Below, piece after piece: positions 1 to 36,764 of a stretch of DNA of 36,764 nucleotides. This stretch comes from a virus, in the IMG/VR virus record IMGVR_UViG_3300000117_000088, positions 1 through 36,764 of that record. One strand, given 5' to 3'. The translations under genes were made by a program, and so were the position numbers. Below the pieces are notes generated by a model. It was not told where the DNA came from. It made no database searches and was given only the letters and a program-made list of their open reading frames with translations. How positions within the stretch are numbered: position 1 is the first letter of the stretch; each line of letters opens with the position of its first letter.

Positions 1-950
1 AAGCACTTCGTCACCCAGTGCCCACGCACCATACTTCTATATGAACGAGCCTCAACTAACTTTCTAACACCCTTAAAGGTACTCGAAACAGTGTCAGTCA
101 ATGTCGATGAGCGTAGCTCTACAGGGTAGTATGGGCGCGGAATAGCACTGCCTGATACCCTGTACTCTTTCTTAATTTTTTTCCCTCTAGCGCGGTCCCA
201 TAGACCCGGCTTTAACCCTTTGACGAGCGTGTCATTGGCATTAACGATTCTTACCACTGCATCAACAAGCCAAGGGTAAACCGAAAACGGGTGTAGCCAG
301 CCAGTGTTAGGATCATCTTCAGGCTCACCCCAACGTCCAGATGCGTAGATAGGTTCAACCATAAAGTAAGTTTCACCTTCTGAGTTCAACCCCTTCATGA
401 GGTCGAAAACATTTCGCTCCACCTCCCCGGCTACTAAGTCCGATACGACCAACATGCCGATACTCTTAACGCGACGAGAGCGTTCGGCATCATAGTTATA
501 AATACGTGCCATAACCTCACTCAACGGGACACCTTCACCCCAAGCAAAGTAGCAACAATCAAAGGGGATTTTTTCTGGAAAAGGTACTTTTCGTCCAGCC
601 TCTTCTACCGTCTTATAAAATGTCTCTGGTTCTGTGCTGTTAACGCCGGAAAAAGAATCAGAGTCTTCGTAAGTAAACTTCTCCCCACCAATCTCCTCAG
701 TGGTGAATCTAGAGATCTCTTTGTATAGCTCTCCAAAATGCAACTTGGAGAACTCAATTATCGTTGCTCTTCTAAGGTAAGACCAGATAAGGCTGGATGC
801 CCCACTCTTGTCATCTCTTGTTATGTCATGTGTGACCGCACCGCCTTTTATCTTAGACAGTATGGGTGTCGTGTCATTCGAGAAAGCATACTGAGCGTAG
901 AGAAAGTTATCTACAATATCTCGATGTAATTTTTTCCTCTCGTCAACCAT
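1..950 (-). CDS. Unidentified phage protein, C-terminal part beyond the window
   Basis: An open frame of 316 codons runs leftward from the ATG at 948-950 to the window edge without a stop. The start is supported by a strong ribosome site, GGGAGGAG, a few bases upstream on the minus strand. The protein begins MVDERKKLHRDIVDNF, looks soluble and has no signal peptide. Near the visible end is the stretch RSYRSMVRGHWVTK. Arg-Gly-His-Trp motifs of this kind recur in uncharacterised proteins of phages and other mobile elements, but I cannot name a function. It is the last visible gene of the leftward group that also carries the two tRNA genes. The coding call is firm because the frame is long and well initiated. 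The role is unknown. Confidence 0.75.
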   Translation of the reverse strand, partial: MVDERKKLHRDIVDNFLYAQYAFSNDTTPILSKIKGGAVTHDITRDDKSGASSLIWSYLRRATIIEFSKLHFGELYKEISRFTTEEIGGEKFTYEDSDSFSGVNSTEPETFYKTVEEAGRKVPFPEKIPFDCCYFAWGEGVPLSEVMARIYNYDAERSRRVKSIGMLVVSDLVAGEVERNVFDLMKGLNSEGETYFMVEPIYASGRWGEPEDDPNTGWLHPFSVYPWLVDAVVRIVNANDTLVKGLKPGLWDRARGKKIKKEYRVSGSAIPRPYYPVELRSSTLTDTVSSTFKGVRKLVEARSYRSMVRGHWVTKC

Positions 951-1189
951 TTTCTCCTCCCAAAAGAAAAGGTAGTGTCGGCTCAGCTTCCATGCATCCA
1001 ATACCGGAGAACGGATATAGGTTTACCTACACCTCAGTCTCGGATATCTTCTCCTGCTCCACCTTACCGACTTACGGGCCTACCGACCGACCCCTAGCGG
1101 GGTCAGCAGGTTTTTTTCAAGTGAGCTATCACCCTTCTTCATGAGGAACCATTTAACCTCACTACCCGCTAGCCAAGCGGGGCGTTCTA
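951..1189. other. Non-coding stretch with two GC-rich hairpins
   Basis: About 240 bases between the tRNA pair and the leftmost gene hold no convincing reading frame. Two strong inverted repeats are visible: GACCCC/GGGGTC with a 4-base loop at 1089-1104, and CCCGCT/AGCGGG with a 5-base loop at 1165-1181. A weaker one, TGAGG/CCTCA, lies between them. A T7 tract at 1111-1117 follows the first hairpin on the plus strand, but six bases separate them and no plus-strand gene lies upstream. This may be a processed tRNA trailer, a leader for the left gene, or a small structured RNA. None of these can be decided from the sequence. Confidence 0.4.
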
Positions 1190-1263
1190 TGGACCCTGAA
1201 GGACTTGAACCTTCGACCGACCCGTTATGAGCGGGTTGCTCTAACCAACTGAGCTAAGGGTCC
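1190..1263 (-). tRNA. tRNA with CAU anticodon, resembling tRNA-Ile2
   Basis: The minus strand folds as a 74-base cloverleaf: acceptor GGACCCT pairs with AGGGTCC, the D arm contains AGCTCAGTTGGTTAGAGC, the anticodon arm is ACCCG-CTCATAA-CGGGT, and the T loop is GTTCAAGTC. The anticodon is CAU, which could read Met or, after lysidine modification, the Ile codon AUA. Blocks such as CTTAGCTCAG and GGTTCAAGTCC resemble the bacterial Ile2 isoacceptor more than elongator tRNA-Met, so Ile2 is favoured. The 3' CCA is not encoded, so the host must add it. It lies 3 bases from the next tRNA. Confidence 0.9.
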
Positions 1264-1266
1264 AAG

Positions 1267-1340
1267 TGTGCCAGACAGGGATTGAACCTGCGACCTATGG
1301 CTTAGGAGGCCATTGCTCTATCCAAATGAGCTACTGGCAC
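1267..1340 (-). tRNA. tRNA-Arg (CCU)
   Basis: A 74-base cloverleaf on the minus strand with acceptor GTGCCAG pairing to CTGGCAC, D arm AGCTCATTTGGATAGAGC, anticodon arm ATGGC-CTCCTAA-GCCAT and T arm CAGG-TTCAATC-CCTG. The anticodon CCU reads the Arg codon AGG, which is rare in many bacteria, and phages often carry such tRNAs. No CCA is encoded. The 5' end overlaps the last codons of the membrane-protein gene upstream, whose stop codon lies in the D loop. The RNA is therefore probably cut out of a shared transcript. Confidence 0.93.
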
Positions 1341-1611
1341 TTTCATCGATTTCCGATGGCGTTAGATTAGTAACCACCTTGTAACCCTTAGAAAGATAGT
1401 GGCTTTCGATCACTGACTTTGCAGCGATGGAATAGCCAATCCAGAGGAAGGGTGCAGCCATCCCACCTGTAATAACGACCGCCCCAATGTAAATGGCTAC
1501 ATGGGTCCAAACCCCGTGGAACATGAAATAAAAGGCTCCAAAAAGAAACGCCCAGAGCCACGGCATTTCGGCAGTTACGGTATGGTTTGTGTTTTTATTA
1601 TAAAATTGCAT
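1318..1611 (-). CDS. Small membrane protein, DUF2628-like
   Basis: A 97-residue protein with an ATG start behind GGAG. Two hydrophobic stretches are visible, about residues 17-34 and 37-62, with the pattern MPWLWAFLFGAFYFMFHGVW followed by a C-terminal segment ending SHYLSKGYKVV. A Trp/Phe-rich pair of helices followed by a KGYK-type tail resembles the DUF2628 family of small inner-membrane proteins, whose role is unknown. The last eight codons lie inside the tRNA-Arg gene and the stop TAG is in the tRNA D loop, so the final residues (SASSSFG) are dictated by the tRNA. The family assignment is tentative. The membrane topology is clear from the sequence. Confidence 0.75.
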   Translation of the reverse strand: MQFYNKNTNHTVTAEMPWLWAFLFGAFYFMFHGVWTHVAIYIGAVVITGGMAAPFLWIGYSIAAKSVIESHYLSKGYKVVTNLTPSEIDESASSSFG

Positions 1612-1635
1612 CTTGTCTCCTAGATAAGTTTTAAA

Positions 1636-2586
1636 TCAATCTTCGTCAAAAGAAATAGCACGAGATTTTTTCACAACGAGTTCAGCAGTCGAATCTTTCA
1701 AATTTTCAAAAGAACCAAGAACTCTATCCCGAATGTTGTCGTCTTTTCTAAGAGACTCGACATCCACGCCATTCATTACCTTCTTGGCTTTCTCTACCAA
1801 ATCGTTAAGGCTTTTGTCATCAGTGAGATTTCTCCCATCAAAGGTGTCCAAGAAATCTCGGAATCCTTCAACAAAAGAAGATCGGAAAACCTTCTTCTTA
1901 CCGTCTTCGTCAGGCGTAAGTCTTTCTACAAAGTGCTCGACCAATCCAGAGAAGCCCTCACGCAAAGCAACTCGAATCTCGCGTTCTGCCGATTGCCATT
2001 GCTGTGCAGCGCGAGACTGCTCCCGCTCAAAAAGACTCTTAGATATACCTTGAAGAGACTGTGGAGTCTGCGCGACCGAATAATTCCATTCAAAGCGAAA
2101 GTTGTTGCGCAACGCTTCAACTGAAGTGTAATCGTTGGGGTTGAAAAGCCCATCCAAGCGGTCACGAGCCTCAGCAATAACTTGAGGGTACTCATCCATG
2201 AACTCACCAACATTACGCTCCCAATCCAGAGCCAACTTATTGAGCCGCTTCTCCATAAGTTCTACCAACTGGACGGGGAGAAGGTATGTACCTCGTCGAA
2301 AGTGAGAAACCGGGACTGCGATGCGACCGACTTCTCGATTAACCAAACCCCGAATGCTTTTCAGCTTATCAAGGCTTTTGCTCTTCATAAGAATCTTTTG
2401 AACATTAAGACTCTCCTTGTCGGCCTGAGCCTCAATTTCGTCAGTAGAAACTTTACGCTGCATCCCCACAATAGAAGTGCGAACGCTAAGGACGACAGTT
2501 TTTTCCGCAAGCGTTATCTCACCAACCTTGGACCCCGGAGTCAAAAGTTTTTCAACTTCCGCTTTCTGCTCTTGTAGATTTTCCAC
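1636..2586 (-). CDS. DUF3150-like phage protein
   Basis: A 316-residue protein starting at GTG behind GGGAGAGAG. It is charged, mostly helical in appearance and lacks membrane segments. The part around residues 85-150 (VNREVGRIAVPVSHFRRGTY...) and the long helical second half resemble the DUF3150 family, often found near AAA+ ATPase genes in phages and mobile elements. Here an AAA+ gene lies about 1.5 kb upstream in the same orientation, which fits. It has its own good promoter candidate (2630-2658) just upstream. The biochemical role is unknown. Confidence in the coding call is high and in the family name moderate. Confidence 0.75.
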   Translation of the reverse strand: MENLQEQKAEVEKLLTPGSKVGEITLAEKTVVLSVRTSIVGMQRKVSTDEIEAQADKESLNVQKILMKSKSLDKLKSIRGLVNREVGRIAVPVSHFRRGTYLLPVQLVELMEKRLNKLALDWERNVGEFMDEYPQVIAEARDRLDGLFNPNDYTSVEALRNNFRFEWNYSVAQTPQSLQGISKSLFEREQSRAAQQWQSAEREIRVALREGFSGLVEHFVERLTPDEDGKKKVFRSSFVEGFRDFLDTFDGRNLTDDKSLNDLVEKAKKVMNGVDVESLRKDDNIRDRVLGSFENLKDSTAELVVKKSRAISFDED

Positions 2587-2629
2587 AACTCTCTCCCTTC
2601 AAATGACACGCCCAATCGCGTCACTGCTT

Positions 2630-2658
2630 TATTTAACTCAACTGTTAACTCTTGTCAA
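2630..2658 (-). promoter_or_regulatory. Sigma70-type promoter for the DUF3150-like gene
   Basis: On the minus strand a perfect -35 hexamer TTGACA (2653-2658) is followed after 17 bases by TAAATA (2630-2635). It sits between the stop of the upstream gene (2662) and the GTG start at 2586, so transcription would begin around 2623. The arrangement matches a second site at 6614-6642 (TTGACT, 17 bases, TAAATA), which suggests a shared promoter class read by host RNA polymerase. Confidence 0.7.
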
Positions 2659-2661
2659 CCA

Positions 2662-3042
2662 CTAATCTTCCATGCCGAGGCCTAAAGACCAAACCGAGTT
2701 AAGAAAAGTGTAATATGCGTCATCGTCGCTAGATTGCTGTGAGACAGCAACAGCGTCCTTAAAGTTATCGTAAGTTGCAAGCTGTCCGTAAAGGTTTGTT
2801 ATTTGCGAAACTGCCTCGGGCGTAACTAGAATACGATACTTGTAGTCACCGTGTGGCTTCTGAATAATCTCGGCTTTATCAATCTCATCAGAAACTGCTC
2901 GATCTACTACGCCGTAGGCCGAACGTACTGTCGCCTTCAAGTTCATGAGATGCCGATCTGACCTAGACCGAATTTGAGATTTGTCTGGTGTAGAGGGAAT
3001 TCTTGTAATACTGAAAAAACCGTCTTGTGTGCATATCCACAT
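2662..3042 (-). CDS. Conserved phage hypothetical protein (MWICT type)
   Basis: A 126-residue protein starting at ATG behind AGGAG. It opens MWICTQDGFFSITRIP and continues with a region giving RSRSDRHLMNL, then DYKYRILV and a C-terminal FLNSVWSLG. Phages and bacteria carry small proteins with the same layout: an aromatic start, an Arg-rich strand, a D-Y-x-Y-R segment and a final xxVW helix. They have no assigned function. The gene begins just past the stop of the 69-residue gene upstream, so the two are probably translated together. The promoter for the next gene begins directly after its stop codon. Confidence 0.7.
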   Translation of the reverse strand: MWICTQDGFFSITRIPSTPDKSQIRSRSDRHLMNLKATVRSAYGVVDRAVSDEIDKAEIIQKPHGDYKYRILVTPEAVSQITNLYGQLATYDNFKDAVAVSQQSSDDDAYYTFLNSVWSLGLGMED

Positions 3043-3044
3043 AA

Positions 3045-3254
3045 TTATGCTCCTGCCTTTGTGTGTGTGTGATTACCTTGATGAATGTGACTGTGCCCCT
3101 TAGCGATTTTCTCCCGCGAAACCTCACCACCTGCGAGAGTCTCAATTTGCCTCAAAAGCTTGTCTGCACTCAAATGATTAGCGTCTGAAACTGCACCACC
3201 AATACGTGTAGTAATAGTGCCGTCCTCAAGAACCTCAAATTCGATATTGTCCAT
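3045..3254 (-). CDS. Small protein with a His-rich tail
   Basis: A 69-residue protein starting at ATG, two bases from its upstream neighbour, with the neighbour's last codons (GGAAG) as a weak ribosome site. The body is acidic and soluble (DNIEFEVLEDGTITTRIGG). The C-terminus holds five histidines in a short stretch, GHSHIHQGNHTHTKAGA, which could bind metal. I do not recognise a family. Position and spacing place it in the same transcript as the AAA+ ATPase gene. Confidence 0.65.
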   Translation of the reverse strand: MDNIEFEVLEDGTITTRIGGAVSDANHLSADKLLRQIETLAGGEVSREKIAKGHSHIHQGNHTHTKAGA

Positions 3255-3255
3255 T

Positions 3256-3582
3256 TTAAATCTTCCGCTTTACTGCAACAAAAGAAGAATCGTTTTCAGA
3301 CTTCAAGGTCCAACCAAACTTACGACTTGTTTTTCTAATAACCTCTCTTGAATAAGCCCTATTAATTGCGTTCGCCACTTTGTTAGCAACTGAACTTTCA
3401 GTAATAACTTCACCAGACCTATTAATTTCGTAAGCGTAACCATCGTAGTTACCTAAGATACTTTCAGAACTTTCATGCCGAACGGACAACCCTTCAACGG
3501 TGTCGTTTTCCAAAGCACTCATAAGCAAATCGACGTTTTCCGCTTTGAGCTTAATAGAAGCGGTACTAATTGAATAACATGG
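3256..3582 (-). CDS. Conserved small phage protein, weakly DUF1257/Ycf35-like
   Basis: A 108-residue protein. I chose the ATG at 3582 because AAAGGTAGAGAAG precedes it closely. A longer frame upstream begins inside a hairpin and has no ribosome site. The protein opens MPCYSISTASIKLKAENVDLL and ends with a segment in which AINRAYSREVIRKTSRKFGW precedes a short basic tail. A ferredoxin-like N-terminus followed by a Tyr-Ala/Ser helix and a Lys/Arg-Gly turn is reminiscent of DUF1257/Ycf35 proteins. Those are often encoded beside Ycf46-type AAA ATPases, and such an ATPase lies two genes upstream here. The link is suggestive only. Confidence 0.65.
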   Translation of the reverse strand, partial: PCYSISTASIKLKAENVDLLMSALENDTVEGLSVRHESSESILGNYDGYAYEINRSGEVITESSVANKVANAINRAYSREVIRKTSRKFGWTLKSENDSSFVAVKRKI

Positions 3583-3600
3583 CATCTTCTCTACCTTTCT

Positions 3601-3617
3601 GTCGGTCTCCCACCGAC
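3601..3617 (-). promoter_or_regulatory. Leader hairpin before the MPCYS gene
   Basis: A perfect inverted repeat, GTCGGT and ACCGAC around a 5-base loop, lies about 10 bases upstream of the ribosome site of the gene starting at 3582. On the minus strand no T tract follows directly, so it is not an obvious terminator. It may be an RNA processing site or a translation-control stem. A similar stem precedes the gene starting at 6573. Confidence 0.45.
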
Positions 3618-3654
3618 AAATACTTTTTAACAATTAGAAGTACTGAGCGCAACC

Positions 3655-4128
3655 TTAATGAAGCGTCTTTTCCCAAATACCACGAGAAAATTCTGCATCC
3701 AGAACATTACCTTCGGAACGAATATCACCTACCCCATAGACCTCTTCATTCACTCGAAGCACGGGAGCCATCCAAACGACGCTCTCCGTAGGCGTAATCA
3801 CTGTGGCGACAATAACCTCTTCTCTCTCTTTTCCCTCAGGAGTATATTCCATTGACTCAAGCTCAATACTCTTACAATAAACCCAAGCTTCTGAAACAAA
3901 GGCTACAGCCACAGCATTTTGATTTTTTGCCGCTGTTCGGAAAGCTTGAAAACATTTTTGCTTATCCTGCGTGGAGGAAAATGGAAGTCCACAAACCATG
4001 GCCTCGCCATCAGTGCGATAAATCACTCCAGCAGGAATCAAATAACCATCGCGTTGCATGTTTTTAGAAGCCAATTCAATGAGCTTACCTGCCTGCAACG
4101 AAAGATCCAAATCAATTTCATTATACAC
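3655..4128 (-). CDS. Hypothetical protein downstream of the AAA+ ATPase
   Basis: A 157-residue protein. The GTG at 4128 is chosen because GGAGGTGTGAA lies directly upstream, overlapping the end of the AAA+ gene. A longer frame runs back into the ATPase gene but has no ribosome site. The protein begins VYNEIDLDLSLQAGKL and contains a mixed alpha/beta body with AVAVAFVSEAWVYCKS and REEVIVATVITP strands. I do not recognise a family. The stop of the ATPase gene (4130-4132) and this start are one base apart, so translation of the two is probably coupled and their products may act together. Confidence 0.7.
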   Translation of the reverse strand: MYNEIDLDLSLQAGKLIELASKNMQRDGYLIPAGVIYRTDGEAMVCGLPFSSTQDKQKCFQAFRTAAKNQNAVAVAFVSEAWVYCKSIELESMEYTPEGKEREEVIVATVITPTESVVWMAPVLRVNEEVYGVGDIRSEGNVLDAEFSRGIWEKTLH

Positions 4129-4129
4129 T

Positions 4130-5632
4130 TCACACCTCCACAGAGCGTCGTTTAGCACTCTTTTTAATATTTGGGCGATAAACACCCTTCGCCGAAGCGG
4201 AAAGAAATCTGCCATTAGCCTGCTTCCGAAGAGCCTCAATCTGAGAAGCCCCAGAAACCGCTACGGGGACCAGATAACCAACAGCATCCTTCAGAGGGAT
4301 GTCCAACGAGAAGGCAAGGTCACAAGCGTTTCGGATCTCCGCACCAGTAAGCTCCTCATCGAGAGGAACCTTCTTGTCTTCGATTCCGTACGCCTTCTTA
4401 TGGATAGGCCAAATCTTCTCTCGCTCTTCCTTGTTGGGAAGGTCGAAGAACCATGTACCGTAAGAGAATCGTCGTTTAATCTCAGGGGAGAGGTCGGCCT
4501 CACGGTTGCATGTCGCAACAAAGAATACATCCTCCTCGCCAACCGCTTCGATTACCTTGAGTGCGGAGCGTAGGTTCTGTTCACTCTGACCAACTAAAGA
4601 GCCTTTCAGTCCACTCAGGTCAAGCTGAACGGTAGGAACCTTCGCCTCATTACCCAAAGCTTTGGCGACCGCAGACTTCGCTGCCCCCGGAGGCCCGACA
4701 AAAATCACCCCACGTGCTTTCTTGTCTTCCATAAACCCCAAGAGACCGCCGTGGAGAGCCTGAGAGACACCAGACGAGTCTCCAGTACCATTCGTTGCAC
4801 CAGCGAGTCCTTTCTCGATCTCGTCAATAAAAACGACAGCCTTCGGTGGGCGTTTACCAGCGATCAGGTTGTTCAAGAAACCTTTGACAGATTCGCAACC
4901 ACCAATGGTCTCGAAGGTATCAGGACCACTGTACACGGACACACCGGGAGTCTGCTCCACGAGTCTACGTTTACGTTCCCAGAGAATTTCCAGATCCAGT
5001 CCGTCCTTCGTTAGCGACTGGGCGGCAGCTTGTTCCGCTGCGAATGCCGCAAGACCTCGAAGGGCATCGACCGCACGAGTTTCAATATCAGAGTCTGGGG
5101 CGGCAAGTTCTGCGGCTTCATGAAGTTCGAGAATGATGCCACGCAAGGCTTCTTCACTCGGCAACTCCTCGTCCAGAACCATTACATCCTGCACAATCTC
5201 AGCCGGAAGGTCGCAGTCAGGGCACAGGATAATCAAGGTGCGCTGATTCGATTTGAACTCATCTCGGAGATTCCAAATAGCCTGAGTGACGAGGGCGGCT
5301 AAGCTATCATTCCCGCTCCCGCTTTGGAAATAACGGTGCAGATTGATCGCAAAGAAGACTGTCTTATTAGGAAATGCCTTAGCGTAGGCAAGAGCATCGG
5401 CTGGAGAAGACACTGTGGAAGGCTCCGCACCATCTAGGACGTTTTCCAAAACCGCTAGGCCTTCTTCGTTAACCGCACTGAATCCAGAGGCAGCATCCCA
5501 TCGAACTTTAGGACTCCCACCGTTTACCCCAACCGAAATATCCTGCATAGTTGCCGCAGGGTCGGGGGTACGAATCGCTATAATAGGAGTGCTAACCCGA
5601 CGTGCACCCTTTACTCTCTCAACAATATTCAT
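4130..5632 (-). CDS. AAA+ ATPase with permuted motif order (Ycf46-like)
   Basis: A 500-residue protein when started at the ATG at 5632 (GAGAG just upstream). An in-frame ATG 17 codons earlier is less likely. The N-terminal half (about 85-180) has the FFAINLHRYF...TLIILCPDCDLP layout of Ycf46-type ATPases. The AAA+ core is unusual. The Walker B-like VVFIDEIEKG comes first, at about 266-275, then GDSSGVSQAL, and only then Walker A GPPGAAKS, at about 313-320. The sensor-1-like FFVATCN (about 370) and the Arg finger KRRF (about 386) follow. In normal AAA+ proteins Walker A precedes Walker B, so this core appears circularly permuted. It lies in a leftward operon with an arginase-fold gene upstream and small genes downstream. 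Substrate and partners are unknown. Confidence 0.88.
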   Translation of the reverse strand: MNIVERVKGARRVSTPIIAIRTPDPAATMQDISVGVNGGSPKVRWDAASGFSAVNEEGLAVLENVLDGAEPSTVSSPADALAYAKAFPNKTVFFAINLHRYFQSGSGNDSLAALVTQAIWNLRDEFKSNQRTLIILCPDCDLPAEIVQDVMVLDEELPSEEALRGIILELHEAAELAAPDSDIETRAVDALRGLAAFAAEQAAAQSLTKDGLDLEILWERKRRLVEQTPGVSVYSGPDTFETIGGCESVKGFLNNLIAGKRPPKAVVFIDEIEKGLAGATNGTGDSSGVSQALHGGLLGFMEDKKARGVIFVGPPGAAKSAVAKALGNEAKVPTVQLDLSGLKGSLVGQSEQNLRSALKVIEAVGEEDVFFVATCNREADLSPEIKRRFSYGTWFFDLPNKEEREKIWPIHKKAYGIEDKKVPLDEELTGAEIRNACDLAFSLDIPLKDAVGYLVPVAVSGASQIEALRKQANGRFLSASAKGVYRPNIKKSAKRRSVEV

Positions 5633-5685
5633 TTCTCTCAACCTTTCCGGCAGTTCTCCCAACCGCCAACACCCTTTAAGCACAA

Positions 5686-6573
5686 CTAAGTGTTGTTTGC
5701 AACCATTAAATTGGGTGACAGAGAAAAAGATCTCTTTTTACAAGCATCGTGACCACCTATTTTTTGGTAACCATCGTTGCAGTCTAGACAAACACCCTCA
5801 CCACCAGACAACCCGTCAAAAAGGGTTTCTGCCTGAAAGTCCATCCAAGGAGGAGTCCAAGCCGAAGACCGACAGGAGAATACTGTACTTACGCGAGACC
5901 TTTCAGCCTCCCTAGCTACCCAATCGCTCCAACAAGTAAAATGTACACTACCGCACGACTCCAGCGCGACAATATGCTCAGGCGGCTCCCAAAAACCATT
6001 CGACGAGAACTCAGCCAAACCTTTCCAATCAGGGTAAACAATGGTGACACTTTCTACTAAACCAGCGGAGACGCCATGGTAAAGCCACGAGCCGCAATCA
6101 AGAACTCCCCTTTTCTTCTCATTAGCTACGACGCTAGAATCATAACCCAAATCCCCGTGAGCATCGAAGTGAACAACATTTAAAGGTTCCCCACAATATG
6201 CTTCTTGAAGCGCGGAATACCCGTGGGCATGAGAGTCCGCATAGAAAAACTCATAATCCCCAGCAAAGTAGAACCTTTTGTTAATTGAATTTAAAAAGCT
6301 ATCGATGCTGACTGTACCTTTATGAGCATGAGCATCACAAACCTTAAATGGGTCAACACCCACTGCCGCAAAAGCGTCGTAACGAGCCTGCCAAATAAAA
6401 TCTTGGACTTCCGAAGAAAAACTTTCCGAGTGACCCCAATCAAACAAATATACGCTAGGTATAGTCTCTTTTTTACCTGTTTGCTTTGAAAGAAAACTTA
6501 TGTCTCTTTCTCTGGCTTCCACCCCGTTCCAAACAAAGAAATCAAAATCAATACTTAAAAAATCTACACTCAC
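5686..6573 (-). CDS. Arginase/deacetylase-fold protein, UPF0489-like
   Basis: A 295-residue protein starting at GTG behind AAGGAGG. It opens MSVDFLSIDFDFFVWNG and carries YADSHAHGYSAL and then VVHFDAHGDLGYD near residue 135. The DAHGD motif and the earlier SIDFDFF strand match metal-binding loops of the arginase/ureohydrolase fold, and the overall form resembles UPF0489 proteins. A DCGSWLYHGV segment follows. The C-terminal part has several cysteines (CLDCNDGYQ, then ACKKR) that could bind a further metal. The substrate is unknown. It is the first gene after a strong promoter candidate and is followed closely by the AAA+ ATPase gene. Confidence 0.8.
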   Translation of the reverse strand: MSVDFLSIDFDFFVWNGVEARERDISFLSKQTGKKETIPSVYLFDWGHSESFSSEVQDFIWQARYDAFAAVGVDPFKVCDAHAHKGTVSIDSFLNSINKRFYFAGDYEFFYADSHAHGYSALQEAYCGEPLNVVHFDAHGDLGYDSSVVANEKKRGVLDCGSWLYHGVSAGLVESVTIVYPDWKGLAEFSSNGFWEPPEHIVALESCGSVHFTCWSDWVAREAERSRVSTVFSCRSSAWTPPWMDFQAETLFDGLSGGEGVCLDCNDGYQKIGGHDACKKRSFSLSPNLMVANNT

Positions 6574-6587
6574 TTCTCTACCTCCTT

Positions 6588-6605
6588 AAGGTGCCCAACC
6601 ACCTT
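6588..6605 (-). promoter_or_regulatory. Leader hairpin abutting the ribosome site
   Basis: A perfect 6-bp stem, AAGGTG and CACCTT around a 6-base loop, lies between the promoter at 6614-6642 and the ribosome site AAGGAGG (6581-6587). The stem ends exactly where the ribosome site begins, so its folding, or a protein bound to it, could affect initiation of the arginase-fold gene. Confidence 0.45.
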
Positions 6606-6613
6606 GAGATTAT

Positions 6614-6642
6614 TATTTAACAAACAGGTCAGTCTAAGTCAA
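6614..6642 (-). promoter_or_regulatory. Sigma70-type promoter for the arginase/AAA+ operon
   Basis: On the minus strand TTGACT (6637-6642) and TAAATA (6614-6619) are separated by 17 bases, with the -10 extending into TAAATAATAAT. The site lies about 40 bases upstream of the GTG at 6573 in the divergent region between minus- and plus-strand genes. It matches the 2630-2658 promoter in form. Confidence 0.7.
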
Positions 6643-6735
6643 CTAGCAATGTTAACAAGGCATAGTTGCAATCTTGCATTCTGCGTGTTAAGTAAAAAAA
6701 GTAACGTTTTTGGGAAAACGGTGAAGGAGAAGAAA

Positions 6736-7011
6736 ATGTCGAATGAGTGGATTGAGGTAGATCGTGCAGGCTTAGCTAAGCAGTTGTCCCGTAAGGGTAA
6801 GGCATGGGTACTGTACGAGCTAATCCAAAATGGATTGGACGAAGACGGTGTAACGCAAGTGGATGTAACACTTGATCCCGCGCCAGAGCACCGTGGCTAC
6901 GTATTGTCCTACAAGTTTGCTGACGAGATTGCGGGGTTGGGGACTAAGCTCGCAACCCACCTCGCCAAGGATCCTAACTCTAAAATAAATCTCTTTTTAG
7001 CTGAAGGGTAA
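6736..7011 (+). CDS. Truncated GHKL-ATPase-like protein
   Basis: A 91-residue protein. The ATG at 6736 is chosen because GAAGGAGAAGAAA lies directly before it. A longer frame upstream lacks a ribosome site. The sequence opens MSNEWIEVDRAGLAKQLSRK and then has VLYELIQNGLDED, which matches the N box (E-L-x-Q-N-x-x-D-E) of GHKL (Hsp90-like) ATPases, followed by one beta strand, VTQVDVTLDP. After that it departs from the fold. No DxGxG nucleotide loop and no later glycine boxes are present, and the protein ends at residue 91. It looks like a truncated or repurposed GHKL domain that probably does not hydrolyse ATP. It is the first gene of a four-gene plus-strand group. Confidence 0.75.
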   Translation: MSNEWIEVDRAGLAKQLSRKGKAWVLYELIQNGLDEDGVTQVDVTLDPAPEHRGYVLSYKFADEIAGLGTKLATHLAKDPNSKINLFLAEG

Positions 7012-7015
7012 TATT

Positions 7016-7234
7016 GTGATAAAAGAAAAATATTGGGAAATCTTTAAAAAAGAAGACGAGGAAATTGTCGCCGCTTGGAAAGGCGCGACTTCCTCGGATG
7101 CCATTACAGACGCAGCCAAAGCTTTAGGAGTAAAAGATAAAAAGGTTGCTTTTAAGAAATACTCGGCAAGACCTCTTAGAGAGGATTCCAACAATGACCA
7201 TGTTGCAGTTAAAAGAAACGATATCAAAATCTAA
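7016..7234 (+). CDS. Small charged protein, unknown function
   Basis: A 72-residue protein starting at GTG (7016) with GAAGGG just upstream, five bases past the previous stop. It opens MIKEKYWEIFKKEDEEIVAA and is lysine- and glutamate-rich. The middle, SDAITDAAKALGVKDKKVAF, could form a small helical DNA- or protein-binding unit, but no family is recognised. It overlaps the next gene by about 40 bases in another frame, which supports a shared transcript. Confidence 0.6.
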   Translation: MIKEKYWEIFKKEDEEIVAAWKGATSSDAITDAAKALGVKDKKVAFKKYSARPLREDSNNDHVAVKRNDIKI

Positions 7235-7466
7235 CAGCGTCAAAGCTAAGAAAACCAAAAACGGCGAAACCGTAAAGGAAGTAAGAGTTAAGTGGGCTTC
7301 TGTTATTACCCTAAGTATCGAGAAAAGGGGTAAGATAAATGGAGAAGACGGAAGCTCAATCGAACTTGGTTTAGAGTCTGGAAATTATTTCCAGTGCTGG
7401 TTAAAAACATCCGATGTCCCTAAGTTAGTTAAAAGATGGGAAGAAGAGATAGCGTCTAAGGAGTAA
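7194..7466 (+). CDS. Hypothetical small basic protein
   Basis: A 90-residue protein. The ATG at 7194 has AGAGAGG nine bases upstream, and an earlier in-frame start has no ribosome site. It begins MTMLQLKETISKSNSVKAKK and has a mixed strand pattern, VRVKWASVITLSIEKRG, followed by IELGLESGNYFQCW and a C-terminal helix KLVKRWEEEIASKE. I do not recognise it. It overlaps the upstream gene and is followed seven bases later by a 43-codon gene. Confidence 0.6.
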   Translation: MTMLQLKETISKSNSVKAKKTKNGETVKEVRVKWASVITLSIEKRGKINGEDGSSIELGLESGNYFQCWLKTSDVPKLVKRWEEEIASKE

Positions 7467-7472
7467 TAAAAA

Positions 7473-7604
7473 ATGGATTTGTTTTCTTTAGGTAATAAGC
7501 CTCTCCAGTATGCTGGTCAAATAGCTAGCTCTTTGGTTAAAATAGCCGAAATACTTGAGAGACTAGAGAAGCTTCTTGAAAAACAAATCGCTGAAGATAA
7601 CTAG
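7473..7604 (+). CDS. 43-residue amphipathic helical peptide
   Basis: A short gene with a clear ribosome site (AAGGAG, nine bases before the ATG). The peptide begins MDLFSLGNKPLQYAGQIASS and its second half, LVKIAEILERLEKLLEKQIA, has leucine and isoleucine at heptad spacing, as in a short coiled coil. It is the last gene of the plus-strand group. Its TAG stop (7602-7604) overlaps the TAG stop of the convergent protease gene (7601-7603 read on the minus strand) in one CTAG. The start signal supports expression. The function is unknown. Confidence 0.6.
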   Translation: MDLFSLGNKPLQYAGQIASSLVKIAEILERLEKLLEKQIAEDN

Positions 7605-8644
7605 TCCACTTCTATTTCTCTATTAAGTCTCAACTCGTTACCATTGGAGTCTTGCACTTTAAAGGTAACAAACTTTGACCCTAAGCCAGCTAAGCCTGTC
7701 CAATTATAAAGACCAGCGAAGCCAGAAAGTAATTCGGCTTCTGGAAATACTTTTTTTACATCTCCCCTATCGTAACAGCACGGTAAGGATATCGCGTACT
7801 CGTCACCTACCCATAAAGAGACTAAAGGCTCTATGGAACCCGTGGTAGAAAAAGCCCAACCACCTACTATCTCTATGCCTTTCGCAGTAGAGTCGGGCCA
7901 CTCCATGTTGGCTTGAATCCCGCCTGAGATAGTATTTAAAATCCACTCTTTGTGGCCTACCCACGTTAAATCGGTATACGTGGTTAAAGTCCCTAGTGCA
8001 CAGCGGCCATCTTCTATTCTTACAGCAATGCCGTACGCTAAACCGTCTGAGCCAACAAGAGGAGACCCTGAGTCGCCGTGACAAACAGAAGCATCTTCTA
8101 GAGTAAGGCAAATTGCATTAACATCTAGAAAATGTTCGCACGAAACAATCTCCCCTACTCCTGTCCAATGCGGCCTAACGACATCAATATTGATGTTGTC
8201 TGGGTGCCAAGAATAATTCCCCCAACCCCCGACAGTACCTTCCCAAGCACCAAGAGGTGGAGAAGAAATTCCTATATTTAGAGTCTCAACACCCCAAGCA
8301 GGTGGGGATATTCTTGCCAGTGCTAAATCGTGAGATCTGAAGTTATCCCAATCTGGATGAGTCACCCATTCCACGACATCGTGCGTAGTTATGTTCTCTC
8401 CTAAATAAGAAATCCCAACTTGAGCAGTCTCAGCCGATTTATCGCAATGTGCTGCCGTAACTAACCAAGCAGGGGCTACCAAGAACGCAGAACATGGCCC
8501 AACTTCACCATCTACTCTAGCTAGCCAAGACGGTGGTCGGTCTTCATAAGGCTTACCACCAATCAACTTCGGGGATTCTATTGCCGGTTGCTCTAAATTA
8601 ACTGGGCTAAAAGACAAAGCAAAAGCTAAAACCAAAGCAACCAT
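7601..8644 (-). CDS. Secreted trypsin-like serine protease (family S1)
   Basis: A 347-residue protein starting at ATG behind AGGGGGT. The first 13 or so residues are hydrophobic and resemble a signal peptide. A zymogen-like junction, SPKLIGG, follows at about 25-30. The catalytic triad is visible: His66 in LVTAAHC, Asp106 in SHDLALARI and Ser192 in CHGDSGSPLVG. Cys51 and Cys67 can form the usual disulfide. The residue in the S1-pocket position (six before the catalytic Ser) is Ser, not Asp, so classical trypsin specificity is doubtful. After about residue 250 there is an extra domain with GWAF...DV...FPEAELLSGF features, like accessory domains of secreted bacterial enzymes. S1 proteases are rare in phages. 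It faces the plus-strand genes convergently. Confidence 0.9.
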   Translation of the reverse strand: MVALVLAFALSFSPVNLEQPAIESPKLIGGKPYEDRPPSWLARVDGEVGPCSAFLVAPAWLVTAAHCDKSAETAQVGISYLGENITTHDVVEWVTHPDWDNFRSHDLALARISPPAWGVETLNIGISSPPLGAWEGTVGGWGNYSWHPDNINIDVVRPHWTGVGEIVSCEHFLDVNAICLTLEDASVCHGDSGSPLVGSDGLAYGIAVRIEDGRCALGTLTTYTDLTWVGHKEWILNTISGGIQANMEWPDSTAKGIEIVGGWAFSTTGSIEPLVSLWVGDEYAISLPCCYDRGDVKKVFPEAELLSGFAGLYNWTGLAGLGSKFVTFKVQDSNGNELRLNREIEVD

Positions 8645-8666
8645 ATGTACCCCCTATTGAGTAAAA

Positions 8667-8846
8667 CTAGTCTATCAGCACCACTCGTGTGACGCGAACA
8701 GTTTTGTCTTGTTTAGGGGGTTGACCTGTATGCTCTTCCCAAGAAATATCTAAAGACTTATAACCAAGCTTTTTTAAAGACTTTTCTAATCGAGTTAAAC
8801 GCCTTTTCCTTACAACCTCTTCATCAAAAAAGTTAAAAATGCCCAT
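8667..8846 (-). CDS. Small hypothetical protein (59 residues)
   Basis: An open frame starting at the ATG at 8844-8846, directly abutting the TAG stop of the PRTase-like gene (sequence TAGATG). It begins MGIFNFFDEEVVRKRRLTRL, has a basic helix, and ends with the strand TVRVTRVVLID. The base use and tight junction look coding. No family is recognised. It separates the PRTase-like gene from the protease gene. Confidence 0.6.
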   Translation of the reverse strand: MGIFNFFDEEVVRKRRLTRLEKSLKKLGYKSLDISWEEHTGQPPKQDKTVRVTRVVLID

Positions 8847-9353
8847 CTACAAAACTTTCTTCTCGTAGGGGAACTTAATTAAACCAGAAACCTCCAAAAC
8901 AGCTATCTCAGGCGTACAAGACCTAAACCTTGAAGGTTCTAAGTAAAGAACAGCGGTCTTTGCCTTAACCCTGTAAGGCAACAATGAAACGCCTGTAGAA
9001 CAAGTCCCATCAACAACTAAAAGAGACTCTGGGCTTTCTTCTAGCTCCATTACAACTTCTGGGCCAGAAATTAATCTCTTGCTCAGCTGGTAAGAGAGGT
9101 ACATAGCAGGAAAAATACCGTGGGGAGCCATCCCGTATAAAGAAGAAAAAGACCCTAGCTGACCAACTCGGTTTGCTAACTCTTCTAAGTCTTCTATGTA
9201 CTCTTTCCAACTTATATCTAATCTGGGTAGATTAGGATCAACTTCGTTAGAAGCAGCTACAGTGTCGTTGGAAGAGGAGACCCCACGCATCTTAAGGTAC
9301 AAGTCACGCTTCTCAGGAGGGATTCTTTTATCAAAGTCATCTATAAAAGACAT
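8847..9353 (-). CDS. Phosphoribosyltransferase-fold protein
   Basis: A 168-residue protein. The layout fits a type I PRTase fold: an N-terminal helix region (LDISWKEYIEDLEELA), then a SLYGMAPHGIFPAMYLSYQL segment like the early loop of the family, then LLVVDGTCSTGVSLLPY, which aligns with the PRPP-binding loop VDDxxDTGxTL. The paired acidic residues of that loop are altered to Asp-Gly and Cys-Ser, so PRPP binding may be weak or changed. The protein could be a salvage enzyme or a regulatory relative. It lies downstream of the tubulin-like gene with only short spacing. Confidence 0.65.
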   Translation of the reverse strand: MSFIDDFDKRIPPEKRDLYLKMRGVSSSNDTVAASNEVDPNLPRLDISWKEYIEDLEELANRVGQLGSFSSLYGMAPHGIFPAMYLSYQLSKRLISGPEVVMELEESPESLLVVDGTCSTGVSLLPYRVKAKTAVLYLEPSRFRSCTPEIAVLEVSGLIKFPYEKKVL

Positions 9354-9354
9354 T

Positions 9355-9657
9355 TTAATTAGGCGGGTTTGACCCTATTGCAGTAACTACACGCATCGGA
9401 GAAGACTTTGCAACACCTAAATTAGACTCAACGACTTGAGAATCTAAATAAGGTATCACAGTTAAACCAAAGACACCGCCTGAAGCACTTTTTAGGCTCA
9501 CCTCAGTTATGTGAAGCTTTTCTTGTATTGCTATGTCCCTGTACCTAAAATCTACAGTGACTCGAACACAAGCGTCACCAACAACAACGACTTCCTTGAC
9601 GTTGCGTGATTGAGCTAAGGCAACCTTAACAAAGTTCTCTGCTTGCGCTGGTGTCAA
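9355..9657 (-). CDS. Hypothetical protein coupled to the tubulin-like gene
   Basis: A 100-residue protein starting at TTG (9655-9657) and overlapping the stop of the upstream tubulin-like gene as TTGA, with GGAG eight bases upstream. It begins TPAQAENFVKVALAQS and then has alternating strands (VKEVVVVGDACVRVTVDFRY, KLHITEVSL, VFGLTVIPYL), suggesting a small beta-rich domain. No family is recognised. The overlap suggests coupled translation and possibly a shared task with the GTPase-like protein. Confidence 0.6.
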   Translation of the reverse strand: MTPAQAENFVKVALAQSRNVKEVVVVGDACVRVTVDFRYRDIAIQEKLHITEVSLKSASGGVFGLTVIPYLDSQVVESNLGVAKSSPMRVVTAIGSNPPN

Positions 9658-10871
9658 GGGTAACGCTCCATAGAGAGAGCTTCAAGCTTTCTGTAGCGTG
9701 CACTAGGCCGTTTAAGACCACTTATAATAGTGTAAATCCTCAATCCGGCGCGATCATCCTCATAGACACCTCGATGAACAGTCGCTGCACCCGTCATAGT
9801 TGCTAACATGTCAAAAGCATAATCAATTATATTCGGTAATCCTTCAACGTTCTCGAAGGTGTCTTTCCCACCGACAATAATTGCAGAGGCACACGTCGCA
9901 GTCGTAAGATCAAACCCATCAGCTAACAGGGTCTTGCTCAAGGACTCCTTAAGTTGCTTAAAGACCTCAGTCTCATCGTTAAGCTTTGCGGGATGAATAC
10001 TTGTAACTCCCATAATCGTGTGACCACCTGCTTTGGTGATAGTCTGGTAATCAGCAGGATCAAAAGAAGTATAATCAGAATGCTTTGAACTTACACGGTT
10101 GAATATATCGAACAACGTAGCCACGTTAGCATTTATAGTCGGCCAGAAGTTCTTCATCGTGAGCTTCTTACTATTACCGTAAAGCTTTTGCGTCCTATCA
10201 TTATCTAAAACAAGTAGTGGTGAGATAGAGTTTGCTTCCGCAAGATCGGAAACTTTACTGGCAAGCGTATAAGAATTTGTAGCGACTTTGACGGAAGTTG
10301 CCTCCCCATTAGTGGGGAGTGTCATTAAAACGCCAACTCTTGAATCAACATCTTCGACATAACCACAATACTGCAAGTACTTCTTTGCAATCATGATCAA
10401 AGGGATTAAGCTCCCACCACCACTACCACCACCTGCACCCGCGCAGATAATTAAATGATCTACATGCTTACCAAATATCTGCTTCATTGCGTTGTAGACG
10501 TGCTGTTGATTTTTTACGAGAGCATCTTCACCGGCAACCATATCTTTGCCAGCACCGCCAGCACCCGCCTCTAATAATATCTTCTGGCTTTCCGGCACCC
10601 CAATACCGTGCAGGTCTTGAGGTGAAGTGTTGACACAAATTGTTTTATTGTAGCCTAGAGAGTAAAAAGCTTCCGCTAATCTACCGCCGCCTTGCCCGCT
10701 CCCTACAAAAGCATAGCGGACAGAACCTCCCACGGTATTCTCTACTGTCTCTTCCTCTTCCTCTGGGATGTCGTAATCTTCTAAAGCTAAAATAGGTAAA
10801 GAATCTTCTCCATTGCTTCTTGTCTCTTCTTTAAGAGAAACAGATTCTTTATTTTTTTGATAGTCACCCAT
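9654..10871 (-). CDS. Tubulin/FtsZ-like GTPase
   Basis: A 405-residue protein starting at ATG behind GGGGAC. An acidic N-terminal extension of about 50 residues precedes a Rossmann-like start, YAFVGSGQGGGRLAEAF (about 54-69), like the first loop of FtsZ. The tubulin signature appears as ICAGAGGGSGGGS (about 142-154), in place of GGGTGTG. LDNDRTQKLYG and FWPTINANVATLFDIF (about 243-257) occupy the region of the FtsZ T7 loop, but the usual acidic pair there seems to be replaced or shifted. It differs clearly from the PhuZ of nucleus-forming jumbo phages. It lies next to head and packaging genes, so a role in positioning or moving capsids or DNA is possible but is inference. Confidence 0.85.
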   Translation of the reverse strand: MGDYQKNKESVSLKEETRSNGEDSLPILALEDYDIPEEEEETVENTVGGSVRYAFVGSGQGGGRLAEAFYSLGYNKTICVNTSPQDLHGIGVPESQKILLEAGAGGAGKDMVAGEDALVKNQQHVYNAMKQIFGKHVDHLIICAGAGGGSGGGSLIPLIMIAKKYLQYCGYVEDVDSRVGVLMTLPTNGEATSVKVATNSYTLASKVSDLAEANSISPLLVLDNDRTQKLYGNSKKLTMKNFWPTINANVATLFDIFNRVSSKHSDYTSFDPADYQTITKAGGHTIMGVTSIHPAKLNDETEVFKQLKESLSKTLLADGFDLTTATCASAIIVGGKDTFENVEGLPNIIDYAFDMLATMTGAATVHRGVYEDDRAGLRIYTIISGLKRPSARYRKLEALSMERYP

Positions 10872-10890
10872 TAGTTAAGTCCCCACTAAT

Positions 10891-11787
10891 TTATCTAGTA
10901 TTGCGTTTTAAACCAATTAAACGAGACTTCCAGTAACTCATGGGAAGCGATGTTTTTCTAACTCGATCAACTGTATCTTTGCTAGCAGGCTCAAACGATA
11001 AAGTACACTTACAATTAGACTTACACTGACACCAACCGCTTTTTGGTTGAGTCGGCAGAGTATCTTTTGTAAACGGAGAAGCTTTTGCAATCTCTATGCA
11101 GTCAGGGCAATGGTTAGCATTTGGATCTAACTTCCAATGAATTAAAGTATCTGTAGAAGTACCTATTACTTGCCCTGCCGAGTATGCTGCGGAAAGAGCG
11201 TCCGAGTACATCTTTATTCGAGGTACCAACGCAGCGACTTCTCGGCCACTTTTAACTTCACCAACTAAGCCATCAAAAAACTTTAGCTCTTGCTTTAGCC
11301 CATCCTCAAGCCAAATCCTTTCTTTATTAGACAAGGACTTTGTAGTACCAAAACGCATCGGCATGCCTGTGGACTGCAAACCATAAAGATAGCTTTTACG
11401 ATAAGCGTCTGTAAGAAACTTCTTACTTGCAGCAACCTCGGCATTTAGCCGAGCTTTTAATTTAGCTTGCTGATTAGCGTCTGCCTGCTTCATCCTCTTA
11501 AGGATTTGCCCAGCGTTAAAGAAGTTAGCAAGGAGCCTTTTATTAATTAAAGCAATTAAAGAAGCAAGCGCAGCTGAAGCTAAATAAGACTGCTTAGTAT
11601 TTTTTTTCTCTTTGTCGGTTTTTTCTTCGGGGTAACGTAAATGATGCTTTTTTATCCAAAGATCACGGTGTGGGGCACCACCATGATTGGCTAAATGCTT
11701 AGCCTCAAGTAAATCAAGCAAAGCTTTAGGATCTTTGTCTAATACTTCAAACAATCTACCCGCTAAACTTAAACGACCCTTGGGCAC
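10891..11787 (-). CDS. Head morphogenesis (MuF-like) protein
   Basis: A 298-residue protein starting at GTG. The body is helical (ANFFNAGQILKRMKQADANQ and following). The C-terminal third contains HWKLDPNANHCPDCIEIAK and then GWCQCKSNCKCTLSFEP. This Cys-rich layout (HCxxC, then CxCxxxCxC) is typical of the C-terminal part of phage minor head or MuF-like proteins, which sit near the portal. The gene follows the portal gene directly, as expected for that group. The cysteines probably bind zinc. The family match is by layout only. Confidence 0.78.
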   Translation of the reverse strand: MPKGRLSLAGRLFEVLDKDPKALLDLLEAKHLANHGGAPHRDLWIKKHHLRYPEEKTDKEKKNTKQSYLASAALASLIALINKRLLANFFNAGQILKRMKQADANQQAKLKARLNAEVAASKKFLTDAYRKSYLYGLQSTGMPMRFGTTKSLSNKERIWLEDGLKQELKFFDGLVGEVKSGREVAALVPRIKMYSDALSAAYSAGQVIGTSTDTLIHWKLDPNANHCPDCIEIAKASPFTKDTLPTQPKSGWCQCKSNCKCTLSFEPASKDTVDRVRKTSLPMSYWKSRLIGLKRNTR

Positions 11788-11799
11788 GACAATACCTAA

Positions 11800-13407
11800 T
11801 CAATTCTTTTCTGGCTTTGCGGATTTCAAAGAAGAGCGAACACTCTCAAACTCTTCTTCTGTCATCTCGCCCATGAAAGGCTCCTCTTCGCCGCCTTCCG
11901 TTACGCCGCCTAGACCAATCCCTTCTTTTAGTGAAGTCAAATCAATGTTCTTCTCTTTTATTATGCCTTCAACTAAAGAAGTTAGAGCCTCGTCGCTAAA
12001 TAAATCATCGATGGAGCCAGTATCAACTGAGTCCGCTAAAGATGCGTCCACAGCGACTTCAGCTTCAGGCTCAAGTATTGGTCTTAAATCGAATGGAGTT
12101 AAACCTAAAATATTCCTAACAATGTAAGACTGCATAGCTTCTTGTTCTACTCCAAGAATTTGTCCCATCTCTTGAAGCTTTTGAGCTAAGTTAAGAGAAA
12201 GGTCCATAGCCTCCATCCGTTGTTGTTCATCTAAGGTGGACGGTGACATCATTTGCAACGTAAATTGATTTTCAGGTCGCAGTGGGTCTATACCAATGAG
12301 AGCCAAGTGAATTTGGCATAACCTTGTAAGACCATTAATAACAGCACGTTGAAGTCTTTTCACCGCACGACCAAATGTAACATCAATCTGAGCAAGGCCG
12401 TATTTTACAGATGAGTACGCATCGAGACCTATGTAAGCTTTAGGAATCTTCAGCGCAGCAAAAAGTTTGTCACGGAAGTATTCAATATCAACAACCCCGG
12501 TAACGTTAGGGTCTACGCCAAGATAATCAATGCGACTGTTTGAGTCTTTCCTTATAGGCCAAAATATATCTGCCGTTAAGTTCAAAGGATTAAACCTTGA
12601 AGTCCAATCACCTGACTCGGGGTTAAAATATTGCTTTTTGCCGAAGTACCTCTGGTAGCGGCGGGTCAGTGCTAAGGCTTGATCGTGGCTCACGCCACCC
12701 ACATCGATATAAAAAATTCTGTGCCGTCCAGCTATCTCTAACCGGTAAATAACTAAAACATCTTCTAGAAGAGTCAACTGCCTCCAAGTGCGCCTACCAT
12801 TTTCAAGCATGGAAGTTCCATAAACAGAACCTCCTTGCCTCACGGTCTGCGTACGCGACATGATTCTAAATTGAACCATGTCCCATGGAGCAAATGGCCT
12901 ATCACCAAAAGGAGCAACTCTAAATCCAGTCAACCTTGAGTATTTATCGACTAGACGCTCAACATCTTCTGCTTCCATGAACTCAATTCCAACCACACCC
13001 TTGTCCGGGCTAGCTAATGGCCGAATAAAGTTGTCACCGAACTGCGCTAAGTAACGTGCTATGCCAAATATGTAATCTTCAATATCCACTCGATCTAGCA
13101 TACGAGTTAGTTCTACTGAGACCCTTTGGTTGCGAGAGTTCACCCAACATGAAGCATGGTGTACGGGACTCATTTGGCAAGCTTCGTCTGCGTAAATATC
13201 AAGCGCACCGGAGATTAAAGTATCTTCTCCCATGTCTCGGTAGTCTTTGTACTTCTTAATACGAGTAGAAGATAACTCCATCCTCGAACGATAATAAGAA
13301 GCCATAGGAGAAAACTGAGCAGCTTGGTCCCCTACAGGCGCACCCGGCTCAGAAATCTCTGGACGAGCAAAGAGCCTTTGCATTGCATCTTGGAATCGAT
13401 TTGCCAC
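11800..13407 (-). CDS. Portal protein
   Basis: A 535-residue protein starting at GTG behind GAGGAC. The N-terminal region has STRIKKYKDYRDMGEDTLIS followed by GALDIYADEACQ, the layout of T4-gp20-type portal proteins. Further on are the FRIMSRTQTVRQGGSVYGTS region and PKAYIGLDAYSSVKYGLA, also typical. The acidic C-terminus (SLADSVDTGSIDDLFSDEAL and following) is probably disordered. The portal forms the ring through which DNA enters the head and to which the terminase docks. It lies between the MuF-like gene and the HU-like and terminase genes, matching the usual head-gene order. Confidence 0.93.
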   Translation of the reverse strand: MANRFQDAMQRLFARPEISEPGAPVGDQAAQFSPMASYYRSRMELSSTRIKKYKDYRDMGEDTLISGALDIYADEACQMSPVHHASCWVNSRNQRVSVELTRMLDRVDIEDYIFGIARYLAQFGDNFIRPLASPDKGVVGIEFMEAEDVERLVDKYSRLTGFRVAPFGDRPFAPWDMVQFRIMSRTQTVRQGGSVYGTSMLENGRRTWRQLTLLEDVLVIYRLEIAGRHRIFYIDVGGVSHDQALALTRRYQRYFGKKQYFNPESGDWTSRFNPLNLTADIFWPIRKDSNSRIDYLGVDPNVTGVVDIEYFRDKLFAALKIPKAYIGLDAYSSVKYGLAQIDVTFGRAVKRLQRAVINGLTRLCQIHLALIGIDPLRPENQFTLQMMSPSTLDEQQRMEAMDLSLNLAQKLQEMGQILGVEQEAMQSYIVRNILGLTPFDLRPILEPEAEVAVDASLADSVDTGSIDDLFSDEALTSLVEGIIKEKNIDLTSLKEGIGLGGVTEGGEEEPFMGEMTEEEFESVRSSLKSAKPEKN

Positions 13408-13410
13408 TAT

Positions 13411-13707
13411 TTAGTCCTCATTTAAAAGTGAATCCATTATCTCAGAATAAAAAGCAGGTGCCTCTAGAGGAGACGCCCTTAAAACCTTGTTAAAGGCAAC
13501 CGAAGGCTTAAGCCACACGCGCTCCTTACCCTCACGACCACCGTATTTTCGCACATATAGGCGTCCAAAGGGTGCCAGCCAAATCTCGTCCCCGTCAATC
13601 AGGGCATCAGCTGCAACCCTCAAGAACTCGTTCACTTGCTGCTCAAACTTATTCTGAGGCAGTCCAAGATTTGTCGCAGCCTTCCTAGCTACTTCTCGTT
13701 TAGTCAA
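13411..13707 (-). CDS. HU/IHF-like DNA-binding protein
   Basis: A 98-residue protein if started at the TTG at 13707, which has GTGGGGG six bases upstream and gives the HU-like beginning TKREVARKAATNLGL. A GTG ten codons earlier is less well supported. The helix pair (FEQQVNEFLRVAADAL) and the strand IWLAPFGRLYVRKYGGREGK follow the HU/IHF plan. The usual RNP-type arm is replaced by GREGKERVWLKPSVAFNK. Such proteins bend DNA. Its place between portal and terminase genes suggests a role in packaging or in organising packaged DNA, though that is inference. Confidence 0.78.
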   Translation of the reverse strand: MTKREVARKAATNLGLPQNKFEQQVNEFLRVAADALIDGDEIWLAPFGRLYVRKYGGREGKERVWLKPSVAFNKVLRASPLEAPAFYSEIMDSLLNED

Positions 13708-13749
13708 AAAAAACCCCCACGAATAATAGCTTAGCACTAACCATTAACT

Positions 13750-15843
13750 CTACCAACCCGGCAAATTGGTTTTGTCTCCAATTATACCTGTTACTCTCTC
13801 AGCTTCATCGTAGTCAGACATTAACCAGTCCGTGCCAATTATTGATGCAGGGTCTGTAGCAGGAGGTGGCTCGTTTGTTTTTTTCAACTGTTCTTCTAGT
13901 ATAGTATTTTGAGTAAGTTGATTCTCGGTGTACTTCGATGTGACTACCGCGTAATGACTACCAGCTAACGCATCGGCAACATCCTTACCGCTATTTGGCG
14001 GATGGTCGATTTTCATTCGATTTGAATTTTTACTATGCACAACTTGCAAAGATGTTAACTCGTCCATCAGGGGCCGATACATGTAGTAATTAATACACCC
14101 TGCCATAAAGCCAGCTTTAAGTGTCTGATAGGCAGTGGGTGTTCTATCCATAGATATTTCAAAAGAGTCAAAACCAGCCTTTTTAAAAATCTGCTGGTGG
14201 TAGTTAGATTGAAACTTATCGAAAGTAACTGCGCCTATCGGCATCCCAAGCTTTTGTAAATAAAAAATAAAACTAGTTATTTTTGTAAAGTCGATTTCAG
14301 AGCCTTTAGGGGGTTTTATTTTGACCATGAAGTCAACATAAACAACCGGCAAAGTCGTCTTTTGCGGAACCCCCTGCATGTCTGGCCTCTCCACTTGTTT
14401 AAAGCCATATAGATGAGAACATACAAGCCCTACGCAGTCATGCTTTAAAGCCAAGTCAGCGTGAATAAACCGAGGAGAGCTTGGGTTAATCTTTGGACGG
14501 TAAATGTGTCTAAAAGAATCAACTTCCTCAAATACGCTTTCTCGCTTAAAGATTGACTCAAGCGTCATATCGTCATCTTTAATCGACAAAATCGGCTGAT
14601 CTACAGTGAATGGATGATATCTATCTGGATCAATTGATGTATGCAGCCTTTCCCTATTTCCGAAGAAAGGAGATGCAGCGTAAAGAGCTATGCCTGAGAT
14701 ATCCCTAATGGATCGTTCTAAGTCTTCGTTGTAGCGTTCGTACCAAGCTATTGGTACTTCTTCTACTCTAACATCCTCAGGTACATCCCCACCAATTGGA
14801 GTTACTTTATACCTACCATCTTCCTTACGCTCGACCTTGTCTAACAGTCTAGAAGTGTGAAACTTATTACCCACAAGCACACGGAACCGTTGTCCGGGGT
14901 AACTTTTGACTTGATACAAAGAAAATGACGATATGTGTACTTTGTCTTTTAAGGTTGAGTTTTTTAAGTGCTCGTCTAAGAAATCTCCTTCGGCATTAGC
15001 TGAGGATGCAATGCAGAGAAGCCCCGGAACACGACCTTTGTTTGTCATGAATCGAGACTCAAGGCGAGTTTTAACAGAGTTGTACAGGTCTCTAACTTGT
15101 TTAGCCCCTACCGATTTAGAAAAAGCAATCTCATCGACAATGGCTGAAAAAACGTCTTGGCCCAAGGCGTGACTGCCTTGAGAACCGAAAGAGAACTTTA
15201 TGTTATTGGGGAATCTGAGAATTGTTCCACGGGCACTCTTTCCACCAATCGCGTCCTCTGACACTCCGACCACTTGACGAAAATACTCAGACTCTTTTAA
15301 TCGAGTTATGAGCATGTTTGCTTCAACGTCTTGTGCTAAGTTCAAACTTACTGAGAAAAGGCCAAATACAATATTTGTGCAACCGTAAAAACCACAGGGG
15401 TCTCGCATACAAGTGACTTGGTAAAGTTTGTACATCGTCGCGAGCATCGCTGCACTTGTTTTACCAATACCAATTGCCCCTGACAGTACCCATTCGATTG
15501 CTCCTGAGTTAATTACTTTACAAATGTCTTCTTTCCAACAGTCGTACAAGTTCTCTCTGTACCACTTACCCACAAAAAACTCAGAGTCAATGAATTCTTC
15601 TATTGTTACTGGCTTTCTTAAATAAACAGAATCCCAAGCGTCTTTCTCAAGATTCCTCTGACCCTCTAAGTCACCATTAAGGCGACCTTTTAGAAGTCCA
15701 AACAAGTACTCTCTATCTTTGGGGTTAAGCTGGTCTAAGAGATCTACTCTTTTTTGGTCTTGGAGTAATGCCCTTACAAGTGCATCAAATCGAGTATTAT
15801 CTTCATCACTCAGGATCGGTAGATCTGGATTCTTCTCGCTCAT
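13750..15843 (-). CDS. Terminase large subunit
   Basis: A 697-residue protein starting at ATG behind AGGAGGGGG. The ATPase part has a Walker A-like SGAIGIGKTSAAM (about 121-133) and a Walker B, VFSAIVDEIAF (about 231-241). The nuclease part shows the acidic residues of the RNase H-like fold: Asp463 in RFIHADLALKH, Asp542 in VTFDKFQS, and a late acidic pair in SGKDVADALAG (about 618-628). The protein drives DNA into the head and cuts it. The gene order terminase, HU-like, portal, MuF-like is compatible with a packaging and head module. No motif is missing. Confidence 0.95.
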   Translation of the reverse strand: MSEKNPDLPILSDEDNTRFDALVRALLQDQKRVDLLDQLNPKDREYLFGLLKGRLNGDLEGQRNLEKDAWDSVYLRKPVTIEEFIDSEFFVGKWYRENLYDCWKEDICKVINSGAIEWVLSGAIGIGKTSAAMLATMYKLYQVTCMRDPCGFYGCTNIVFGLFSVSLNLAQDVEANMLITRLKESEYFRQVVGVSEDAIGGKSARGTILRFPNNIKFSFGSQGSHALGQDVFSAIVDEIAFSKSVGAKQVRDLYNSVKTRLESRFMTNKGRVPGLLCIASSANAEGDFLDEHLKNSTLKDKVHISSFSLYQVKSYPGQRFRVLVGNKFHTSRLLDKVERKEDGRYKVTPIGGDVPEDVRVEEVPIAWYERYNEDLERSIRDISGIALYAASPFFGNRERLHTSIDPDRYHPFTVDQPILSIKDDDMTLESIFKRESVFEEVDSFRHIYRPKINPSSPRFIHADLALKHDCVGLVCSHLYGFKQVERPDMQGVPQKTTLPVVYVDFMVKIKPPKGSEIDFTKITSFIFYLQKLGMPIGAVTFDKFQSNYHQQIFKKAGFDSFEISMDRTPTAYQTLKAGFMAGCINYYMYRPLMDELTSLQVVHSKNSNRMKIDHPPNSGKDVADALAGSHYAVVTSKYTENQLTQNTILEEQLKKTNEPPPATDPASIIGTDWLMSDYDEAERVTGIIGDKTNLPGW

Positions 15844-16489
15844 CTAAAATAACCCCCTCCTCGATAACCTCAGTACCTTCGTTTGGGGCAATTAGTTCTA
15901 CAGGGCTAGCGGAAGATTCTTCTTCTTTAACCTCGGGCGTAGAAATTATTGAAGATAATTCTATATCGATTGCTTGAAGCAAGTCTAACATGGCGGCACG
16001 GGAAGCCCTATCTTCTTTAGACGCACCCTCGACGGTCACATTAATACTCCTGTTGTCAACAACAACTGGAGGGCCGTCAATAACTCTGTCTATATTCTGG
16101 GTGGAATCGTTAACTTCTTTGCTTAATGACTCCCTGAGCCTTAAAAGGTCTTGATTGGAGAGCGGCCTTCCCGGAGCAAACAACTTATTCTCAACACGCC
16201 CCAACATATCAAGAGCTTGATCCCTTCTCCAAGCTTGATAGCGAGCATAAGCAACTTGGGAAGATTTTAAATCATCTTGATAATTCTCTAAAGCTCCCTG
16301 CTCTGTACGCGAATCTACAGAATCTTCCCTCTTACCAGAAGAAGCAATCCCAGAGATTACTCTAAGTGACTCACGCGCTCTGGATACAGAAAACTCTTCT
16401 TCAGGCTCGTCTGCACCATCAAGTACGCTCAATGGGTCAAACTCACCTAGATTTATTTCTTCCGCTTTTTTTCTTTCGCCCTGCGACAT
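15806..16489 (-). CDS. Acidic hypothetical protein upstream of terminase
   Basis: A 227-residue protein. The ATG at 16489 follows AGGTGCAA. A GTG two codons upstream is the alternative. It is acidic at both ends, with a helical middle (YARYQAWRRDQALDMLGRVE) and a strand pair (GPPVVVDNRSINVTVEG). It overlaps the start of the terminase gene by 38 bases and the end of its upstream neighbour by 47. Small terminase subunits often sit directly before the large subunit, but no HTH is visible here, so that role is only a possibility. Confidence 0.6.
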   Translation of the reverse strand: MSQGERKKAEEINLGEFDPLSVLDGADEPEEEFSVSRARESLRVISGIASSGKREDSVDSRTEQGALENYQDDLKSSQVAYARYQAWRRDQALDMLGRVENKLFAPGRPLSNQDLLRLRESLSKEVNDSTQNIDRVIDGPPVVVDNRSINVTVEGASKEDRASRAAMLDLLQAIDIELSSIISTPEVKEEESSASPVELIAPNEGTEVIEEGVILDEREESRSTDPE

Positions 16490-16832
16490 TTGCACCTACC
16501 GCTTTAAGGATACTCTCTACTCTATTGTAGCACTTACGAAGGCTTTCTTCCTTCAAATCATACTCTGAGCTTAGCTCAGCGTAAGTTATGTCAGTTTTTG
16601 TTAAGGCCACATAAATCCTAGCGTCTCTAGCGAGCCTGACGATAATAGACCTGTCAGGGACTTCAAAAGTAGTCCCTGCAAAAACATCAAGAAACTTCAA
16701 AAGCTCACTTTCGCCAAATACGGCGATAAGCTCAGGTAAAAGAGTCTCTTCACACTCTTTTAAAAGCAAAGGGACAAAAACATCAACATAAGGCTCAATA
16801 TCTTTGTCTAATAGGTGTAAATCGTCTTCCAT
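16443..16832 (-). CDS. Small HTH protein, Mor-like or small terminase
   Basis: A 129-residue protein starting at ATG. The second half, FEVPDRSIIVRLARDARIYV and then TYAELSSEYDLKEESLRKCY, has the form of a Mor/C-type activator or small-terminase HTH: a PD/PK segment, a RDxxIY segment and a helix-turn-helix with S-x-x-Y-x-L. The tail GRKKKSGRNKSR is very basic. Two roles fit: the terminase small subunit that recognises phage DNA, or a late-gene activator. The position two genes before the terminase favours the first. The motif match is by eye. Confidence 0.6.
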   Translation of the reverse strand: MEDDLHLLDKDIEPYVDVFVPLLLKECEETLLPELIAVFGESELLKFLDVFAGTTFEVPDRSIIVRLARDARIYVALTKTDITYAELSSEYDLKEESLRKCYNRVESILKAVGANVAGRKKKSGRNKSR

Positions 16833-16840
16833 TTTTAAAA

Positions 16841-17596
16841 CTATGCTGCCGCTCCTTGGGAGTAATCAAGTGGGCCACCCCCAAGTAAAAAAGCTGCATC
16901 CTCGTTAGAGCGTAACACATTAGGACGCATTTCAACCAAAACGCGACGAGCAGCGACTAAAACGTAATCTTCAAAAAACTGAGCTTTTTCTTTACTTAGA
17001 CCAAAATGAGTTTTTAAAACTTTTAGTACTGGCCTTTTCCCATGGACGAATCGACCTAAAATATAAGCACAAATACGTCGCCGGGAAGCATCCTTAAACC
17101 TACAGTCTTCACAGACCTTGTGCCAAAGAATTGAAGGTATCGATTCTAGCATCATTTTAGCTTCTACATCGGAATGCGTAATCAGTGAACCGCAAGTATA
17201 GACTTTGCAGTTATAGCCAAAATCTACAATCCTAGTAGTTTCCGTGGAAATTATCTGCTGGTAAACGCCACCGCGAATAACGCGCCTGAAATGAACGATG
17301 AAGTGGGCCATCGATACACCGTACAGACTCGTACGCACTCGCCTCAGTTCAGTAAATAAAGAAAAAGAAGCGTAATTTACAAAATCTATTACTCTAGGGC
17401 TTTCGTGTCGATGAAACTTACCCTGACGATGCATTACCCCAAATAAAGGCATTAATGCCCGAAAAGCACGATCTATAGAATTTTTAGAATTGTAAGTAAG
17501 GTGCCTATGGTACGCCTTATAGGCAGCTTTACTGTCAAACTCTTCAAAGGCTAATCGAACTAAATCGTCAACTGGTCCTTCGACTGATACACCCAT
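16841..17596 (-). CDS. Hypothetical protein, possible divergent sigma-like factor
   Basis: A 251-residue protein starting at ATG with GAGG twelve bases upstream. The region FVNYASFSLFTELRRVRTSL (about 72-91) resembles the F-x-N-Y-A...E-L-x-R pattern of sigma region 2 in divergent phage sigma factors. The C-terminal part (LKTHFGLSKEKAQFFEDYVL) could be an HTH. A middle part with several cysteines (YNCKVYTCGSLI, then CEDCRF) may bind zinc. These hints are weak, and other roles are possible. If correct, it would be a candidate late-gene sigma factor located beside the packaging genes. Confidence 0.55.
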   Translation of the reverse strand: MGVSVEGPVDDLVRLAFEEFDSKAAYKAYHRHLTYNSKNSIDRAFRALMPLFGVMHRQGKFHRHESPRVIDFVNYASFSLFTELRRVRTSLYGVSMAHFIVHFRRVIRGGVYQQIISTETTRIVDFGYNCKVYTCGSLITHSDVEAKMMLESIPSILWHKVCEDCRFKDASRRRICAYILGRFVHGKRPVLKVLKTHFGLSKEKAQFFEDYVLVAARRVLVEMRPNVLRSNEDAAFLLGGGPLDYSQGAAA

Positions 17597-17616
17597 TTTT
17601 ATTTAAAACCTCAAAA

Positions 17617-17781
17617 CTAATCCTCAGTAATGGTCATCACATGATTTTTGAGACAATCCTCGGCTAGTGTAGAGCTACTAAAAAGCTTAGCACAACACGG
17701 GCACTTATAAGCTCGCACTGTATTATTTGGTGACGGAGTGTTTACCTCCGAAACCTCTAAAATCTCAACATTGTTTTTCAT
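17617..17781 (-). CDS. 54-residue zinc-finger protein
   Basis: A short gene whose ATG (17779-17781) overlaps the TGA stop of the HNH gene as ATGA. The peptide begins MKNNVEILEVSEVN and contains YKCPCCAKLFSSSTLAEDCL followed by KNHV, giving a C-x2-C and a C-x3-H pair that could bind one zinc as in C2H2-type fingers. The overlap supports translation coupled to the upstream gene. Such small fingers may bind DNA or protein. No partner is known. Confidence 0.65.
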   Translation of the reverse strand: MKNNVEILEVSEVNTPSPNNTVRAYKCPCCAKLFSSSTLAEDCLKNHVMTITED

Positions 17782-18680
17782 TTTACAACCTCAGTCACGC
17801 TTTTGAAATCTTCAGGGTCGATACCCTCACCCTCGCAATATTCTAGCAAGGATAGAGGACTCCAACTAACATCAATAGAAAATGAAGCATTTTTATTAAA
17901 ATCTTCCAAATTAACATACTTACGCATAAGCACGAGCTTTATAAGCCTAACCCAAGCGTCTGGGTCAAAAAGGAAACCTCGCAGGGACAAGTCCGTAACC
18001 AATTGATGGCACCCTACGCACAGTGCCACCATCAATTTATTATCAGGATCGTTACCCTTACCTAGAACATGGTGCGCCGAAAGGCCCCTCTTAGGCTTAA
18101 CCATACAAACTTGGCATACACCCTCGGCCATCCCAACGGCCTCCATACGCATACCATCAAAGTACTCAGAATCGCGCCGTATACGGCCCGTACAGCGATT
18201 TGAACAGGTAGCCCTGCCTTTGACCTTAGCGCGGTAAAAAAAGGCTGCACAGCCCGGACAGGACGCCTTTTCAAGCCCAAGGCGATCAGCCTCAGAAGGC
18301 CACTCGTCTGGAAAATAAAGATCCATAGCAGAAGCTGCTAAAACAGCGTCAATTTTATGCCGCCGACAAAACCCTGTCCAAGTTTTACTCCAACCCTTGA
18401 CCGAACCCCACAGCTTAGAGACCTCTCTCTTACTTAACCCCTTGCCTCTAGGTACCTTTAAGGGTTTACCCCCTCGTTCACCTAAGGTTAAAACAGCAGC
18501 AGCTTTATGCGCTGTCCCAAGGTAAGTCCGATCCAGTCTCGAAGCGATCTCGTCAATCTCTAAACCTTTAGACAAAAGAGACTTTAAAAGTTCTATCTCT
18601 GGCTCTGTCCAAGATAAAGAAGCAACATGCCACTTAGACTCACCGCCTTCACTAAATTTATTTGTAAGTTGCCGAGACAT
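17778..18680 (-). CDS. HNH endonuclease with zinc finger and Myb-like N-terminus
   Basis: A 300-residue protein. The ATG at 18680 has AGAAGG five bases upstream. A GTG two codons earlier is less likely. The N-terminal LSWTEPEIELLKSLLSKGLE has a Myb/SANT-like helix set. The middle has SCPGCAAFFYRAKVKGRATC and SNRC, a probable zinc knuckle. An HNH core follows: CQVCMVKPKRGLSAHHVLGK and LMVALCVGCHQLV, with the paired His and the later His of the motif. It could be a free-standing homing-type endonuclease or a packaging-associated HNH nuclease, as seen near terminase genes in some phages. It lies between the recombination and packaging genes. Confidence 0.82.
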   Translation of the reverse strand: MSRQLTNKFSEGGESKWHVASLSWTEPEIELLKSLLSKGLEIDEIASRLDRTYLGTAHKAAAVLTLGERGGKPLKVPRGKGLSKREVSKLWGSVKGWSKTWTGFCRRHKIDAVLAASAMDLYFPDEWPSEADRLGLEKASCPGCAAFFYRAKVKGRATCSNRCTGRIRRDSEYFDGMRMEAVGMAEGVCQVCMVKPKRGLSAHHVLGKGNDPDNKLMVALCVGCHQLVTDLSLRGFLFDPDAWVRLIKLVLMRKYVNLEDFNKNASFSIDVSWSPLSLLEYCEGEGIDPEDFKSVTEVVK

Positions 18681-19464
18681 GGTCACCTTCTAACCTAATC
18701 TCAACATACTTCTTGATGTCCCCGTACGCAGTCTGAACAAAGTCTCGAATAGTTTCTTTGTCTGACCCTAAACGCTCAGCCACTCGATCTAAGGAAACCT
18801 TGTCTGAACCAGTGACAAGATGTAGAACTTGGTCCCACATCGACTCGGGTGACGGGTCAAGAACGGCAGACTGATAACGAGCTAATACATCGTCATCAGA
18901 AATATCCGGCTTGGAAAAATCACGCTCCCTAGTACCGCCAGCCTTAACGGGAGGACTTTCCAAACCACCTGCCGACGAAGGCTCTTCAGGCTTAGTGATA
19001 GAACTCAACAACTCTGGGGGTATGTTAGAAATTATCTCTGACCAAGGAACAACGACCTTCAAAACAAGACCCTCCTTAGTCGGTCCTGCAACTTCCGCAG
19101 TAACCTTTATAGGAAGTTGTTCTTTTTGATTAGATACTTTTTTACTAACTGTTTTTTTACTCTTCACCTTCTTAGCCGCCGCTTTCTTGCTTGTAACTTT
19201 CGTCTTCGTCTTAACACCGGCAAGCAGTTCTCCTAAGCTTTCAACAAAGTCAGGAGAAATTCGATAGCCCCGCTGAAGGTCAATCAACCCTTGATGATAC
19301 TTTTTAGAAAGAGGCGCATGCTCGTTTAAAACGGCCTCTAACTCCACACGTAATTCCTTGCCAATGCTGTGCTTTGAAAGGAGCAAATTAAAAGGTTCCA
19401 AAACACCAGCAGACTCAAGTCTAACGTATAAGGGATTAATCTCTTTTTCTGACTCTTGACTCAT
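18658..19464 (-). CDS. Protein with Lys-rich linker, possibly DNA-binding
   Basis: A 268-residue protein starting at ATG behind AGAGGG. The N-terminal part is helical. At about 85-115 is a Lys/Ala/Val/Ser-rich stretch (KVTSKKAAAKKVKSKKTVSK) like histone H1 tails, suited to binding DNA. A strand region (LVLKVVVPW) and a Pro/Ser-rich linker follow. The C-terminal 70 residues contain VSLDRVAERLGSDKETIRDF, a possible winged-helix or HTH. No family is recognised. The gene overlaps the SbcC C-terminal-half gene and the HNH gene by about 25 bases each, so the three are probably co-expressed. Confidence 0.65.
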   Translation of the reverse strand: MSQESEKEINPLYVRLESAGVLEPFNLLLSKHSIGKELRVELEAVLNEHAPLSKKYHQGLIDLQRGYRISPDFVESLGELLAGVKTKTKVTSKKAAAKKVKSKKTVSKKVSNQKEQLPIKVTAEVAGPTKEGLVLKVVVPWSEIISNIPPELLSSITKPEEPSSAGGLESPPVKAGGTRERDFSKPDISDDDVLARYQSAVLDPSPESMWDQVLHLVTGSDKVSLDRVAERLGSDKETIRDFVQTAYGDIKKYVEIRLEGDHVSATYK

Positions 19465-20083
19465 TTCCCTCTTTACTCACTTCAAATACTCTAGATGCCC
19501 CTAAACTCAGGGCGGGACGATTAGTAACAACTATAAACTGCACAGAAAGAGACTCACTCAACAGCTTCAATAAAGAACCCAAATTCTTTACTGATGTTTC
19601 AGAATTAACAAGCCTAGCAGGCTCGTCCAAAATTATCACGCCATCTGTTTTGTTTGGCATTAAAGTCCAGACAACTACTCTAAGTGCCAACGATATAACA
19701 TCTAAAATACCACCACCCATAGATGTAACGGGGTCCATCTCTCTATCACCATCGACTACCGTAATTGAGACTTCAGGCTGTCCACGTTTAACGACTTGAG
19801 TTAAGCGACACTCATAAGGTCTTTCAAAAACAGCCGTCAATGCCTGAGAAACCAGACTTTGAACTTCGTTTAGAGCTAGCTCTCGGTATGCTTGTCCAAC
19901 TTGAATAGATACAGGGAGAGCCTCTAAATGAGATTTTTGACTCAGCTTTGCCGAAGCTAACTGAGCTAACTTACCAGCCAACTCCAACTCAACGAGTTCG
20001 TGCGCCCCTTCGACTTTAGCCAAATGTTTATCTACCCTAGAAAGACGACTCTCTAGCTCTTCTACTTTCAAGTTTACCACCAA
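19436..20083 (-). CDS. SbcC/Rad50-like ATPase, C-terminal half
   Basis: A protein of up to 215 residues. The start is uncertain: TTG at 20083, GTG at 20080, or TTG at 20071, which has GGTGG close by. It holds the second half of an ABC-type ATPase head: a coiled-coil N-terminus, a signature-like SMGGGILDVISLALRVV (about 121-137, in place of LSGGE), Walker B GVIILDEPARL (about 148-158) and a switch region, IVVTNRP, where the usual His is Asn. There is no Walker A here. That motif is in the separate gene at 21446-22564. Together they would form one Rad50-type head partnered with the SbcD-like nuclease encoded between them. Confidence 0.82.
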   Translation of the reverse strand: MVVNLKVEELESRLSRVDKHLAKVEGAHELVELELAGKLAQLASAKLSQKSHLEALPVSIQVGQAYRELALNEVQSLVSQALTAVFERPYECRLTQVVKRGQPEVSITVVDGDREMDPVTSMGGGILDVISLALRVVVWTLMPNKTDGVIILDEPARLVNSETSVKNLGSLLKLLSESLSVQFIVVTNRPALSLGASRVFEVSKEGNESRVRKRD

Positions 20084-20270
20084 TTAAAAACCACTCCATT
20101 GGACGCCCGGAAGCTTTAGAGATTTGATAAAGAATAACCGTCGAAGGCATGCGACGACCACTCATATAGGAGTAAAGCGCAGATAAGCTTATATTGGCGT
20201 CCGTAGCGAACAGTCTGGGGTCGTCATTTACAACCGACTTAACCCTGTCTTTTAAACCCGCTATATCCAT
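20037..20270 (-). CDS. Small Cro/CI-type HTH protein
   Basis: A 77-residue protein. Its ATG (20268-20270) overlaps the TAA of the coiled-coil gene as TAATG. The part VNDDPRLFATDANISLSALY through SYMSGRRMPSTVILYQISKA follows the Cro/CI helix-turn-helix plan, ending with GRPMEWFLIGG, a common tail of such regulators. It overlaps the SbcC C-terminal-half gene by 47 bases. Either it autoregulates the recombination genes or it acts as a DNA-binding part of the nuclease complex. The sequence alone does not decide. Confidence 0.75.
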   Translation of the reverse strand: MDIAGLKDRVKSVVNDDPRLFATDANISLSALYSYMSGRRMPSTVILYQISKASGRPMEWFLIGGKLESRRARESSF

Positions 20271-20530
20271 TAGTCTGAGCTTATTGCAGCTTCCGCAGAT
20301 GCAACTAAAGCCTCTACTTCAGAGCTAAGTTCAGACACTTTAAGTTTTAACTCACTTAAACGAGCCTCGCCCTCCTCCAAACTAGAAACATTAAACATCT
20401 CTTTTAAATTAGACAAAGCAGCGTCAAAAGCAGCCTGATGTTGTAAGACAACTTTTTCAGCTTCCAGCTTTGCTTCTTGTAATTTGCTGACTCTACCCCT
20501 CAACGACTCTAAAGACCCTGCCTCAACCAC
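20270..20530 (-). CDS. Short coiled-coil protein between the SbcC halves
   Basis: An 86-residue protein. I chose the GTG at 20530 because GGAGG lies six bases upstream inside the end of the SbcD-like gene. Longer in-frame starts run into that gene without a ribosome site. It begins VEAGSLESLRGRVSKLQEAK and is almost entirely heptad-like helix (LSELKLKVSELSSEVEALVA). It could supply part of the coiled-coil arm missing from the split SbcC-like ATPase, which would make the complex a multi-gene Rad50. That idea is inference. The coiled-coil nature is plain. Confidence 0.65.
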   Translation of the reverse strand: MVEAGSLESLRGRVSKLQEAKLEAEKVVLQHQAAFDAALSNLKEMFNVSSLEEGEARLSELKLKVSELSSEVEALVASAEAAISSD

Positions 20531-21449
20531 TATCACCCTCCAACTCAGCACTATATTTAAGAAGTAATTTTTTTGTATCTTCTGAACAACCAGATTTCTC
20601 AACTACATCAAGTAAGACAGTATCGAACCTTGGTATTTCTGTAGATTTAGATAAATGCTGTTGTGCTAACACCCCAGCGAACTCAATTAAATCCTCGGAA
20701 GGTTTAGGCTTCTTAGGTGCAGGTTTGAATACTTCCGAAGAAGGCTGAACATCAAAAGAAATACGTTTTGCGGATTTAGTTTCTGTGTCGTAAACCACAA
20801 CGCCCGGTTTAAGGGCCATGTCGCCTTTAGAGGCTTTTATTCGGACCAAGGCACCCGGATTTATAATTTTTCTACTACCTCTCTCTTTTATGAAAGAGTA
20901 ATGGTAATGCCCACAAACTATTATCTCCCACCCTAAAGACTTACGTAAATAATCATCCGCAAACAAGAAGTCTTCTTGTTCTTTCCAGAGCTTATCCATC
21001 AAGACCATCTCATGGGTAACTAAAATATTACGGGAGCCGTCTAAAGGTTCAGGCTTACCTTTGTGCATGTAGCTGTGACCAAATAATGCAAAGTCACCTA
21101 CCATGACGGGGTCGTGACTTAATAAAGTTATTGCATTAGATGCTACCGCAACCCCTAAGGCCGACCTACCTACCGTACTTAGTGAGGCACCATACAAGTC
21201 ATGGTTTCCCGGCGGCGAGTAAACGCCATAGGGGTAAGACTGAAATATTGGCAAATACTTAACCAAAGTACCAAGTGCGGCGTCGTGTGAATCAAAAACA
21301 TCCCCAGTCATAATTATCGGGGCTTCGTTTTCTAAACCAATCGAAAATGCAGTTTTTAATTTGTATTCTTGTGCGGCAACAAAATCATCCACGCGCCTTG
21401 AAGGGGCGGTGTCTCTAAGATGAGCATCTCCAATTAATACAAACTTCAC
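20523..21449 (-). CDS. SbcD/Mre11-like nuclease
   Basis: A 308-residue protein whose GTG start overlaps the upstream stop as GTGA. Metallophosphatase motifs are in order: MKFVLIGDAHLRD (Asp8, His10), IIMTGDVFDSH (about 45-55), YSPPGNHDLYG (about 77-87), ILVTHEMVL and VCGHYHYSF. These provide the two-metal site of Mre11/SbcD nucleases. The C-terminal part is longer than the core domain and could bind its ATPase partner. It lies between the N- and C-terminal halves of an SbcC-like ATPase, so the enzyme is probably the phage's DNA-end processing nuclease. Confidence 0.92.
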   Translation of the reverse strand: MKFVLIGDAHLRDTAPSRRVDDFVAAQEYKLKTAFSIGLENEAPIIMTGDVFDSHDAALGTLVKYLPIFQSYPYGVYSPPGNHDLYGASLSTVGRSALGVAVASNAITLLSHDPVMVGDFALFGHSYMHKGKPEPLDGSRNILVTHEMVLMDKLWKEQEDFLFADDYLRKSLGWEIIVCGHYHYSFIKERGSRKIINPGALVRIKASKGDMALKPGVVVYDTETKSAKRISFDVQPSSEVFKPAPKKPKPSEDLIEFAGVLAQQHLSKSTEIPRFDTVLLDVVEKSGCSEDTKKLLLKYSAELEGDSG

Positions 21450-22564
21450 TGCCCAATGCCTTTAGCAATAGCCCGGTCGTTTTCCGTAAACTCTCTTAAG
21501 CATTCTTTGCAGTGATCGAGTTCATCGACCGCAGCCTCGAAAACTTTTAAACCTTTATCAAAGGCATCATTGGCCTTTTCAGAGTCTGATCTAACACTAA
21601 GAACCGACAACGAGTGACTTTTTAAAGTTTGAACTGACTTCAACAAATCTTTCGCTTGAAAAACAAAAGAATCCAACTCAGATATTTTCTTAGGCACTTC
21701 GTCAATATCGACAAAACTATAAAGGCGTACTTTATTAGATTCTAAATAAAAGTTAGATTTTTTTAGTTTGTTTAAAAGAACTTCGTAATTACTGTGTCCT
21801 ATGGAAGAAGAGTTTAAATTATCAAACTTAGTTAAAATTGAATCAACTAAACCTAGCTTGGAAAGAATTAAATTTGCCCTTTTAAGTTTAGAGTTCGCAT
21901 CTTTATATGTAGATAAAAGCATCTCTAGAGTAGATAAATTTACTGCAATCTCGTTTAATGTATTAAATATTTTTTTAGATTCTTCGACTTTATCTTTAGC
22001 TTCAAGTTTTCTCTTTAAAACATTCAACTTTAAGTCGAGGGAGGATGTCTCCTCTGATAACCTTGACACATCCTTTGAGACTTGAGTGCTGCCACTCTTT
22101 ACAAGAGAGGCCAAACCGTCTGCAAACTCAAAACCTAAAAGCTCCGATAGTGACTTAGAAATGTTCCCAGCCGACATCCCTACAAGAAAATGTGACGATA
22201 GTTGGCTTTGAGTATTGATCTCCCCTAAGCAGATTATAGGCAGCACTTCTTGGGGGACGCTTGTCCCAACCTCAGTAAACGCCCCTTCACTTTCTAGAGT
22301 TTTTATCTTGTACCCGTTAAACGAAGACTTTTTTTGCCGCTCCACACTTCCAGTTTTCGTTTGAACCAAAACGCTACAAGACTTCTTATCTTTTCTGATA
22401 AAAGAGCCACCCCTCGGGCGGTTAGTAACTACCCAGTTTATAGCTCTAAGTATAGAAGTCTTTCCGCTGTCTGTGTCCCCAAGGATCACATTGACCCCCG
22501 GAGAAAAGTCTAAAGAGCTTTCTGCGTGACTTTGAAAGTTCTTTAGTGTCAAAGATTCGATCAC
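21446..22564 (-). CDS. SbcC/Rad50-like ATPase, N-terminal half
   Basis: A 372-residue protein. Its GTG overlaps the RecA stop as GTGA behind GGAGGG. The start IESLTLKNFQSHAESSLDFS, the Walker A GDTDSGKTS (about 29-37), and a following SILRAINWVVTNRPRGGSFI are typical of Rad50/SbcC and RecN-type heads. From about 170 on it is coiled coil. Near the end is CKEC (about 352-355), a C-x-x-C that resembles a zinc hook, which in Rad50 lies at the coil tip. There is no Walker B or signature, because these are in the gene at 19436-20083. Confidence 0.88.
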   Translation of the reverse strand: MIESLTLKNFQSHAESSLDFSPGVNVILGDTDSGKTSILRAINWVVTNRPRGGSFIRKDKKSCSVLVQTKTGSVERQKKSSFNGYKIKTLESEGAFTEVGTSVPQEVLPIICLGEINTQSQLSSHFLVGMSAGNISKSLSELLGFEFADGLASLVKSGSTQVSKDVSRLSEETSSLDLKLNVLKRKLEAKDKVEESKKIFNTLNEIAVNLSTLEMLLSTYKDANSKLKRANLILSKLGLVDSILTKFDNLNSSSIGHSNYEVLLNKLKKSNFYLESNKVRLYSFVDIDEVPKKISELDSFVFQAKDLLKSVQTLKSHSLSVLSVRSDSEKANDAFDKGLKVFEAAVDELDHCKECLREFTENDRAIAKGIGQ

Positions 22565-23715
22565 GGACCCTCCGAATAAGGTTTCGCCACAGCCTTAACT
22601 GGCTTCAGGAATCTTTCTTTTACCATCTCAATTAACCACTCTCGCATACCATCGTGAGTGTCCAGTACGGCAGGAAAACCAAGTACTCTAAATTTCAGTT
22701 CTTCCTCGTTGTAAACGGCAGAGTAAATACCAGCTTTGCCTTTTTGAAGTTGTTCACAATCTCCTCCCAGCTTTTTACTGCTACTCCCAGACATAGTTTG
22801 GCCTTCAGCCAAAAACATCAAATTAGCTATATCGTCGTTGAAGCCGCCATCAAAAAGCAAAGGAATGCGTGCTTCAAAGTCTTTAGCTCGTTCTCCCGGT
22901 ATTTTGTTCTTGGTAATCCTAGCTCTAATTATATTCCCTACCAATTCGCCAGCAACAACAATCTTCCCTTGAGCAACAGTACCAAGACGGATCTGCTGAG
23001 ATACTCCAAACTTAATTCCCCAACCTCCGGGCGTTTCATCAGTAGGTCCGCCAAAGCTCGACATTTTTGTAATAATTTGATTAATAAAAACTAAAGAGGC
23101 TCTGCTGTCTCTTAAGGTGTTGTAGATTTTTTTAATCCCGATATGGATAGCTCTAGGCTTATCCATGGCAGTGCCAGCTTTGTCTGGGTCAATGTCCCTC
23201 TCACAAGGAGACGCTGCAATGGTATCCCAAATAATAATTACAGGAGGTTTTTCTTCACCTTTAGTTTGGAGCTTTTCTAACTTTTGCAAGGTGGCATTAA
23301 TTAAAGAAAAACCTTCTTCCACTGTGTTAGCTTCAAACTGAATCAAGGCACTAGCATCCAAGCCAAGGTCTCGAACTCTTTCCGTCGTCCAAGAGTTTTC
23401 GGAATCAAGGACAATTGCCGTGCCCCCCATTTTTTGACAGTTCGCTAATATATGCGCTGCCAAAGTGGACTTACCCATACCGGGGCGACCACTGATCTCG
23501 ATCATTCGACCCAATGGCACACCGCCATGAAGCATCAAATCGAGCATCAAAAGTCCTGTAGGTACAAAACCCTGAACATCTCCCCTTAAACCATCATGGG
23601 CTAAACTAGCTACACTTTGTTTAAACTCTTTATTTATTTCGCCAACTACTGAACGCAATGTCTCCATTCGAGCATCCAGCCCAGTGGCGGCACTTGTAGA
23701 ACGCTTTTTAGCCAC
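22561..23715 (-). CDS. RecA/UvsX-like recombinase
   Basis: A 384-residue protein starting at GTG behind AGGAG. Features in order: an N-terminal region, then VPLGRMIEISGRPGMGKSTL with Walker A (about 75-83), IVLDSENSW, and Walker B IIIWDTIAA (about 160-168). Next come the loop-rich VFINQIITKMSSFGG and ETPGGWGIKFGVSQQIRLG, and a C-terminal strand domain. This order matches RecA-family strand-exchange proteins of phages. It coats single-stranded DNA and drives recombination-dependent replication. Its gene is flanked by SbcC-like and exonuclease genes, in a clear recombination block. Confidence 0.92.
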   Translation of the reverse strand: MAKKRSTSAATGLDARMETLRSVVGEINKEFKQSVASLAHDGLRGDVQGFVPTGLLMLDLMLHGGVPLGRMIEISGRPGMGKSTLAAHILANCQKMGGTAIVLDSENSWTTERVRDLGLDASALIQFEANTVEEGFSLINATLQKLEKLQTKGEEKPPVIIIWDTIAASPCERDIDPDKAGTAMDKPRAIHIGIKKIYNTLRDSRASLVFINQIITKMSSFGGPTDETPGGWGIKFGVSQQIRLGTVAQGKIVVAGELVGNIIRARITKNKIPGERAKDFEARIPLLFDGGFNDDIANLMFLAEGQTMSGSSSKKLGGDCEQLQKGKAGIYSAVYNEEELKFRVLGFPAVLDTHDGMREWLIEMVKERFLKPVKAVAKPYSEGP

Positions 23716-24669
23716 TTAATTTCTCCTATTGGAAGGTTTTCTATTTGCACCTATTCGGACAAACGGTGTAATCCAAGAGTCATACTGTCGGGTTATTGAC
23801 CTAAATTCCATGTCTACCAAGATACTCAGTGCGTCTTCAAACCCTGACTTTAAATCACACCTGATCCCGTCACCTATGGAGCGCAAAACACTCTCATCGA
23901 ACTCCTCCAAACCAAGGCGCATTAATTGAAGATTTCTATTAAGGATATTTTCCTCCGAAGAAATCTTTTTTAAACGGGATTCTTTTTGCGTGCAGGCCCA
24001 ATTACAAATGGCTGCTGGATCTAAGGCACCGCTTTCTTCTATTGCTTTTTTTGCGGTCTTATCTCCAACGCCTTTGACCCCATAAATCTTATCTGACGCA
24101 TCTCCGCAAATAGCGCGGTATAAAAGAAATGCATCTTTCCGCACTCCTGCCACATCAAAAAAATTAGAATCGTTGACGTAATCCCTCTTAACAGGGCGAT
24201 ATAAGGAAACATCGGAGTCTATAAGCTGCATAAAATCCTTATCTTCCGAAACAATTACGCACTTTCCGAATCCAGAAGACTTACCAACTTCAACGCACTC
24301 ATAAATTAAATCGTCACCTTCTGCTCTAGGTAACTCAACTATGTTTACTCGAAGTAATGGAAGCAGCTTGTTTAAGTAAGAACGTTGCAGAGAAAAGTTC
24401 TGCAAATAAAGATCGGCTTCTTCGTCTAACGGCTTCTTGTTCTCGCTACCTTTATAATTTGGGTAAAGAGAAAGACGCCGTTCAGACAAACCACTATCCC
24501 AAACAACAATGCAACGCTTTGGTGCTGAGTTCCTCAAGAGCCATTGAAGACTTTTGAGGAACCCAGCAACGCCACCAAACTTCTCACCAACGCCTTTATC
24601 GCTTGATGTTAAATACGGCACCCGCAGAATCCTGTGGAGCGTATGATTCCCATCTACGACAACAAACAT
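23716..24669 (-). CDS. 5'-3' exonuclease (flap endonuclease type)
   Basis: A 317-residue protein. It begins MFVVVDGNHTLHRILRVPYL, with the first metal-binding Asp at position 6. Other acidic clusters are in LPRAEGDDLIYECVEVG and VSEDKDFMQLI, and the helix-3-turn-helix DNA-binding part is KIYGVKGVGDKTAKKAIEES. These are the landmarks of the Pol I N-terminal / T5 / T4 RNase H exonuclease family, which removes RNA primers and flaps. The polymerase in this window lacks such a domain, so this gene supplies it. No ribosome site is obvious. Confidence 0.9.
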   Translation of the reverse strand: MFVVVDGNHTLHRILRVPYLTSSDKGVGEKFGGVAGFLKSLQWLLRNSAPKRCIVVWDSGLSERRLSLYPNYKGSENKKPLDEEADLYLQNFSLQRSYLNKLLPLLRVNIVELPRAEGDDLIYECVEVGKSSGFGKCVIVSEDKDFMQLIDSDVSLYRPVKRDYVNDSNFFDVAGVRKDAFLLYRAICGDASDKIYGVKGVGDKTAKKAIEESGALDPAAICNWACTQKESRLKKISSEENILNRNLQLMRLGLEEFDESVLRSIGDGIRCDLKSGFEDALSILVDMEFRSITRQYDSWITPFVRIGANRKPSNRRN

Positions 24670-24672
24670 TTA

Positions 24673-25713
24673 TTAAAACGGGACTACATCTTCGTGCTTC
24701 TGTTGACGCTCTTCAAGCGAGCGAGATGTAGTAGCGTCGTCGTGTTGGCAATTCACCTCAACAGGGCAAATCATACACTTCTTCAACGCAGCGACATGAA
24801 AACCAAAACATTCGGGACGCGACCCAGTAAAAGTAGCTTTCGGCTGTGCTGAAGCTACTTCTGAGCCGCGCTCTTCAAAAAAATCGCCAGACCTCGCAAG
24901 CAGACCGAGGATCCCATCTGCCAAAGTCTTGCCACGCTGAAGGTCTTCCTCCGTGGGGTGCTTGAACATTTTCCCAAAGTTGTGTCCCGCACTTTGAACG
25001 GCCTCTGCGAGGTTTTCATCGTCAAGAAGAGGACTTTTCCCTTCTGGGTCGAACATAACGTCATATTTGGTATCAAGTCCTTCACCTGTACGGGTGACGA
25101 TAACGTCATAACCCTTCTCAATATCAGTGAAGTCGCCAATCAAGAAGTTCCCCTTCGAGTTCTTCCGAACGGCACTTTCCCGAATGAAACCATAGACGCT
25201 CATGGGTAGCCCCACTGACCATATTTTAGGTACCGAAACGGTCTCGCCTTTAAAGTCTACAGTGGTCTGATCGTTCGAGTCACGGATAATCGCATTCACA
25301 TAAGCGCGGCCTCGCAACCCATGACGCCCAATCAATCTCTTTTTCTCGGCGTCACCAATGTCATTGTCATCACAATAATCATAAAGTTTAGACATCGCTT
25401 TGCAAATCGGGCACTCGATACCGCTTTCTGGGAAACTGCGTGCAGGGCATCGGAATTTACCGTCCCTTGCCTCACCCTTAAATCCCGGTGGATTCCAGTG
25501 GTCATATACCACCATCCCGAAGCCACCATTCGGGACATACAACTCATCCCCGTAGCCGGGAGGAAGAATGCGCAACTGGTGAGATCCTTCCGTGAGGTTG
25601 TACCAGATATTCTCATCTCGATTAAATTTTTTACGACCGCCGTTTGCACGACGCTCTTGCTTTAGTTTATTTTCCTGCTCCTCTTGGAGCAGCGAATCCA
25701 TATTAAGCTTCAC
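24673..25713 (-). CDS. gp32-like single-stranded DNA-binding protein
   Basis: A 346-residue protein starting at GTG behind AAGGAG. It has a basic N-terminus (KLKQERRANGGRKKFNRDEN), then an OB-fold-like region with a probable zinc site: H72, C89, C101 and C104 (DHWNPPG, KFRCPARS, IECPIC), similar in plan to the His-Cys3 site of T4 gp32. An acidic LLDDENLAEAV region follows. The end has a second Cys group, RPECFGFHVAALKKCMICPV and VNCQHD, which may bind another metal. SSB proteins normally carry an acidic tail; here the tail is short. Its place beside polymerase and recombinase genes fits. Confidence 0.85.
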   Translation of the reverse strand: MKLNMDSLLQEEQENKLKQERRANGGRKKFNRDENIWYNLTEGSHQLRILPPGYGDELYVPNGGFGMVVYDHWNPPGFKGEARDGKFRCPARSFPESGIECPICKAMSKLYDYCDDNDIGDAEKKRLIGRHGLRGRAYVNAIIRDSNDQTTVDFKGETVSVPKIWSVGLPMSVYGFIRESAVRKNSKGNFLIGDFTDIEKGYDVIVTRTGEGLDTKYDVMFDPEGKSPLLDDENLAEAVQSAGHNFGKMFKHPTEEDLQRGKTLADGILGLLARSGDFFEERGSEVASAQPKATFTGSRPECFGFHVAALKKCMICPVEVNCQHDDATTSRSLEERQQKHEDVVPF

Positions 25714-25725
25714 TCTTATTTCTCC

Positions 25726-26223
25726 TTAGTAGTCGTTGCCTGCGTTCAGCACTCTATCTCTTTCGCGAGCCATATTATCAAGAAGTCTTGCTCTTTGGCT
25801 CAAAGTAAATTGTAGCTCATTCAAAAAACTAGCAAGTCTTTCTGTGGTAATCATTTCTGCGTGTAGTTCTTCATAATCAGAATCGGACATAGTTACTGCG
25901 TCTGCGACCCATTCTGGAACTGCTGTACCTTTAGCACCTTCTTGCTTCCGACGCTCAGACTCCTTACGCACAGCGAGCTTTTTCAAGGCTTCATTCCGAC
26001 TGAACCTAAACTTAGCTTCTTTTGCTACAGCAGCATAGTGCGAGGCTGTCCACGACAACTCAACAGCTAAAGACATGTGTCTATCGGTTGCTTCGGATAC
26101 ATTAATTATCTGAGCATCAAGCTCAGCACTAATTCTTGGAATACTAACTTTGTCCTCATCAGAGACAAAATCACAAGACTCCAAAAAAACTCTTATTTCA
26201 TTACTTAAAGTGCTTTCACTCAT
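25726..26223 (-). CDS. Helical hypothetical protein, possible recombination mediator
   Basis: A 165-residue protein starting at ATG behind AGGAG. It is almost all helix, with charged coils (FRFSRNEALKKLAVRKESER) and a C-terminal coil (LASFLNELQFTLSQRARLLD). There are no catalytic motifs. In other phages, small coiled-coil mediators such as UvsY lie near the SSB and recombinase genes, and the plan fits, but no sequence match to UvsY is evident. It is transcribed ahead of the SSB gene with 12 bases between. Confidence 0.6.
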   Translation of the reverse strand: MSESTLSNEIRVFLESCDFVSDEDKVSIPRISAELDAQIINVSEATDRHMSLAVELSWTASHYAAVAKEAKFRFSRNEALKKLAVRKESERRKQEGAKGTAVPEWVADAVTMSDSDYEELHAEMITTERLASFLNELQFTLSQRARLLDNMARERDRVLNAGNDY

Positions 26224-26247
26224 TCAAACTCCTATTTTACTTAATTT

Positions 26248-26266
26248 GTAAGGATTTCTACCTTAC
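26248..26266 (-). promoter_or_regulatory. Intergenic hairpin
   Basis: A 6-bp inverted repeat, GTAAGG and CCTTAC around a 7-base loop, sits in the 61-base gap between the lipoprotein gene and the 165-residue protein gene. No T tract follows, so it is not a clear terminator. It may be an RNA processing site or an element that sets the relative expression of the two genes. Confidence 0.4.
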
Positions 26267-26284
26267 TTATAAAGAGGCTAAATT

Positions 26285-26923
26285 CTAAAATTTTGCTCCC
26301 CTTAAATGCAATAATTCTTGATCAGCCATATCCAGACCCATGCTCGCCTCTTCCGTAATTCTTTGAAGTGCTGCAACCATACTCCCTGCACCGTTATAAG
26401 CTTGAAGATCCAGCATCGCATCCGTCAAAGGGTAAGCGTCTATGGGTAACTCCATAGAAGACCTTATTATAACTAATCGCCTTTGCCTCATTTCCCGCAT
26501 CTTAGCCAAAAGAGCTAGTCTAGACTGCTCTTTGAAATATGCCCGATCTACTGAAGTTTTAACCCCTGTAGTCGCAGCAGCAGTTGCAGCCAAAACAGTC
26601 TTTACAACACTCCCCGACGCAAAAGCGGAAGAACTTGTAAGACCTAAAATTAAAAGATCCGTGATGATCTCAAATGTACTAGAGGCTTTGTACAAAGATT
26701 GTTCGTAATCATCAAAAGCAACATTAGATAAGTAAATTATTTCCGTTATGAAAAAGTTACGACCTTCAGCAGTCTTGCTAGCCGCCTCTGGCACATGTCC
26801 GTCCTTATACTTCTCAATCAACGATGACTCATATGAAACTGCTGGGGGCGTATCGCGAACTGACCAGCGAGAGGATGTACAGGATGAGCACAGTACTATA
26901 ACTAGTAATAAGAAAATTCTCAA
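26285..26923 (-). CDS. Probable lipoprotein with membrane segment
   Basis: A 212-residue protein starting at TTG behind GGAGG seven bases upstream. The N-terminus MRIFLLLVIVLCSSCTSSRW is a short signal peptide ending in a lipobox-like LCSSC, so Cys15 could be lipidated. A second hydrophobic stretch, TDLLILGLTSSSAFASGSVV (about 88-108), may be membrane-bound, and helices follow. No family is recognised. It sits inside the replication operon, between the helical protein and the DNA polymerase. Phage lipoproteins often block superinfection, but that role is inference. The -3 position of the lipobox is Cys, which is unusual. Confidence 0.7.
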   Translation of the reverse strand: MRIFLLLVIVLCSSCTSSRWSVRDTPPAVSYESSLIEKYKDGHVPEAASKTAEGRNFFITEIIYLSNVAFDDYEQSLYKASSTFEIITDLLILGLTSSSAFASGSVVKTVLAATAAATTGVKTSVDRAYFKEQSRLALLAKMREMRQRRLVIIRSSMELPIDAYPLTDAMLDLQAYNGAGSMVAALQRITEEASMGLDMADQELLHLRGAKF

Positions 26924-26924
26924 T

Positions 26925-29900
26925 TTAGATCCTCCATATAGCCTCTATGCCATCCTTGCGAGTAGATCCGCCAGAGTACCCAGACTTAGTGGTGATTGTG
27001 TCATTCACGCCCTCTTCGTAAGTAGAAACGATCTCTTCCTTAACTTCGTAATTTTTACGTAAAGCCTCTAATGTCTCGTCATAATAGGCTCCGTTACCTT
27101 TTACATGTAAATGATCGTCATCAAAAGAGTTTACAACTAAGTCACCATCCCAACGAACTCCAAGGTTTACATCAGCGACCAATGGGACGGTCATCCAATC
27201 GTGCATGGCCAATATCTTACCTTCCATACAGGATTTCCCTAACTTCAGGGCCTTCATTATCTCGTCTGGGTGAAGATCAAAAACAATAGAATCGTGGGTT
27301 GTCTCCCACGGATGAGACTGCATAGACTTCATTTCATTGTTCACAAGAGTCAAACTATCAATAACCATCTCGGCAGCAGCAGACTGCACGATGTAGTTTT
27401 GTGATTGCCTTTTCCCGCGCTCTCTCTCGGAACGTTTCTCTGAGTTGAAATTCTCAAAGAATAACTTGGTACCTAAGGGAGATTTAGCCCAACCCTTAGC
27501 CTCAAAGTTCTTGTGCTGCTCGCCAATCCATGAAGCTACCCTAGAAAAACGCTTCATGAAACGTTTAATCATTTGGTCAGAATCTGAAACGCTCAAACCA
27601 GTTTGATCCGCAATCAGAAAAGCCGAAGCACCATAAACAATACCGAAAGAGATCGTCTTGGCGTAACGCCTTTCGTTTTTCGTCACACTGTCTTGGTCTT
27701 TATTAAAAATCTGACTTGCGGTCATGCTGTGCAGGTCGCCCCCTAAAACAACCATGCATTTAGGACATATCCCGTTATCTTCTGGGCGACCTACATAATC
27801 ACACTTAGGGCAACTGTAGTAAACACTTATAAAATGCTCGTCTTCAGTAAGCGCAGCGAGAACGCGCATCTCAAGTTGAGATTGATCCATCTGAGAAACT
27901 AAACCGCCTGACGATTGCCACCTCGACACAAGCAAGCGGCGTACATCACTCGAAGCTGGGAAAGAATGGATATTCATGTTCCTCGCGGCCAACCGACCAG
28001 TCTCAGTAACATGCGCTAAATAATTAATAGTCAAACGATTAGTGTCTGGAACGATATTCTTTGGAATCGTCTCAAAGTAGTCGTTGGATAATTTCTTTAC
28101 TTTTTTATAAAGTCGCAACTCGCTAAGAAATGCGTAGAGATTCTCATTCTTTTTAACAGCGGGGTCATTAAGGAGCTTAACAATTACGGAATCGCTAGCG
28201 GAAGGCGAGCCGGGATTCAGATAGACCGGTGCTGAATGGTCGTACTTTAATGGCTTTTTTAAATTCAAAGCATCAATTGAGTCATCGTGAAGAAGCTCAA
28301 CCTTCTCCGCACCCTTCTCCCCACCTAATGAACCAAGCCAAGCAGCAGGCGTCGAAATGCTTATCGCATGCGGTATTGATGTAGAACCTGCACTCAGATT
28401 ATACGGTATTTTTATGTTTGCTGGCTTCTCCCCTCTTCGGAGGACTGGGTTCATACTTAGTACTGGCGCACCAAAATTCCCAAATAATACATTTACTAAC
28501 TGGGCCGAAGACCTCGGATTAAAATTACCGTCGTAAAGGCTCTTCACCTCATCAAATTGCTGCAACCTCTGTAAAGCCGCATCCGCTATCTTAGGGTACT
28601 CACCGCGTAGTCTTTGGAGCATCTCCATGTCTACTAAGGCACCTCTCTCTTCAATGTCTAAAAGAGTGTATGCCAACTCGTGCCTTCTATTGTAGGCCCC
28701 CCAAAGCCCTTCTTCCTCTATCTTCTTTTCAAAAACATCCTTCAGGGCTTTTGTTGCTGCTGGGTCTATCGCACTGTACCTCCCCATCATTTCGATGGGC
28801 ATGTACTTATAAGAACGCTTTGCGGCTGGTTGTTCGTTAAACCAAGCATCTCCCGGTATGGACCAGTTTCCCCACCCCAGAAACTCCTGTGCCAACGGTT
28901 TTAGACCATGCCCCCTAGTAGACATGTGAAGCGCGTAGCTCATTAACATTGTGTCCCTATTCATATTAGGGATCACTCCTAGCTTTTCGCGGGTCCACGG
29001 GCCTTCAGCTTTTAGGAATCCATGAACAACTGTAGGTATCTCGGTTAAAACCTGACAAAGTAATGGGGCTATCTTTTCCACATCCACTTTAGACTCAAAG
29101 TGGTGAAGGGGAATACTTACACCAGAAGAACTATCAGTAGCAAAAGAGGCCGCGACCAACTGTTTCTCCGAATCAAATAAATCAAGGTTTCCAAGTCTAT
29201 TAGACTCAGACCGTTTATCGGACATCGATGTGTCATATTCTAAATCAAATGCGACTTCCGTAATGTCACCATCTCGATACTGCTGCAATAGCCCCTTAAG
29301 ATAACCCTCGGCACTCCAGTTAGAATTAAGTATTTCCGTCTGAACAGGCACCTCAACTTGATTTATAAGTCCCCAAGCTAAAGACCCTGAACGAAGTATG
29401 GAGGACTCAAATCTCCCTCTGGAATGTAAATCCGCAGAAGGGTGTACCGAGGGCACAACCAGATACTCTTTGCCTCGTATCTTTATGCGATAAAATTTCC
29501 CTGCCATCGATGTGATAGAAGCAGAGTAAATACCCGTAAGTGAACGAGTAGCAATATTCCCAAGAGTAATAATTACCTCTGGAGAGTATCTTTCTATCTC
29601 ATCTAGTACGTAACTCATACAAGATGAGACTTCTTGTTCAGTCGGGTTCCTTGGGGATCTATCTTGATTGTGCGGGTAGCACTTAACCAAGTTGGTAAAA
29701 ATTACATCATCTAAAGGAATACCAGACCTTTCGAGCAGGGTCTCTCCGTGCCTAGCCGCTGGACCAATGAAGCTAACGCCCTTTTGGTTTTCCTCGGGAC
29801 CGGGTGCTTCGCCAACTACCATTATGCGAGGATTCGTAGAACCACGGCTCTTAACTAGAATCTGACCGTTTATTGGGTCGTCCAGAAAATGAGGGCAATA

Positions 29901-29996
29901 GGAGCACTTCTGACGGGAAGCGCATGCCGAAGCTATCTCCTCATCTTCCCACTTTGGATTAACTGCGCGTAATTCAGCTTGAGTTAACACTGACAA
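26925..29996 (-). CDS. Uracil-DNA glycosylase / DNA polymerase A fusion
   Basis: A 1023-residue protein started at the TTG at 29996, which has GGGGTGG six bases upstream. A TTG five codons earlier is the alternative. Residues 1-220 form a family 4 uracil-DNA glycosylase: four Fe-S cysteines (31, 34, 106, 126), GEAPGPEENQKG, and VHPSADL. A DEDD exonuclease follows (VAFDLEYD, about 248-255, and YSAIDPAAT). The polymerase core has motif A, MDQSQLEMRV (about 703), motif B with R776, K780, F784 and Y788 in RRYAKTISFGIVYG, and motif C, THDSIVF (about 900), where the usual HDE is HDS. Between motifs A and B is an inserted zinc ribbon, CPKC...CPKC (about 729-747). It is probably the main replicative polymerase. 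Confidence 0.95.
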   Translation of the reverse strand: MSVLTQAELRAVNPKWEDEEIASACASRQKCSYCPHFLDDPINGQILVKSRGSTNPRIMVVGEAPGPEENQKGVSFIGPAARHGETLLERSGIPLDDVIFTNLVKCYPHNQDRSPRNPTEQEVSSCMSYVLDEIERYSPEVIITLGNIATRSLTGIYSASITSMAGKFYRIKIRGKEYLVVPSVHPSADLHSRGRFESSILRSGSLAWGLINQVEVPVQTEILNSNWSAEGYLKGLLQQYRDGDITEVAFDLEYDTSMSDKRSESNRLGNLDLFDSEKQLVAASFATDSSSGVSIPLHHFESKVDVEKIAPLLCQVLTEIPTVVHGFLKAEGPWTREKLGVIPNMNRDTMLMSYALHMSTRGHGLKPLAQEFLGWGNWSIPGDAWFNEQPAAKRSYKYMPIEMMGRYSAIDPAATKALKDVFEKKIEEEGLWGAYNRRHELAYTLLDIEERGALVDMEMLQRLRGEYPKIADAALQRLQQFDEVKSLYDGNFNPRSSAQLVNVLFGNFGAPVLSMNPVLRRGEKPANIKIPYNLSAGSTSIPHAISISTPAAWLGSLGGEKGAEKVELLHDDSIDALNLKKPLKYDHSAPVYLNPGSPSASDSVIVKLLNDPAVKKNENLYAFLSELRLYKKVKKLSNDYFETIPKNIVPDTNRLTINYLAHVTETGRLAARNMNIHSFPASSDVRRLLVSRWQSSGGLVSQMDQSQLEMRVLAALTEDEHFISVYYSCPKCDYVGRPEDNGICPKCMVVLGGDLHSMTASQIFNKDQDSVTKNERRYAKTISFGIVYGASAFLIADQTGLSVSDSDQMIKRFMKRFSRVASWIGEQHKNFEAKGWAKSPLGTKLFFENFNSEKRSERERGKRQSQNYIVQSAAAEMVIDSLTLVNNEMKSMQSHPWETTHDSIVFDLHPDEIMKALKLGKSCMEGKILAMHDWMTVPLVADVNLGVRWDGDLVVNSFDDDHLHVKGNGAYYDETLEALRKNYEVKEEIVSTYEEGVNDTITTKSGYSGGSTRKDGIEAIWRI

Positions 29997-30011
29997 TTTA
30001 AACCACCCCAA

Positions 30012-30953
30012 TCAAACAACATTAGCATCCATCAAAAATCTTACCTTGGCCCCAAGGCCATACCTAACTGCCGAAGTCCTATACTCCGAGAATTTTTCTC
30101 GGCCCAATGATGCTGGGTCTTCGCCCATAGGCATAGATATTAGATATAAACTGCCAACGTGATGAGTTAACTTACGAGCAAGCTCCAAAGCCTCTCTTTT
30201 CGCGTCTGGGTCCAGCGCAAGATACAACTTAGAAAGACCCAAAGACTGCAAGATACGCAACTGAGGCTCAGACAGTTGCTTCCCGTAAGTAGCTATACCA
30301 CTTCTCCCAGCAGCAATAGCAGACACGGGGCCTTCACACAAAGTGGCAACTCTACCACCCTCTCTTTTGAAACGCCCAAGATTGTAAATCTGACTCGACC
30401 TAGCACTTTGTGTCGCGGAGCAGTTCTTATAGCGTGGTAATCTACCGTCGTACGCTCTCCCGACCCAGTAACATAAATCCCCACCCTCGTCGTAATCAGG
30501 AAAAATTACTCGCCCTTCCCCAATGCCGACGTTGTAATACTCTATATCTTCCTTAGTCAAACCCCTATCAATCAAGTAATCCCAAGCAGACATACCTTCC
30601 CTAAGTAAAGAAAAGTCATCTGGGAGTTGGATAGGTTTAACTTCTAACTTTTCTGGCTCAGGCTCGTTTAATTTTTTCCGCTTACTCCGATACAAATCTA
30701 AGTAGGCTAAATTAATGCCGCCCTTTTCTTTTGGACGCCCTTTAAACCCGCACCGAAAACAATGATAGTATCCGAACTTTTTACTCTCTCTATCAACACA
30801 AACATGAAGCCTGTATTTTGTGTCGGGCGTAGGCTCCCCACGACTCACGCACTTAGAGCAATTGAGGGCAATGTTTTGCCCATTCGATAGCAACTGGCCT
30901 TCCCCGGCATCCAGTCCTAACTCGGACACCGGGGAGTAATCTAAAGTAGCCAC
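30012..30953 (-). CDS. DNA primase (zinc-binding and TOPRIM)
   Basis: A 313-residue protein starting at GTG. The N-terminus has a zinc-binding site of CHC2 type: Cys32/Cys35 (NCSKCVSRG), His50, and Cys65/Cys68 (YYHCFRCGFKG). A DnaG-like core follows, with SAWDYLIDRGLTKEDIEYYN and then a TOPRIM fold: RVATLCEGPVSAIAAG (about 200-215) and LYLALDPDAKREA (about 237-249). The acidic residues of both TOPRIM motifs are present. No helicase domain follows, so it works with the separate helicase encoded next door. It probably makes RNA primers for the phage replisome. Confidence 0.92.
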   Translation of the reverse strand: MATLDYSPVSELGLDAGEGQLLSNGQNIALNCSKCVSRGEPTPDTKYRLHVCVDRESKKFGYYHCFRCGFKGRPKEKGGINLAYLDLYRSKRKKLNEPEPEKLEVKPIQLPDDFSLLREGMSAWDYLIDRGLTKEDIEYYNVGIGEGRVIFPDYDEGGDLCYWVGRAYDGRLPRYKNCSATQSARSSQIYNLGRFKREGGRVATLCEGPVSAIAAGRSGIATYGKQLSEPQLRILQSLGLSKLYLALDPDAKREALELARKLTHHVGSLYLISMPMGEDPASLGREKFSEYRTSAVRYGLGAKVRFLMDANVV

Positions 30954-30961
30954 CTGAGAAC

Positions 30962-32323
30962 TCAGCTAGCTGCCTGTGCCAAGGAAACTGGCGAAACCCC
31001 TCCTGCATGCTCCTGTATAAGCATACGAGCAGATTGCATCGAACACTTAATCTCACCGCCCTTACCTGTACGTCTGCACTTAACGAGCTTCAATCGACAA
31101 ATCCCGTCTGTGTACTCTTCCATTGTCTGCGAAATGGCAACCACAACGTCAGCCTTACAAGCCTTCTTGTGAGAGTCGCTAATCATCTCCAGACCAGTAT
31201 GCTCTCCTTTGGATGCACTTCGGTTGGTCTGGGTGTCAGTCCAAACAGCGACCCCGAAATCATGAGCGAGGGCTTTCAACTCAGTATAAACAAGGCCCTT
31301 CTCCACATAGGACTCGCCCTCACGGCGAGCACTAGCCAAATCGTCGGCATTATCAATGCAAACAACTGAAGGTGCCTTCCCCTTTTTGTACATCTGGCGA
31401 GAAAGAAAAGAACGCAGGGCCGACACTGAAGTACCCGGACTGACATACTGCGAAACTAGGTCCGCATCGCCAACCTCTGCCATGACTCGTTGCATCTTCT
31501 CCTTGTAAGCAGCACCGACGCTGCGACTAGCAATCATTGCCGTAGGTACGCCGGAAAGCCTCGAAGCGTAGCGAACTGCTAGGTCCACGGTCTCAAGTTC
31601 ATTCACGGTGAAATGAACAACCGTGTTGCCTTGAAGAAAAGCAGCGGCTCCCATGTTGATAAGGAATGTAGACTTACCCGTACCGGTATAACCCAACACG
31701 ACGCCAACCTCCCTGCGAGCTAAACCACCACCCATAAATCCGTCTAGGCTTAGAATTCTGGTAGGGATCTTCTTCTCAGGATTATAAAGATCGTCCTCAT
31801 CAATCAGATCTTCGATATCCATAAGCTGATCTTTAATGTTCAACTCGTCGCCAGAAAACGAAGTGGTCTGTCGGCCACGATCAAACAACTCCCATATATT
31901 ATCAACTGGCTTGTCCTGCTCAAGGTAATCAGCGGCCTGAGTAACCATGGCCTCCATGGAGCGGGCGCGACCAAACTCAACCACCTTATCGGCAATCTGG
32001 TCAATGTCGCGCATGTCCATATCGTAAACCTCAGCAAGAAGGCGTAAGCATATATGCTGAAACTCTTCATTCTTTCCACGGGTCTCGTTTACCACCATTG
32101 ACTTCACGACTTCGCGAATGGGGACACGATAACTACTGCTCCCTGTATCGTAGTAATCCTTGACAAGTCTGACGATTAGGGCACAAGCCTCACTATCAAA
32201 ATAACGCCAGTCGATAGTATTCGCATACCTTGGGAGGAAGGTGGGGTCGTTTAAGATTAAGGCTACAATCTTCACCTGAAACGCATCGTCATAACTACCC
32301 ACTGTATAATAAGTCTTACTCAT
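30962..32323 (-). CDS. DnaB-like replicative helicase
   Basis: A 453-residue protein. The ATG at 32323 is chosen because GGAGG lies six bases upstream. An in-frame ATG seven codons earlier is unlikely. It overlaps the end of the UvsW-like gene by 8 bases. The N-terminal 150 residues are helical, as in DnaB N-terminal domains. The RecA-like core has MGGGLARREVGVVLGYTGTG with Walker A GYTGTGKST (about 211-219), HFTVNEL (about 237) and Walker B SVVCIDNADDL (about 319-329), then VAVWTDTQTNR. This plan matches replicative hexameric helicases. It pairs with the primase gene downstream. Confidence 0.92.
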   Translation of the reverse strand: MSKTYYTVGSYDDAFQVKIVALILNDPTFLPRYANTIDWRYFDSEACALIVRLVKDYYDTGSSSYRVPIREVVKSMVVNETRGKNEEFQHICLRLLAEVYDMDMRDIDQIADKVVEFGRARSMEAMVTQAADYLEQDKPVDNIWELFDRGRQTTSFSGDELNIKDQLMDIEDLIDEDDLYNPEKKIPTRILSLDGFMGGGLARREVGVVLGYTGTGKSTFLINMGAAAFLQGNTVVHFTVNELETVDLAVRYASRLSGVPTAMIASRSVGAAYKEKMQRVMAEVGDADLVSQYVSPGTSVSALRSFLSRQMYKKGKAPSVVCIDNADDLASARREGESYVEKGLVYTELKALAHDFGVAVWTDTQTNRSASKGEHTGLEMISDSHKKACKADVVVAISQTMEEYTDGICRLKLVKCRRTGKGGEIKCSMQSARMLIQEHAGGVSPVSLAQAAS

Positions 32324-33818
32324 CTCCACCCTCCAAATTTCCACAAATAGCCCGAACCACCTGATTCGGATCAGAATAGTCTAACGCTTTAAAGTCCCTC
32401 GCGTTGGAATAACGAGACAGAAAAAACTTTCTTCTCGTAGCTGCTTGGTTTTTTAAAACAAATGAACCCTTATCGTTAAAATCTATAATATCGACTGTGT
32501 TCTCACCGGGCTTTGACCGCAACACTCGGCCAGAGCGTTGGATCACACGTCGATACGCCCTGCCAGCACCTGCAAGAATAAGAACATTCGCATCGGGAAA
32601 ATCCGCGTCTTCGTCTACTGCCGGGGAGCCAATAAGAACGTACCCATCCTCGGCCTCTTCAAGTTGGTCTCGAAGTTCATTGATCGGAGTCTTCCTCGCG
32701 CCTATCTCGCGGCCATTATCGAAAGTAATTAGTTTAGAGCCGCCGTGGTACATCAAGACAGGAAAAAACTCCTGAGAGATTGCTTTCCCCAACAACTTCC
32801 CGTGAGATATTTCCGTGACCAATATAATCACTTTTCGACCACGCTTTACGAGTCCAACGGCAAGGTCGCGAATCATATCATTTCTTGGGGCGTTCTGGTT
32901 GATCCCCTTCTTTTTTACAACCATCCAGTCTCGTTCGGCTCCGATACCCTCAGAGCGAGCCTCAAGGAAATGGACTCTGGGCGTAGCCATATGCCCTAAA
33001 TCCATCAGGACTGAGTCTGAAAGCTCAACCACTGGGTCGCCCGTCATGCCAATTATAGTATAGTCGGCACGAGTCTTAGGCTTGTCGGTGCTAAACGGGG
33101 TCGCGGAAAGACCAAGCCGATATGGAGCGTCAGTCCCAACGCCGGTACCCACCCACATAGGCGCACCTAGATGCTGAACTTCCATCCACTGAACGGCAAC
33201 GGCATCTTTCAACCATTCCGAAAAATGGGACTTCTTCTGCTGACCAATCTTATGAAGAGAGTTAACAACAGCAAGTAAGTGAAAAGCATCTAGGTCTTTC
33301 TTGCCATCACCAAGACGGCCTACATCTTTCAATCCGTACTCAGTCCACCGACTCCACATTTGATGAAGTGAGTTAACGCCCGGTACGACCATTAAGGTCT
33401 TCTTCCCCTCGTTCAACTCAATCCACTTAGCAACTGCGGCTGAGATGATCGTCTTACCAGAACCCGTAGGCGATATTACGAGACCCCTCTTACGGTACAG
33501 TGCCTTGGTAGCAATTGCTTGCTGGTAATCCCTCAGCGTAGCCCCATTTAACAAGCCAGAATCTACATTTACTTCTTCTATATCGTTCAAAGGAGGCTCA
33601 TTAACAATCTCATAATCCATCGAGATTGAATCTAACTGCCTCGTAACCATAGGAATAAGACCAGAAAGCATCTTACTGCCACGCTCAAGAAGACTAAGCC
33701 CTTCTACATAAAAGGATTCCTCCAACTCAGAAAAAGTTAGAAAAGTCCTCACATAAGCAATCTCGCTAGGAGGGCCTTCTAATTTTGTGTAGAGAGGCTC
33801 ATAATGAAAAGTCAACAT
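32316..33818 (-). CDS. UvsW-like superfamily 2 helicase
   Basis: A 500-residue protein. About 90 N-terminal residues precede TLRDYQQAIATKAL (Q-motif region), Walker A VISPTGSGKTIIS (about 114-126), the LAVVNSLHKIG motif, a Walker B-like WMEVQHLGAPMW, motif III GLSATP and motif VI QRSGRVLRS. The normal DEAH/DECH box reads MEVQH here: the Asp is Met and the Glu is kept. This is a notable change for a helicase. The fold and order match phage UvsW proteins, which unwind branched DNA and R-loops. The gene overlaps the sigma-like gene by 7 bases. Confidence 0.9.
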   Translation of the reverse strand: MLTFHYEPLYTKLEGPPSEIAYVRTFLTFSELEESFYVEGLSLLERGSKMLSGLIPMVTRQLDSISMDYEIVNEPPLNDIEEVNVDSGLLNGATLRDYQQAIATKALYRKRGLVISPTGSGKTIISAAVAKWIELNEGKKTLMVVPGVNSLHQMWSRWTEYGLKDVGRLGDGKKDLDAFHLLAVVNSLHKIGQQKKSHFSEWLKDAVAVQWMEVQHLGAPMWVGTGVGTDAPYRLGLSATPFSTDKPKTRADYTIIGMTGDPVVELSDSVLMDLGHMATPRVHFLEARSEGIGAERDWMVVKKKGINQNAPRNDMIRDLAVGLVKRGRKVIILVTEISHGKLLGKAISQEFFPVLMYHGGSKLITFDNGREIGARKTPINELRDQLEEAEDGYVLIGSPAVDEDADFPDANVLILAGAGRAYRRVIQRSGRVLRSKPGENTVDIIDFNDKGSFVLKNQAATRRKFFLSRYSNARDFKALDYSDPNQVVRAICGNLEGGDE

Positions 33819-34348
33819 CCAAGAGCTTCCTTCAACTTGGACTTTAAGATGCTTCTTTTCCGCTGAAAAGTGGACCTTCCCAAGCCAAGGAGGTCAGCAC
33901 AACTTTCATCAGAGGTAGACTTCTGGAAGTTGGCATAATTCCCAGTAAGCACTTCCATGTGTGGGGATAACCCCAAATCATCTACAGTACTGATAAATCT
34001 ATTAATATCTAAAGAGTATTCGTGAAGACCAGTGTTCGCAGTAGATGAAGGGAGCACGGAGTCAAAATCAAAGCCAATGAGCAATTCCTCTGAAGGGATC
34101 TTCTTCACTCTTCCAAGTTTCCTTGGAACTGCGACACTGAGGTAAGCCAGAAGTCTATCCTCGTCTTGTGAACCCTCAAATTTCTCGCATATCTTCCATA
34201 CTTGCTCCCAAGCAATCTGGGAATTATCCTCAACATCCAAGCCATTTCTCTGCTTACCTAAAATCGCCGTCCTTCTTATAAGTCCCTGAATCTTCTTCGA
34301 TTTATAAGCGTTCTGAAATATCTCTCCAACAACCCCTCTACCTTCCAC
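33812..34348 (-). CDS. Sigma-70-like factor (ECF type), probable
   Basis: A 178-residue protein from the GTG at 34348. The GTG three bases upstream is equally possible; AAGGAG lies 5-8 bases before them. The part VEDNSQIAWEQVWKICEKFE (about 39-58) with DRLLAYLSVAVPRKLGRV resembles ECF sigma region 2. The end, CADLLGLGRSTFQRKRSILK and SKLKEAL, resembles region 4 with its helix-turn-helix. The middle linker is short. It is the first gene after the promoter at 34409-34437, at the head of the long leftward replication block, so it may steer transcription of phage middle or late genes. Similarity is moderate. Confidence 0.65.
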   Translation of the reverse strand: MEGRGVVGEIFQNAYKSKKIQGLIRRTAILGKQRNGLDVEDNSQIAWEQVWKICEKFEGSQDEDRLLAYLSVAVPRKLGRVKKIPSEELLIGFDFDSVLPSSTANTGLHEYSLDINRFISTVDDLGLSPHMEVLTGNYANFQKSTSDESCADLLGLGRSTFQRKRSILKSKLKEALGC

Positions 34349-34408
34349 CACGAAAACTCCTTCTGCCACAAAGGCTTTTCCTCAATCAGCACCCCAGAGG
34401 AAGGGGGT

Positions 34409-34437
34409 AAGATCGCAGATGCCTATTCAGGTGTCAA
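34409..34437 (-). promoter_or_regulatory. Promoter candidate for the leftward replication block
   Basis: A perfect -35 TTGACA (34432-34437) on the minus strand is followed by 17 bases and GATCTT (34409-34414). The -10 is weak, but it is preceded by TGC, an extended -10 form that can compensate. Transcription would begin around 34402, about 54 bases before the GTG start of the sigma-like gene. Confidence 0.55.
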
Positions 34438-34586
34438 CAGCGATCTCCCTTTTATTCTAAAACAGATGTAAATACTGTGAAAAAAAGAAAGAGCGGAGTT
34501 TTTTTCTCTACCCGACTAAATGGCCCTACTAAGTAGGGAGGGGGAGAAGAGGCAATTTTGCTCTGTAAAAATGAAATTTAAACGAA
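34438..34586. other. Non-coding control region, purine-rich
   Basis: This gap between the HTH gene and the promoter holds no reading frame. It contains a 6-bp hairpin (CCCTAC/GTAGGG, loop TAA, at 34524-34538), a purine-rich run GGGAGGGGGAGAAGAGG after it, and an A7/T7 arm pair around 34481-34507. The A/T arms could act as a weak terminator for the HTH gene upstream on the minus strand, but the stem has no GC-rich base, so this is not certain. Confidence 0.4.
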
Positions 34587-35045
34587 TTATTTTAACCAGA
34601 ACACTAGTTCGCGTATGTCGAACTTACGTGTTTTTACCATAGTGTAAATAGCTTTTCTTGTTGCTTGTGGGTCTAAGCCTATGATTTCACACACTTCTTT
34701 GAAGCTAAAGGTAGGCTCGGAAACACAATCTCCATTTATCCAAGCTTGAGCCGCTAATTTATTTGCTGTAGCGCCTCCACTTTCGGCTCCTTTTTTGTTT
34801 CTATTTCTAGGAGTTCTTTGGAGGCACCATATAGCGTCCCCTAGTGCGGCGATTCTAAGGCGCACTTCTGGAGTGAACCGACTCAACCCCGCACCTATCT
34901 CAACGATGAAGTTTGAATATGCGTCAACGTCGTACTCACCAAGGGCATCTAAACTCGACTCCCACTCAGTAGCCGTAAATGAGTCTTCTAGTAAAATTTC
35001 TGTTTTTACGTTTTCACCAGAAATTGAATTACGCCGCTTTCCCAT
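34587..35045 (-). CDS. Phage HTH regulator-like protein (FSFKEVCE type)
   Basis: A 152-residue protein starting at ATG. It ends with AQAWINGDCVSEPTFSFKEV and then CEIIGLDPQATRKAIYTMVK. The pattern W-I-x-S/G ... F-S-F-x-x-V/I-C-x-x-L/I-G-L-D-P-x-x-x-R recurs in small phage and mobile-element proteins with a helix-turn-helix, thought to act in regulation. The middle part (GLSRFTPEVRLRIAALGDAI) is helical. It is divergent from the two plus-strand genes, with a 16-bp palindrome in the intervening gap, which fits a regulator and its operator. Confidence 0.7.
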   Translation of the reverse strand: MGKRRNSISGENVKTEILLEDSFTATEWESSLDALGEYDVDAYSNFIVEIGAGLSRFTPEVRLRIAALGDAIWCLQRTPRNRNKKGAESGGATANKLAAQAWINGDCVSEPTFSFKEVCEIIGLDPQATRKAIYTMVKTRKFDIRELVFWLK

Positions 35046-35077
35046 CCGTTGATAAAAACCTTGACCACATATTAAAA

Positions 35078-35093
35078 CCTTAATTAATTAAGG
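35078..35093. promoter_or_regulatory. 16-bp perfect palindrome in a divergent promoter region
   Basis: CCTTAATTAATTAAGG is a perfect palindrome in the 176-base gap between the divergent genes starting at 35045 (minus) and 35222 (plus). A symmetric site at this place suits a dimeric repressor. The HTH protein encoded next door is the natural candidate, but binding is not shown. The surrounding sequence is AT-rich. Confidence 0.55.
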
Positions 35094-35221
35094 CGTCAGT
35101 ATTTTGACGGTCGAATTAGTTTAATTCCAAAGAGATTAATAAAGGTAACTTTAGGAATTAGAATTTTACTATTTTCACAGCTAAGGGTTTATGGTAAAGA
35201 CACTCCAAGGAGGACTTAACT

Positions 35222-35446
35222 GTGCGCTTAAAAGTTTTGTTTTGCCAAACTGTGAATCTTGGTAAGTTTGAGTCAGTACGCCCCGGCGTGGAACTGGAAG
35301 ATGAGGCTGAGGAGGGCGAGGATCTACACGCACTTCACCAACGCATACGTGCAGCTGGAGAACTACTCTTTGAAAAAGAATTGAACGCTCAAATAGCTTT
35401 CGCTTTAGAACGAAGAGATAAAAGTACTTTAGTAGAAGAAAGCTAA
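35222..35446 (+). CDS. Small conserved phage protein (VNLGKFE type)
   Basis: A 74-residue protein starting at GTG with AAGGAGG eight bases upstream. It begins MRLKVLFCQTVNLGKFESVR, a beta-strand pair with an LGxFE turn found in small uncharacterised phage proteins, then an acidic linker (ELEDEAEEGED) and a helix (LHQRIRAAGELLFEKELNAQ). The function is unknown. The strong ribosome site and its place in a two-gene plus-strand group support it. Confidence 0.7.
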   Translation: MRLKVLFCQTVNLGKFESVRPGVELEDEAEEGEDLHALHQRIRAAGELLFEKELNAQIAFALERRDKSTLVEES

Positions 35447-35464
35447 ACCAAAGAAATAATTAGA

Positions 35465-36121
35465 ATGACGACAGCAGAACAAAGACTAACACAAAGACGG
35501 CCCAAACCGAAACGGACTGTGCAGGAGCGTTTTATCAATAAGATACAAACGGACCCAAATAGTGGCTGTTGGGTTTGGAATGGCGCAAAGGTAGGAGACA
35601 CAGGTTACGGCCAATGTGCCGACGCTCTAGGGCGACCAAGGGCCGCTCATAGGGTCGGATGGGAGCTTTTCCGAGGCAATATACCGAAAGGTGCCTTTAT
35701 TAAGCACCATGACCCTGACAGGTGCCCCAAGAACTGTGTTAACCCTCACCACCTGTATATCGAGCGTGGTAAAAAGAAGATTAAAGCTGATCGCGTTAAT
35801 ACTTACCCTTCAGCGGTCTTAAGTAAGCAGCAAGTGGGAGAGATTCGCGAACGTTATAAGCCAAGGGCTGAAAGAACGAGAATCAAAGACTTGGCCGAAG
35901 AGTTTAACGTATCGATTGTTACTGTAAGGAGCATCCTTACGGGCAAAAGTAACGGTGGTAAAAAGCTTACAAAGTCAGATGTAGTCAGCATTAGGGAAAA
36001 ATACGAGCCGGAAGAGAAAAACGCCGCCTCTCGTTTAGCCCAAGAGTACGGCGTCAGCCTTAATACTATTTTGTCAGTAGCTGCGGGTAGAAGCTGGAAA
36101 GACAATAACGAGGCTGCTTGA
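35465..36121 (+). CDS. HNH homing-type endonuclease with two HTH repeats
   Basis: A 218-residue protein. The nuclease part has CWVWNGAKVGDTGYGQCADA, AHRVGWELFRGNIPKGAFIK with HHDPDRCPKNCVNPHHL, the HNH_3 plan with the conserved His pair and the C-x4-C/CVNPxHL ending. Two repeats follow, about residues 118-163 and 166-208: LSKQQVGEIRERYKPRAERT and LTKSDVVSIREKYEPEEKNA, each ending in a helix-turn-helix like those of homing-endonuclease DNA-binding modules. Such enzymes are usually mobile. It stands alone and is divergent from the repeat protein on its right. Confidence 0.88.
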   Translation: MTTAEQRLTQRRPKPKRTVQERFINKIQTDPNSGCWVWNGAKVGDTGYGQCADALGRPRAAHRVGWELFRGNIPKGAFIKHHDPDRCPKNCVNPHHLYIERGKKKIKADRVNTYPSAVLSKQQVGEIRERYKPRAERTRIKDLAEEFNVSIVTVRSILTGKSNGGKKLTKSDVVSIREKYEPEEKNAASRLAQEYGVSLNTILSVAAGRSWKDNNEAA

Positions 36122-36122
36122 A

Positions 36123-36764
36123 CTATAACAAACCTCTCCTTTCTAGGTTTTCTCTTGCGACTGATCTTACGCCATATAGATTGCTTTCATCAGTACTCAA
36201 AGCATGTAGGGTCTTATGATGAGTACTTGTGTTAAATGCTACAGCCAATTTAACATCAGGGTCAGTACTCATAGCATGTAGGGTCTTATGATGAGTTCTT
36301 GTGTTATCTGCTACATGAAATTTAACATCAGGATCATTACGCATATCATGTAGGGTATCAGGATGAGTATTTGTGTTCCTTGCTACACGAATTTTAAGAT
36401 CAGGGTCAGTACGCATAGCATGTAGGGTCTTATGATGAGTTCTTGTGTTCTGTGCTACATACCATTTAACATCAGGATCATTACGCATAGCATGTAGGGT
36501 CTTATGATGAGTACTTGTGTTTTCTGCTACACTCCTTTTAACAACAGGATCATTACGCATAGCATGTAAGGTATCAGGATGAGTACTTGTGTTATTTGCT
36601 ACAGCCCTTTTAACATAACGGTTAGGATCAGTACTCAAAGCATGTAGAGTTTTATGATGAGTACTTGTGTTAAATGCTACAGCCAATTTAACATCAGGGT
36701 CAGTACTCATAGCATGTAGGGTCTTATGATGAGTACTTGTGTTTTCTGCTACACTCCTTTTAAC
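36123..36764 (-). CDS. Repeat protein of 24-residue units (LRV-like), N-terminus beyond the window
   Basis: The frame is open to the right edge, so the gene begins outside the window and the in-frame ATG at 36708-36710 is internal. The protein is made of units like STDPDVKLAVAFNTSTHHKT plus LHAM, about 24 residues each, repeated about eight times, with one unit 26 long. The plan (D-P-x-V-K-x-x-V-A-x-N-T-x-T-H-x-x-T-L) matches variant leucine-rich repeats (LRV), which form curved helical solenoids and bind proteins or nucleic acid. It ends with the degenerate GVRSVARENLERRGLL. The units are very similar in DNA, so expansion was recent. Confidence 0.8.
   Translation of the reverse strand, partial: VKRSVAENTSTHHKTLHAMSTDPDVKLAVAFNTSTHHKTLHALSTDPNRYVKRAVANNTSTHPDTLHAMRNDPVVKRSVAENTSTHHKTLHAMRNDPDVKWYVAQNTRTHHKTLHAMRTDPDLKIRVARNTNTHPDTLHDMRNDPDVKFHVADNTRTHHKTLHAMSTDPDVKLAVAFNTSTHHKTLHALSTDESNLYGVRSVARENLERRGLL
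36193..36764 (-). repeat. Tandem repeat, 72-bp units
   Basis: The core word CATGTA (plus strand) recurs at 36203, 36275, 36347, 36419, 36491, 36563, 36641 and 36713. Six intervals are 72 bases and one is 78, the two extra codons giving the NRY insertion in the protein. Two unit types alternate irregularly (HHKTL and HPDTL). The blocks near 36193-36276 and 36629-36714 are almost identical over about 85 bases, and those near 36480-36542 and 36713-36764 are also nearly identical, which points to recent unequal recombination or conversion. Confidence 0.9.

Follow-up and report, generated by a model that had tools for sequence, protein, structure and literature searches.

AAA+ proteins belong to the best-studied motors; the order of their motifs is treated as fixed and is used for their detection. 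A gene located on the stretch of DNA analysed here (the whole 36,764 nucleotides of IMG/VR virus record IMGVR_UViG_3300000117_000088, referred to as the window) therefore raises the question of whether an AAA+ core can place Walker B before Walker A and still operate as an ATPase. The window is of phage origin, as the record is classed as a virus and the sequence encodes a portal protein, a UvsX-like recombinase, a single-strand binding protein, a DNA polymerase and a helicase, together with a weak terminase match. It also carries a divergent FtsZ/TubZ-like GTPase gene (9654-10871, minus strand; Pfam Tubulin 5e-6, TubZ C-terminal 9e-4), which among the loci examined is confined to the window and its near-identical neighbour.

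The gene and its parts, all on the minus strand, are listed below, where residue numbers refer to the longer, 517-aa reading of the open reading frame from GTG 5683; the ATG at 5632 corresponds to the start position in most homologues.

4130..5632, minus strand: permuted AAA+ ATPase gene, 500 aa from the ATG; Pfam AAA 4.5e-15
4874..5635, minus strand: N-terminal domain, without a P-loop
4715..4840, minus strand: moved core segment beta3-alpha3, containing Walker B
4820..4837, minus strand: Walker B VVFIDE, residues 283-288
4535..4714, minus strand: core segment beta1-alpha1-beta2-alpha2
4673..4696, minus strand: Walker A GPPGAAKS, residues 330-337, in which Ala replaces the Gly that precedes Lys
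4589..4600, minus strand: pore-loop-1-like SLVG, residues 362-365
4505..4525, minus strand: sensor 1 FFVATCN, residues 387-393
4466..4477, minus strand: Arg-finger region KRRF, residues 403-406
4217..4345, minus strand: C-terminal helical lid, residues 447-489, helical in the model

The encoded protein thus possesses Walker A, Walker B, a sensor 1 and Arg finger that follow them, and a C-terminal lid, as AAA+ proteins do. An earlier note on this DNA had reported that VVFIDEIEKG and GDSSGVSQAL precede GPPGAAKS and that FFVATCN and KRRF come after it, and this reading was correct: the first two occupy residues 283-292 and 301-310, so that Walker B starts 47 residues before Walker A. A match to hhhhDE within 60 residues before the P-loop was obtained in 0.4% of shuffles.

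The same note had interpreted the core as circularly permuted, with the Walker B strand relocated towards the N-terminus. A profile search with phrog_8638, a Ycf46-like family of normally ordered phage proteins, allows this interpretation to be made more precise. The profile matched the window in four pieces, all significant (E 1e-16 to 8e-10), which in coding order correspond to profile positions 18-286, 366-406, 306-365 and 407-558 (window 5635-4874, 4840-4715, 4714-4535 and 4531-4133, respectively). The first piece, colinear with the profile, is the N-terminal domain, and the last, likewise colinear, includes the lid; the two middle units are exchanged and abut without a gap, while profile positions 287-305, representing the linker before beta1, are absent. 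A full-length colinear match is thus lacking, and the four significant pieces, together with a core identity of up to 45%, indicate common descent. Normally ordered relatives are matched by phrog_8638 in one piece. The strand relocation was hence borne out by these pieces, and also by the segment profiles described below, and the core is indeed permuted; it is, however, an internal swap between two neighbouring units of the core and not a circular permutation of the whole domain, since the N-terminal domain, beta4-beta5 and the lid retain their original places.

In order to place this protein among its relatives, homologues were gathered from phage records, viral contigs and bacterial contigs. 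Segment HMMs identified 89 ORFs in the order N-B-A-S and, following removal of duplicates, 71 permuted and 57 normal proteins were obtained, so that the homologues with the same order whose existence the earlier note had left to be established are numerous. The bins to which contigs with permuted copies were assigned include Acidobacteria, Gemmatimonadetes, Planctomycetes, Nitrospira and Myxococcales. In two bacterial genomes that contain a permuted gene a second Ycf46-like ORF, apparently of normal order, is located elsewhere (G006:C16:144575-146104 and G008:C4:23311-24639). A permuted copy, gp103, is also encoded by the complete genome of the isolated phage Tunturi_3 of Tunturiibacter psychrotolerans, and phrog_8638 matches it in four separate stretches; the description of this phage (PMC11924767) does not mention an ATPase in its text.

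These copies bear on the possibility that the order is an artefact, generated by a rearrangement during assembly, by a frameshift or by a DE motif that happens to lie beside an ordinary core. The window is a shotgun metagenome contig, and a related contig (L025, of which L074 is the same contig) has a broken copy, both of which would fit such an origin. However, the 71 non-redundant homologues share the order, and they derive from many samples, from bacterial MAGs and from the genome of an isolated phage; the order is thus neither due to chance nor to misassembly, and an artefact is hardly credible. In addition, the second Walker B after the P-loop that would complete a normal core, a possibility raised by the earlier note, was found in none of the permuted members: the distance from the end of alpha2 to the sensor-1 strand is just 3-9 residues (an intein-bearing member aside), whereas the same gap in normal relatives has a median of 46 residues and contains Walker B. 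The broken copy itself (L025:2900-4550) is a permuted ATPase gene that a frameshift has interrupted and whose P-loop region is lost; it is either a decayed copy or an assembly error.

The number of events that gave rise to this order was assessed with trees of the core, for which each segment had been aligned on its own. A branch with UFBoot 100 divides the two orders in both core trees and, with FastTree, the 68 permuted proteins all fall into one group, which points to one permutation event. The swapped order therefore seems, as far as these trees tell, to go back to a single origin among normally ordered phage relatives. The nearest of these are probably Corndogvirus gp100 and the group formed by L115, L166 and L168, the support for this sister group being UFBoot 77-92 (92 when Stenotrophomonas phage Summit is included); Summit is itself a possible alternative sister of the permuted clade. 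None of the 71 permuted and 57 normal proteins was an intermediate in which the Walker A or the Walker B segment is doubled.

The next point concerns the manner in which the rearranged chain may fold. The AlphaFold prediction (54 family members) has a mean pLDDT of 87 and a pTM of 0.75, with most core blocks above 90. Its strands, in chain order 282-286, 324-329, 351-354, 386-392 and 410-412, represent beta3, beta1, beta2, beta4 and beta5, in place of the AAA+ chain order beta1-2-3-4-5, and helices are predicted at 306-320 in the moved segment and at 418-489 in the lid region. With VIA-align, residues 241-497 could be superposed both on Vps4 (Z 16.8, 213 aligned, rmsd 3.1) and on p97 D2 (approximately 200 aligned, rmsd 2.4-2.8); the whole protein was superposed on p97 (Z 17.9, 404 aligned, rmsd 5.6), with the N-terminal domain aligned to the p97/Cdc48 D1 region. 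About 45 core residues were left unaligned, nearly as many as the moved segment contains. Provided that beta2 and beta4 are matched, only strand 282-286 can occupy the slot between them, and the model therefore suggests that the Walker B strand would take its usual place beside Walker A in the AAA+ sheet, whose strands run 5-1-4-3-2 in space. In a search of viral structures (BFVD) the top three matches were phage proteins annotated ycf46 (TM ~0.6).

A monomer model of this kind is also compatible with an arrangement in trans, in which beta3-alpha3 swaps into the neighbouring ring subunit and active sites are built between subunits. However, the single-chain model is confident across most of the core, and the linker that leads to the first core strand, as measured from the GG motif, is shorter in permuted proteins, in which this strand is beta3, than in normal relatives, in which it is beta1 (median 19 versus 28 residues), leaving the moved strand little reach to a neighbouring subunit. 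An active site in trans is thus improbable, and one formed in cis, within a single chain, appears to be the better reading.

Retention of the catalytic set, as put forward in the earlier note, was confirmed across the family: Walker A (GxxGxxK[ST]) is present in 69/69 permuted proteins, the DE of Walker B in 67/69 (the other two members having EE), the sensor-1 Asn in 68/69 and the Arg pattern in 67/69, R405 being invariant in the 54-sequence alignment. The pore-loop-like SLVG is found in 48/71 permuted proteins, and its G365 is invariant in A1 and A2. A comparison of two copies that are 95% identical, one being that of the window, gave a dN/dS of 0.056 over the ATPase and of 0.009 over the moved segment. 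In one permuted ATPase (L073:5971-7929) an insert of approximately 160 aa with intein-like ends lies inside the sensor-1 motif (ATC/N); intein placement of this sort is typical of essential active sites.

The P-loop differs in one position, as 48/71 permuted proteins, against 0/57 normal ones, have Ala or Ser instead of the Gly before Lys, which amounts to approximately 10 changes on the tree. This loss may weaken hydrolysis, although MoxR/RavA ATPases with AKS or AKT are active. Together with the two EE members, the replacement is what could be expected of a pseudo-ATPase, a protein in which the swap and the Gly-to-Ala change abolished hydrolysis and left a nucleotide-binding or purely structural ring. 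Such a protein is nevertheless unlikely, considering that there is almost no variation in the Walker A Lys, the Walker B Glu, the sensor-1 Asn and the Arg region, that very strong purifying selection acts on the P-loop and moved segments, and that about a third of the permuted members retain the standard GK[ST].

The genes that accompany the ATPase in the window, all on the minus strand, are as follows.

5686..6573, minus strand: arginase-like gene (weak match to arginase / UPF0489), lying immediately upstream of the ATPase
3655..4128, minus strand: protein directly after the ATPase, its GTG at 4128 lying one base past the ATPase stop
3256..3585, minus strand: divergent DUF1257 (Ycf35)-like protein (hhalign to the classical DUF1257 cluster 95%)
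3045..3254, minus strand: divergent DUF2997-like protein (hhalign 76%, E 2e-5)
1636..2586, minus strand: mostly helical DUF3150-family protein (Pfam DUF3150 7e-7; model pLDDT 90)

The Pfam search gave no match for the DUF1257-like and DUF2997-like genes of the window, and their identities therefore rest on comparison of family profiles, which is of moderate strength. Pfam does recognise DUF1257 and DUF2997 in related loci. Within approximately 6.5 kb of the permuted ATPase a DUF3150-like gene was observed in 60/71 loci, a DUF1257-like gene in 60/71 and a DUF2997-like gene in 58/71, all three occurring together in 54/71; these counts are lower bounds because contig ends cut some loci. The corresponding numbers at normal loci are 5/57, 20/57 and 17/57. 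The permuted ATPase thus heads a conserved module with DUF1257-like, DUF2997-like and DUF3150 proteins. A structure search with the DUF3150 neighbour returned generic helical-bundle matches only, and DUF3150 was absent from the open-access literature searched. Pfam matches additionally placed a radical-SAM 4Fe-4S protein near the permuted ATPase in 10/71 loci.

The earlier note had suggested an undescribed module on account of the gene that follows at one-base spacing and the arginase-fold gene that precedes. Both genes lie where it had placed them and a module is present, although its members are others than those named: among the loci examined, the protein after the ATPase is limited to the window and the near-identical neighbour, and relatives of the arginase-like gene are found near the ATPase in only three loci (the window, the near-identical neighbour and L042, where it lies downstream of the ATPase), for which reason this gene was rejected as a module member. 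A relationship to the anti-phage defence system IetAS, in which the ATPase IetA is paired with a subtilisin-like IetS gene, was considered and rejected, as only partial, low-score IetA matches were obtained. The only protease nearby is a trypsin-type serine protease, encoded approximately 1.9 kb upstream (7601-8644, minus strand; PF00089 2.5e-20) with an N-terminal hydrophobic stretch, and this gene is not conserved with the ATPase.

Taken as a whole, we consider it likely that this protein is a Ycf46-like phage AAA+ ATPase whose core halves were exchanged and which refolded into a working ring remodeller. The Walker A unit beta1-alpha1-beta2-alpha2 and the Walker B unit beta3-alpha3 would have traded places, most likely once, in the ancestor of the clade, and probably by way of a partial tandem duplication followed by deletion. 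The chain would then refold to the sheet typical of AAA+ proteins, bringing Walker B next to Walker A in three dimensions, and ATP would consequently still be bound and hydrolysed, as the conservation and the model suggest. In view of its relatives, of the conservation of the pore loop and of its alignment to both tiers of p97, a ring remodeller is the favoured reading of its role: the ring is most likely hexameric, as in Cdc48/Vps4-type relatives, and would combine a D1-like N-terminal tier that is inactive with a single active, permuted tier; through its pore, lined by the SLVG loop, a protein substrate may be pulled or remodelled. The DUF1257-, DUF2997- and DUF3150-like proteins may act as adaptors or substrates, and the remodeller would serve phage infection together with these three neighbours. 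A wider proposition, which we advance tentatively and regard as rather less likely to hold than to fail, is that this is the first natural AAA+ lineage with an exchange of core units, arising in one event and present in phages of several phyla, in which the altered connectivity and P-loop change the coupling of ATP hydrolysis to the pore and to a DUF3150 partner.

A naturally reordered family means that the AAA+ core can be rewired and yet be kept by selection, and it lets one examine, in a system that nature supplies, which links among Walker A, Walker B and the pore loop are important. The swapped order also explains why profile searches see such proteins only in fragments and, since an isolated phage carries a permuted ATPase, the family can be studied now.

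Among known systems, the closest are the members of phrog_8638, which include Corndogvirus gp100, Rhizobium phages L338C and RHph_I4, and Streptococcus satellite phage Javan368. They share with the window ATPase a homologous N-terminal domain, the core motifs and the lid, and some of their loci also have DUF1257, DUF2997 and DUF3150 neighbours. They differ in that Walker A comes before Walker B, the linker before the first core strand is longer, the P-loop is always xGK[ST] and a DUF3150 neighbour is rare. Ycf46, Cdc48-p97 and Vps4 resemble the window ATPase structurally, with p97 D1-D2 matching the whole protein and Vps4 and p97 D2 the core; in contrast to the window ATPase they have the standard strand order, and its N-terminal tier, being without a P-loop, also sets it apart from this group. 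In cyanobacteria, a DUF2997-ycf35 (DUF1257)-fed7 ferredoxin cluster has been described (PMC4284462), to which two of the phage module genes are related; by profile comparison the DUF1257-DUF2997 pair is adjacent in the window as well, but this part of the window showed no ferredoxin and instead contains the ATPase and the DUF3150 gene. The open-access literature searched yielded permuted methylases and no earlier AAA+ protein with such an order, an absence that is weak evidence in a search of this scope. Circularly permuted P-loop GTPases are already known in YjeQ/RsgA and YlqF, and these resemble the window ATPase in being P-loop NTPases of altered motif order and preserved fold. In these GTPases, however, it is the G4-G5 motifs that have moved, whereas in the window ATPase, of the ASCE/AAA+ type, Walker B and its helix have moved within the core.
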